From positions 1 through 43,854 of the forward strand of contig NZ_JAAALB010000048.1 of the NCBI RefSeq assembly GCF_009905545.1: a stretch of 43,854 bases of DNA, written 5' to 3'. Positions within the stretch are counted from its first letter, which is position 1, and every line of letters begins with the position of its first letter. The notes beneath the pieces are model-generated. The model searched no databases. It was not told the DNA's origin and worked only from the letters and a program-made list of their open reading frames with translations. Both the position numbers and the translations under genes were made by a program. This DNA is from Cellulophaga sp. BC115SP. Its GTDB lineage: Bacteria; Bacteroidota; Bacteroidia; Cytophagales; Spirosomataceae. Below, in pieces: positions 1-43,854 of this stretch.

Positions 1-150
1 AGCTTGGTAACTACAAAACTCTTGCTTCCCTTTCTTTTTACCTAATTTGTCCCATTTTTTAGTAGGGTAGAGTACTCATTTTGTATACTTACTTATTTTT
101 TGGAAGGCATTTTTCCTACTTGCTAACCTGAATGCTTAAATTTATAGCTA

Positions 151-906
151 ATGAATAATACACTAAAGCACATCAATGAAATAGTCCTTACACAAGGATC
201 ATTAACAAAAGAGGGTATTAGTTCGATTCCTACCGACACTGAAAAGTTAATATTTTGGGATTTGTTTGACAATTTTGCTCCGTTATCTATTGACAAACAA
301 AGAGATTTTGCCGATTTGACAGAAGGGATACCTTGGTCGTTTAATCTCGAAAAAGGTATCATTATGTTTGAGGATTATACTTTCCCAATGCAGGTGTATG
401 GTTCTTTTTCAAAATCGAGTGGAACATGGCTATGGGCTTGGGAAAATCAGCATTTACAACAAACACCTAAAATCATTGCCAACGCAGTTCTGTTAAAACA
501 GCTCGGAGAAAGATTTGATATTTCACACCTTACGGTACCTCAGTATGATTCAAATCAGAATGAACTTTACGACTTGGGCTTAATTGCTTGTGGAATGTTT
601 GGTCAAGATGGTTATTTCTTAGCAGATTATGGCCAAGGTATTATGCTGTTAACAGTGACGTTTTCTGATGAAATTAAGGAAGAATTTGAGGAAATTGGCA
701 TTGAGCGAGAGGTAACCGTTATAGGAGAGTTTTTGGAGCAATATGAGGTATCCAACCAGATAGATGCAATTGAGGCATATCTTTATCTGAAAGGTTTTAA
801 TGTCACCATTGCTAACAAAGAAATGTTTGCCGAGGCTGATGGGAAATTCATGAAGATTGGTTTTAACGAAGATAATTTCTTAACATCGTTAGATACTGAG
901 TTATAA
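151..906 (+). CDS. DUF6882-like protein of unknown function
   Basis: A soluble protein of 251 residues without signal peptide or membrane segment. The stretch GTWLWAWEN near residues 89-97, followed by a helix starting PKIIANAVLLKQLGE, resembles DUF6882 proteins, whose biochemical role is unknown. The C-terminal part (about 160-250) is acidic and mixed alpha/beta. The ATG at 151 follows a 150-bp AT-rich leader in which I see no gene and no confident promoter. The gene lies 23 bp upstream of a MazG-like gene on the same strand, so the two are probably co-transcribed. Family placement is from memory of the motif and the function is not assigned. Confidence 0.6.
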   Translation: MNNTLKHINEIVLTQGSLTKEGISSIPTDTEKLIFWDLFDNFAPLSIDKQRDFADLTEGIPWSFNLEKGIIMFEDYTFPMQVYGSFSKSSGTWLWAWENQHLQQTPKIIANAVLLKQLGERFDISHLTVPQYDSNQNELYDLGLIACGMFGQDGYFLADYGQGIMLLTVTFSDEIKEEFEEIGIEREVTVIGEFLEQYEVSNQIDAIEAYLYLKGFNVTIANKEMFAEADGKFMKIGFNEDNFLTSLDTEL

Positions 907-929
907 AAAGGCATTTAATTTAAAAACCA

Positions 930-1274
930 ATGACTACAAACTCGCCATCTGATATACAGGAAATTATTCAACAAATTATCAAGTTTAGAGACGAGCGTGA
1001 CTGGGAGCAGTTTCATGATGCACGCAACCTAGCGATGTGCCTCAATGTAGAAGCCTCTGAACTTTTGGAAGTATTTCTATGGAAAAAACCTGAGGAAGCC
1101 AAAATTGAAAAGATCGAGGAGGAACTTGCTGATGTCTTTTATGCGGCTTTTTTATTAGCTGAAAAATATGGTTTTGATGTAAAAGAAATCGTTACTAAAA
1201 AGCTCATGAAAAATGCTGAGAAATACCCAATCGAAAAGGCATTGGGTAGCAACAAAAAATATGATGAGTTATAA
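930..1274 (+). CDS. MazG-like nucleotide pyrophosphohydrolase
   Basis: A 114-residue all-alpha NTP pyrophosphohydrolase of the short MazG / RS21-C6 (dCTPase-like) type. These enzymes cleave (d)NTPs to the monophosphate and pyrophosphate and clean non-canonical nucleotides from the pool. The Mg-binding acidic residues are visible as E41-x-x-E44 and E65-x-x-D68 (in EEELADV), with the conserved DARNLAMCLNVEASEL segment just before. The C-terminal KKLMKNAEKYP is also typical. It is a single-domain protein of the usual length for this subgroup. Start ATG 930 lies 23 bp after the preceding stop. A palindromic terminator follows directly. The exact substrate cannot be read from the sequence. Confidence 0.88.
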   Translation: MTTNSPSDIQEIIQQIIKFRDERDWEQFHDARNLAMCLNVEASELLEVFLWKKPEEAKIEKIEEELADVFYAAFLLAEKYGFDVKEIVTKKLMKNAEKYPIEKALGSNKKYDEL

Positions 1275-1276
1275 AA

Positions 1277-1304
1277 AAAACGGCTAGCAATTGCTAGCCG
1301 TTTT
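1277..1304. terminator. Bidirectional terminator between convergent genes
   Basis: A perfect 28-nt palindrome with core CGGCTAGCAATTGCTAGCCG, flanked by AAAA on the left and TTTT on the right. It starts two bases after the stop of the MazG-like gene and ends four bases before the stop of the convergent GH51 gene, so it can end transcription from both sides. Confidence 0.85.
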
Positions 1305-1308
1305 CTGA

Positions 1309-3312
1309 TTATTTAGCGTTGGTTTTTAACCGAATTGTGGTAAATGAATACCCACCAATTGCTAAATCTACATTTTTCCCTGATAATGTAATGGTACTTT
1401 CAATTGCTTGAATCTCATTTGGACGTTCTAGCGTATTGAGGGCTTCTAGATTTTCATTTTCTAGTTTTATCAAATCAGCAGCTTTGGGTAATTTACTGAG
1501 CCCTTCAATTTGAATAGAAATTTGACGTTTGTCTTTGGATTGATTTACAATCTTAAGAATCAATTCTTGACTATTTTTATCAATTACGGCAGAAGCAAAC
1601 AAACTGTCTTGTCCTGCCGAAATTTGTTTGTCTTTATATAGCATCGAAACCGTATGTGTTCCTTTGTAATTACTATAGATTTTTTGAACATGATAATTGG
1701 GCGTAGCCATTGATTTTAGATTATCGACCCAAATTAAATTCGGTGTCCATTGCCAACCATCAATATGTGCAAACAAAGGAGCATAAGACGCCATCTGTAC
1801 AACTCCAGCATTTCGCTCCATACCTGTCATAAATGCCGCTTCTGATAATGCGGTAAGCCAGTTGTTTTTATTTTCAGGACTAACCATTCCAACACTTTGC
1901 GAGGCATATTCACCTGCAAACACTTTGGTTTTAGTCTTCTTGTCGTAGCTGTCATATCTTTTGGCATTAGCAAAAAACCATTCTGGACGACTATAAAAAT
2001 GTTCGTCGACAAAACCAACCTCCATTTTTCGTAGTGTTGGATTCAAGTAATCGAAAAGTGGTCCGTTAGGTAACGGTCCTGTACTACAAACCAATTTGAT
2101 ATTGGGATAAATAGCTTGAAGTTTTTCCTTGAAAATCTCTAATCTTTCAATGTATTGCGTGCCCCAGTTTTCGTTGCCAACACCAAGCATTTTTAGATTA
2201 AAAGGCTTTGGGTGTCCAAGATTAATACGAACTTTTCCCAAAAAGGTCGTTGAATCGCCGTTGGCAAACTCAATCAAATCGAGGGCATCTTGTATATAAG
2301 GCTCAAGCTGATTTAATGGTGCTAACTCTCCAGAATTAAATTGACAAGCCATTCCGCAGTTGAGTATTGGTAAGGGCTCAGCACCTATGTCTTCTGCCAA
2401 CTGAAAGTATTCCATAAAACCTAAACCAAAAGTCTGGAAATAGTCAGGAGCTAGTCGATGTGCCATTTCATAATTCCAACGATTGACAATCAGTTTGCGA
2501 TTTTCGATGGGACCTAATGTTTTTTTCCATTGGTATCTAACCGACAAATCATGTCCTTCGACAATACACCCGCCAGGAAATCTAATAAATCCAGGTTTCA
2601 TGTCGGCTAACATTTGTACCATATCTGCTCTTAGTCCTTCTTTTCTTCCTTTCCAAGTATCACTCGGAAAAAGAGAAATCATATCTAAATCAATTTCTCC
2701 ATTACCTTCAAACCATATATTGAGTTTGGCTTTGGCGTCGGTTTCATTGGCGGTAAAACTAGTTTCTAGTTTTTGCCATTCGTTACTGGTATCATTGGGC
2801 GAAATTTTAGTTTGTCCTATTACTTGCCCGTTAGATGACACCAATTCTATAACTAATACCGTATGGGCAGTTTTCTGTCGATAAAAAACAGAAAAATCAT
2901 ATCTGAGTCCTTTTTTGATACCCATTCCTCTGAAACCTTCATTCGAAATACCAAGACTTTGAGGGTTCGGGTTCTTTAAGTTGACATGAAGATAACGTGG
3001 GTTTGTCGATGCTTTTTCAGGTTGATTTACAATCGTAATTTCGCTCCCAAGATAGAATCCTTGTAGCGTATTGGGACTGGTTATTTTCCATCCCATGAGT
3101 GGTTTGAAAAATTCAAATGAACGATTTTTTACTAATTCAGCATAAATGCCACCATCAGCGCCCATATTGATATCCTCAAAAAATATCCCCCACATAGTGG
3201 GAGATACTTCTGATTCAACTTGGCTGACGTTTACCTTAAAAGTAGGTTCTTGCTTTTGAGCGATACATTCGAAAGCAAGAAAGAAAGCGATAAGTTGTAT
3301 AAATTGTTTCAT
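1309..3312 (-). CDS. Secreted alpha-L-arabinofuranosidase, GH51
   Basis: A 667-residue glycosidase that removes arabinofuranosyl side chains from arabinan, arabinoxylan or pectin. The N-terminus MKQFIQLIAFFLAFECIAQ is a signal peptide. Residues of about 70-215 form a CBM4/9-like beta-sandwich (FEGNGEIDLDMISLFP), which is common in Bacteroidota GH51 enzymes. The catalytic barrel follows, with FIRFPGGCIVEG at about 240, the acid/base Glu381 in VGNENWG, and the nucleophile Glu468 in FAGEYAS. The GH51 C-terminal beta domain closes the protein. Length is normal for this multidomain form. It is transcribed divergently from the GH9 gene, and a 9-bp-arm dyad lies between them, so the two may share control. 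Family certainty is high. The natural substrate is inferred. Confidence 0.93.
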   Translation of the reverse strand: MKQFIQLIAFFLAFECIAQKQEPTFKVNVSQVESEVSPTMWGIFFEDINMGADGGIYAELVKNRSFEFFKPLMGWKITSPNTLQGFYLGSEITIVNQPEKASTNPRYLHVNLKNPNPQSLGISNEGFRGMGIKKGLRYDFSVFYRQKTAHTVLVIELVSSNGQVIGQTKISPNDTSNEWQKLETSFTANETDAKAKLNIWFEGNGEIDLDMISLFPSDTWKGRKEGLRADMVQMLADMKPGFIRFPGGCIVEGHDLSVRYQWKKTLGPIENRKLIVNRWNYEMAHRLAPDYFQTFGLGFMEYFQLAEDIGAEPLPILNCGMACQFNSGELAPLNQLEPYIQDALDLIEFANGDSTTFLGKVRINLGHPKPFNLKMLGVGNENWGTQYIERLEIFKEKLQAIYPNIKLVCSTGPLPNGPLFDYLNPTLRKMEVGFVDEHFYSRPEWFFANAKRYDSYDKKTKTKVFAGEYASQSVGMVSPENKNNWLTALSEAAFMTGMERNAGVVQMASYAPLFAHIDGWQWTPNLIWVDNLKSMATPNYHVQKIYSNYKGTHTVSMLYKDKQISAGQDSLFASAVIDKNSQELILKIVNQSKDKRQISIQIEGLSKLPKAADLIKLENENLEALNTLERPNEIQAIESTITLSGKNVDLAIGGYSFTTIRLKTNAK

Positions 3313-3342
3313 TGGATAATAATTTAGGTAAATATAAATATT

Positions 3343-3367
3343 TTATTGTATTAAAGTGATACAATAA
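3343..3367. promoter_or_regulatory. Candidate operator in the GH51/GH9 divergent promoter
   Basis: A perfect inverted repeat, TTATTGTAT and ATACAATAA, separated by 7 bases (TAAAGTG). It sits 30 bp upstream of the GH51 start and 89 bp upstream of the GH9 start. Symmetry, spacing and place suit a dimeric regulator. The cognate protein is unknown; the GntR-type regulator at 25491 is one possibility. Confidence 0.5.
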
Positions 3368-3456
3368 TAAAAACTTTCTTTTGTCACTTATCAGTGCTTA
3401 CTCCCTACAAACCTGTGTAGTCTGTTCTAGGATTTGAATAAATTAGTGGAAAAAAG

Positions 3457-5931
3457 ATGCTACGAAAATTACACTTCATTTTCCTATTTAATTTACTCTC
3501 TTTGACAATCCTTGGACAAACCAACCAATGGATACGAATTAATCAATTAGGATATTTGCCCAACTATCCCAAAGTGGCAGTTTGGGTCAGTAAAGACATA
3601 CAATTGCCAAGTAGGTTCGAGCTAATTGATGTTAAAACGCAAAAAGTCGCCTATCAATCAAAAACGGTAGTTTCAACAGGCGCTTACGGTCCATTTCAGT
3701 CAACAGCTAGATTAGATTTTTCAGGGTTCAAAAAAACGGGTAGTTATTACCTAAAAACGCCTAGTGCTCAATCTCCTGTCTTTCGGATAGATGCGGAGGT
3801 TTTTAGAGGCTCTGCTGATTTTATCCTGAAATATATGCGTCAGCAACGAAGTGGATATAACCCTTTTTTGAAAGATTCTTGCCATCGAGAAGACGGATTT
3901 ATCGTTTATCATCCTGACCCTAAAAAAGATTCAACCCATCTTGATGTGTCTGGAGGCTGGCATGATGCTTCGGATTATTTGCAATATGTGACGACCTCTG
4001 CCAATGCTACTTTTCAGATGTTATTTGCCTATCAACAAAATCCTAAGGTATATCAAGACCATTATGATGCGTGGGGAAATGCAGGAAAAAATGGAATACC
4101 TGATATTTTGGATGAAGCCAAATGGGGCTTAGATTGGCTAGTAAAAATGAATCCTGCACCTCATGAGTACTACAATCAACTAGCCGATGATCGTGACCAC
4201 CGAGGCTTGAGATTGCCCAATCTCGACAAAGTACAGTACGCTACAAATCAAGGCTTAGCGCGCCCTGTGTATTTTATTACAGGTAAAATCCAAGGATATA
4301 AACACAAAAACCGTACAACTGGAGTGGCTTCCTCTGTTGGGAAGTTTGCCTCTACATTTGCCCTAGGAAGCGAAATTTTAGCCAAATATTATCCTCAATT
4401 TGCCGAATCCCTAAAAGCAAGAGCCTTGGATGCTTACACTTTTGGTAAAGAAAAACCTGGGGTATCTCAAACAGCGCCAGGAGGAGCACCCTATTTTTAT
4501 GAAGAAGACAACTGGGTTGATGATATGGAATTGGCGGCGACACAATTAGCCAAAATAACCCAGAAATCTGAAATTTGGCAGGAGGCATCCAATTTTGGTC
4601 ATCAGGAGCCTACTACGCCTTGGATGGGTGCAGATACCGCACGACACTATCAGTGGTATCCTTTTGTCAACTTAGGACATTATTTCATGGCAAAAGAAGC
4701 AAAGGACAAGGCTTTTGCCAGTTATATAGAGCTAGGTTTGGAAAAGGTTTTTCAGCGAGGGAAAAATACCCCATTTCTCAATGGCGTGCCCTTTGTGTGG
4801 TGTTCCAACAATTATGTGGCAGGTATTTTAACACAAGCGATTTTGTTTCGACAACTGACTGGCTCAACCAAGTATCAGGCTATGGAAATGGCGCTATGTG
4901 ATTGGTTGATGGGTTGTAACCCATGGGGAACCAGTATGATTTGTGGATTTCCGACGTCTAAACTCTCACCGACTGACCCTCATTCGGCTTTTACGCATCT
5001 ATACAATTACAAAATTGATGGAGGCTTGGTCGACGGTCCTGTTTATGGCTCTATTTGGAGTAAATTGATAGGGATAACCTTATATCATCCAGATGAATAT
5101 GCAGATTTTCAATCGAAACTGGCAGTTTATCATGACGATTTTGGCGATTATTCTACCGATGAACCTACGATGGATGGAACCGCTAGCTTGTCTTTTTTAC
5201 TTTCTTTTTATGAAAAAGAAGGACAAAAATTACAACCTCAAAACAACCTTCAAGCACTGGGGGGAATTGTACGAATGGATACTACCAAAAAAGAGATATA
5301 TCTGTGCTTTACGGCACATGAATTTAATGAGGGAGCTTCGACTATCCTGAGTGTTTTACAGAAAAAAGGGATCAAGGCCAACTTCTTTTTGACTGGTGAT
5401 TATTTGAGAAATCCATCTTTTCAAACTACTGTCAAGCAGATGATTCAACAAAAACATTATGTAGGACCACATTCAGATAAGCATTTGTTATATGCGCCTT
5501 GGGAAAAACGGGATTCGCTATTGGTTGATAAGACAACCTTTATGAATGATTTACAAAATAATTTAAACGAGCTCAAAAAGTTTGGATTGTCATCTGCTCA
5601 AATCAATTACTTTATGCCAGCATACGAATGGTACAACCAAAGCATTAGCGATTGGACAGCTGAAATGGGATTGAAGCTTGTCAATAATACAGGAGGAACA
5701 TCTTCACAAGCAGATTATACTACTCCCGATGCTAAAAATTATTTGAGTTCAGAGGAGATTTATCGGAGAATTTTCAATTTTGAAGAAAAAACAAGCACAG
5801 GGTTAAATGGAGCTTTGTTGCTTACACACCTAGGCGTAGGAGAGAAGCGAACCGATAAATTTTATGACAAATTGGAAAAGCTAATTTCTGAATTACAAAA
5901 GCGAGGGTATAAGTTTGAAAAGCTAAAATAA
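3457..5931 (+). CDS. GH9 endoglucanase fused to a CE4-like deacetylase domain
   Basis: An 824-residue secreted protein with three parts. After a signal peptide (about 1-21) comes a CelD-type Ig-like domain (about 24-110; WIRINQLGYLPNYPKVAVW). The GH9 (alpha/alpha)6 domain follows (about 115-590), with catalytic Asp pair D170/D173 in GGWHDASDY and proton donor E569 in the GDYSTDEPTMDG segment, so it should cleave beta-1,4- or mixed-linkage glucans. Residues of about 610-824 form a NodB/CE4-like polysaccharide deacetylase domain. Its metal motif HSDKH (672-676) is intact, and FMPAYEWY matches the third motif. The first motif, normally TFDD, reads FTAHEF, so the catalytic Asp pair is replaced by A620-H621-E622. 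Acetyl-removing activity is therefore uncertain. A terminator hairpin follows the gene. Similar fusions occur in other Bacteroidota as far as I recall. Confidence 0.9.
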   Translation: MLRKLHFIFLFNLLSLTILGQTNQWIRINQLGYLPNYPKVAVWVSKDIQLPSRFELIDVKTQKVAYQSKTVVSTGAYGPFQSTARLDFSGFKKTGSYYLKTPSAQSPVFRIDAEVFRGSADFILKYMRQQRSGYNPFLKDSCHREDGFIVYHPDPKKDSTHLDVSGGWHDASDYLQYVTTSANATFQMLFAYQQNPKVYQDHYDAWGNAGKNGIPDILDEAKWGLDWLVKMNPAPHEYYNQLADDRDHRGLRLPNLDKVQYATNQGLARPVYFITGKIQGYKHKNRTTGVASSVGKFASTFALGSEILAKYYPQFAESLKARALDAYTFGKEKPGVSQTAPGGAPYFYEEDNWVDDMELAATQLAKITQKSEIWQEASNFGHQEPTTPWMGADTARHYQWYPFVNLGHYFMAKEAKDKAFASYIELGLEKVFQRGKNTPFLNGVPFVWCSNNYVAGILTQAILFRQLTGSTKYQAMEMALCDWLMGCNPWGTSMICGFPTSKLSPTDPHSAFTHLYNYKIDGGLVDGPVYGSIWSKLIGITLYHPDEYADFQSKLAVYHDDFGDYSTDEPTMDGTASLSFLLSFYEKEGQKLQPQNNLQALGGIVRMDTTKKEIYLCFTAHEFNEGASTILSVLQKKGIKANFFLTGDYLRNPSFQTTVKQMIQQKHYVGPHSDKHLLYAPWEKRDSLLVDKTTFMNDLQNNLNELKKFGLSSAQINYFMPAYEWYNQSISDWTAEMGLKLVNNTGGTSSQADYTTPDAKNYLSSEEIYRRIFNFEEKTSTGLNGALLLTHLGVGEKRTDKFYDKLEKLISELQKRGYKFEKLK

Positions 5932-5948
5932 GAGATTCATCTTTTCCA

Positions 5949-5980
5949 AAATAGGGTGTGACTCAAGTCGCACCCTATTT
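5949..5980. terminator. Bidirectional terminator hairpin (covarying family)
   Basis: Stem AAATAGGGTGTGAC / GTCGCACCCTATTT with loop TCAA and one T-G wobble pair, located between the convergent GH9 and ferritin genes. Its inner part resembles the hairpin at 11881-11939 (see findings). Confidence 0.85.
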
Positions 5981-5997
5981 GTATTATACTTGAATCA

Positions 5998-6525
5998 TTA
6001 TTCTTGCGAGCCAATTTTGCCGATTTCTTTATCTAAGGCAAATTTTCCTGTAGCGCTTTCTACATCAATCAAATCAAACAATTCCAAGGCACGACGAGCA
6101 TTTTTCTCTTCCTCTCTTTGTTCTACCACATACCACATCATGAATTGCTCGGTTGCGTAATCGTTTTCTTCACGACATTTTGCCACAATCTTGTTGATAG
6201 CATTTGTGACAGAAATTTCGCTTTGAAGTGCAGCCTCAAATACACTTTTAAATGAAGGGTATTCTTGAATCACTTCGCCAATAGTCGGTGTGATTGCAGT
6301 ACCACCAACTTCATTGATATATTTGAAAAGTTTTAAAAAATGTTCACGTTCTTCCTCTGCTTGAGCATAAAGATATTCAGCAGATTTCTCAAATCCATTG
6401 CGGTCGAGCCACGAAGCCATCGCCAAATACTTTTGCGAAGCTTCGGCTTCCATTTTACATTGTGCGTTTAGAGCGATTTCTATTTCTTCTTTCAAAGAAG
6501 TTCTTTGTCTCATTAAATCTTTCAT
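5998..6525 (-). CDS. Ferritin (non-haem iron storage)
   Basis: A 175-residue four-helix-bundle ferritin that oxidises Fe2+ and stores it as a ferric mineral in a 24-mer shell. The ferroxidase-centre ligands are visible: Glu in LNAQCKMEAEASQKYLAM, the EEEREHF segment (E-x-x-H) in the second helix, and later Glu in VVEQREEEKNA. Length fits bacterial FtnA-type ferritins. Start ATG 6525 is preceded by AGAAG; the second Met (6513) is a possible alternative. It is monocistronic and convergent with the GH9 gene. Its promoter region carries a perfect 8-bp dyad (6550-6572). It is divergent from a TetR gene, but a regulatory link between them is only a guess. Confidence 0.93.
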   Translation of the reverse strand: MKDLMRQRTSLKEEIEIALNAQCKMEAEASQKYLAMASWLDRNGFEKSAEYLYAQAEEEREHFLKLFKYINEVGGTAITPTIGEVIQEYPSFKSVFEAALQSEISVTNAINKIVAKCREENDYATEQFMMWYVVEQREEEKNARRALELFDLIDVESATGKFALDKEIGKIGSQE

Positions 6526-6549
6526 CTTCTATGTAGCTTATTTAGTTGT

Positions 6550-6572
6550 TACAATATTAGCAACATATTGTA
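6550..6572. promoter_or_regulatory. Dyad in the ferritin promoter
   Basis: Perfect arms TACAATAT and ATATTGTA separated by 7 bases, 25-47 bp upstream of the ferritin start. It could be an operator for an iron or redox regulator. On the minus strand the sequence TAATATTG, close to the TAnnTTTG -7 box, lies inside it, so a bound protein would block the promoter. Confidence 0.45.
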
Positions 6573-6735
6573 CAAAAAAGTTTTAAACTTGAGGAATTTT
6601 GATAAAATTTGGAATTATTCTAATTATATTAGACCTCCAGCCAACAATTGCCTCTCTATTTGACCTTATTGCCAAAGATATATACCAAATAAGTTTTGAA
6701 TAAACCACTAAGTAACAATACCTTATTTTAATTGT

Positions 6736-7308
6736 ATGAGAACTAAAGATGAATTAAAAGAAAAAATGATTTTGGAAAAAGCGCTAACAATGATTTCCAA
6801 AATTGGTCTTTCTGGATTAAAAATGAGCCTTCTCGCCAAGGAAGTTGGCGTTGCAACTGGAACAATTTATATCTATTTTAAGGACAAAAAAGACCTAATC
6901 AACAACCTTTATGTCTATTTGGTCAAAAAGGAAACAGAGCTTTCTTTTGAAAACCTCCCCAAAGATGTGCCATTCAAGGATAGGTTTAAGGCTGCCTTGA
7001 GAAATTACATCAATCGTGTAGCTACTCATCCAGAAGTGCAAGTGTTTTTTGAACAATATGCTCGTTCTCCTTATAATGAAGGCGATAACGAAGCCATAAT
7101 TGCGGAGGAGGATAAGGCACTAAAGCCCCTTTATGAATTAATAGAGACTGGACAAAAAGAGTCACTAATCAAAAACTTTTCCTCTCATCTAATTATAATG
7201 ATGTTGTGTGGAGCTGTAGGTGAGCTTTCATGTCAGGTACACAACTTGAAAGACGAGGAGGTGACAGTTTGTATTGATATGATGTGGGACGCTATTGCGA
7301 TTCATTGA
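6736..7308 (+). CDS. TetR/AcrR family transcriptional regulator
   Basis: A 190-residue one-component regulator. Residues of about 9-55 form the TetR helix-turn-helix (KIGLSGLKMSLLAKEVGVATGTIYIYFKDKKDLINNLY), with the usual GTIYIYFKDK recognition-helix end. The remaining all-helical domain is the variable ligand pocket and dimer interface. It is divergent from ferritin with a 210-bp gap and convergent with the multi-PAS gene, and has no efflux gene beside it, so its target cannot be named. It is distinct in sequence from the second TetR protein at 17365. The family is certain and the ligand unknown. Confidence 0.9.
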   Translation: MRTKDELKEKMILEKALTMISKIGLSGLKMSLLAKEVGVATGTIYIYFKDKKDLINNLYVYLVKKETELSFENLPKDVPFKDRFKAALRNYINRVATHPEVQVFFEQYARSPYNEGDNEAIIAEEDKALKPLYELIETGQKESLIKNFSSHLIIMMLCGAVGELSCQVHNLKDEEVTVCIDMMWDAIAIH

Positions 7309-7333
7309 TTTGTCACGAAAGATGATAAAGAAT

Positions 7334-7378
7334 ACATCAACCCAATTAAATTCCTTAAAAGTTTAAATGGGTTGATGT
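7334..7378. terminator. Hairpin between convergent genes
   Basis: Arms ACATCAACCCA and TGGGTTGATGT (11 bp) enclose 23 bases that can pair partly. It lies 25 bp after the TetR stop and 60 bp before the end of the convergent multi-PAS gene. No long T-run follows on the plus strand, so termination efficiency is uncertain. Confidence 0.6.
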
Positions 7379-7438
7379 GTGAATACTGAAAATATATTGC
7401 CGAATGTCTATTTTTTATTGCCAAAAGCACCCACCGAG

Positions 7439-10363
7439 TTAATTATTTCTTTGTGCTTTATTGACGATAGTTTTTACCACGTCGTCTAGCTCCTGAGCCG
7501 AGCCTTTCAGGTCTGTTAGTAGCTGCATAGTTTCCTCATCTAATGCTGCTTCCGTCACTTCCAAAAAATCAACAATACCAAGAATCTTGGCCAATGGCTG
7601 TCTTACTGCATGAGATTGAAACCAGGCAATTTCTTTCAGCTGGTTAGATTGTTGGTCGATAGTTTCCATTTTCTGAGTTAGTTCAGAAATGTCTTTTGCA
7701 AAACATGCTACTCCTGTAACGTTACCTTGATGGTCATAAATGGGATTGAAATTTACAATGGCTCTCAAGCGTTTTCCAGAAGGGTGGTAGGTAGCCAAGT
7801 CCTCAATTACAGAGTGTGGTTCTCCTTTCATACAACGTTCATAATAGGCGTACCACTTTGCTTTAATGGCTTCGCCAAGGGACTTACGTGCGGAAGAAGT
7901 ATCTAAATTGATAGGGTTACCAACCAAATCTGATAACATATCAACATAAGCTTTATTGGCAATGGTCAAGTTATACTCTTTATCAACCGACCAAATCAAT
8001 TCGGTTGTAGCGTTAATAATGGCTTCTAAATTCTTTTGCATAGTGGCAATTGCGAGACTGTGTTCTTTTGCAAGAGTTATGTCACGAATATACACTGATA
8101 TTCCTTCATTTGAAGGGTATGCGGTAGATTCTATCCAAATATTTTGCTTTGAAAGGTATGTTTCTAGAAATAAAGAGGTATGCTTTTGACTAGCCTCCTC
8201 AATCATGGTGGCTAGTTTGGGAGATAAGTCTTGTAATAATACTAAACAATTCTGATTCAGAACTTCCTCTTTAGCAATACCTAAAATACGTTCTGCCGAT
8301 GCATTCCAATAGTTTACATTCCATGATTTATCTACCGAAATGAATCCATCAGTGATACTTTCTAGCATATTTCTGGTTTGCTCGGCATTTTTCAGAATCA
8401 AGTCCGTTTGAGCTTTTAATTCCGTTACATCCCGCCCAATTACAAAAACTTGTTTGCCATTGGGGTCAGGCACTGCCACCCAAGCAAAGTGACGATAGGT
8501 ACCTGCTTTGGTCCGATACCTATTAGCATGTGCACGAATAATTTCCCCTTGGTAAAGCTTGGCAATTTGATGGGATGAAGTTTCGAGATCTTCAGGATGG
8601 ATCAAGTCTGTAAACTTTTTAGACTTTAATTCCTCCGCAGAAAATCCTAGTACATTGGTAAAGGCTGGGTTAGTTTTTACTAAATAGCCATTTTTATCGG
8701 CGATACAAATTAAATCTGCTGAATAGTCAAATAGGTTGGAAAGTTCTTCTCTAGCTTTGACTTTTTCGATAAGATTACCCAAACCTGCAGCCACCTTCGA
8801 TAAAACTCCAATGAGATAGGAATCGTATGAGACTTTTTGGTCGGTCATTAATATAATAATGCCAACAATCTGCTCGCTGTTTGGAGCTTCGAAAATTGGA
8901 ATCGAAACGGCAGTATAATCAAGTTTGGGGTCTAAAAGCTCTTGGCGACTAAAACTTTCATGATGATATAAGTCGCTAAACCAATAGGCAGATCTACTTA
9001 TCCAAGAATTATTGGAGATACTTTTTTCTTTGAAACCTCTCGTTCTGTTACGAGAAGCTTCCGCGAAATTTACAAACTGAGCATTATTAGGATTGGCTGA
9101 TGCACTAGCAAGAAATAAAACCTGATTTTGAGAATCGGGAAGCCAAAATTCTACATTTTCCCAACCAGTAAATAAGCGAATATTGTTACTAATGGCATTG
9201 AGCGTAGATTTGAGTGTAAACGAATCTTTGATAGAAGAGAGAATCCTACTGTTTAATTCATCTTCTCTAGCTTTGAGTTCAGATTCAGTAACATCATTAA
9301 AAATATGCAGATGAATCCCTTCTCTGATATTGGCGAGTGCACGCCAAGAGGCAATTTTCGTATCATTATGGCTTGATTTTAACGAAATTTTACCTTCATG
9401 CTTTCCAATCGTATGAAATTTTTCCCATAAACTTACAAAAGGGGTATTGAACTCAGGCTTGACAATTTCCTCTAACGATTTGCCTTGAAGAAATGCTTTC
9501 GAAGCATTAAAGAGTTCTTCGGAAGCGCTATTCGACTCTAGGATTTTTCCCTCACTATCAGTCAGTAAAATAGCATCGGAAGAATGCTCAAAAATGAGGA
9601 AGAGTTGTTTTGAGGCAACGTTTTTTTCTTGTTCAGCTTTGACTTTCGAAGTCACATCATGCGCCAATACCAATACTGCATCAGTGCCTTTATAGATGGT
9701 TGGGTGCGAAGTGAGCTCTACGTAAATAACCTCTCCAGACTTAGTAAGATGTGTGACAACATGATCTGAAATGATGACATTTTTGTCTAATGAACTTGCC
9801 GCCAAATCATGAATAGAACGTTGGTAAAACTCCTTTGGCGTATATCCGTACTTTTGACAAGCAGCATCGTTTACCTTAATAAACTGCCCATTCTCAGCAT
9901 TATACACCCACATAGGAAGTGGATTCGCATCAAAAAGTTGCTTATAATCATTTGCTATTTTCTTGAAACGACTTCTTAGTATCTGTCTCTCTCGTGCAAA
10001 AAATAAGTTTTTTTCTATATCACTTTGTAAAAAATCATTCCACAAAATACAATCCTGTGCACCTGCTTGTATAAAGTTTCGCTGGATAGTAGAGTCAAGA
10101 ATTTTACATAAAATAATGATTGAAGAACTTCCAAATAAATGACTTAAATACTCTGTTTGGGAGAAAATATTAAATTCAGATGTTTCAAAATAAGAAGCGT
10201 CAACAAAGATAAAATCAGGCTTGGATTTAATGAGTGATTTGGAGAAAGTATGCTCAGTTACAGCAAAAATCCCCAAAGTACTTATTTCCATACTTCTCAG
10301 TTTTTGCTCTATTTGATCGATAGTTTCTTGATTATCACTAAAAGTAAGGGCTTTTCGTAACAT
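7439..10363 (-). CDS. Multi-PAS/GAF sensor with terminal DHp-like helix, no kinase ATPase domain
   Basis: A 974-residue cytoplasmic sensor. Residues of about 1-135 look like a degenerate receiver fold (FIFVDASYF in place of the phospho-acceptor strand, IIILCKI, AGAQDCILWNDF without the usual KP). Then come PAS1 (about 140-245), PAS2 (about 255-355), a GAF domain (about 370-540), PAS3 (about 545-660; FDYSADLICIADKNGYLVKTN), PAS4 (about 665-770) and PAS5 (about 780-890). The last 80 residues match a HisKA-like dimerisation helix, including AWFQSHAVRQPLAKILG with the candidate phospho-His. The protein stops there: no HATPase_c motifs (N, G1, F, G2 boxes) are seen, and none lie downstream, where only the convergent TetR gene follows. 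It could be a scaffold or phospho-acceptor partnered in trans, or a sensor that pairs with another kinase. No response regulator is adjacent. Confidence 0.85.
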   Translation of the reverse strand: MLRKALTFSDNQETIDQIEQKLRSMEISTLGIFAVTEHTFSKSLIKSKPDFIFVDASYFETSEFNIFSQTEYLSHLFGSSSIIILCKILDSTIQRNFIQAGAQDCILWNDFLQSDIEKNLFFARERQILRSRFKKIANDYKQLFDANPLPMWVYNAENGQFIKVNDAACQKYGYTPKEFYQRSIHDLAASSLDKNVIISDHVVTHLTKSGEVIYVELTSHPTIYKGTDAVLVLAHDVTSKVKAEQEKNVASKQLFLIFEHSSDAILLTDSEGKILESNSASEELFNASKAFLQGKSLEEIVKPEFNTPFVSLWEKFHTIGKHEGKISLKSSHNDTKIASWRALANIREGIHLHIFNDVTESELKAREDELNSRILSSIKDSFTLKSTLNAISNNIRLFTGWENVEFWLPDSQNQVLFLASASANPNNAQFVNFAEASRNRTRGFKEKSISNNSWISRSAYWFSDLYHHESFSRQELLDPKLDYTAVSIPIFEAPNSEQIVGIIILMTDQKVSYDSYLIGVLSKVAAGLGNLIEKVKAREELSNLFDYSADLICIADKNGYLVKTNPAFTNVLGFSAEELKSKKFTDLIHPEDLETSSHQIAKLYQGEIIRAHANRYRTKAGTYRHFAWVAVPDPNGKQVFVIGRDVTELKAQTDLILKNAEQTRNMLESITDGFISVDKSWNVNYWNASAERILGIAKEEVLNQNCLVLLQDLSPKLATMIEEASQKHTSLFLETYLSKQNIWIESTAYPSNEGISVYIRDITLAKEHSLAIATMQKNLEAIINATTELIWSVDKEYNLTIANKAYVDMLSDLVGNPINLDTSSARKSLGEAIKAKWYAYYERCMKGEPHSVIEDLATYHPSGKRLRAIVNFNPIYDHQGNVTGVACFAKDISELTQKMETIDQQSNQLKEIAWFQSHAVRQPLAKILGIVDFLEVTEAALDEETMQLLTDLKGSAQELDDVVKTIVNKAQRNN

Positions 10364-10584
10364 AATATTGGCGGTGATTAAGTATGAAGCCTATACGTCA
10401 AATATACATTATTTTAAGGAAGAAAGCGTCGTTTACAGTAAAATTACTTTCAATTAGTGAAGATTTTTTTGTGTGAGTGTCAAAAAAACACATTATCTAT
10501 CTGCATGGCTTTTTATTCACCTGCAAAAACTCATAAAAGATTCCTTGATAATCAGTATATTGAGATTTTAACCCTTCAAAAACT

Positions 10585-11880
10585 ATGAAAAGACGAGATT
10601 TTATCAAATATTCTTCCTCTGCAAGCCTTTACTACTCAAGTTTGCCTTTGCTACCCGCATTGTCCTCAAAAGTCAATAGATATAAGACCGCCCTTATTGG
10701 CACAGGTTGGTGGGGTATGAATATCCTCCGAGAAGCCATCAGAGCAGGAGAGTCGCAGGTGGTAGCAATGTGCGACGTCGACGAAAATCAATTAAACAAT
10801 GCGCTTAAAGAAGTTTCTACGCTATGTAGTGATAGTCCTAAGCGTTACCGAGATTTTAGAGAATTGCTTCATCGAGAAAAACCCGAAATCGTAATTGTAG
10901 CAACGCCCGATCACTGGCACCCGTTGATTGCTATTGCGGCAATGGAAATTGGTGCGAATGTTTATGTCGAAAAGCCAATTGGGCATACCATTATGGAAGG
11001 TCGAGCTATGGTAAATGCTGCTCGTAAATACGACCGAATTGTGCAAGTGGGAACACACAGGCGAGTTTCTCCACATAATATTTCAGGAATGAATTTTATT
11101 CGTTCTGGAAAAGTTGGACAAATTGGTATGATTCGGGCATTTGTGCACTATGGCGGAGGCGCGGGTACGGTAGTTCCTAATTCGGAAGTCCCCCAAGGAT
11201 TAGATTGGGATATGTATTGCGGTCCAGCGCCTTTGATTCCGTACAACAAAGTAATTCATCCGAAAGGATTTAGACAATTTCTCAACTTTTCAAATGGACA
11301 ACTTGGCGATTGGGGAATACATTGGATGGATCAGATCCTTTGGTGTATGGAAGAAAAATATCCTCGAAAAATTTACTCAACCATGGCACGACATATTCGC
11401 AAAGACAATACGGATGCGCCAGATATGCAATTGGTAAATTATGAGTTTGAAAACTTTCACGTTTCATGGGAGCACCGATTGTTTGCTGCCAACGAAGCTG
11501 AGCATACCAATGTAGGTTGTTATTTTTATGGAACAGAAGGGACTTTTCACATGGGGTGGCAAGATGGCTGGACTTTTTATCCTGCCAATAAAAACAAACC
11601 AATTTTGCATGAGGATCCAGTCCTTAACAAACCCGATGACCAGAATATCCGTGAATTATGGCAAAATTTCTTGGTGTCTATCAAAACCCATAAACCACCT
11701 CTTTGTGATATTGAAGTAGGACACCGTTCAACCAATATGAGTTTGTTGGGTATGCTTTCTGCTAAAGTAGGTCGCAGTATTATTTGGGATGGCGAGAAAG
11801 AAATTATTCTTAATGACCCCGAGGCCAATAAGTTATTAAAAAGAGAATATCGCAAACCTTGGGAATATCCTTCGGTCTAA
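10585..11880 (+). CDS. Gfo/Idh/MocA-family oxidoreductase
   Basis: A 431-residue NAD(P)-dependent oxidoreductase of the glucose-fructose oxidoreductase type. The N-terminus MKRRDFIKYSSSAS resembles a Tat signal (RRDFIK), so the enzyme is probably exported to the periplasm with bound cofactor. The Rossmann motif appears as IGTGWWGMNIL at about residue 39. The sugar-binding Lys lies in YVEKPIGH (E129-K130-P131), and a catalytic His is H246 in GDWGIHWMDQ. Family members act on sugars and inositols, or as glycosidases by a redox route. The substrate is not readable here. It is convergent with xylulokinase across a 305-bp gap that holds hairpins and repeats. Confidence 0.88.
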   Translation: MKRRDFIKYSSSASLYYSSLPLLPALSSKVNRYKTALIGTGWWGMNILREAIRAGESQVVAMCDVDENQLNNALKEVSTLCSDSPKRYRDFRELLHREKPEIVIVATPDHWHPLIAIAAMEIGANVYVEKPIGHTIMEGRAMVNAARKYDRIVQVGTHRRVSPHNISGMNFIRSGKVGQIGMIRAFVHYGGGAGTVVPNSEVPQGLDWDMYCGPAPLIPYNKVIHPKGFRQFLNFSNGQLGDWGIHWMDQILWCMEEKYPRKIYSTMARHIRKDNTDAPDMQLVNYEFENFHVSWEHRLFAANEAEHTNVGCYFYGTEGTFHMGWQDGWTFYPANKNKPILHEDPVLNKPDDQNIRELWQNFLVSIKTHKPPLCDIEVGHRSTNMSLLGMLSAKVGRSIIWDGEKEIILNDPEANKLLKREYRKPWEYPSV

Positions 11881-11939
11881 TATTTTCAATTCCCACAGGC
11901 GTGTAACTGAAGTTGCAAGCCTGTGGGAAATTGAAAATA
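11881..11939. terminator. Long hairpin between convergent genes (covarying family)
   Basis: It begins directly after the oxidoreductase stop. Outer arms TATTTTCAATTCCCACAGGC and its near-exact complement (one extra A) form about 20 bp. An inner stem TGTAACT / AGTTGCA with loop GA continues it after one mismatch. It is a strong structure likely to act as a terminator, and its inner part is related to the hairpin at 5949-5980. Confidence 0.75.
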
Positions 11940-11965
11940 AGCTCAAAGTAAAATTGCATTAACAT

Positions 11966-12002
11966 GCTTTAGGCTATAAGCCGTAAGCCTTAGGCACAAG
12001 CT
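11966..12002. repeat. GCTTTAGGC-type palindromic repeat
   Basis: Built from short inverted units (GGCT-ATA-AGCC and AAGCC-TTA-GGC) and related to the sequence at 37397-37488. Alignment of GCTTTAGGCTATAAGCCG with the copy there is good but gapped. Confidence 0.45.
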
Positions 12003-12100
12003 TCTATAAACCTATTAGATATATTAAAAGCTGATTGTGAAATTATTGTAAATGCAAAGTGTTGATAGTTAAAGTCTTATATTAAAAATTAGAGATATAA

Positions 12101-12176
12101 GAAGGATTCCAACTATTTCCGAAATCCAACATCCGACATCCGAAATAAACAGTTTTAGAATCCTTCGTACGCTACT
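12101..12176 (+). repeat. Interspersed repeat, copy A (short form)
   Basis: Ends in the inverted pair GAAGGATTC (12101-12109) and GAATCCTTC (12158-12166). It contains TTCCGAAATCCAACATCCGA (12117-12136) and GAAATAAACAGTTTT, both exactly shared with copy C. The centre found in copies B and C is missing. Confidence 0.75.
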
Positions 12177-12185
12177 AATTCATAG

Positions 12186-13676
12186 TTAATTCTTAAGCTG
12201 TTTGTCCAAAATGCTTTTCCAGTTTGCATATACAGATTGATACTGTTCTTGTAACTCTTTTTCTGGCTCTACGCTTCCGATTGATTTCATATTTTCGAAT
12301 GCTTCTTTTGGCTGAGCAAAGAATCCTTTTCCAATACCTGCACCCAAAGCTGCACCTTTTGCACCATCCGTATCATATAACTCAACTGCCACGCCGATAG
12401 TATTAACTAACGCTTTCGTAAATACGTTACTTAAGAACATATTGGCCTTGCCTGCACGAATAACGGTAGGAGCTGTGCCTGTTTCTGCCATAATATCAAC
12501 ACCATATTTTAAGGAGAATGCAATACCCTCCTGCGCAGCACGAATCAAATGAGCAGTGGTATGCACATTAAAGTTAAGCCCAGTTATGGTTGAATGAATA
12601 CTTTTGTTTGAAAGCACTCTTTCTGCTCCATTGCCAAATGGTAAAATTGTCAGACCATTCGCACCTGCTTTGATGGCTGATGCCGCCTCATTCATTTGGC
12701 TATATGACCACTGTGGCGCAACTTGATCACGCATCCAACGATTCAGAATACCAGTCCCATTGACACATAACAATGTTCCCAAACGATTGAACCCATCTAA
12801 TTGGTGATTGACGTGTGCAAATGTATTGACACGTGAAAGTGGATCATAACTAACTTGGTCAGAAACTGAATAAACTACACCAGAAGTGCCAGCAGTAGCT
12901 GCTACTTCACCAGGTTCTAGAACATTCAACGACAAGGCGTTGTTTGGTTGGTCACCTGCTTTGTAACATACAGGCGTTCCTGCCTTTAAGCCAGTCAAGT
13001 CTGCCATAGAACTGCTCACCTCGCCATGATTTGAAAATACAGGTTTTAATTCAGGTAAAACAGTTTTAGGAAAACCATAATATTTAAGTATATCTTCAGA
13101 AATAGCATTTTCTTTAAAGTCCCAAAAAATACCTTCTGAAAGTGCCGAATTTGAAGTCGTAATTGAATTGGTGAGTTTCATCGCTATAAAATCACCTGGC
13201 AGCATAATCTTGTAAACAGAACCATATACTCTTGGCTCGTTTGCTTTTACCCAAGCTAATTTTGAGGCTGTAAAATTCCCGGGAGAATTGAGTAAATGAG
13301 ATAAACATTTTTCCTCTCCAATTTCTTGAAATGCTTTATTACCAATTTCCACCGCACGACTATCACACCAAATAATCGATGGGCGAAGCACACGGTGTTC
13401 TCTATCGACCATAACTAATCCATGCATTTGATACGCAATACCGATCGCTTGAATATCTTTGGGGTTGTATTTGCCCGAATCATTACAACGCTGGATGGCA
13501 TTTACTGCGCAATTCCACCACATTTCAGGGTCTTGTTCAGCCCAATCAGAGAAGGGTGAAGAGATAGTGTTCTCGGTATCAGGGTATTGTGCTGAGGTCA
13601 CCAATTGACCTGTGTCGCCATCTACAACCGAAGCTTTAATGGAAGATGTACCAATGTCGATTCCTAGTAAAAGCAT
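12186..13676 (-). CDS. xylB: Xylulokinase (FGGY family)
   Basis: A 496-residue sugar kinase that phosphorylates D-xylulose to D-xylulose 5-phosphate with ATP, feeding the pentose phosphate pathway. The N-terminal ATPase-fold motif is LLLGIDIGTSSIKASVVD. The xylulokinase-like YQMHGLVMVD and WCDSRA segments follow at about 80-110. The C-terminal FGGY domain shows TAGTSGVVY and the DGAKGAALGAGIGKGFF segment. Length is standard. It is transcribed alone, with no xylose isomerase or transporter beside it in the window. Two palindromes lie in the 228-bp gap shared with the divergent ABC operon, and the nearer (13719-13740) may be its operator. A different FGGY pentulose kinase is possible but less likely. 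Confidence 0.88.
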   Translation of the reverse strand: MLLLGIDIGTSSIKASVVDGDTGQLVTSAQYPDTENTISSPFSDWAEQDPEMWWNCAVNAIQRCNDSGKYNPKDIQAIGIAYQMHGLVMVDREHRVLRPSIIWCDSRAVEIGNKAFQEIGEEKCLSHLLNSPGNFTASKLAWVKANEPRVYGSVYKIMLPGDFIAMKLTNSITTSNSALSEGIFWDFKENAISEDILKYYGFPKTVLPELKPVFSNHGEVSSSMADLTGLKAGTPVCYKAGDQPNNALSLNVLEPGEVAATAGTSGVVYSVSDQVSYDPLSRVNTFAHVNHQLDGFNRLGTLLCVNGTGILNRWMRDQVAPQWSYSQMNEAASAIKAGANGLTILPFGNGAERVLSNKSIHSTITGLNFNVHTTAHLIRAAQEGIAFSLKYGVDIMAETGTAPTVIRAGKANMFLSNVFTKALVNTIGVAVELYDTDGAKGAALGAGIGKGFFAQPKEAFENMKSIGSVEPEKELQEQYQSVYANWKSILDKQLKN

Positions 13677-13718
13677 AGAGGAATATATTAAATGATTGCT
13701 TTATTTTTATAAGATATA

Positions 13719-13740
13719 GGATAAATGATATGATTTATCC
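13719..13740. promoter_or_regulatory. Candidate operator upstream of xylulokinase
   Basis: Perfect inverted repeat GGATAAAT - GATATG - ATTTATCC, 43-64 bp upstream of the xylB start. Its position fits a repressor or activator site for xylB. The regulator is unknown. Confidence 0.5.
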
Positions 13741-13797
13741 ATTTAGCAAAGATAGAAATTTTTCCGTTACTGTTCTAATCTGTTCTATGTTTTACGG

Positions 13798-13817
13798 TAT
13801 TTTTTCATGAAAAAATA
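13798..13817. promoter_or_regulatory. Perfect 20-bp palindrome upstream of the ABC operon
   Basis: TATTTTTTCATGAAAAAATA reads the same on both strands and lies 88 bp upstream of the first ABC ATPase gene. It may be an operator; AT-richness makes chance symmetry more likely than for GC-rich sites. Confidence 0.4.
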
Positions 13818-13904
13818 TACTTTACAAAAAAGTAGATTAACTTTAATGAAATTTTCACGAACCACAATTTTAATAGAGTAGAGAATTTCTAACCCCTGAT
13901 AATA

Positions 13905-14693
13905 ATGAATATTGATTGCCCTGTGATAGAGATTGAAAATTTGAGTATGAATTACGGTGAAAAGGAAGTTCTAAAGGGACTAAACCTCACGGTAAATCAT
14001 GGTCAAATTGTTGGATATATCGGACCTAACGGAGCAGGGAAAAGTACTACGCTGAAGACATTGATTGGAATGGTAACTGGATTTTCGGGTATGGTTCGTG
14101 TACTTGGGTATAATATCCGAACACACTCGCTTGAAGTAAAGCAGAAAGTCGGCTATGTTCCCGAAAATGCACAATTGTACGAGCAATTGACTCCGCTGGA
14201 ATACCTGAGATTTGTAGGACGCTTGCATAAAATGTCTGATCATAAGATTGCCGAAATTTCGCCCAAAATGCTTGAAGTATTTGAGTTAGGGAATATGGCT
14301 GACAGACGTATGAGCGTATTTTCGAAAGGCTCAAAGCAAAAAGTCCAATTGATAGCTGGAATGATGCACAATCCCGATTTGATTATTTTGGATGAACCAC
14401 TTTCTGGATTAGATCCGAATGCAGTATTGCTAGTAAAAGAGATCTTGGGTAAGCTCAAACTCCAAGGAAAGACGATTTTTTATTCATCGCATTTGATGGA
14501 TGTAGTAGAAAAAATTTCAGACAGAATTATCGTAATCAACCAAGGCGAAATAATAGCTGATGGTACTTTCGAAGAATTGCAACAAAATGCAACTGGCTCT
14601 TTAGAATCGATTTTTAGTAACTTAACAGGAAACACTTCACATATTAAAGACAATGCAGAGTTGTTTGTTTCGGTGTTGGATGATATAAAGTAA
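13905..14693 (+). CDS. ABC transporter ATPase, ABC-2 exporter type
   Basis: A 262-residue nucleotide-binding subunit. Walker A is GPNGAGKST (about 41-49), the signature loop is the degenerate FSKGSKQK, and Walker B is LIILDEPLSGLDP, with the switch His in YSSHLMD. This form is common in ABC-2 exporters of the CcmA/NatA group. It starts an apparent operon: a 12-TM protein follows after 81 bp, then a second and quite different ATPase. The 81-bp gap has no clear structure. The cargo cannot be inferred. Confidence 0.9.
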   Translation: MNIDCPVIEIENLSMNYGEKEVLKGLNLTVNHGQIVGYIGPNGAGKSTTLKTLIGMVTGFSGMVRVLGYNIRTHSLEVKQKVGYVPENAQLYEQLTPLEYLRFVGRLHKMSDHKIAEISPKMLEVFELGNMADRRMSVFSKGSKQKVQLIAGMMHNPDLIILDEPLSGLDPNAVLLVKEILGKLKLQGKTIFYSSHLMDVVEKISDRIIVINQGEIIADGTFEELQQNATGSLESIFSNLTGNTSHIKDNAELFVSVLDDIK

Positions 14694-14774
14694 ATGACTG
14701 GGGCGATCCCTCATTTGCTAACGCATCGAAATTGCATAGGATGGCTCGCTATCCCTATTTTACTCAACTGAACT

Positions 14775-16481
14775 ATGGTTAAATTTATATTATACTTATT
14801 AGATAAATTTCGTTGGTTTTTTATAAATATTGGTGTTGATTACACCTCACTTCGTGCTATACTCGAAGTAAAGTTATTAATTGAAACAAGAGGTTTTTGG
14901 ATAAAAAATCCACGTGCTGCTGAAATTTCCGAAAATCCTGAGGAAGATGAAAACTCCGTTTTCGAGTCTGAAATAGAGGAGGAATCCAATCATAGAACAT
15001 TCCTCAAAACCTCCATTATTCAAGCAGTTTTTAGTTTCTTGTACGCAATCGTGATATTCTCAGTAAAGCAAACAGTATTTAATATGCTACTGATGTGTTT
15101 TACTTATATGATGTTTATGATTTGCTTTAATATGTTGGCGGATTTTGCAGAAGTACTTTTTGATAATCAGGACAATTCAACTTTATTGTCCAGACCAGTA
15201 GACCCCAAAACAATCTGGATTTCTCGACTACTTCATTTATTGATATTTCTTGGGCTGTTGACGTTTGCGAACGCGATTGGGCTCGCTGTTGTATTAGCCC
15301 TAAAAATGGGTTTTGTAGTAGGTTTACTCTTTCTGATAGGGGTAAGTTTTCTGTGTCTAATTTCAGTCTTTATCTCTAGTGGACTCTACATTTTTTTATC
15401 CAAACTGGTTAATCCTGAACGCTTTAAAGATATTATCATTTATGTGCAGATTTTCTTTACGCTCAGTCTTTCAATAGGCTATCAGTTTATTTCTGGACAA
15501 TCAAAAATTTCGGTGGAGGATATTTTTCAGCCTTCTAGCGTAAAGTTTTGGCACTATTTTGCACCTCCTGCATGGTATGCCCATATCTTGGATAGCTATG
15601 TTTATCACGTGAAAGATTGGCATCACTTGAATTTTATTTTTCTGGGAATATTGTTTCCCATCATCGCAATGGTGTTGATTAATAAATACTTGGCTCCTTT
15701 TTTTGCAAATAGACTCACTTCTATCCAATATTTTGCAACGGTCGATACTCGAACGGCTTCAGCTAAATTCCTGATTCGTGATTTCTTCAGTAAGATTCAC
15801 AAATTGTTCAAACACTCTATTCTCGAAAAATCTGCTTTTGAGCTTGTCTGGACGATTGTTACGAGGGATAGAAGGTTCAAGCTAAGAGCTTATCCCTCTT
15901 TGGGCTTGTTGATTCTTTTTACCATTCGCTATTACAATGATACTTTGACAGTGGATGTAAACCGATTAATGATTCTGTATTACACCACATTTACGCTTAG
16001 TATGATTGTGCAGCAAATCTTTTTGTCGGACAACTGGAAAGCTTCTTGGATTTATCAAATTATGCCAATAGAAAATCCAGGGGAATTACTCGTTGGGGCT
16101 TATCGCTCAGTTATTATTCGTTTTATTGTGCCGCTTTATATTTTGATTACTACGATCATGTTATTAAAGGAAGGTATCGCTTGTTTAAAAGATGTGTACC
16201 TCAATATTTCAGTAACATTACTGTATATCGCCATCAGTGTTTTTAAAGAAAGTTTCAGACTACCATTTTCTGTAGAGGCTACCAACTCGAATGCAAAAGG
16301 GAATAATTGGATAAGATTTTTTAACCTTATCTTTGTCATGCCAACCATTGGCTTGATCCATTATTATATTGCAAAGACCTTGGTGGGAACTTTAGTGATT
16401 GCCACAGCCTTTTCTATAATAGCAATCATTTTATTTCAACAGTATAAATTTATTTCTTGGGAAAGAATTCGACATTCGTAA
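14775..16481 (+). CDS. Polytopic membrane protein, probable ABC exporter permease
   Basis: A 568-residue protein with about 12 predicted membrane helices (starting near 78, 100, 150, 180, 218, 285, 370, 400, 445, 470, 510 and 535). An acidic cytoplasmic segment (about 45-72, many Glu) precedes the first helix. No periplasmic sensor domain or MacB-type ectodomain is seen. Position between two ABC ATPase genes makes it the likely permease. Twelve helices in one chain may correspond to two fused six-helix halves, which would remove the need for a second permease gene. I do not recognise a named family. Confidence 0.75.
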   Translation: MVKFILYLLDKFRWFFINIGVDYTSLRAILEVKLLIETRGFWIKNPRAAEISENPEEDENSVFESEIEEESNHRTFLKTSIIQAVFSFLYAIVIFSVKQTVFNMLLMCFTYMMFMICFNMLADFAEVLFDNQDNSTLLSRPVDPKTIWISRLLHLLIFLGLLTFANAIGLAVVLALKMGFVVGLLFLIGVSFLCLISVFISSGLYIFLSKLVNPERFKDIIIYVQIFFTLSLSIGYQFISGQSKISVEDIFQPSSVKFWHYFAPPAWYAHILDSYVYHVKDWHHLNFIFLGILFPIIAMVLINKYLAPFFANRLTSIQYFATVDTRTASAKFLIRDFFSKIHKLFKHSILEKSAFELVWTIVTRDRRFKLRAYPSLGLLILFTIRYYNDTLTVDVNRLMILYYTTFTLSMIVQQIFLSDNWKASWIYQIMPIENPGELLVGAYRSVIIRFIVPLYILITTIMLLKEGIACLKDVYLNISVTLLYIAISVFKESFRLPFSVEATNSNAKGNNWIRFFNLIFVMPTIGLIHYYIAKTLVGTLVIATAFSIIAIILFQQYKFISWERIRHS

Positions 16482-16501
16482 GAGTTTCCCTCTACAAAGG
16501 C

Positions 16502-17263
16502 ATGGGTATTTTGAAAATCACTAATTTGACAAAAGTATATGATGAACGAGTAGTCGTAAACAATATTTCGCTTGAAGTAGCACCCGCAGAAATTTTGGCG
16601 ATTGTGGGTGAAAGTGGTTCTGGAAAAACTACTTTATTAAACATGATTTCAGGAAATATTCGTCCTGATGAAGGAAAAATGTGGCTGGATGACCAAGAAG
16701 TTGACCTATATTTTAATCGACTCATTCGTGAGTTACCTGATATAAAACTTGTTCCGCAAGACTACAAACTTAAACCCGAACACAAAATTTGGGAAAATAT
16801 TGATTTATCTCTCACAAAATATACCCGTGAATATCGAGTAGAACGAGTAGCTGAGCTGTTGGATTTATGTGGAATTACACATATCAAAGACAAAAAGCCC
16901 AAGGATGTATCGGGTGGCGAAAAACAGCGAACAGCCATTGCCAGAGCCATCGCCGAGGAACCTCAAGCCTTATTACTCGATGAGCCTTTCTCTAATTTGG
17001 ACTCTATCAACAAGCAACATTTACGACAAAATCTGGTTTCTTTAATCAAACATGAAGAAATAGCTTGTCTTTTTGTGACACACGATATGATTGAAGCCTT
17101 GTTGGTTGCTGACCGAATAGGCGTGATGCATAAAGGCGATTTGCTTATGTTGGGTACACCAAAAGAGATTTTTTCACAGACCACAAATCCTTATATTATC
17201 TCATTTGTGCAGGCTGCAATAGCGCCAATCAAAGAATTTTCTCAACAATATCTAGACAAATAA
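16502..17263 (+). CDS. ABC transporter ATPase, importer/MacB-like signature
   Basis: A 253-residue ATPase with Walker A GESGSGKTT, signature VSGGEKQR and Walker B ALLLDEPFSNLDS, followed by the switch His in FVTHD. The canonical signature and the FSQTTNPYI tail resemble ATPases of the PotA/FbpC type more than its upstream neighbour. I chose ATG 16502 (MGILKITNLTKVYD), 20 bp after the permease stop. A TTG at 16457 would add 15 residues and overlap the permease gene, and the extra residues do not look like the family. A second ATPase with a different signature class in one three-gene unit is unusual. Confidence 0.88.
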   Translation: MGILKITNLTKVYDERVVVNNISLEVAPAEILAIVGESGSGKTTLLNMISGNIRPDEGKMWLDDQEVDLYFNRLIRELPDIKLVPQDYKLKPEHKIWENIDLSLTKYTREYRVERVAELLDLCGITHIKDKKPKDVSGGEKQRTAIARAIAEEPQALLLDEPFSNLDSINKQHLRQNLVSLIKHEEIACLFVTHDMIEALLVADRIGVMHKGDLLMLGTPKEIFSQTTNPYIISFVQAAIAPIKEFSQQYLDK

Positions 17264-17305
17264 TAAATCTTGGTCGATTGAATTGACAAATAAATCTAAA
17301 ATCTA

Positions 17306-17336
17306 TTGTCAATTCGAATTTCCTTCTCTAATTTTG
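17306..17336 (+). promoter_or_regulatory. Promoter of the tetR gene
   Basis: Bacteroidota-type promoter: -33 element TTG (17306-17308), a 20-base spacer and -7 box TAATTTTG (17329-17336), which matches TAnnTTTG exactly. The TetR-box palindrome starts on the next base, so the predicted transcription start lies inside it. Confidence 0.65.
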
Positions 17337-17357
17337 GACCGAAATACATATTTGGTC
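17337..17357. promoter_or_regulatory. TetR-box palindrome 1 (autoregulation)
   Basis: A 21-bp near-palindrome with half-sites GACCGAA and TTTGGTC, seven bases upstream of the tetR start and touching its -7 box. It agrees at 18 of 21 positions with the palindrome at 18143-18163 and in both places continues with GA. This is the classic place for a TetR self-repression site. Confidence 0.7.
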
Positions 17358-17364
17358 GAATCGT

Positions 17365-17982
17365 ATGACTGACACACTTCAAAAAGACGAAATCATCATC
17401 AAAGAGGTGATTGAAGCCGCAAAAGTTTTGTTTCAACGTTATGGTCTCAAAAAGACCACGATGGAAGATATTGCCAAATTTGTAGGTAAAGGGAAAAGTA
17501 CGTTATATTATTATTTCCCAAGTAAGATTGAAATTTTTGAAGCAGTAATTGAAAATGAAATTCGAGAACTGTTCGAATCTATCGAAATAGCTGCCTCGAA
17601 AGAAGTTACTGCAAGACAAAAATTGAAAGTGTATTGGTTGACCCGTCTCCAAAAACTTGAGAAGATGTGTAATCTTAGTCAGGTACTCAAGGAGGAGATT
17701 ATGGATCATGCCATTACTATTTTTAATCTAAAAAGAAAACACCTTCAAGAGGAATTGACCTTAGTAAAAGGGTTTTTGATTTTTGGTATCGAAAACGAAG
17801 AATTTCGCCCCGAAACAGAGGAGCATATTGAGTTACTCTGTAGAGTTATCGTAGCCTCTTTACGAGGATTTGAATTATCAAATATGGAAGTATTCGAAAT
17901 AGAGAAGGACTACATTCGCCATATCGATTTCTTGATAGATACCTTTATTGGTGGTATTGGTATTAAAGTAACTTCTGTTTAA
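17365..17982 (+). CDS. TetR family regulator, predicted controller of the inositol-lipid operon
   Basis: A 205-residue regulator with a typical N-terminal TetR helix-turn-helix at about 15-60 (LFQRYGLKKTTMEDIAKFVGKGKSTLYYYFPSKIEIF) and an all-helical ligand domain of which nothing specific is recognised. It lies 101 bp downstream of the ABC operon but has its own promoter, and 345 bp upstream of the inositol-phosphate synthase gene. The same palindrome lies on its promoter (17337) and upstream of the synthase operon (18143). I infer that it represses itself and regulates the operon, perhaps sensing a lipid or inositol compound. The ligand is unknown. Confidence 0.9.
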   Translation: MTDTLQKDEIIIKEVIEAAKVLFQRYGLKKTTMEDIAKFVGKGKSTLYYYFPSKIEIFEAVIENEIRELFESIEIAASKEVTARQKLKVYWLTRLQKLEKMCNLSQVLKEEIMDHAITIFNLKRKHLQEELTLVKGFLIFGIENEEFRPETEEHIELLCRVIVASLRGFELSNMEVFEIEKDYIRHIDFLIDTFIGGIGIKVTSV

Positions 17983-18142
17983 GCTTACCAAGAATAAATT
18001 TTAGGAAATTATGATTTTAGTTGAAACTTTTTTTAATAAATACTGTTTTCATTAAAGATTCTTCTTTATTTCCAACATATATCCTTCCACTAGATACAAT
18101 TAGGCTTTTATACAACAGCCTGATTTTTTTGAATGAAAATTA

Positions 18143-18163
18143 GACCGAAATACGAATTCGGTC
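18143..18163. promoter_or_regulatory. TetR-box palindrome 2 (inositol-lipid operon)
   Basis: 21-bp palindrome with perfect 7-bp outer arms GACCGAA and TTCGGTC, 165 bp upstream of the synthase start. It is the partner of the site on the tetR promoter. The distance to the gene suggests a long leader or an upstream promoter. Confidence 0.7.
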
Positions 18164-18244
18164 GATAAGTTTTACGTTTTCGTCTCTAAATAACTTTTTT
18201 TAGTCGACATTTGAGATAGTACTTAAAGTAAAATGTAGGTTAAG

Positions 18245-18267
18245 ATTGTCCTAGCTTTAAGGACAAT
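18245..18267 (+). promoter_or_regulatory. Hairpin in the ino1 leader
   Basis: Perfect 8-bp stem ATTGTCCT / AGGACAAT with a 7-base loop, 60-83 bp upstream of the synthase start. It could be a leader hairpin affecting RNA stability, or a second operator. No T-run follows, so it is not a standard terminator. Confidence 0.45.
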
Positions 18268-18327
18268 GTCTTGGAATTTACTAAGTTGCATTTATAAGAA
18301 CAATTCACCATATATTACAAATAGATT

Positions 18328-19665
18328 ATGAATATGAACCCTACGGTTTCGGCTGCTACAGGAAAGCTTGGTATTTTGATGCCAGGAATGGGAGCGGTTG
18401 CTACAACGTTTGTAGCAGGCGTTATTGCTTCTAGAAAAGGATTAGCGCATCCGACAGGTTCTCTTACTCAAACCGCAAACATTCGCTTGGGTAAAAGAAC
18501 AGAAAAGCGTAATCCAAAAATTAAAGATTTTGTACCCTTGGCTTCGTTAGATAGCATCGTTTTCGGAGGATGGGACGTATATGGAGACAATATGTTTGAT
18601 GCAGCGCTTAAAGCAGGTGTTTTGGATCGTGGAATGGTGGAGTTGATTCGTGAGGATTTGGAAAAAATCGTTCCTATGAAAGCGGTTTTTGATAAGCGTT
18701 ACGTAAAAAACTTAGAAGGAGATAACGTTAAGCCTCAAACAAGCAAATTAGAACTGATTGAAGAGTTGATGGCAGACATCGAAAACTTCAAAATCGCTAA
18801 TGATTGTGAGCGTTTGGTAATGGTATGGTGCGGTTCTACAGAAATCTACCATGAAGCAAAAGAGGTACACTCATCATTGGCTAATTTCGAAGCTGGTTTG
18901 GCAAGTAACGACCCAGATATTGCGCCTTCAATGATGTATGCGTATGCTGCTATCAAGTCTGGAGTACCGTTTGCCATGGGTGCACCAAACCTATGTTTGG
19001 ACATTCCTGCCCTCGAAGAATTAGCTACATTGACTCATACGCCTATTGCTGGAAAAGATTTCAAAACGGGTCAAACCTTGATGAAAACTATTGTAGCGCC
19101 AGGTTTGCGTGCTCGTGCATTAGGTGTACGTGGTTGGTTCAGTACCAATATCTTAGGTAACAGAGATGGCTTGGTGTTGGATGCGCCAGAGAACTTCAAA
19201 ACCAAAGAAGTGTCGAAAGGAAATGTGTTGGACGGTATCTTAGACGCAGAGCAAAATCCTGAATTATGGGGAGATATTCATCACAAAGTTCGTATCGAAT
19301 ATTATCCGCCACTTGGTGACAACAAAGAGGGCTGGGACAATATCGATATCTTTGGTTGGATGGGTTACCAGATGCAAATCAAAATCAATTTCTTGTGCCG
19401 TGACTCTATTTTAGCTGCCCCAATTGTATTGGATTTGGCCTTATTCCTTGATGTTGCAAAACGTGCAAACTTGTCAGGTATTCAAGAGTGGTTGTCATTC
19501 TACTGGAAAGCTCCACAAACGTTACCAGGCTTAGAACCAATCCACGATTTGTTTAAGCAATTGGAAAAATTAGAAAATACACTTCGCTATTTAATGGGCG
19601 AAGAATTGATTACAAATCTAGGAATGGATTACTACGAAAATGTAGAAGAAGACGTAGAATTGTAA
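18328..19665 (+). CDS. ino1: myo-Inositol-1-phosphate (3-phosphate) synthase
   Basis: A 445-residue NAD-dependent isomerase that turns glucose 6-phosphate into 1L-myo-inositol 1-phosphate (D-myo-inositol 3-phosphate), the first committed step to inositol lipids. Visible features: the NAD-binding segment GILMPGMGAVATTFVAGV (about 13-30), SIVFGGWDVYGDNMFDAA, the VMVWCGSTEIYHE segment, and the C-terminal catalytic half with LGVRGWFSTNILGNRDG and AGKDFKTGQTLMKT. Length fits the bacterial enzyme. Choice of start: MNMNPTVSAATGKLG; the third residue is a second possible Met. It opens a same-strand run to 25416 with short gaps or overlaps. A strong hairpin follows the stop. Confidence 0.93.
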   Translation: MNMNPTVSAATGKLGILMPGMGAVATTFVAGVIASRKGLAHPTGSLTQTANIRLGKRTEKRNPKIKDFVPLASLDSIVFGGWDVYGDNMFDAALKAGVLDRGMVELIREDLEKIVPMKAVFDKRYVKNLEGDNVKPQTSKLELIEELMADIENFKIANDCERLVMVWCGSTEIYHEAKEVHSSLANFEAGLASNDPDIAPSMMYAYAAIKSGVPFAMGAPNLCLDIPALEELATLTHTPIAGKDFKTGQTLMKTIVAPGLRARALGVRGWFSTNILGNRDGLVLDAPENFKTKEVSKGNVLDGILDAEQNPELWGDIHHKVRIEYYPPLGDNKEGWDNIDIFGWMGYQMQIKINFLCRDSILAAPIVLDLALFLDVAKRANLSGIQEWLSFYWKAPQTLPGLEPIHDLFKQLEKLENTLRYLMGEELITNLGMDYYENVEEDVEL

Positions 19666-19679
19666 TTTTCTAAAAAGTT

Positions 19680-19715
19680 GAAAGTAAGTCTATTAAACCA
19701 AATAGACTTACTTTC
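19680..19715 (+). terminator. Perfect hairpin between ino1 and the pgpA-like gene
   Basis: Stem GAAAGTAAGTCTATT / AATAGACTTACTTTC, 15 perfect base pairs with loop AAACCA, starting 14 bp after the ino1 stop. No long T-run follows, so it may be a partial terminator or RNA-stability hairpin that raises ino1 expression over the downstream genes. Confidence 0.7.
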
Positions 19716-19770
19716 ATCCAAACACAAATTAGGTGCTGTAGATTTCCTTTCTTCCTTTGTACTAAGGCAA

Positions 19771-20268
19771 ATGGCACTCTTTCCAATGAATCATCAACGA
19801 TTACATATTATCATAGCGTCAGCGCTTGGGATTGGTTATATACCCAAAGGTTCTGGTACGTTTGGAGCCATACTTGCTTGTTTGGGCGTTATTGGGTTAA
19901 ATGCGCTTTTCCCCACAAATGCTTTAGGCTATCAAGCTGTCTTAGTGGGACTTACTATTATTTTTCTCTTTATTGGTCGCAAGGCATCTGAGGTTACAGA
20001 ACAGATTTGGGGCGAAGATTCATCCAAAATTGTGATTGACGAGGTGGTCGGACAATGGCTTAGTTTATGCCTAATTCCATTCTCGTGGACCAATTTGGTA
20101 TTAGGGTTAGTACTATTTAGAATTTACGATATTTTCAAACCTTTTAATATTCGCTCTTTTGAGAAATATGAAAATGGTTGGGGAGTTATGCTAGACGATG
20201 TAGCCGCTGGAATTTGGGCCAATTTAACCTTACAAGTAATACTTCTTCTCTTTAATTTTTATGTATAA
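19771..20268 (+). CDS. PgpA-like phosphatase, probable phosphatidylinositol-phosphate phosphatase
   Basis: About 165 residues with all phosphatidylglycerophosphatase A motifs: GIGYIPKGSGTFGA, IVIDEVVGQWLSL, FRIYDIFKPF and GWGVMLDDVAAGIWAN, plus several membrane helices. In this operon the likely substrate is phosphatidylinositol phosphate, which is dephosphorylated to phosphatidylinositol. This follows the role reported, as I recall, for the PgpA homologue of the Bacteroides cluster. I prefer ATG 19771 (preceded by AAGG) or ATG 19786 over an upstream in-frame TTG at 19678, because the 36 bases after that TTG form a perfect hairpin and the added residues do not match the family. The gene overlaps the next by 8 bp. 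A general PgpA role cannot be excluded. Confidence 0.82.
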   Translation: MALFPMNHQRLHIIIASALGIGYIPKGSGTFGAILACLGVIGLNALFPTNALGYQAVLVGLTIIFLFIGRKASEVTEQIWGEDSSKIVIDEVVGQWLSLCLIPFSWTNLVLGLVLFRIYDIFKPFNIRSFEKYENGWGVMLDDVAAGIWANLTLQVILLLFNFYV

Positions 20269-20674
20269 ATATCTCAGGATATTTCTCAAGTTTATGTCAG
20301 CGTCGGGTATTGCGACGACCGTTGACTTTAGTGCCTCTTATTCACTTGTTTCAGGATTTCAGGTTAATGACGAATGGGCTACCTTGGTGGGTAATATCCT
20401 TGGTGCTATCATTGGTTTTTGGGTAAGCCGAACATGGGTTTTTCAGGCAAAAGATACGCAATCTTTAACATGGCAAGGTATCAAATATGCTATAGTTGCT
20501 GTAGGAAACTCCGCTATGAATGTAGGTGGGGTGGCCTTACTGTCACACTTTGGCTCTTGGCATTATCTTACCGTTCGAGTAGTAGTTGGAGTGATTGTAT
20601 TTGTGGTGTACAGCTACGGTCTAAATCAGTGGTTTGTATTTAAGAATAAAACGTATGAAAAGGTATCTTTATAG
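20261..20674 (+). CDS. GtrA-like small membrane protein
   Basis: 137 residues with four predicted helices (about 7-30, 38-58, 75-100 and 105-127) and the GtrA family features ASGIATTVDF near the start and SRTWVF in the middle. GtrA proteins are linked to flipping or supplying lipid-linked sugars, and sometimes act beside glycosyltransferases. The start overlaps the pgpA-like gene by 8 bp and the end overlaps the next gene by 20 bp, so it is firmly within the operon. A role in moving or decorating an inositol lipid is inference from position only. Confidence 0.8.
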   Translation: MYKYLRIFLKFMSASGIATTVDFSASYSLVSGFQVNDEWATLVGNILGAIIGFWVSRTWVFQAKDTQSLTWQGIKYAIVAVGNSAMNVGGVALLSHFGSWHYLTVRVVVGVIVFVVYSYGLNQWFVFKNKTYEKVSL

Positions 20675-23240
20675 TCTCCCTCAAGAAATAAAATTTCTCA
20701 ATAACATATTCTTCTTTCTGCTGTGCTCATGCGCTTTTGTGGCACAGTCGCAGACTATTATCAAAGGTAAAATCTCTGAAAATAAAACGAATGAAGCGAT
20801 TCCATTTGTCAATGTAACTATTTTGGGTACGTCCCAAGGGGTACAGTCGGACGTGAATGGAAATTTTACGATTACCGTAAAAGAATACGGCTCGGGTAAA
20901 GTGCAGTTTTCGTCAGTAGGTTATAAGAATGAGGTAAAATCTTTCAAAAAGGATATTACCCAAACTATTTCTATTCGCCTGACTTCAACTACACAGAATC
21001 TATCAGAAGTTGTAGTAAAAGGAAAAAAAGATAAATATCGCAACAAAGACAATCCTGCGGTGGCACTTATCAGAAAGGTGATTGATCACAAGGACGATAA
21101 CAGAAAGGAAGGCTTGGATTATTATCAGTATGAGAAATATGAAAAACTTCAGTTGGATTTGAGTAATATCGACGATGCTTACAAGAATAAGAAAATCTTT
21201 AAGAACTTTCAATTTATCTTTGATAACCTCGACACTGCAAAGCTCACAGGAAAGGTATCCCTGCCTCTGTATTTGAAAGAAACAGTTTCGGATGTCTATT
21301 TTAGGAAAAGTCCTAGGGAAGAAAAGTCTTATATCAAAGGAGAAAAGAAAGTGGGCTTAGAACAATTTCTTGATAATAATGGCATGGGGGCTTACTTAAA
21401 TAGAATGTATGAAGATGTGAATATCTACGATAACAACATCAGTCTGCTTTCGCAACAGTTTATTAGCCCAATTTCGCCACTTTCTCCAACATTTTACCGA
21501 TTTGTCATTTTGGATACGCTTCAACATGATGGCGTAAAATGTATCAATTTAGGTTTCTCGCCACGAAATCAAGCTGATTTTGCCTTCGTGGGAACGATGT
21601 ACGTAGCGATGGATTCGTCTTATGCTGTACGCCGTATCAAGATGGGAGTGCCTAAAAACATCAATCTCAACTTTGTGATGGGAATGGAGATTGAGCAAGA
21701 ATATCAACCAACCGCTGAGAAATTTTTGATGCTAGCAAAAGATGAAATCATGATTGAGTTTAATCTTTTCAAGACAGAAAATTCTCGGGGCGTGATAGGA
21801 AAGCGTGCGGTTTCTTTTCGAAATTACAAATTGAATAATCCAATTGATAACGAATATTTTAAGCCAATCCAGAAAAATGTTCTGACCGAAAATGCCTATG
21901 TAAGAGATGAGGGTTTTTGGAATCAAGCACGTCATCAACAGCTCAGTAGGGTCGAAACCAATATCTACCAAATGGCAGATAGTATTCAGAAAGTCCCTGC
22001 CTTTAAAAGAGCCATGAAAATTGCTGGATTGTTTTTATTCGGATATTCTGATTTTGGTACTTTTGAAATAGGACCTGTTAACACTTTTTATAGTTTCAAC
22101 CCTGTTGAAGGATTTCGTTTACGTCTTGGAGGGCGAACCATGGCAAAGCTGAATCCGAGATTGTATTTTGAAACTTACATGGCTTACGGATTCAAAGATG
22201 AACGCTGGAAAGGTTTTGGGGCGTTAACGTATAATTTAGGAAAAAATTCAATTTATGAATTTCCTAATAATTATCTACGTGTATCTTATCAGGATGAAGT
22301 ACGTATTCCTGGACAAGAGTTACAGTTTATTCAAGAGGATAACTTTTTGTTGTCTTTCAAAAGAGGAGTAAACGATAAAATGACCTATAATAAAGTCCTT
22401 CGTGTTGACTACCGAAAAGAATCTCGTTCAGGCATTAGTTATGAAATAGGTTTGAAAAACTTGAGTCAAGAAGCAGCAGGGAGTTTAACATTTCAAAAAG
22501 TAGGAAAACTTGATGGCATTGTGATTACAGATAGAACAGTGACTTCTACGGAGCTCTCTTTTAATTTAAGATTTGCGCCAAATGAGCAGTTTTATCAAGG
22601 TAAAAATTATCGTATTCCAATTATTAACAAGTATCCAATTTTTCAGGCAAGATATACTTTGGGTATTGCCAATATTTTGAATAGTGGTTATAATTTTCAT
22701 AATATCACCTTGCGTGCCAATAAACGTTTCTTTATTTCACCGATTGGCTATACCGATGTAACAGCTGAAGGTGGTAGAATTTTTGGAAAAGTGCCATATC
22801 CTTTGTTGATGATTCACCGTGCAAACCAATCGTACTCATACCAATTAGAGTCATATAACTTGATGAATTTCTTGGAGTTTGTAAGTGACCAATACGCTGG
22901 TTTGTTTGTCGATCATTATTTCAATGGATTTTTCTTCAACAAAATACCATTAATCAAAAAATTGAAATTTCGTGAGATTATTACTTTCAAGGCACTCTAT
23001 GGTAGTTTGAGTGATAAAAATAATCCGAATCTCAACCCAGATTTGTATAAATTCCCAACCAATGAAGAAGGGCAAGTGCTCACACATTCGCTCAACAATG
23101 GTCCCTACATGGAGGCTAGTATTGGTATAGGCAATATCCTGAAGTTTTTCAGAGTAGACTTTGTCAAAAGGTTGAGCTACTTGGACAACCCTCAGGTGTC
23201 TGAATATGGTATTAGAGGACGATTTAAAATGGATTTTTAG
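20655..23240 (+). CDS. DUF5686 / carboxypeptidase-regulatory-like outer membrane protein
   Basis: 861 residues. A hydrophobic signal (about 18-34, ending CAFVAQSQ) is followed by a CarboxypepD_reg-like beta domain at about 36-110 (TIIKGKISENKTNEAIPFVNVTILGTSQGV, then VNGNFTITV). The large DUF5686 region follows and ends in a repeated beta-strand pattern with a terminal aromatic residue (GRFKMDF), typical of an outer-membrane beta-barrel. I use ATG 20655, not the upstream TTG at 20634, because it precedes the signal peptide directly and reduces the overlap with the GtrA gene to 20 bp. The function of DUF5686 is unknown. Its place inside an inositol-lipid operon suggests a role at the outer membrane, for example in placing or sensing the lipid. 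Confidence 0.85.
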   Translation: MKRYLYSLPQEIKFLNNIFFFLLCSCAFVAQSQTIIKGKISENKTNEAIPFVNVTILGTSQGVQSDVNGNFTITVKEYGSGKVQFSSVGYKNEVKSFKKDITQTISIRLTSTTQNLSEVVVKGKKDKYRNKDNPAVALIRKVIDHKDDNRKEGLDYYQYEKYEKLQLDLSNIDDAYKNKKIFKNFQFIFDNLDTAKLTGKVSLPLYLKETVSDVYFRKSPREEKSYIKGEKKVGLEQFLDNNGMGAYLNRMYEDVNIYDNNISLLSQQFISPISPLSPTFYRFVILDTLQHDGVKCINLGFSPRNQADFAFVGTMYVAMDSSYAVRRIKMGVPKNINLNFVMGMEIEQEYQPTAEKFLMLAKDEIMIEFNLFKTENSRGVIGKRAVSFRNYKLNNPIDNEYFKPIQKNVLTENAYVRDEGFWNQARHQQLSRVETNIYQMADSIQKVPAFKRAMKIAGLFLFGYSDFGTFEIGPVNTFYSFNPVEGFRLRLGGRTMAKLNPRLYFETYMAYGFKDERWKGFGALTYNLGKNSIYEFPNNYLRVSYQDEVRIPGQELQFIQEDNFLLSFKRGVNDKMTYNKVLRVDYRKESRSGISYEIGLKNLSQEAAGSLTFQKVGKLDGIVITDRTVTSTELSFNLRFAPNEQFYQGKNYRIPIINKYPIFQARYTLGIANILNSGYNFHNITLRANKRFFISPIGYTDVTAEGGRIFGKVPYPLLMIHRANQSYSYQLESYNLMNFLEFVSDQYAGLFVDHYFNGFFFNKIPLIKKLKFREIITFKALYGSLSDKNNPNLNPDLYKFPTNEEGQVLTHSLNNGPYMEASIGIGNILKFFRVDFVKRLSYLDNPQVSEYGIRGRFKMDF

Positions 23241-23272
23241 CCTAAACAAGTATTAATAAATCACTTAGAACT

Positions 23273-23980
23273 ATGTATGCACTTAAATCAGCAGGGCAAC
23301 AATTGATATACAAATTGATTAACCCTTTTATAAATTTATTGATTGCCTTAAAAATTACGCCCAATATGATAACCACCACTGGCTTAGTGTTGAATATCGG
23401 AGCGGCAGGAATCTTTATTTATGGCGCTGAGGCATCTCATCGTGGCGACTTAAGTATCGTAGGGTGGGGTGGAGCTATGATTCTTTTTGCTGGAGTATTC
23501 GACATGATTGATGGTCGTTTGGCACGTGTGAGTAATACCTCCTCAAAGTTCGGGGCATTTTATGACTCCGTATTGGATCGCTACAGCGAGATGTTTATGT
23601 TTTTGGGAATATGCTATTACTTGGTAGCACATCATTATTTATTTAGTTCATTTTTTGCCTTTTTAGCACTTATTGGCTCTTCAATGGTGAGTTACACTAG
23701 AGCTAGAGCAGAAGGATTGAATATTAAATGTGAAATTGGTTGGATGCAAAGACCCGAAAGAATTGTAATTATTGGAGGTTCTGCGTTGTTATGTGGTTTG
23801 TTGGCGCCAGTTTTTGGTGCAGATTTTAGAATAGAGGGTCCTAGCGAAAGAATACCTTGGTTTGAATCTATTTCTGTATTTACCATTCCATTAGCCATCG
23901 TGGCAATCTTGTCCAACTTCACCGCTATTCAGCGAATAGAATATACACAAAAGGAGTTAAGTAAAAATGAAACAAAATAA
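23273..23980 (+). CDS. CDP-alcohol phosphatidyltransferase, probable phosphatidylinositol-phosphate synthase
   Basis: A 235-residue integral membrane enzyme with the complete family motif D77-x2-D80-G-x2-A-R-x8-G-x3-D98-x3-D102 (within FDMIDGRLARVSN and GAFYDSVLDR). The enzyme class joins CDP-diacylglycerol with an alcohol. With inositol phosphate synthase in the operon, the expected product is phosphatidylinositol phosphate, which the PgpA-like enzyme can dephosphorylate. It starts 32 bp after the DUF5686 gene and overlaps the next gene by 14 bp. Other alcohols (glycerol phosphate, serine) cannot be excluded from the motif alone, but the context argues for inositol phosphate. Confidence 0.87.
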   Translation: MYALKSAGQQLIYKLINPFINLLIALKITPNMITTTGLVLNIGAAGIFIYGAEASHRGDLSIVGWGGAMILFAGVFDMIDGRLARVSNTSSKFGAFYDSVLDRYSEMFMFLGICYYLVAHHYLFSSFFAFLALIGSSMVSYTRARAEGLNIKCEIGWMQRPERIVIIGGSALLCGLLAPVFGADFRIEGPSERIPWFESISVFTIPLAIVAILSNFTAIQRIEYTQKELSKNETK

Positions 23981-24494
23981 GCTCTTGTGGTTGTTTGTTG
24001 GCTTACTATTAGTGAGTTTTTCACCCGCTCATTACCCCAAAGTTCCTGATTCAAAAGTAAGACTGTTTTATATTCAACGGAGTTCAAACGTTAATACTAT
24101 CGTCTATGATGCACGTCTCAATCCTAAAGGTGGGTTTGATGAAGATAACCCCGTAGATGTGTATTGGTTGCGCTATCAAGAAGATGGACGTCGAAAAGAA
24201 CTTTCATGGATACAGCGGGTATTAGCGTATGGAGTAGATACCGAAACCATTGAAGGGCAAGCAGATGCACTTCAAGCATGGGTAGTTTCTTATAAAAAAC
24301 GTAAGCTTCGATTAGGCTTTGACAAAAACAAAAAGCCTTACGCTTCATTATTGATTAATAACCAATTAGCAAAACTCGACCATGTGTATGTACAAATCGA
24401 AGGGAGTAATTTACGCCCGAAAGTATTGTATGTAGAAGTATTTGGAAGAGATTTTTATTCAGGAGAAAATGTTTATGAAAAAATCAAACCGTAG
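23967..24494 (+). CDS. DUF4833 protein, exported
   Basis: 175 residues with an N-terminal hydrophobic signal (LLWLFVGLLLVSFSPAH) and a small soluble domain containing LFYIQRSSNVNTIVYDAR, VDVYWLRY and LSWIQRVLAYG, which match DUF4833. No enzyme motif is recognised. It overlaps both neighbours (14 bp upstream, 20 bp downstream), so it is translationally coupled to the phosphatidyltransferase and the PAP2 enzyme. I recall a DUF4833 gene in the related Bacteroides cluster too. A periplasmic accessory role in inositol lipid assembly is inference. Confidence 0.8.
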   Translation: MKQNKLLWLFVGLLLVSFSPAHYPKVPDSKVRLFYIQRSSNVNTIVYDARLNPKGGFDEDNPVDVYWLRYQEDGRRKELSWIQRVLAYGVDTETIEGQADALQAWVVSYKKRKLRLGFDKNKKPYASLLINNQLAKLDHVYVQIEGSNLRPKVLYVEVFGRDFYSGENVYEKIKP

Positions 24495-25416
24495 TAGCGT
24501 GCTAAACATTGAGGATACAGGATTTGAACGCTTCTCAGTTAAGAATATTTTAGGTTTAGTTATATTCACACCCTTATTCTTTTTTTGGTATATCAAGTTC
24601 ATTGGCTTGTTGCCAGAACATATAATATTGTATGTATTGTTTGTTTCTACCTACTTTGGCAATAAGTTTAGTCGTGAAATTATCTTATCTTTTGCCATTT
24701 ATATAGTGTATTGGGCCATTTATGATTCTTTTAGGGTATTTCCGAATTATGAGTTCAACACAGTACATATTCAACAACCTTACGAATTGGATAAGGCTCT
24801 TTTTGGGGTAAAATACCAAGGACAACTACTTACACTGAGCGAATATTTTGCTAAAGTTCATGTGCCATTTTTTGATGTATTAGCAGGTATTTTTTATATC
24901 AACTGGGTTCCAATTCCTATTGCGTTATCACTGTATTTTTATCTTAAGAAAAGACCATTATTTTATTCTTTTGCTTACTGTTTTGTGTTTGTGAATTTTC
25001 TCGGTTGGATCGTCTATTATGCCTATCCTGCGGCTCCACCTTGGTATGTTGCAGAGCACGGATTTGCCTTAGATTTGCATACCCAAGGCAGTGAGGCTGG
25101 TTTGAGATACTTTGACCAAATTCTTGATGTAAACCTATTTAAAGGTATGTATGTACGAAACTCTAATGTATTTGCGGCTATGCCATCTTTACATTCAGCG
25201 TTTCCGTTAATTACACTATATTATGGATTGAAATCAAAATTAGGTTGGTTTAACATCTTTTTTGTCATATTCTGTTTAGGAATCTGGGGAGCGGCAGTGT
25301 ACACCAGTCATCATTATGTTATTGATGTACTATGTGGCATTTCGGTGGCTTCTTTGGGAATATTCCTATTTGAGAAGTTTTTAGATAAGAAAGTTCAAGT
25401 AATGTTTGCCAAATAA
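24475..25416 (+). CDS. PAP2/AUR1-like membrane enzyme, probable inositol phosphoceramide synthase
   Basis: 313 residues with about six membrane helices. Phosphatase-superfamily motifs are present: PSLHSA (237-242, catalytic H240) and SHHYVID (278-284, with H279/H280 and D284). These match the AUR1/IPC-synthase pattern, in which the enzyme transfers phosphoinositol from phosphatidylinositol to ceramide. I chose ATG 24475 because AGGAG lies 9 bases upstream; ATG 24469 is close by, and an upstream TTG at 24442 is unlikely. It is the last gene of the operon and is followed by a strong terminator. A simple lipid phosphatase is the alternative. Whether the organism makes ceramide is not visible in the window. 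Confidence 0.82.
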   Translation: MKKSNRSSVLNIEDTGFERFSVKNILGLVIFTPLFFFWYIKFIGLLPEHIILYVLFVSTYFGNKFSREIILSFAIYIVYWAIYDSFRVFPNYEFNTVHIQQPYELDKALFGVKYQGQLLTLSEYFAKVHVPFFDVLAGIFYINWVPIPIALSLYFYLKKRPLFYSFAYCFVFVNFLGWIVYYAYPAAPPWYVAEHGFALDLHTQGSEAGLRYFDQILDVNLFKGMYVRNSNVFAAMPSLHSAFPLITLYYGLKSKLGWFNIFFVIFCLGIWGAAVYTSHHYVIDVLCGISVASLGIFLFEKFLDKKVQVMFAK

Positions 25417-25441
25417 CCATAATATGATTTGACAAGCCCAC

Positions 25442-25473
25442 AAAAAAAGCCTGAGAAACCTCAGGCTTTTTTT
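25442..25473. terminator. Terminator of the inositol-lipid operon
   Basis: Stem AAAAAAAGCCTGAG / CTCAGGCTTTTTTT with loop AAAC. It has an A-run on the left and a T-run on the right, so it also serves the convergent GntR gene. Confidence 0.93.
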
Positions 25474-25490
25474 ATTTCCCCAATCGTTAT

Positions 25491-26531
25491 TTATAATGAA
25501 TTTCGCAGATTTACTTCGAATAAATTGGCTACATGATCTTTTGATTTTTCAAGTACCAATCTAGCGGCAGTTTTTCCCATTTCTCTAAAATTTGTCGAAA
25601 TCGTAGTGATACCATCAAGTATAATCTCTTTTAGAGGCGTTTCGTTATATGAAATGATACCTACTTGTTTTCCTATCACAAGGTTATCATTCATAATTTT
25701 TTTGATAAGTATAACTAAATCATCCTCCATCAAATTTATATAGACTGACCCCTCCGTAACGCTTTCAGTTTTGATATTATCAATAATAGTTGCCTCAAAA
25801 GCAAAATCTTGACAGAAGTTTAAAAACCCTTTTTGGATTTCTTGAGGATAGCAACTTTGCTTCGGAAAAATTAATTTCAGGCTTGTATAGTTTCTTAATT
25901 TTTCGAGCATTTGGCAAAGCGCCATATAAATATCTTTCTCAAAATTTTCATATACTGCCCCAAATTCGCCGTTGACTCCTGCGACCATTTTGTCCAATAT
26001 AATCAACTTTTCTTTTGGTATCATATTGACTACTTCCTGCACTTTATCGTTGTAGTCTAATAGATACGGGATAATGACAAAGTGAGAGTAATCTTCGTCT
26101 TTTTTGGCTGTAATGAGTTTTTTGAAAAGAGCAAAGTCGTTGTTATATACATAAAAATCAATTGCTACTTGTTGACCCAACTCTTTCACAAACGCATCAA
26201 AAATGATTTTTTTATGTGCTGAAAGTTTATTGAAAAGCAATAAAACCTTCATTGGCTTTTCAAAATCCACGTTTTTGATGTAGTAACCCTTACTAGGAAC
26301 AGATTCAAGAATACCCATACTTTTGAGTTGTCGATATGACTTCTCGACAGTATCACGAGAAACATCCAACTCGAAACTCACTTCATTGATGGAAGGCAAG
26401 CGATCATTGACCGTAATTTGCCCCGCCTCAATGCCCTTGAGTGTCGAATGTACAATCTGTAGATATTTCGGTGTTGCCGAAATATCGTCGACTCTAATTA
26501 CATCCCAGATTCTATGTTTTTTCGCAATCAT
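25491..26531 (-). CDS. GntR-type regulator with sugar-binding-like effector domain
   Basis: 346 residues: a GntR winged helix at about 15-80 (QITVNDRLPSINEVSFELDVSRDTVEKSYRQL; GILESVPSKGYYI), followed by a LacI/periplasmic-binding-protein-like effector domain (VLLLFNKLSAHKKIIFDAF; ending GITTISTNFREMGKTAARLVL). This architecture resembles AraR-type sugar regulators. I chose ATG 26531 (MIAKKHRIWDVI), since the further 14 residues from 26573 add nothing recognisable. It is divergent from two GH105 genes, so it probably controls the rhamnogalacturonan locus in response to an oligosaccharide or sugar. The ligand is inferred from neighbours only. Confidence 0.85.
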   Translation of the reverse strand: MIAKKHRIWDVIRVDDISATPKYLQIVHSTLKGIEAGQITVNDRLPSINEVSFELDVSRDTVEKSYRQLKSMGILESVPSKGYYIKNVDFEKPMKVLLLFNKLSAHKKIIFDAFVKELGQQVAIDFYVYNNDFALFKKLITAKKDEDYSHFVIIPYLLDYNDKVQEVVNMIPKEKLIILDKMVAGVNGEFGAVYENFEKDIYMALCQMLEKLRNYTSLKLIFPKQSCYPQEIQKGFLNFCQDFAFEATIIDNIKTESVTEGSVYINLMEDDLVILIKKIMNDNLVIGKQVGIISYNETPLKEIILDGITTISTNFREMGKTAARLVLEKSKDHVANLFEVNLRNSL

Positions 26532-27032
26532 TATATTATGGATAAATAAGGTTGAAAAGGTTTTTCTAGGCATTCTAGAAAAAAACTTAACATTAAAACT
26601 TATACTTTTTTTAGACAGGCTAAAACCTATCTCATCAACTTATATTTTAATTCTAAACAAAGGTTAAGATTTGAATAATTCATATTCAATTTTTCAAGAA
26701 TATTAATTTATGCAAACGATGTCGGGAACGTTGCCATGTCGCCAAAATCCAACCTTTGTCCTATTTTTTTTGTGCAAAATCCAGTTTTAGTAGTGTCAAA
26801 GTAGACTAATTTCATTGTACGATTTTTGTATTTTTTTAATATATCTTACCATATTTTATTCTCAATTCAAACCAGTTTTTGATTTCAACAAGGATGCTAC
26901 AGGACGGCTAACCCATAAATGACATTTATCTTTGAGGAAGTTGTACAAATCGAAGACAATTTTGCAAGTAGATTTTCTTCTATTTTTACTTCTGAGAGTA
27001 AAACAGATTATCCAAAAATCCCAAAGCCGATT
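26532..27032. other. Divergent promoter region of the pectin locus
   Basis: 501 bp between the GntR-type regulator and the first GH105 gene. The far half is AT-rich. The middle holds the GG-N-AACGTT-N-CC palindrome. An in-frame extension from ATG 26919 runs into the GH105 gene but gives a non-signal N-terminus, so I leave it as leader. No other gene is seen. Confidence 0.6.
26724..26735. promoter_or_regulatory. Candidate operator GGGAACGTTGCC
   Basis: Palindrome GG-N-AACGTT-N-CC, flanked by direct repeats ATGTCG, about 195 bp upstream of the regulator and 300 bp upstream of the GH105 gene. The AACGTT core resembles LacI/CRP-type sugar operators. The assignment to this GntR protein is a guess. 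Confidence 0.4.
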
Positions 27033-28409
27033 ATGAAAAAGTACTCATTTGATAAAGTCGCATTGTTAGGTTTTTTACTGCTTTCAGGTGCAGAAGGTTT
27101 TGCCCAAAAAAACGTTACAAAATCTAATGACTCCAATACGCCTTTGCACTTGATTCAGCCTGACTATCCTGTTCCTTATGGAATTGTGAAAGCAGAGGAA
27201 GTTGAAAAAACCTTGCAAAGAGTTCATGCGTATTTAGAAAAGGTGACTCCTACAAATTTTATCAATACCAAGACAAATGAGGTAGTGAGTGATTTGTCAA
27301 AAATTGATGAAAATACGGCTTTACAAAAAGGTGATTTTCGTTTGGTGAGTTACGAATGGGGTGTGACTTATCAGGCTATGATGCTGGCTTCGCAATACAC
27401 AGGTGATGCACGCTATAAAGAATACACAGAAAAGCGCTTGAAATTTATCAACGATGCTGTTCCATTCTTTAAAAAGTCATCAGGTGCGAGCGAGGATTGG
27501 GGTACAAAAGGACCATTGAAGGGATTGTTAAACCCACATGCATTGGATGACTGTGGAGCTATGTGTGCTGCTATGATTAAATCTTCCGTAGCTGGCACGC
27601 AAAATAACTATCGTCCTTTAATCGATAGCCATATCAATTACATTATGAATAAGGAGTTTCGTTTGAGTGATGGAACTTTGGCTCGTAATCGCCCGCAAGC
27701 AAGTACTTTATGGTTGGATGATATGTTTATGGGTATCCCTGCGATTGCTCAAATGGGCAAATTGACAGGCGATAAAAAATACTATGACGAAGCCATTAAA
27801 CAGGTTCGTCAGTTTTCGAAAAGAATGTTTAATCCTGAAAAGGGTGTTTATATGCATGGCTGGGTTGAAGGTATGTCAGAACATCCTCAGTTCCACTGGG
27901 CACGTGCCAACGGTTGGGCTATTTTAACGAAAATTGAAGTTTTGGAAGCTTTACCAGAAAACTATCCAGGTCGTGAAGAGGTCTTGAATTTGTTGAAAGC
28001 ACACGTAAAAGGCTTGATGAAATACCAATCAGGTTCAGGCTTTTGGCATCAATTATTAGATAGAAATGATTCGTACTTGGAAACCTCCGCTACTGCGATT
28101 TATGCGTATTGTTTTGCCAAGGCGATTAATAAAGGTTGGATTGACAAATTGGCATATACTCCTGCTACCATGTTGGCTTGGAATGCTGTGAGTACCAAAG
28201 TAAACGAGCAAGGGCAAGTAGAAGGTACTTGCGTAGGTACAGGGATGGGATTTGATCCAGCATTTTATTACCACCGTCCAATCAGCCCATTTGCGGCACA
28301 TGGTTACGGTCCAGTGATTTACGCAGGAGCAGAAATGTTGAACTTGCTAAAATCAAATCAGTTTGAAATAAACGATAGCTCTGTACAGTTGTTGATTAAA
28401 AAGAAATAA
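27033..28409 (+). CDS. GH105 unsaturated rhamnogalacturonyl hydrolase, secreted
   Basis: 458 residues from ATG 27033, whose product begins with a clear signal peptide (MKKYSFDKVALLGFLLLSGAEGFAQ). An upstream in-frame ATG at 26919 would bury the signal, so I reject it. The body is an (alpha/alpha)6 barrel with GH105 hallmarks: PHALDDCGAMCAAMI, STLWLDDMFMGIPAIAQM (candidate catalytic Asp in WLDD), HWARANGWAI and a C-terminal SPFAAHGYGPVIYAGAEML. GH105 enzymes remove the unsaturated uronic acid left by rhamnogalacturonan lyases. A second GH105 gene follows 238 bp downstream, which implies different substrate chain ends or linkages. Confidence 0.88.
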   Translation: MKKYSFDKVALLGFLLLSGAEGFAQKNVTKSNDSNTPLHLIQPDYPVPYGIVKAEEVEKTLQRVHAYLEKVTPTNFINTKTNEVVSDLSKIDENTALQKGDFRLVSYEWGVTYQAMMLASQYTGDARYKEYTEKRLKFINDAVPFFKKSSGASEDWGTKGPLKGLLNPHALDDCGAMCAAMIKSSVAGTQNNYRPLIDSHINYIMNKEFRLSDGTLARNRPQASTLWLDDMFMGIPAIAQMGKLTGDKKYYDEAIKQVRQFSKRMFNPEKGVYMHGWVEGMSEHPQFHWARANGWAILTKIEVLEALPENYPGREEVLNLLKAHVKGLMKYQSGSGFWHQLLDRNDSYLETSATAIYAYCFAKAINKGWIDKLAYTPATMLAWNAVSTKVNEQGQVEGTCVGTGMGFDPAFYYHRPISPFAAHGYGPVIYAGAEMLNLLKSNQFEINDSSVQLLIKKK

Positions 28410-28430
28410 ACTGTTTCCGATTAGAACCGT

Positions 28431-28572
28431 AAGAAGGATTCAAAAAATGTCTATTTCGGATATCGGATGTGAGATTTCGGAAGTGTAATCATCTATATTT
28501 TAAAAAAAATAAATGTATTTTACTTTATTTCCGAAATCAGAAATCCCAAATCCGTAATTATTGGAAATCCTC
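28431..28572 (-). repeat. Interspersed repeat, copy B
   Basis: On the minus strand it reads GATTTGGGATTTCTGA, then AATAAAGTAAAA, an AT-rich centre, GATTACACTTCCGAAATC, ACATCCGATATC and GAATCCTTCTTAC. It aligns with copy C along its whole length. It fills the gap between the two GH105 genes. Confidence 0.8.
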
Positions 28573-28647
28573 CATACAGTTCTAACTAGTAATCACAAAG
28601 TCTAATTTCTAGTAAACAGGACTCCATTATCATTAAATACTGAACGA

Positions 28648-29772
28648 ATGAAAAAAGTACCCTTATTGCTATGCATATTGTTAGGCGGTATGTCGGCAGT
28701 AGCTCAAAAATTACCGAGCAAAACCGAAGTGATAGCCTCAATGCGTAAAGCAAATGACTATTTTATGCAAAAATGGCCAGATACTGGCAAACCTATTGTA
28801 ACCAACAAAACTCGCCCAAGTAATATCTGGACTCGTGCGGTGTATTATGAAGGATTGATGGATTTGTATAAAGTAGACCCTCAACAGCGCTATATCGATT
28901 ATGCCGTAGCTTGGGGTGAGAGTCATAAATGGGGATTACGTTCGGGCTTATTGACACACAATGCCGATGACCAATGTTGCGGACAGACCTATATTGATTT
29001 GTACATGATGGACAAAAAGCCAGAGCGTATCCGCGATATTAAAGCCAATATGGATAGCTTGGTAAAAAATCCTAATTGTACTTATTGGACATGGATTGAT
29101 GCGCTACAGATGGGTATGCCAGTATTTGCTAAATTGGGCGTTTTGTACAAAGACAATGCTTATTTTGAGAAAATGTACCAAATGTACAACCACTCAAAAA
29201 CGATAGAAGGAGGAAAAGGCTTATTTAATCCAGAAGATGGACTTTGGTGGAGAGATAAAGACTTTGTGCCACCCTATAAAGAGCCAAACGGACAGGATTG
29301 TTATTGGTCTCGTGGAAATGGTTGGATTGTGGCTGCTTTGGTAAGAGTGTTAGAAATTATGCCGAAAAATGCACCGCATCGTGACGAATATTTGCAAATG
29401 TACAAAACTATGATGAAGGCATTGTTGCCACTTCAGAGAGAAGATGGATTCTGGAATGTGAGTTTACATGACCCAACCAATTATGGTGGAAAAGAAGCCA
29501 CAGGAACATCATTGTTTGCCTACGGTATGGCTTGGGGAATCAACCATGGTTATTTGAATACCAAACAATACAAGCCAGCTTTAGTAAAAGCTTGGAATGC
29601 ATTAGCAACAGAGAGTGTACAACCAACAGGATTTTTGGGTTGGGTACAAGGCACAGGGAAAGAACCAAAAGATGGTCAACCATTGGCTATTGATAAAATT
29701 CCAGATTTCGAAGACTATGGTTTAGGATGTTTCCTATTAGCTGGTAGTGAAATCGTGAGAATGAAAAAATAA
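28648..29772 (+). CDS. GH88/GH105 unsaturated glucuronyl/rhamnogalacturonyl hydrolase
   Basis: 374 residues with signal peptide MKKVPLLLCILLGGMSAVAQ. It is an (alpha/alpha)6 enzyme with NADDQCCGQTYIDLYMMD, YWTWIDALQMGMPVFAKLG (candidate catalytic Asp in WIDAL) and CYWSRGNGWIVAALVRVLE, all typical of GH105/YteR-like enzymes. It is shorter than its upstream relative and clearly not a recent duplicate. It is followed by a terminator and then an SGNH acetylesterase. Together with the GntR-type regulator, these genes suggest breakdown of rhamnogalacturonan I. No SusC/SusD pair or polysaccharide lyase lies in the window, so this is a satellite locus. Confidence 0.87.
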   Translation: MKKVPLLLCILLGGMSAVAQKLPSKTEVIASMRKANDYFMQKWPDTGKPIVTNKTRPSNIWTRAVYYEGLMDLYKVDPQQRYIDYAVAWGESHKWGLRSGLLTHNADDQCCGQTYIDLYMMDKKPERIRDIKANMDSLVKNPNCTYWTWIDALQMGMPVFAKLGVLYKDNAYFEKMYQMYNHSKTIEGGKGLFNPEDGLWWRDKDFVPPYKEPNGQDCYWSRGNGWIVAALVRVLEIMPKNAPHRDEYLQMYKTMMKALLPLQREDGFWNVSLHDPTNYGGKEATGTSLFAYGMAWGINHGYLNTKQYKPALVKAWNALATESVQPTGFLGWVQGTGKEPKDGQPLAIDKIPDFEDYGLGCFLLAGSEIVRMKK

Positions 29773-29887
29773 AATAATGAGTATATAAGTGGACAAGATA
29801 ACTCTTCGTTATTGAAACACTTGTTACTTCGAAGATTACAACACAAGTAATTTGTAAGTAAACAGTTGATTAGGGGAGATTTAGGTT

Positions 29888-29923
29888 AAGTTCCTTATGG
29901 TAGCATGAGGAACTTCCTTTTTT
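29888..29923 (+). terminator. Terminator after the second GH105 gene
   Basis: Stem AAGTTCCTTATG / CATGAGGAACTT with tetraloop GTAG and one T-G wobble, followed by CC and a run of six T. It separates the GH105 gene from the esterase gene, which would then need its own promoter. Confidence 0.8.
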
Positions 29924-29994
29924 ATAGAGGGGCTAGTTTCTTCAGAAATCAACTTTATCTCGAAATCTATTCTGTCATTCAAAATTTTACTTAG

Positions 29995-30765
29995 ATGAAA
30001 AACAAGTTTTTGGTACTTTGTGCATTTGTGTTAGCATGTTCATTTACGATGCTAAAAACAAAACCTACGATTTATATCATTGGAGATTCGACCGTTAGAA
30101 ATGGCTCAGGAGCTGGTTCTGATGGTTTGTGGGGTTGGGGAAGTTTTATGGGTAAACAATTTGATACCGTAAAAATACATGTAGAAAATCACGCCATAGG
30201 CGGTCGTAGTAGTCGTACATTTTTGACTGAAGGACGTTGGGATAAAATTATGGCAAAATTGAAAAAAGGCGACTATGTTATTATGCAATTTGGACACAAC
30301 GACGGTGGTGCTATCAATGATACAAGTCGTGCAAGAGGGTCAATCAAAGGCATTGGCAACGAGGTAGAGGAGATAGATAACCTTTTGACCAAAAAACATG
30401 AAATCGTACATTCGTATGGCTGGTATATGCGCAAGTATGTACAAGAAACACAAGCCAAAGGTGCAACCCCAATTGTATGTTCTTTAGTACCAAGAAATGT
30501 TTGGAAAAATGGAAAAGTTGAAAGAGCAGGTCAGTCTTATGGACTTTGGGCAAAACAAATTGCAGAAGAAAACAAAGCCTATTTCATCGATTTAAACGAG
30601 GTAGTAGCCACAAAATACGAAGAATTAGGAAAAGAAAACGTGGAGAAGTTTTTTCCAAAAGATCATACCCATCCTAATTACGAAGGCTCGAAATTAACCG
30701 CTCAAATTGTGAGCGAACAGATACAACAACTGAAGAAATGTAAGTTGAAAAAACTTTTGAAATAG
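29995..30765 (+). CDS. SGNH rhamnogalacturonan acetylesterase, CE12-like
   Basis: 256 residues with a hydrophobic N-terminus (FLVLCAFVLACSFTM) whose Cys may make it a lipoprotein. Esterase blocks are present: block I IIGDSTVRN with the nucleophile Ser, block II AIGGRSSRTF, block III MQFGHNDGG, and the Asp/His pair in KDHTHPNYEGS. This block set matches CE12 rhamnogalacturonan acetylesterases, which remove acetyl groups from galacturonic acid in the pectin backbone. That fits the two GH105 genes upstream. Length is normal for the family. Confidence 0.9.
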   Translation: MKNKFLVLCAFVLACSFTMLKTKPTIYIIGDSTVRNGSGAGSDGLWGWGSFMGKQFDTVKIHVENHAIGGRSSRTFLTEGRWDKIMAKLKKGDYVIMQFGHNDGGAINDTSRARGSIKGIGNEVEEIDNLLTKKHEIVHSYGWYMRKYVQETQAKGATPIVCSLVPRNVWKNGKVERAGQSYGLWAKQIAEENKAYFIDLNEVVATKYEELGKENVEKFFPKDHTHPNYEGSKLTAQIVSEQIQQLKKCKLKKLLK

Positions 30766-30781
30766 ACAATTTATTATTCGG

Positions 30782-30825
30782 TCAAGGGCTTCCTCAGGGC
30801 ATATCGCTAGAAGGAGGCCCATTGA
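30782..30825. terminator. Hairpin between convergent esterase and HxlR genes
   Basis: Arms TCAAGGGCTTCCT and AGGAGGCCCATTGA pair with one wobble and one bulged A. It lies between two convergent stops and is flanked by TTTTAT on the plus side. Confidence 0.7.
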
Positions 30826-30827
30826 TT

Positions 30828-31193
30828 TTATACTAATTCCTGTTCCAAAATTCTTTTTCGATGTTCAAATCCCCATTCGGCGATTACATTAGTGATTACT
30901 TTCAATGAACGTCCGTACTCAGTCAACTCATATTCTACACTGATAGGCTGCGTATTTATTACGGTTCTAGTAATAAGAAGATTTTCTTCCAAATCCTTCA
31001 ATTCTCGACTTAATACCTTTCCTGAAATACCGTTTACTTCTCTCAACAAATCCGAATATCGCATCTTGCCATAACACAAGCAGGCAATAATGGAGATTTT
31101 CCATTTTCCTCCAATAATATCCATTACATCATGAATGGCTTGAATCGATTTACCACACGCCGTGGATTTGTGTATTGGGCTAATTTCCGTCAT
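30828..31193 (-). CDS. HxlR family redox-type transcriptional regulator
   Basis: A 121-residue winged-helix protein with the HxlR core: VMDIIGGKWKISIIACLCYGKMRYSDLLREVNGISGKVLSRELKDLEENLLITR. A Cys at position 13, just before the DNA-binding domain, is in the place used for thiol sensing in YodB/HypR-type members. It is divergent from a nitroreductase gene with a strong inverted repeat between them. In Bacillus, HypR and YodB control nitroreductase genes in the same way, so quinone or electrophile sensing is a reasonable inference. Confidence 0.9.
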   Translation of the reverse strand: MTEISPIHKSTACGKSIQAIHDVMDIIGGKWKISIIACLCYGKMRYSDLLREVNGISGKVLSRELKDLEENLLITRTVINTQPISVEYELTEYGRSLKVITNVIAEWGFEHRKRILEQELV

Positions 31194-31229
31194 TTGTCAT
31201 CTGGTTACCTAAATGTCACTATTACTATA

Positions 31230-31252
31230 TGACACAAAGTTACTTTTTGTCA
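31230..31252. promoter_or_regulatory. Probable HxlR operator
   Basis: Inverted repeat TGACACAAAGT - T - ACTTTTTGTCA with 10 of 11 arm positions paired, centred between the divergent HxlR and nitroreductase genes. A further TGTCA half-site lies at 31214. Confidence 0.7.
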
Positions 31253-31263
31253 CCAAGTATTGC

Positions 31264-31271
31264 TAGTTTTG
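31264..31271 (+). promoter_or_regulatory. -7 box of the nitroreductase promoter
   Basis: TAGTTTTG matches the Bacteroidota TAnnTTTG box. It lies 12 bp downstream of the HxlR operator and 30 bp before the start codon. The -33 position falls inside the operator, so bound regulator would cover it. Confidence 0.5.
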
Positions 31272-31300
31272 TGATATAAAATTAGAAAATAATATTCGTT

Positions 31301-31933
31301 ATGACATTATTAGAATCTTTGGAATGGCGTTATGCTGCCAAAAAAATGAACGGTGAGGTTGTTCCTCAAGATAAATTGGATTATATCTTAGAAGCAGCAA
31401 GATTGGCTCCTTCTTCGTCAGGTTTACAACCATATAAAGTGTTTGTGATTTCAAACAAAGAAATCCTTGAGCAAATCAGACCAGTGGCTTGGAATCAAAG
31501 CGTTATTACAGAATGTTCTCATTTGTTGGTTTTTGCAGCTTGGGATGGTTATTCTTTGGAAAAAATCACAGCGGTATTCAATGAAATGATGGAAGTTCGT
31601 GGGTTGCCATTGAACACAATGGATGCTTACAAATCTACACTTTGGGGAATGTACGAACCTCTTGGTCAGGAATGGCATGCAACTCACGCAGCAAAACAAG
31701 CTTATATCTCATTTGGTTTGGCGATTGCTGCTGCTGCTGAAGTTGGTGTAGACGCTACTCCAATCGAAGGATTTACTCCTCCAGAAGTTGACAAAATCTT
31801 AGGTTTGGCAGAGCAAGGCTTGAAAAGTGTTGTATTGCTTCCTTTAGGTTACCGTGATGCTGCTAATGACTGGAATGTGAATTTGAAAAAATATCGCAAA
31901 GCGAAAGAAGAATTGATCGTTGAGATTAAATAA
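31301..31933 (+). CDS. NAD(P)H-dependent nitroreductase family oxidoreductase
   Basis: A 210-residue FMN enzyme of the NfsB-like nitroreductase family, which reduces nitro compounds, quinones or similar electrophiles by two electrons. Features: WRYAAKKMNG at the FMN-phosphate site, ARLAPSSSGLQPYKVFVI, KQAYISFGLAIAAAAEVGVDATPIEGF and the C-terminal VVLLPLGYRDAANDW. Length is standard and no signal peptide is present. It is controlled by the divergent HxlR gene. A repeat-rich region follows the stop. Confidence 0.92.
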   Translation: MTLLESLEWRYAAKKMNGEVVPQDKLDYILEAARLAPSSSGLQPYKVFVISNKEILEQIRPVAWNQSVITECSHLLVFAAWDGYSLEKITAVFNEMMEVRGLPLNTMDAYKSTLWGMYEPLGQEWHATHAAKQAYISFGLAIAAAAEVGVDATPIEGFTPPEVDKILGLAEQGLKSVVLLPLGYRDAANDWNVNLKKYRKAKEELIVEIK

Positions 31934-32216
31934 TTGAGTGAATGAGTGGGTGGTGATTGAGTGATTATTTTAAAATTTGTATGCTAGCAGTAGAGACGGA
32001 ATGATTGCGTCTTAATCCTAGTCATATCTAGCATAGTAGTATCAAAAAAGCGGTTGGAAAATATTTTCCAACCGCTTTTTTGATGAAAATTTGGAGAATA
32101 ATCCCAACCCTAAAATTCGGGATGACTCATGTTTATGCTATAGCTCGTAATTATGCATCGCTAGATATAAAGTATTACGTCTCTACATTTAAAAAAATCA
32201 CTCATTCACTCAATCT
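31932..32216. repeat. Nested inverted repeats between convergent genes
   Basis: ATTGAGTGAATGAGTG (31933-31948) recurs exactly in inverted form at 32199-32214. Inside it GTAGAGACG (31990-31998) pairs with CGTCTCTAC (32178-32186), and at the core lies the 44-nt terminator palindrome. No gene is seen in the 294-bp gap. Confidence 0.75.
32041..32084. terminator. Bidirectional terminator, 44-nt perfect palindrome
   Basis: Half ATCAAAAAAGCGGTTGG and its exact complement, with centre AAAATATTTT. It ends in T-runs on both strands and serves the convergent nitroreductase and S10 peptidase genes. Confidence 0.93.
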
Positions 32217-32227
32217 TAATCCACTCA

Positions 32228-33772
32228 TTAATATTTGGCTGGTTCGCCAGGTTTTGGAAGAGATTTTTTAATAAAAATTCTTAAATCTTCGTTCGATTTT
32301 TCAAGATCTTCCTTACGCAAATACATCATGTGACCCGATTTGTAGCCTTCCCAGAACAAGCGATCCTTGAATTTACCACTTGGATCCATTTGCCACATCG
32401 AGTACTTAGCATTAAAATAATCACAAGCTCCATCATAATAGCCCGATTGTACCAATACCTTTAAATAAGGGTTTGTTGCCATTGCTTTACGCAAATCATA
32501 GCCCGTATGGTCATTACTTCTGTCCCAAGGGTGAACAGGACCAAACATATTATATTTCAAATCGGTTTTGTACTTCAGTTCCTCTCTCAAATACATATTG
32601 ATAGGAGGGGTAAATGAGTGTAACCAAGAGTTGAGCTCCGCATTATAATCAACTTTTTCACCACCATCGCGGGCGTCTACACCCAAATAACGAGAGTCCA
32701 AACGACCAACAGTATAGCCTTTATCACGAAGAAGCTCTTTCCAGAATAAATCCAAGGAGATATCTAGGTTATTTTGAAGAATGACAGTTTCTTTCAACCC
32801 TGAATATCTCGCAAACTTTTTCGCTATCGCCTGACGCTTTTCTGGAGCGATAAATCCGCCTTGAGTAATAGCAGGCAATAATTCCTCCACCGTAAATTTT
32901 TCAACTTCTGGAAGCATATCTTCCAATTTTTTGTTTTGGAGACTTGGTTCTAAAACTTTGTGATGCCAAGCAGTTGCCGCAAAATAAGGGAGTTTTAAAC
33001 TAGTTTCCACTGGACCTTCACGTGTGATACCTAAGTCTGTTGGAGAAACCAAAATAACCCCATTCAAATACATCCACTGAGATTCTTGAAGGGCATTTGC
33101 CAAACCTGAAACACGTGTTGTACCATAACTTTCGCCAATTAAAAACTTGGGAGATGCCCAACGATTGTTGCGATTGACAAAAGTGCCAATCCATTCTGCT
33201 AAGTATTTAATATCTGCATTGATCCCAAAGAAATTTGATTTTGGAGCGTCTTTGTCAATGATTCTCGAAAAACCTGTATTGACAGGATCTACAAAAACGA
33301 TGTCAGCAACATCCAAAATAGAATAAGGATTGTCTTTGATGCCATACGGTTGAACAGGATAACCTTCATCATCAATCTTCAAGATACGAGGGCCTGTGTA
33401 AGCAATGTGCATCCAAACCGAAGCAGAGCCAGGGCCACCATTGAAAGAGATAATCAGAGGGCGAGTGGACTTATCTTTTACATCAGTTCTTTCATAATAA
33501 GTATAGAACAAAGACGCCTGAATTTTGGCATCATCATTCCATACAGGAATTGTACCCGCTAAAGCCTTGTAGGGCACTTTTTGACCTTTGATAGTTACTT
33601 CATTGGTAGTAACAACATACGAATCAGGATTGAGCGTGCGACTACCATTGTTGGGCTTGTCTTCTACCGTAGTAAAGAGAGGAGCATTTTCTTTCGGAGC
33701 AGGTTTTTGTTGAGCTTGGACAAAAAGGGATGTCCCCAAGCAAAAACTCAGGAGGTAAAGCGTTTTCTTCAT
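32228..33772 (-). CDS. S10 family serine carboxypeptidase-like protein, exported
   Basis: 514 residues with signal peptide MKKTLYLLSFCLGTSLFVQAQ. An alpha/beta-hydrolase fold of the S10 type shows FNGGPGSASVWMH (oxyanion hole), the nucleophile Ser215 in IGESYGTTR, a catalytic Asp region near SGYYDGACDYF, and His in YKSGHMMYLR. S10 enzymes remove C-terminal residues from peptides at acidic pH. Bacteroidota homologues are periplasmic and of unknown substrate. It is divergent from a small secreted protein across 307 bp. Confidence 0.9.
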   Translation of the reverse strand: MKKTLYLLSFCLGTSLFVQAQQKPAPKENAPLFTTVEDKPNNGSRTLNPDSYVVTTNEVTIKGQKVPYKALAGTIPVWNDDAKIQASLFYTYYERTDVKDKSTRPLIISFNGGPGSASVWMHIAYTGPRILKIDDEGYPVQPYGIKDNPYSILDVADIVFVDPVNTGFSRIIDKDAPKSNFFGINADIKYLAEWIGTFVNRNNRWASPKFLIGESYGTTRVSGLANALQESQWMYLNGVILVSPTDLGITREGPVETSLKLPYFAATAWHHKVLEPSLQNKKLEDMLPEVEKFTVEELLPAITQGGFIAPEKRQAIAKKFARYSGLKETVILQNNLDISLDLFWKELLRDKGYTVGRLDSRYLGVDARDGGEKVDYNAELNSWLHSFTPPINMYLREELKYKTDLKYNMFGPVHPWDRSNDHTGYDLRKAMATNPYLKVLVQSGYYDGACDYFNAKYSMWQMDPSGKFKDRLFWEGYKSGHMMYLRKEDLEKSNEDLRIFIKKSLPKPGEPAKY

Positions 33773-34079
33773 AAGGTTTGTTGAATGTGAAAAAATGGGT
33801 TTCTAACAAAAATACAAAAGATTAGCAGAATGACAAGTAGGATTTGTGTTTTGTAGGATATAGTCTTATTTGGGATAAGTATAGTTTGGTACAAGGATTA
33901 TTTTGAAATAGCCATTAACTAACTTCTCCTCAAGTAGCTAAACAAAAACTAATTTTTAAAGGTGTTTCATTTGAACATTAAACTTTTTTCACAAATTACT
34001 TTTCTTTAAAAATACGTATAAATTGCAAATCAGGCTTGCAAAGGTTAGGCTCTATTTTCCACTCTTTTCAAAAATATGT
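33773..34079. other. Divergent intergenic region
   Basis: 307 AT-rich bp between the S10 peptidase and the small exported protein. I see no repeat, hairpin or confident promoter pair here. Confidence 0.5.
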
Positions 34080-34532
34080 ATGAAAAACAAAAATCAATTA
34101 CTTGTATCTCTTTTAGTTATGCTTGTCTCGGCGTTTGGAGCGATTGCCCAAACCCAAAAGGTTCCTTACCGAATAGGGGATAATTATTTTATTAATAATA
34201 CGGTTAAAGAAGAAAAATTGACCAATCCCATTATTACGGATGCTTTAAAGTTTTCAGAAATATTTGGGATGGCAACTGTTATGGGTTCCAAAGGAGCTCC
34301 AACGCCAATAAATTTTAAGAAAGAATTCGTTATTGCTATTTTTCAAGAAGCATCCGATATTGACTTGAGTTATAAAGCAGTGAGTTTATTGCAAACAGCA
34401 CCTAAAAAGTTACAGTTAACCTATGAAGAAAAATGGGGTAAAAAACTCAGTTTTACGATGCGACCATTTTTGTTGCTCATAGTCGATAAAAAACATTTGG
34501 GAGATTTGAAGCTGAAAGTAATAAAGAAGTAA
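34080..34532 (+). CDS. Small exported protein of unknown function
   Basis: 150 residues from ATG 34080, beginning with signal peptide MKNKNQLLVSLLVMLVSAFGAIAQ. An in-frame TTG at 34023 would add 19 residues ahead of the signal and is unlikely. The mature part, rich in Lys, contains YRIGDNYFINNTV and ends DKKHLGDLKLKVIKK. No family is recognised; the fold may be a small beta domain. It stands alone upstream of fixH but is separated from it by 124 bp with a -7-like box. Confidence 0.65.
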   Translation: MKNKNQLLVSLLVMLVSAFGAIAQTQKVPYRIGDNYFINNTVKEEKLTNPIITDALKFSEIFGMATVMGSKGAPTPINFKKEFVIAIFQEASDIDLSYKAVSLLQTAPKKLQLTYEEKWGKKLSFTMRPFLLLIVDKKHLGDLKLKVIKK

Positions 34533-34594
34533 GATTAGCGGAAAACTCATTTCAAAAGCTAACATTTGTCATTATTTATAGGTACTTCGAGGGG

Positions 34595-34602
34595 TAATTT
34601 TG
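34595..34602 (+). promoter_or_regulatory. -7-like box upstream of fixH
   Basis: TAATTTTG matches TAnnTTTG, 54 bp before the fixH start. No -33 element at the right distance is visible. Confidence 0.35.
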
Positions 34603-34656
34603 AGCCAAAAGGATCAAGATTGCCCTTTTTGATTTTCTGATATAAACTCACGAGTT

Positions 34657-35106
34657 ATGACACGTTCTAATACATTTAACTGGGGTGGCGCAATTGTACT
34701 GTCCTTTGTAGTTTTTGCTGGATTTATAGGCACAATGGTTTACCGAATGATTTCACAAAGAGTTGACCTTGTGGCAGATAATTATTATCAACAAGAAGAA
34801 GTATATCAAAAACAGATAGAAAGAATACAACATACTTCACTTTTAAAGCAGAAATCGTCAATGACTTATTCAATTCCAGATCAAATCATTCGAATCGCCT
34901 TGCCAACTTCGGTCAAAAAAGGGGAGGTGACTTTTTTCAGACCATCTGATAAAAATCTCGATTTTTCGGTGCCTGTATTGGCACAAAGTAATTCGTTGGT
35001 GACCATTCCTACAACGAATCTTAAAAAAGGACTTTGGAAAATCCAAACGACATGGACGGATGGTCGTGAGGAGTATTATTTAGAAGATGAAGTAGTGATA
35101 AAGTAA
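34657..35106 (+). CDS. FixH family protein
   Basis: 149 residues with one N-terminal membrane helix (about 9-29; WGGAIVLSFVVFAGFIGTMVYRM) and a periplasmic domain starting VDLVADNYYQQEEVYQKQIER. The DNYYQQE segment is the FixH hallmark. FixH (CcoH) helps assemble cbb3 cytochrome oxidase, probably through the copper or membrane insertion steps. The usual partners ccoN, ccoO, ccoP and ccoG are not in the window upstream; only a SafE-like gene follows, after 252 bp. Its oxidase genes may lie elsewhere. Confidence 0.85.
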   Translation: MTRSNTFNWGGAIVLSFVVFAGFIGTMVYRMISQRVDLVADNYYQQEEVYQKQIERIQHTSLLKQKSSMTYSIPDQIIRIALPTSVKKGEVTFFRPSDKNLDFSVPVLAQSNSLVTIPTTNLKKGLWKIQTTWTDGREEYYLEDEVVIK

Positions 35107-35140
35107 GTACATGGTGGTTACTTATGGGAGCTTGATTGGA

Positions 35141-35162
35141 CAACCTATTTTAGACAAGGACA
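35141..35162 (-). repeat. 22-bp IS-end-like repeat, copy 1
   Basis: CAACCTATTTTAG-A-CAAGGACA. The inverted copy at 43778-43799 differs at one base. Read on the minus strand it begins TGTCCTTG, like the tip of an insertion sequence. No transposase is nearby. Confidence 0.5.
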
Positions 35163-35199
35163 ATTCACCTGTCAGAACTAGGACTATCCGATTGATTTC

Positions 35200-35335
35200 T
35201 AACTATTTCAGATTTGGGATTTCTGAAATAAAGTAAAACACCTTTGTTTTTATGAAATACAAAAGATTACACTTCCGAAATCCAACATCCGATATCTGAA
35301 ATAAACAGTTTTTATAATCCTCAGTACAGTACTAT
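35200..35335 (+). repeat. Interspersed repeat, copy C
   Basis: Reads GATTTGGGATTTCTGA, AATAAAGTAAAA, an AT-rich centre, GATTACACTTCCGAAATCC, AACATCCGATATC, GAAATAAACAGTTTT and AATCCTCAGTAC. It aligns with copy B reversed and with copy A in its right half, and lies between fixH and the SafE-like gene. Confidence 0.8.
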
Positions 35336-35358
35336 TTCATAATTCATCATTCACACGT

Positions 35359-36081
35359 ATGTTGTCATCAACCTTATTTTCGGTCGCATTAATTACAGGC
35401 TTTGTGGGAAGTTTGCATTGTGTAGGTATGTGCGGACCAATAGCAGTTGCCTTACCAATAGGAGGAATGAGTCCGCCTAAGGCATTAATGGCACGAATGA
35501 GTTATCATGTTGGACGACTATCTGCCTATATGAGTTTGGGATACGTTTTTGGATATTTTGGTTGGGGCGTTCGTTGGGCAGGTATGCAACAGTGGCTATC
35601 CATAGCGATAGGTTTATTGATGTTGACCTTAGTGTTTTTTCAACATAATTTGGGTATATCTGCGATGCAGGGCTTGTGGGGAAGATTGAAAAAAGTAGCA
35701 TCAAAAGTAATTCAGCAGAAATCGTTGGTAGGTTTTGGAACGCTAGGTTTGCTAAACGGCTATCTGCCTTGTGGAATTTTGTATATTGCTTTGGCTGGCG
35801 CTGCTGCAACATCTACGCCAATTCAAGGTAGCATTTATATGTTGATGTACGGACTAGGCACAGTTCCCGCGCTACTTTTAGTAAGTTATTTACCACATTT
35901 GTTAAAAGGAACTTTTCGGTTGAAGTTTCAGAAAATTGTTCCCATTTATACTTTTGTGCTTGCCGTATTTTTTGTGGTAAGAGGCTTAAATTTGGGGATT
36001 CCGTATCTGAGTCCGCATTTTGATAAAAATCCAGAATCCAAAGAAATACCTATTTGCCATGGGCAAAGTATGAATAAGTAG
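35359..36081 (+). CDS. Sulfite exporter TauE/SafE-like (UreH-type) membrane protein
   Basis: 240 residues with six or so membrane helices and the conserved LHCVGMCGPIAVALP near residues 20-34, followed by GLLNGYLPCGILYIALAGA in the middle. The two CxxC-like or CG motifs in the membrane resemble the UreH/CcdA-like transporters found beside cbb3 oxidase assembly genes in many bacteria, where a role in copper delivery is proposed. It lies downstream of fixH, which supports this. The classic sulfite export function is not implied by the name. Confidence 0.82.
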   Translation: MLSSTLFSVALITGFVGSLHCVGMCGPIAVALPIGGMSPPKALMARMSYHVGRLSAYMSLGYVFGYFGWGVRWAGMQQWLSIAIGLLMLTLVFFQHNLGISAMQGLWGRLKKVASKVIQQKSLVGFGTLGLLNGYLPCGILYIALAGAAATSTPIQGSIYMLMYGLGTVPALLLVSYLPHLLKGTFRLKFQKIVPIYTFVLAVFFVVRGLNLGIPYLSPHFDKNPESKEIPICHGQSMNK

Positions 36082-36085
36082 TAAA

Positions 36086-36134
36086 GAGATTTAGTGCCAT
36101 ACAAACCTTTAGGGTAATACAACCACTAAATCTC
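36086..36134. terminator. Hairpin after the SafE-like gene
   Basis: Perfect 11-bp arms GAGATTTAGTG and CACTAAATCTC enclose 27 bases. It lies between the convergent SafE-like and PatB-like genes; no clear T-run follows. Confidence 0.5.
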
Positions 36135-36167
36135 AACTATTTTAGAAAAATGACGGAATAAGCTCTT

Positions 36168-36190
36168 GTTTCCGCAATCCCAAATCCACT
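36168..36190. repeat. Possible degenerate copy D of the interspersed repeat
   Basis: TTTCCGCAATCCCAAATCC matches part of copy B on the plus strand with a gap. Short and degenerate, so only tentative. Confidence 0.3.
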
Positions 36191-36199
36191 ATCGTTTGG

Positions 36200-37345
36200 C
36201 TACATTTCAGCAGCAAACGCTTCTTGAATTCGCTTGATACCTTCTTCTAAGGTCGCTCTTGTGCAACCAAAGTTTACTCTAAAGAATCCTTGACCCTTAA
36301 AAACAGGTCCATCTACTACACGGATACCATGTTTGAGTAAATGCTCGGCTAAGTTTTCAATGCCCGTTTCTCTAGCGTCTACCCAAGCCAAGTAAGTGGC
36401 TTCTAATTTATTCATTTTTAAGCCCGGAATGGCATTCATGGCGGTGTGCAATATATCGTGATTGGTTTTTAGATACTTGACAAGTTCTTTACGCCATGGT
36501 TCACAATCTTTATAAGCAGCATACGCCGCACGGATACCAAAGCGATTGAGTTCAGGAAAAACACCCGCTTTAGCAAAAATAAATTTATCTCTTAGTTCTT
36601 TATTAGGAATTATCGCTACCGAACAACCCAAGCCCGCAATATTGAAGGTTTTACTTGGTGCCATCAACGTAATCGTCATTTGTGCAGCCTCAGGACTTAA
36701 ACTTGCTGTGGGCGTATGACGAAGATTTTCCTCCAAAATTAAGTCACAGTGAATTTCATCAGAACAAATGACCACGTTATGTCTTTGGCAAATTTCTACT
36801 AGTTTGGTAAGTTCTGTTGGTGTAAATACCGTTCCTCCAGGATTATAAGGATTACACAGCATGAATACTTTTGTTCTTGGAGTCATCGCTTTTTCGATAG
36901 CTTCAAAATCCATCACCCAGCGCTCACCTTCAAGAAGTAAAGGAACTGTTACTAGCTGTCTATCTGCCCAATTTGGTGCCAAATGAAAAGGACCATATAC
37001 TGGAATCGTTGTCATGACTTCATCGCCCGACTGACCAACAGCTTTATAGCTTGTTGTAATACCTGGTACTAAGCCCGGAATCCACACTTGCCATTCTTCT
37101 TGAATCTCCCAATCGTAGAGGTCTTTCATACGTTGAGTAAACAAGGTTTTTAATTCTTTTGGCACAAAAGAATAACCCATTACTGCGTGTTCTGCCACCT
37201 CAAGCATAGCCTTAATGATAGGCTCTGGACAACGGAAGTCCATGTCTGCCACAGGCATAGGAATCACATTTTCGGGGTCGTTATTAAAATCCCATTTGGT
37301 AGAATCAGTATTGTGTCTGTTGATGGTTTCGTCGAAATTAAACAT
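36200..37345 (-). CDS. PatB/MalY-type PLP-dependent C-S lyase (aminotransferase class I/II fold)
   Basis: 381 residues. The MalY/PatB subfamily signature appears early (PVADMDFRCPEPI), with NPYNPGG, ICSDEIHCDLI and the PLP-binding Lys in MAPSKTFNIAGLG. These enzymes cleave cystathionine or cysteine S-conjugates to pyruvate, ammonia and a thiol. Length fits the family. It is on the same strand as the MFS gene upstream, across 222 bp that hold a repeat, so co-transcription is doubtful. A transaminase is less likely given the early motif. Confidence 0.9.
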   Translation of the reverse strand: MFNFDETINRHNTDSTKWDFNNDPENVIPMPVADMDFRCPEPIIKAMLEVAEHAVMGYSFVPKELKTLFTQRMKDLYDWEIQEEWQVWIPGLVPGITTSYKAVGQSGDEVMTTIPVYGPFHLAPNWADRQLVTVPLLLEGERWVMDFEAIEKAMTPRTKVFMLCNPYNPGGTVFTPTELTKLVEICQRHNVVICSDEIHCDLILEENLRHTPTASLSPEAAQMTITLMAPSKTFNIAGLGCSVAIIPNKELRDKFIFAKAGVFPELNRFGIRAAYAAYKDCEPWRKELVKYLKTNHDILHTAMNAIPGLKMNKLEATYLAWVDARETGIENLAEHLLKHGIRVVDGPVFKGQGFFRVNFGCTRATLEEGIKRIQEAFAAEM

Positions 37346-37396
37346 GATAGTCTTTGGATTGTTAAGGTAATGGGCAAAATTAAAATAATTTTACCC

Positions 37397-37488
37397 GCTT
37401 TAAGCTCTGGGCTATATGCGGTAGGCTAAAAGTTAAAAAGTATTTCTCAAGAAGTAATTAAGACTTTTTTGCCTAATGCCTAAAGCTT
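37397..37488. repeat. Large imperfect palindrome, relative of 11966-12002
   Basis: Arms AAGCTCTGGGC (37402-37412) and GCCTAAAGCTT (37478-37488) match at 9 of 11 positions. Inner parts GTAGGC and GCCTAA pair too. The left arm aligns with the repeat at 11966. Confidence 0.45.
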
Positions 37489-37567
37489 ATACCTTCAGTT
37501 TTAAATGAGTAACAAAGATATAAAACTGGTTTAGACTATCTTGATTTTATTTTGAAAACACTTTAAT

Positions 37568-38827
37568 CTAAGCTTGGGAAGGTGATTGTTTTTTAGCAGA
37601 AAATAAAAAAGATAGCAATGTGGCAAAACCCATAATACAAGTGATAATTAAGAAAGCTAACTGATAGGAGTGAGTTTTATCGAAGATAAATCCTGTAAAA
37701 ATTGGTCCACAAAATGCCCCCGCAGATTCAAACATATTGATGGTTCCATTGATTTTTCCAGCCGATTTTAGACCAAATGTTCGAATAGTTAGCACATTAT
37801 ACATGGAATAGATACCACCCCAACTCAAAGCCATTCCTGCCGTAGCCCAGTAAACAAGGTCTTTTTCCATAGTGGTAAAACCTAGCACCGAAATCGTCAT
37901 GAGCATACAGCAAAGGGTAAATACCCGATAAGTATTAAAATAATCAGATACAGAAGTGATGAGCAATTTTCCTCCAAAAGCTACTCCAAAATATAAAGTT
38001 AGCGCAAAGGTGGCATCTTTGGCCGTAAAGCCTAAGTCGGTAATGTGTAAAAACAAATTGGCGACCACTCCCAATAAGCCGTAAAAAGTGAGAAAACCAC
38101 AAAGACATATCAACCAAAAAGTAGGTGTTTGTAAGGCTTGTTCAAAGCTTAACCCTTCGGCTAAGGGTTCTGATAAATTTCCTCCAACTGAGTCAGACGC
38201 GTCTTCACTACCAAATGCTTTAAGATTGAGTTCGGAAGGGGAACTTTTGATAAATAGAAAAATAAAAGCAAACAAAATAAGAGGAAAAATAGCCAAATGT
38301 TGAAAGGTGCTTCGCCAGCCCCATAGCTCTAACCAATGATGGATGAGATTGGGAAATACAAAACTACCTAGACTTGTTCCAGCCAAAGTAATGCCCAGAG
38401 CCAAGCCCTTATGTTTGTGGAACCAGCTAGATACCAGAATGATAGCCGAAACAGACCCTGAAAGTGTGTAAGCTACACCAAATAAAAAGTGAATAAAGTA
38501 GGCTTCGAATTTGGTGTGAATCAAGCTGTAAGAGTAAAGGGCAACACTTAAAACTAAGCTCCCAACTAAGAGTAATCTTCTAACTCGAAATTTATCTATC
38601 AATAATCCTGAAAAAAAAATCAAAACAAAAGCTGTGGCATTGGGTATCGAATCTCTCAATTTTAGCTCCGAACGTGTCCATTGAAATTCATCCAACAACA
38701 CTCTATCGAATACTGAAATGGTAGTTGATGTAAGACCATTGATTACTACCAAAATCAGCAAACCTGCAAAACAAATGAGGAAAGGGTAATATCGTTGAAT
38801 CCACCAATGCTGTAAAAGATGTTTCAT
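37568..38827 (-). CDS. MFS transporter, monocarboxylate/oxalate-formate-like
   Basis: 419 residues with 12 predicted membrane helices and a cytoplasmic loop between helices 6 and 7 (about 200-225, GSEDASDSVGGN). The first half has the AYTLSGSVSAIILVSSWFHKHKGLALGITLAGTSLGSFVFP segment, typical of OFA/monocarboxylate-type MFS carriers. I chose ATG 38827; a GTG two codons upstream is the alternative. The substrate is not readable. No linked metabolic gene is seen except the C-S lyase downstream. Confidence 0.87.
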   Translation of the reverse strand: MKHLLQHWWIQRYYPFLICFAGLLILVVINGLTSTTISVFDRVLLDEFQWTRSELKLRDSIPNATAFVLIFFSGLLIDKFRVRRLLLVGSLVLSVALYSYSLIHTKFEAYFIHFLFGVAYTLSGSVSAIILVSSWFHKHKGLALGITLAGTSLGSFVFPNLIHHWLELWGWRSTFQHLAIFPLILFAFIFLFIKSSPSELNLKAFGSEDASDSVGGNLSEPLAEGLSFEQALQTPTFWLICLCGFLTFYGLLGVVANLFLHITDLGFTAKDATFALTLYFGVAFGGKLLITSVSDYFNTYRVFTLCCMLMTISVLGFTTMEKDLVYWATAGMALSWGGIYSMYNVLTIRTFGLKSAGKINGTINMFESAGAFCGPIFTGFIFDKTHSYQLAFLIITCIMGFATLLSFLFSAKKQSPSQA

Positions 38828-39166
38828 AGGCACAAATTGAGCATGTTGAAATTTATTGTATATACATTAAATACAAAAAATGGTATCGTCAAGTTCCTTA
38901 AATGCCGATTGCTCGATTTATTTAATACAGAACTCACAAAATCTTGAGAATCGGATATATTTTCTTAGTTTTGCATAAAACTACCCTACTTATTTTGGGC
39001 ACTTCTAGCTGTTTGTTACCATCAAAATACAAACACCGTGTTCGTATTAGTTTGGGAGCTGTTTGCTACGTTTGATAAAATACTTCTCTCGACCTTAGGA
39101 ATTTGATATCTGACTTGACTAAGCCGTTTTAAGTAGTGCATCACAGACTCCATTAAGTACTAGTTT
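38828..39166. other. Divergent intergenic region with long subtilase leader
   Basis: 339 bp. It contains the strong plus-strand promoter at 38944-38973, a direct repeat AGCTGTTTG[TC]TAC at 39007-39019 and 39057-39069, and a second -7-like box TACGTTTG at 39067-39074. No gene is seen. Confidence 0.55.
38944..38973 (+). promoter_or_regulatory. Bacteroidota promoter upstream of the subtilase
   Basis: TTG (38944-38946), exactly 19 spacer bases, then TAGTTTTG (38966-38973). This is the consensus arrangement. The start codon is 193 bp downstream, which gives a long leader. Confidence 0.65.
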
Positions 39167-40789
39167 ATGATTAAATCTAAGATTGCCTTAACTGCTGCTA
39201 TTTTCTTCTCAATAATTGGTTCTGCATCTGCGCAGTACCTTGATAATTCTTTCAATAAAGCTCCCGATAATTGGTTTAATTTGGATTTTCAGCAAGATGG
39301 TGTGCTAGGAATAAGTACAGAACGTGCCTATCGTGAAATTCTTAATAAAAAGAAATCCAAAACTGTAATAGTCGCTATTATCGATTCTGGGGTAGACACT
39401 AATCATGAAGATTTGAAGGATAATATTTGGGTGAACCCCAATGAAATTCCCAATAATGGAATTGACGATGATCAAAATGGATTTGTAGATGATATTAATG
39501 GATGGGACTTTTTAGGGAATACAAAAGGTCAAGACCTTGAACGTGAAAATATGGAGCTCACGCGTGAGTATGTCCGCTTGAAAGCCAAATATGGTAGTTT
39601 TCGGGATAGAGATATTACTGGGCTTTCGTCCAAACAAAAGTCAGAGTATGATATTTACAAAAAAGTAAAAGCTAAATACGATGATAAAATCAAAGAGCTT
39701 AATGAGCAAGGGGCATTTGTCATAAAACTCTACAATAAGTTTGTAGAGGCAAAAAAAATCATCTTAGATTATACTGCTTCAGACCAAGTAGGAAATGCTG
39801 AATTAACCAGAATTGGCGTTACAGCTCCAGAGGAGGTTAAAGCTGCCAAACGAATGTACGAAGTGCTAGCCAAAGTAGGGCAGGACGAGGTATCGCTCAA
39901 AGAAGGATTTGATTATTATGATGCCCAAATGAAGTTTGGTATCAATATGAATTACAATGCGCGTCAAGAAATTATAGGTGATGATGTAAACAATATCGCT
40001 GATAGAAACTACGGAAACAACGAAGTAAAAGGACCTGATGCGCGGCATGGTACACACGTGGCAGGAATTATCGCCGCCAACCGACGTAATTCTTTGGGTA
40101 TATTGGGCGTTGCTAACGACGTAAGATTGATGATTTTGCGTGCTATACCCGAAGGGGATGAGCGTGATAAAGATGTTGCCAATGCCATTCGTTATGCCGT
40201 GGATAATGGTGCCAAAATTATAAATATGAGTTTTGGAAAACCATTTTCTCCTCAAAAATCGGCTGTAGACGAGGCTGTTCGCTATGCAGAATCAAAAGAT
40301 GTTTTATTGATCCATGCGGCAGGAAACGAAAATGAAAATATAGATATAAATGATAATTTTCCTTCAAAAAGATATTTGGATGGAAAAATTGCAGAAAATT
40401 GGATTGAAGTAGGAGCAACCAGCTGGCTTCAGCCACCAAGTGCCATTGCTGAGTTTTCGAATTATGGAGGAAAAACGGTAGATGTTTTTGCCCCTGGTGT
40501 TGATTTAAAATCAACAGTGGTAGGTTCAAAATATGAGGATTTGAGTGGCACAAGTATGGCCGCACCAGTAGTAACAGGCTTGGCAGCCATCATCAAGAGT
40601 TATTATCCTGAACTTTCTTCCAAGCAAATCAAGAAAGTGATTTTACAATCAGCGACAAAAATGCCTCATACCAAAGTAATGCAACCAGGTACTGGCGATT
40701 TGGTTGAGTTTAGTAAACTATCTATTACTGGTGGCGTTGTAAATGCCTATAATGCGATTCGTTTGTTGGAAGACGGACATCAGCCTTAG
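39167..40789 (+). CDS. S8 family subtilisin-like protease, exported
   Basis: 540 residues with signal peptide MIKSKIALTAAIFFSIIGSASAQ. The catalytic triad is complete: Asp73 in VIVAIIDSGVDTNHEDL, His294 in ARHGTHVAGIIAA and Ser463 in LSGTSMAAPVVTGLAA; IHAAGNENEN carries the oxyanion Asn. Between Asp and His lie 221 residues, compared with about 32 in plain subtilisin, so an insert of about 180 mostly helical, charged residues is present (REYVRLKAKYGSFRDRDITG and on). No propeptide or sorting domain is obvious. It is divergent from the MFS gene. Confidence 0.93.
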   Translation: MIKSKIALTAAIFFSIIGSASAQYLDNSFNKAPDNWFNLDFQQDGVLGISTERAYREILNKKKSKTVIVAIIDSGVDTNHEDLKDNIWVNPNEIPNNGIDDDQNGFVDDINGWDFLGNTKGQDLERENMELTREYVRLKAKYGSFRDRDITGLSSKQKSEYDIYKKVKAKYDDKIKELNEQGAFVIKLYNKFVEAKKIILDYTASDQVGNAELTRIGVTAPEEVKAAKRMYEVLAKVGQDEVSLKEGFDYYDAQMKFGINMNYNARQEIIGDDVNNIADRNYGNNEVKGPDARHGTHVAGIIAANRRNSLGILGVANDVRLMILRAIPEGDERDKDVANAIRYAVDNGAKIINMSFGKPFSPQKSAVDEAVRYAESKDVLLIHAAGNENENIDINDNFPSKRYLDGKIAENWIEVGATSWLQPPSAIAEFSNYGGKTVDVFAPGVDLKSTVVGSKYEDLSGTSMAAPVVTGLAAIIKSYYPELSSKQIKKVILQSATKMPHTKVMQPGTGDLVEFSKLSITGGVVNAYNAIRLLEDGHQP

Positions 40790-40926
40790 AAAGAGATTCT
40801 GCTAAATCGCACGATTTTTGAGGGATAAAAGCGTAATCATTGGAATTTTTTCGAATAATCTCGTAAATTTCCATCAAAAGTATTCATCTAAAGGAAACGG
40901 CTTATTCGTGCAGAAAGGAAAAAATC

Positions 40927-42009
40927 ATGTCGATTGTAAGTAACAATATCAAATATCTTCGTAGACTCAACGGTCTTACTCAAGAGCAGTTTGCTCGCCG
41001 AATAGGAATTAAGCGCTCTTTGTTGGGTGCTTACGAGGAGGCTCGTGCCAATCCGAATTTGGAAAACCTCAAAATGATTGCTCAGGTATTTGGTACATCA
41101 GTTGATGCACTCATTAAAACAGATATACGCAAGATTAGAGACACGCCAGGTATTGCTGGTATGTCGTCGGGTGGAACAAATCCTTACAAGACAGCTGCAC
41201 CTCCGATAGACTCAGAGCCAAGTTCGATTGGGGCGCTTATTTCTAATACTTTTCCTACAACTACTTCCTCGGTCAATCCCATTCAGAGTTTTTACCAAGG
41301 TAGTCCAACCGTTGCGCCAACCGAACCGCAAGTTGCCATTCCAGCATTGCCAATACAACAGGTAGTAGAAAAGTATTATCGTACCGAAAATCAAGTAAAT
41401 TTGGTCTCTCAGAGAGTTGTTCCCAAAAAATATCACTCGGTAGAAGGTGATAAACAGTTTGTCAATTCAATTGCGCCATCTGTTCCAACACCAAGTCCAC
41501 GAGCGAATACAATTCCTGAGCCATCAAAAACACCAATTTGGGCTGGAGCAATTCGATTAGTGACTAAACAGACCTCAAAGGAATATGCTGCGAATTGTCA
41601 ACGACAGGATTTTATCGCTGCATTACCCAATATGCTTTTACCGAATATCCCCTCCAATAATTGCCGTGCATTCGAGTCAGGTGATGATTTTGTGCTTGAA
41701 AATTCAATTATTGTAGGTAGCCAAATCAGAGATTGGGCAGATATAAAAGATGGTCAGCATTATATCCTTGTTTCTTCACAATACGGTATTTTGTACCGCC
41801 GAGTTTACAGTCAAGCCAAAATAAAAGGTACTTTATTGTTGAGTTCAGACAAAGCTAATATTTCGAGTAAAGAAGTAAGCCTAAAAGATATTCAAGAGAT
41901 TTGGGAATGCTTGGCTTTTGTTAGCTACCAAATGCCAGAGCCACAACCATCACTGGAACGTATAAAGGATTTGGTGGAAGATTTGAAAACTGAATTAGGA
42001 AGAATTTAG
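40927..42009 (+). CDS. XRE-family regulator with Pro-rich linker and degenerate S24-like domain
   Basis: 360 residues. The first 65 residues are an XRE helix-turn-helix (YLRRLNGLTQEQFARRIGIKRSLLGAYEEARANPNLENL). A long Pro/Ser/Thr-rich linker follows (about 80-220), with PTEPQVAIPALPIQQ. Residues of about 245-335 resemble the C-terminal domain of CI/LexA-type repressors (FESGDDFVLENSIIVGSQIRDWADIKDGQHYILV then ILYRRVY). In S24 peptidases the first motif is GDSM; here it reads GDDF, so self-cleavage is not expected. No phage gene lies around it. SD-like AGAAAGG precedes the ATG. Confidence 0.8.
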   Translation: MSIVSNNIKYLRRLNGLTQEQFARRIGIKRSLLGAYEEARANPNLENLKMIAQVFGTSVDALIKTDIRKIRDTPGIAGMSSGGTNPYKTAAPPIDSEPSSIGALISNTFPTTTSSVNPIQSFYQGSPTVAPTEPQVAIPALPIQQVVEKYYRTENQVNLVSQRVVPKKYHSVEGDKQFVNSIAPSVPTPSPRANTIPEPSKTPIWAGAIRLVTKQTSKEYAANCQRQDFIAALPNMLLPNIPSNNCRAFESGDDFVLENSIIVGSQIRDWADIKDGQHYILVSSQYGILYRRVYSQAKIKGTLLLSSDKANISSKEVSLKDIQEIWECLAFVSYQMPEPQPSLERIKDLVEDLKTELGRI

Positions 42010-42051
42010 AACAAAGTAAGGATATAAAGTTTATCAAGGATTCAAAAGTAG

Positions 42052-42080
42052 AGCTCTGCCAAAGCGGCTGAGCTTTTTTT
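42052..42080. terminator. Terminator after the XRE gene
   Basis: Stem AGCTCTGCC / GGCTGAGCT with one mismatch and loop AAAGC, followed by seven T on the plus strand. It reaches the stop codon of the convergent LuxR-type gene. Confidence 0.85.
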
Positions 42081-42861
42081 ATATCATTTTGAGGGTCTTT
42101 AACAGATGCAATGCTTCGTTTGTGTCCTGCATTTTTAACTTTTGTAAAATATTCTGACGGTGTTTATACACGGTTGTCAGTGCAATACTTAGCAACTCTG
42201 ATATTTCTTCGCTTTGAAGTCCCTTTCCCATAAATTTCGCTATTTCGAGTTCACGGGATGTGAGGAGTTGAAGTTCTGTACAATCATTGGTGATCTGGTC
42301 TATTTCGAGAAGCATTTCTTTGGAAGCTCCTGTCAAAAAGAGATGTTGTTTTCCATCTCTTTTGACATTACTTATATTTGAGATACATGAGAGAAAATAT
42401 TGTACTTTGCTATTTTTATCGAGTGTGAATATGCTGTTTTCTTGACAAATTCGCCTTATTTTACCATCCTTTCCGATAAGTTCATAATCATAAATTGCCT
42501 TGAAATGAGGAAGTTGGCTTTCAGAAATGCTCATCAGATAGGTATTCATGTGCTTTATGAGCGAACACAAACCTTTGAAACTTGAAGATACCAAATGAGA
42601 GAGAAAAGCCTCTGGTCCTACGTTTTTTAGATAGTCATTTGACCAACCACAAACGTTTTGTAAATCTCCCAAAAGTAATCCATATTCATCGCTATCGGGA
42701 CTCCAAATAACAAGCCCAAGTTGTTGAATTCTTAGCACTTCATCGAGTAAAGCATTATTCAAATTAAAATAACTGATCTTCGAGTGTTCGGCATCTCCTA
42801 GACTTGACCGCCAAATACTATTTAATGGAGAAATATTAAGAGGAAAGGTAGTACTTTTCAT
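42079..42861 (-). CDS. LuxR-type transcriptional regulator with PAS-like sensor
   Basis: 260 residues from ATG 42861; a further upstream start at 42906 would add 15 residues of no recognisable kind. The N-terminal 180 residues look like a PAS-type sensor (LGLVIWSPDSDEYGLLLG near 45, and KAIYDYELIGKDGKIRRICQ near 140). The last 65 residues are a LuxR/GerE helix-turn-helix (LTSRELEIAKFMGKGLQSEEISELLSIALTTVYKHRQNILQKL). This architecture occurs in many Bacteroidota one-component regulators. No neighbour reveals its target. Confidence 0.85.
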   Translation of the reverse strand: MKSTTFPLNISPLNSIWRSSLGDAEHSKISYFNLNNALLDEVLRIQQLGLVIWSPDSDEYGLLLGDLQNVCGWSNDYLKNVGPEAFLSHLVSSSFKGLCSLIKHMNTYLMSISESQLPHFKAIYDYELIGKDGKIRRICQENSIFTLDKNSKVQYFLSCISNISNVKRDGKQHLFLTGASKEMLLEIDQITNDCTELQLLTSRELEIAKFMGKGLQSEEISELLSIALTTVYKHRQNILQKLKMQDTNEALHLLKTLKMI

Positions 42862-42980
42862 GGTGTGAGGGTTGTATATAGCAATAAATGGTATCGATAT
42901 ATACAAATATACCCCCTAACCTTATCAGTAGAAATACCACATTTGTGGTATAATTTGTATTCAAAAAAGATTTTGCGGTA

Positions 42981-43511
42981 TTATGCCTTCGGTCTAAACT
43001 CTTTCATGACATCTTGATTACAAATCAAAAATGGACCTTCTATTAAATCGATGCAATATGGAACCGCTGGAAATACAGCATCCAAGCATTGACGAATAGC
43101 TTTAGGTTTGCCTGGCAGGTTGATAATTAGCGACTTACCTCTAATGCCAGCCGTTTGTCTAGAAAGTATTGCGGTAGGCACATACTTCAAACTTTCGGTA
43201 CGCATTAGTTCGCCAAAACCAGGCATCATTTTTTCACAAACAGCTTCAGTTGCTTCTGGAGTTACATCTCGTTTGGCTGGACCAGTACCGCCTGTTGTCA
43301 CAATAAGACAACAGCCTTCGGTATCAGACATATATTTTAGCGTTTCAGAAATAAGCTCTTGCTCATCAGGAATGACTTTGTAAACAGTTTCAAATTCAGA
43401 AACAAGGTACTCTTTTAGTGTTTCGACAACAGCTTTTCCTGGAATATCTTCATAAATACCTGCACTTGCACGGTCAGAAACATTGATTACGCCAATTTTG
43501 ATTGGTTCCAT
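42981..43511 (-). CDS. mog: Molybdopterin adenylyltransferase (MogA-like)
   Basis: 176 residues from ATG 43511 (MEPIKIGVINVSDRASAG); the 24 further residues from 43583 are unlikely. Features: LIVTTGGTGPAKRDVTPEAT, the segment MMPGFGELMR, and INLPGKPKAIRQCLDAVFPAVPYCIDLIEG. The enzyme activates molybdopterin with ATP before molybdenum insertion. Other moa/moe genes are not in the window. Divergent from a short membrane-peptide gene. Confidence 0.9.
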   Translation of the reverse strand: MEPIKIGVINVSDRASAGIYEDIPGKAVVETLKEYLVSEFETVYKVIPDEQELISETLKYMSDTEGCCLIVTTGGTGPAKRDVTPEATEAVCEKMMPGFGELMRTESLKYVPTAILSRQTAGIRGKSLIINLPGKPKAIRQCLDAVFPAVPYCIDLIEGPFLICNQDVMKEFRPKA

Positions 43512-43610
43512 GAGTATAAAATAATGTTTTAAAAGATAATGTATGGTTATTGAAGCCAGCTTGTGTATTTTTGATGTGTACAATTCACTATACTTTCAAC
43601 AACCAAAAAT

Positions 43611-43730
43611 ATGTTATATCTGCAATCAAAGTTACCAGATGGTTTGGAAAAAATCATGACATTGGTCTTTTTCGGTCTGATTCTTTTGGGTCTATATTTT
43701 GCAATGAAAAAGTTTAATAAGAATCATTAG
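43611..43730 (+). CDS. 39-residue single-pass membrane peptide
   Basis: Starts MLYLQSKLPDGLEKIM and continues with a strongly hydrophobic segment (TLVFFGLILLGLYFAM, about 17-32), ending in basic KKFNKNH. A -7-like box TATTTTTG (43566-43573) lies 38 bp upstream. The charge pattern suggests the C-terminus is cytoplasmic. Size and topology recall small subunits or regulators of membrane complexes, but no family is recognised. Its reality rests on the coherent TM design and promoter. Confidence 0.6.
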   Translation: MLYLQSKLPDGLEKIMTLVFFGLILLGLYFAMKKFNKNH

Positions 43731-43777
43731 ACAAAACAGCGCTATAAATTTTGAGTTTAAAGTTGCGATCGTATACC

Positions 43778-43799
43778 TGTCCTTGCCTAAAATAGGTTG
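43778..43799 (+). repeat. 22-bp IS-end-like repeat, copy 2
   Basis: TGTCCTTG-C-CTAAAATAGGTTG, the inverse of the copy at 35141-35162 with one change. It lies between the membrane peptide gene and the last partial gene. Confidence 0.5.
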
Positions 43800-43819
43800 C
43801 CCTCAAAAATCAACTAATG

Positions 43820-43854
43820 ATGGCAACTTCAAAATCTAAAACTGGAAAAAGTAC
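43820..43854 (+). CDS. Start of a truncated gene at the window edge
   Basis: ATG 43820 (or the ATG just before at 43817) opens MATSKSKTGKS, a Lys/Ser/Thr-rich start cut by the window end. It could belong to a basic nucleic-acid-binding protein, but eleven residues do not allow a call. Confidence 0.35.
   Translation, partial: MATSKSKTGKS

Follow-up and report, generated by a model that had tools for sequence, protein, structure and literature searches.

The window, a stretch of 43,854 nucleotides from a freshwater-type bacterium whose genome is Flectobacillus (Cytophagales), has seven open reading frames (ORFs) on the forward strand between positions 18328 and 25416, and a Pfam scan of the window placed all seven products above the curated cut-offs, with intact domains. 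The first gene, ino1 (18328..19665), encodes MIPS, with the domains NAD_binding_5 (PF07994, 329 bits) and Inos-1-P_synth (PF01658, 114 bits); its best PDB match, 7nwr (E 3.4e-155), is annotated as inositol-3-phosphate synthase. It is followed by a PgpA-like gene (19786..20268; PgpA, PF04608, 128.7 bits), whose product is a probable PIP phosphatase resembling BT_1525, and by a gene for a small GtrA-like membrane protein (20261..20674; GtrA_DPMS_TM, PF04138, 66 bits) resembling BT_1524. The largest gene (20655..23240) encodes a predicted outer-membrane barrel protein of 861 aa with CarbopepD_reg_2 and DUF5686 domains. The remaining three encode a BT_1523-like CDP-alcohol phosphatidyltransferase, the PIP synthase PIPS (23273..23980; CDP-OH_P_transf, PF01066), a beta-rich DUF4833 protein of 175 aa with an N-terminal signal-like segment (23967..24494; PF16117, 131.9 bits) and a PAP2/AUR1-like protein (24475..25416; PAP2_3, PF14378), probably an inositol phosphoceramide (IPC) synthase.

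Four of the six junctions overlap, by 8 bp (PgpA-GtrA), 20 bp (GtrA-DUF5686), 14 bp (PIPS-DUF4833) and 20 bp (DUF4833-PAP2). The other two are a gap of 32 bp between the DUF5686 gene and PIPS, and one of 120 bp between ino1 and the PgpA-like gene, which contains a hairpin of 16 pairs (19679..19716, forward strand) found by pattern scan and folding. When 161 nt around this hairpin were folded the z-score was -3.1, and none of 200 shuffles did as well. Stem-loops of different sequence occupy the same junction in L038-L042, L121 and L122, and none was found at nine loci from other genera, where this gap is short. The PgpA-like gene more likely starts at ATG 19786 than at TTG 19678, judging from the alignment and ORF lengths, because the TTG is TTA in L121, the sole relative aligned there, and because the other 40 PgpA ORFs have 148-168 aa. 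The starts of the DUF5686 and PAP2 genes, read from the sequence, are probably ATG 20655 and ATG 24475. An intrinsic terminator with a 14-bp stem (25442..25473, forward strand; arms 25442-25455 and 25460-25473) and A- and T-runs is visible in the sequence between converging genes; the pattern scan missed it, probably because the T-run sits within the stem. Upstream of the operon lies a TetR-family gene (17365..17982, forward strand; PF00440), a possible regulator, and genes of the same cluster occur at 21 of 55 loci. The gene set, its order, the mostly overlapping genes and the closing terminator are thus as an earlier note had described them from the DNA alone.

The biosynthetic part of the operon can be compared with the gut cluster described as BT_1522-BT_1526 in Bacteroides thetaiotaomicron (Heaver 2022, PMC9246714; Sartorio 2022, PMC8791184). 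The PIPS motif D-x2-DG-x2-AR-x8-G-x3-D-x3-D, already recognized in the earlier note, lies at residues 77-102; all 14 aligned sequences share its named residues without exception. Against the equivalog model PIPSynBT1523 (NF052561, cut-off 350) PIPS scores 349.9 bits in the window and 350.1 in the genome search. The PAP2 protein carries the motifs SLHS (238) and HHYVID (279), predicted from charge distribution to be periplasmic; the only NCBIfam family that it matches is NF052609, the PI-dihydroceramide synthase equivalog, where it scores 286.7 bits, far below the cut-off of 480, a result that counts against the IPC operon reading. Among ten PAP2 proteins scored with this model three pass (L067, L069 and L084), and six others besides that of the window reach 311-478. 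MIPS, a PgpA-like phosphatase, a motif-bearing PIPS, a PAP2/AUR1-like synthase and the BT_1524-like GtrA gene are all in one cluster, and no NTP transferase and HAD hydrolase beside a CDP-alcohol transferase, the hallmarks of the alternative CDP-inositol cluster, were found among the annotated window genes. By family assignment, the core of ino1, PgpA-like, GtrA, PIP synthase and PAP2 genes is the known Bacteroides IPC set, and therefore the biosynthetic claim stands. The families and the recurring gene order support the proposal that this relative from the environment has an inositol-lipid operon of the IPC type.

The earlier note had counted DUF4833 with the gut set and GtrA with the added genes, and here it needs correction. 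Synthase, PIP synthase, PgpA-like and PAP2 genes do belong to the gut set, but DUF4833 is absent from BT_1522-1526 as described, so that its place among the gut genes was rejected. Similarly, DUF5686 is indeed an addition, but GtrA as an added export gene was rejected, since it corresponds to BT_1524 of the gut cluster (PMC9246714; PMC8791184). Judged by gene content, then, DUF4833 and DUF5686 are the additions to the described five-gene core. The GtrA protein is a candidate inner-membrane PI flippase: IPC went down and PI went up in a BT1524 mutant (Sartorio 2022, PMC8791184), and, as evidence on the other side, in another study loss of GtrA left TLC unchanged (Heaver 2022, PMC9246714).

Conservation of the arrangement was surveyed with stop-to-stop ORFs at 80 named loci (L121-L200), the best of at least 591 confirmed matches and a set skewed to close relatives, with 23 loci from Sphingobacteriaceae. 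Because this set shares genomes with the set L038-L091 (L121 with L040, for example), counts were kept separate and not summed. In 72 of these 80 loci, the best of at least 591, the gene immediately before PIPS is DUF5686; DUF4833 forms a fusion with PIPS in 44 and neighbours it in 30; within 9 kb on the same strand are ino1 (59), PgpA (69), GtrA (70) and PAP2 (75), so the co-conservation of GtrA and DUF5686 with ino1, on which the earlier note had staked its proposal, was found. Ceramide-synthesis genes open the operon in many of these best 80, the counts within 9 kb on the same strand being SPT 51, GNAT 46, epimerase 50 and fatty-acid hydroxylase 52; from context, we take the GNAT to be bCerS and the epimerase to be CerR. 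One SPT from such operons scores 746 against the curated NCBIfam SerpalmtaseCFB cut-off of 640. As to the host's own genome, it has three SPT-family ORFs, none of which reaches the SPT cut-off, with one divergent candidate of 434 aa left (294 versus 640 bits); these ORFs were counted against the IPC operon reading.

Adjacency of the added genes to PIPS is kept in 14 named Bacteroidota families, with PIPS-DUF4833 fusion in several of them, and the same gene order in many families means that the arrangement is not due to chance. In a 395-genome class sample, PIPS was found in 27 genomes (29 of 222 in the family), and DUF4833 in 22 of the 27 genomes with PIPS and 21 of the 368 without. It is quite unlikely, in our judgement, that the operon is a plain B. 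thetaiotaomicron-type IPC operon in which DUF5686 and DUF4833 are neighbours without a part in the lipid. BT_1522-1526 have been termed necessary and sufficient for IPC synthesis (Sartorio 2022, PMC8791184), and in the order of G607, probably Bacteroidales, the loci L067, L069, L084, L246 and L248-L251 carry a GtrA-PIPS-PAP2 run, in most cases together with PgpA, that has neither of the added genes right beside it. This would be consistent with mere neighbours, but the adjacency and fusion across families speak against it, as does the retention of both genes when the head-group module is exchanged.

This exchange was seen among 38 DUF5686 regions away from PIPS, picked by hand from high-scoring rows among the matches listed, with four candidates scored per genome. 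Of these hand-picked copies, 21 sit in operons of the type SPT-GNAT-CerR-DUF5686-NTPtr-CDP-AP-LPG_TM-HAD-PfkB-DUF4833, and four have no lipid context. DUF4833 is present in all 21 operons of this NTPtr/CDP-AP/HAD type, some of which have another gene uncalled. The DUF5686 copy of L094, from an operon with this other route, nests with that of a Dyadobacter PIPS operon (SH-aLRT 100). On comparison of gene contents, one head-group module replaces another and DUF5686 and DUF4833 are retained, and because the two are common to operons with different head-group routes they probably act after head-group synthesis.

We put at roughly 0.6 the probability that the operon represents, in Cytophagales, the IPC operon of Bacteroidota, with DUF4833 and DUF5686 handling the finished sphingolipid. 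By homology to B. thetaiotaomicron, MIPS would make inositol phosphate, which PIPS would couple with CDP-diacylglycerol, and PI would arise when the PgpA-like enzyme takes off a phosphate. PI would then reach the periplasmic leaflet, perhaps through GtrA, and the PAP2/AUR1-like enzyme, with its catalytic motifs on the periplasmic side, would transfer phosphoinositol to ceramide. Finally, DUF4833, which has a predicted periplasmic location and in many loci is anchored to PIPS, and the predicted barrel DUF5686 may pass on the sphingolipid, position it in the outer membrane or make room for it there. In the ten fused ORFs examined, out of 43, a hydrophobic segment separates the PIPS and DUF4833 parts. 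The export proposed in the earlier note gains strength from these results, and a lipid-placement role for the pair is plausible, if unproven.

DUF4833 might instead be an inner-membrane enzyme or scaffold that works directly on PIP or PI formation, so that placement would concern DUF5686 alone, if anything. The frequent fusion to PIPS favours this, and so do the invariant residues, which in 42 sequences include Q37, N41, N43, W67, Y88 and G89. PIPS chemistry is cytoplasmic, whereas DUF4833 is predicted to be periplasmic. The protein also occurs in the 21 operons above, which are without a BT1523-type PIPS, beside a GtrA in L097 and L110, beside another CDP-alcohol transferase and a GtrA in L098, and at L099-L103, L106 and other loci where no lipid genes are evident. 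We regard a role at the PIP or PI step as rather improbable. Two observations on DUF4833 count against the main reading: within the host's genus, the operon of L041 is without it, and the window copy is diverged and groups with the host's own unlinked paralogue (support 86). The DUF4833 model has pLDDT 87.7 and pTM 0.81. Assignment of a function by fold was rejected, neither PDB search having given a significant match (fold search: none at E <= 0.001, best 0.17; sequence search: none up to E 1).

The AlphaFold2 model of DUF5686 (pLDDT 78, pTM 0.55), searched with Foldseek, has a barrel, in line with the outer-membrane protein proposed in the earlier note; the middle domain covers residues 134-393. 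The best 50 of 135 PDB matches (E <= 0.001) are all Omp85 members, BamA/TamA/Sam50/Toc75-like, with E 1e-7 to 5.5e-6 and probability 1.00. Set against this are the pTM of 0.55 and, among the matches listed, a low whole-chain superposition (query TM-scores of 0.25-0.29, rmsd of roughly 6-13 A); target TM-scores are 0.63-0.64 against barrel-only TamA entries. Loop 6 of Omp85 barrels has a conserved RGF/RGY motif. No POTRA or Omp85 Pfam domain was found in 36 DUF5686 members, and hhalign, with usable protein from 20 of 30 loci, gave a probability of 0.1-0.9% for kinship to Omp85 targets, which were two shallow alignments, one of 12 rows and one of 7, and a lone sequence row. Membership of the Omp85 family was dropped because the fold search is its sole support, Pfam and hhalign being against it; kinship to BamP was also rejected (one NCBIfam match, 21.8 bits versus a cut-off of 230). 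Along with the Pfam, hhalign and superposition results, it counts against the main reading that DUF5686 is a multi-copy family, with five copies in the host's genome, that in the tree the host's unlinked paralogues L211, L213 and L214 fall inside a group containing PIPS-linked copies, and that four of the 38 sampled copies are without lipid context.

The Omp85 proteins named are mostly known as protein insertases, and the resemblance of fold would also fit DUF5686 as an assembly or membrane-homeostasis factor for a sphingolipid-rich outer membrane, one that folds barrels and carries no lipid, with DUF4833 as periplasmic partner. A johnsoniae passage in PMC12045153 was counted in its support. 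However, most sampled DUF5686 copies adjoin lipid- or sugar-making genes, in a count that did not extend to assembly factors, and what is common to the two IPC-type routes is DUF5686 and DUF4833, not the head-group enzymes; we regard this explanation as unlikely. A stronger form of the placement reading, tentative and somewhat doubtful, makes DUF5686, through a barrel of the BamA/TamA kind, a dedicated sphingolipid translocase or insertase of the outer membrane, to which DUF4833 would deliver the lipid across the periplasm. The two would serve IPC operons of either chemistry, and DUF5686 paralogues other surface glycolipids. If true, this would supply the outer-membrane step that bacterial sphingolipid transport still lacks.

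The operon thus offers two named candidates, together with GtrA, in a genetically simple arrangement for outer-membrane lipid placement, and since two chemically different head-group routes have the same two envelope proteins, deleting the genes would test the question directly. The operon also corrects the picture of which genes exceed the gut cluster, and extends IPC-type operons well beyond the gut. In open-licence PMC, the names DUF5686 and DUF4833 were found in no paper, and no paper on this operon form was found by title or abstract opening among the open-licence matches listed; a search of passages from a 2025 study of Sphingobacterium sphingolipids (PMC12724326) found no mention of an operon, gene cluster or GtrA. 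Two published observations count against the main reading: Flectobacillus major was the exception to the agreement between genome prediction and TLC, in a direction that the text does not state (Heaver 2022, PMC9246714), and IPC is present in vesicles (Sartorio 2022, PMC8791184).

Among known systems, the Omp85 superfamily (BamA, TamA, Sam50, Toc75) supplies all of the best 50 PDB matches to the DUF5686 model, but the protein has an N-terminal CarbopepD_reg domain in place of any POTRA match. As in the Caulobacter ceramide pathway of Spt, bCerS and CerR (Uchendu 2024, PMC11087976), operons of the relatives open with SPT, GNAT and NAD-epimerase genes, whereas these three are absent from the window operon. 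The alternative, B. vulgatus-like inositol-lipid cluster has an NTP transferase, a CDP-alcohol transferase and a HAD hydrolase (Heaver 2022, PMC9246714); same-family relatives pair those gene types with DUF4833 and close relatives of the window DUF5686, but the window differs in chemistry, using PIPS, PgpA-like and PAP2 genes. The B. thetaiotaomicron cluster has five gene types that are all in the window, and its order, as read from the BT numbers and from L067, L069 and similar loci, is MIPS-PgpA-GtrA-PIPS-PAP2. In contrast to that cluster, the window adds DUF5686 in the GtrA/PIPS interval and DUF4833 in the PIPS/PAP2 interval, and many of its relatives also carry ceramide-synthesis and hydroxylase genes.

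All seven ORFs reported in the earlier note were found at 18328-25416 on the + strand, in the order ino1 (MIPS), PgpA-like, GtrA, DUF5686, PIPS (a CDP-alcohol phosphatidyltransferase), DUF4833 and PAP2/AUR1-like, with every domain above its Pfam cut-off. The genome has 7.08 Mb (the window is contig C150), and among the matches listed the nearest named locus is that of Flectobacillus sp. BAB-3569, whose PIPS and DUF5686 are both 97% identical to the window copies. Genes overlap at four of the six junctions, and the likely starts of PgpA, DUF5686 and PAP2 are 19786, 20655 and 24475. The ino1 product resembles solved MIP synthases (top PDB match 7nwr, 3.4e-155). The PIPS motif is intact, as claimed, and does not vary across 14 aligned sequences; the PIPS profile resembles solved PIP synthases, and on the equivalog model of the B. 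thetaiotaomicron PIPS, whose cut-off is 350, the protein reaches 349.9. The sole NCBIfam match of PAP2, at 286.7 and so under the cut-off of 480, is to the phosphoinositol dihydroceramide synthase model. Among nine further PAP2 proteins compared with this model, those of loci L067, L069 and L084 pass, those of L246 (478) and L248 (334) come from the same order, and those of L070, L053, L043 and L063 score 311-346. Simple hydropathy and charge distribution predict both PAP2 motifs to be periplasmic.

The gut cluster is reported to comprise BT_1522 (PI-DHC synthase), BT_1523 (PIPS), BT_1524 (GtrA), BT_1525 (PIP phosphatase) and BT_1526 (MIPS) (Heaver 2022, PMC9246714). The entire set is present in the window, and its reading as an inositol-lipid biosynthetic set, of the inositol phosphoceramide (IPC) type, is well supported by homology. 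The division between known and added genes has to be redrawn: GtrA, taken earlier for an addition, already belongs to the gut cluster as BT_1524 (PMC9246714), and DUF4833, counted with the known set, lies outside BT_1522-BT_1526. The additions are DUF4833 and DUF5686.

Regarding transcription signals, the strong terminator proposed at the operon end corresponds to a 14-bp stem 3' of the last gene. A gap of 120 bp sets ino1 apart from PgpA and contains a 16-pair stem-loop (19679-19716, + strand; hairpin search and folding), so expression of ino1 may differ from that of the six downstream genes, and the stem-loop may uncouple ino1 from them. The stem-loop is kept in Flectobacillus and near relatives (L038, L039, L040/L121, L041/L122, L042) despite differing sequences, with a terminator-like T-run in L041/L122; it is absent from the short gaps of nine loci of other genera, and L069 has a long gap with different hairpins. 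Immediately upstream of the operon is a TetR-family gene (17365-17982), and genes of the same cluster occur in 21 of 55 loci.

Both added genes are frequent neighbours of PIPS. Of 80 named loci, the best 80 of at least 591 matches, 72 have DUF5686 immediately 5' of PIPS, 44 carry DUF4833 as a fusion with PIPS and 30 have it adjacent; in a second, overlapping set of 54 loci the corresponding numbers are 42, 16 and 30. The 72 DUF5686-PIPS loci span 14 named Bacteroidota families, records without family and one Rhodocyclaceae label; the last, L171, is a MAG labelled Azovibrio with a Bacteroidota operon, probably a binning error. In the G607 order (probably Bacteroidales), PIPS occurs in 10 of 198 genomes. 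Its loci L067, L069, L084, L246 and L248-L251 have PgpA-GtrA-PIPS-PAP2 (L251 without PgpA), with ino1 adjacent in some, and neither DUF5686 nor DUF4833 directly adjoins the PIPS set there; a DUF5686 lies several kb away in L067, L069 and L246, and both genes adjoin PIPS in L247 and L252, from a single genome of this order. In L064:6966-9531 (genome G506), DUF5686 is in three separate pieces beside an intact PIPS-DUF4833 fusion ORF.

The earlier note assigned GtrA and DUF5686 to carrying or placing the product at the surface. Membranes of a BT1524 mutant are reported to have less IPC and more PI, with the surplus PI not seen in vesicles (Sartorio 2022, PMC8791184), and TLC is described as unchanged without GtrA (Heaver 2022, PMC9246714). 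Since the IPC synthase is predicted to be periplasmic, the simplest reading of GtrA is a candidate PI flippase at the inner membrane, not at the surface. The DUF5686 model (pLDDT 78, pTM 0.55) has a CarbopepD_reg domain, a helix/long-strand middle and C-terminal barrel-like strands. The 50 fold matches listed, of 135 in the PDB at E <=0.001, are all BamA/TamA/Sam50/Toc75 (E 1e-7 to 5.5e-6, probability 1.00), and the target TM to TamA barrels is 0.63-0.64, but the matches superpose poorly over the whole model (query TM 0.25-0.29, rmsd of about 6-13 A). DUF5686 thus resembles an Omp85 barrel in its modelled fold. Its treatment as an established Omp85 member was set aside because hhalign against Omp85 alignments from relatives gave probabilities <1% and Pfam detected neither a POTRA nor an Omp85 domain among 36 members. 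An analogy with TamA in lipid handling is weakened by work in F. johnsoniae (PMC12045153).

DUF4833 is modelled with confidence (pLDDT 87.7, pTM 0.81) as a mostly beta protein, with neither a fold match at E 0.001 nor a sequence match in the PDB. All 10 fused ORFs examined (of 43) have a hydrophobic segment between the PIPS and DUF4833 parts; provided that the PIPS end faces the cytoplasm, DUF4833 is predicted to be periplasmic. In the class sample it occurs in 22 of 27 genomes with PIPS and 21 of 368 without. Against a strict role count a same-genus operon without it (L041), an unlinked copy in the own genome (L093), and the clustering of the window copy with that paralogue (support 86). Overall, the proposed export is plausible, on better grounds than those first offered, and unproven.

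The same two genes also accompany other chemistry. In same-family genomes without the NF052561 PIPS we found a second operon (type B), with the order SPT (serine palmitoyltransferase-type)-GNAT-CerR (NAD-epimerase)-DUF5686-NTP transferase-289 aa ORF-CDP-alcohol transferase-LPG_synthase_TM-HAD-PfkB-DUF4833, often followed by a hydroxylase; by type of gene it is similar to an alternative cluster put forward for B. vulgatus and Prevotella (Heaver 2022, PMC9246714). Across 222 family genomes, the matches listed for the operon DUF5686 profile form two score groups, at >=1140 bits and, after six at 682-1006, at <=602. Among 38 hand-picked high-scoring copies not adjoining PIPS, 21 are in type B operons, all 21 with DUF4833, and 10 adjoin a cytidylyltransferase/transketolase/aminotransferase/SDR/HAD/NeuB cluster, called type C (Pfam); two are beside ceramide genes without a head-group set, one beside DUF4833 and four without such context. 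On a 54-row tree of DUF5686, adjacency to PIPS takes 6 changes, against 14.7 when the labels are shuffled (0 of 500 shuffles as low), and the type B copy of L094 groups with a Dyadobacter PIPS-operon copy (SH-aLRT 100). The PIPS-adjacent rows do not form a clean clade: besides all 37 of them, their group contains 7 further rows, including three paralogues of the own genome, two of these on long branches. Two head-group chemistries with the same two envelope genes argue that DUF5686 and DUF4833 would act on a shared product, after head-group synthesis.

Close DUF5686 paralogues lie beside such type C (cytidylyltransferase to NeuB) clusters in L280-L289 and in the own genome (L214:8292-10880, contig C78), there with one opposite-strand ORF between, and in L104 two DUF4833 genes flank a similar-looking cluster; this possibly points to another surface glycolipid. 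In L097, L098 and L110, DUF4833 follows GtrA and comes after SDR-like and PhyH-like genes; the intervening gene is a CDP-alcohol transferase, confirmed by Pfam in L098, or an ORF of similar size. This is a possible further lipid operon type.

The ino1 gene is absent from 14 of 32 genomes searched (12 of 15 Spirosoma, one Dyadobacter and G190). Nine Spirosoma clusters (L051-L053, L055, L057-L059, L062, L064) have a PfkB-family gene next to them, and type B operons (e.g. L094) have one inside, which suggests a candidate inositol kinase as an alternative inositol entry. In the own genome, ceramide-type genes are outside the window operon, with GNAT candidates on contigs C110 and C125. Three SPT-family ORFs were found there. 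The first passes the cut-off for Kbl, and a second adjoins biotin genes with BioF as top score; the third, L207:7811-9115 (contig C1; 434 aa), a divergent SPT/AONS member below every cut-off, is the sole remaining SPT candidate among them. Sphingolipid production is reported for F. major (PMC5155239). L248, of the G607 order, likewise has ceramide and inositol genes together, in the single series GNAT-CerR-ino1-PgpA-GtrA-PIPS-PAP2. In many relatives the operon starts with SPT, GNAT and NAD-epimerase, and a fatty-acid hydroxylase precedes PAP2 (Pfam; 51, 46, 50 and 52, respectively, of the best 80 of at least 591 loci); one such SPT scored 746 against a cut-off of 640. The first three genes, GNAT and epimerase being assigned by context, parallel Spt, bCerS and CerR of the ceramide pathway reported in Caulobacter (PMC11087976), and by this analogy the extended operon of the relatives reads as a single operon leading from serine to IPC.
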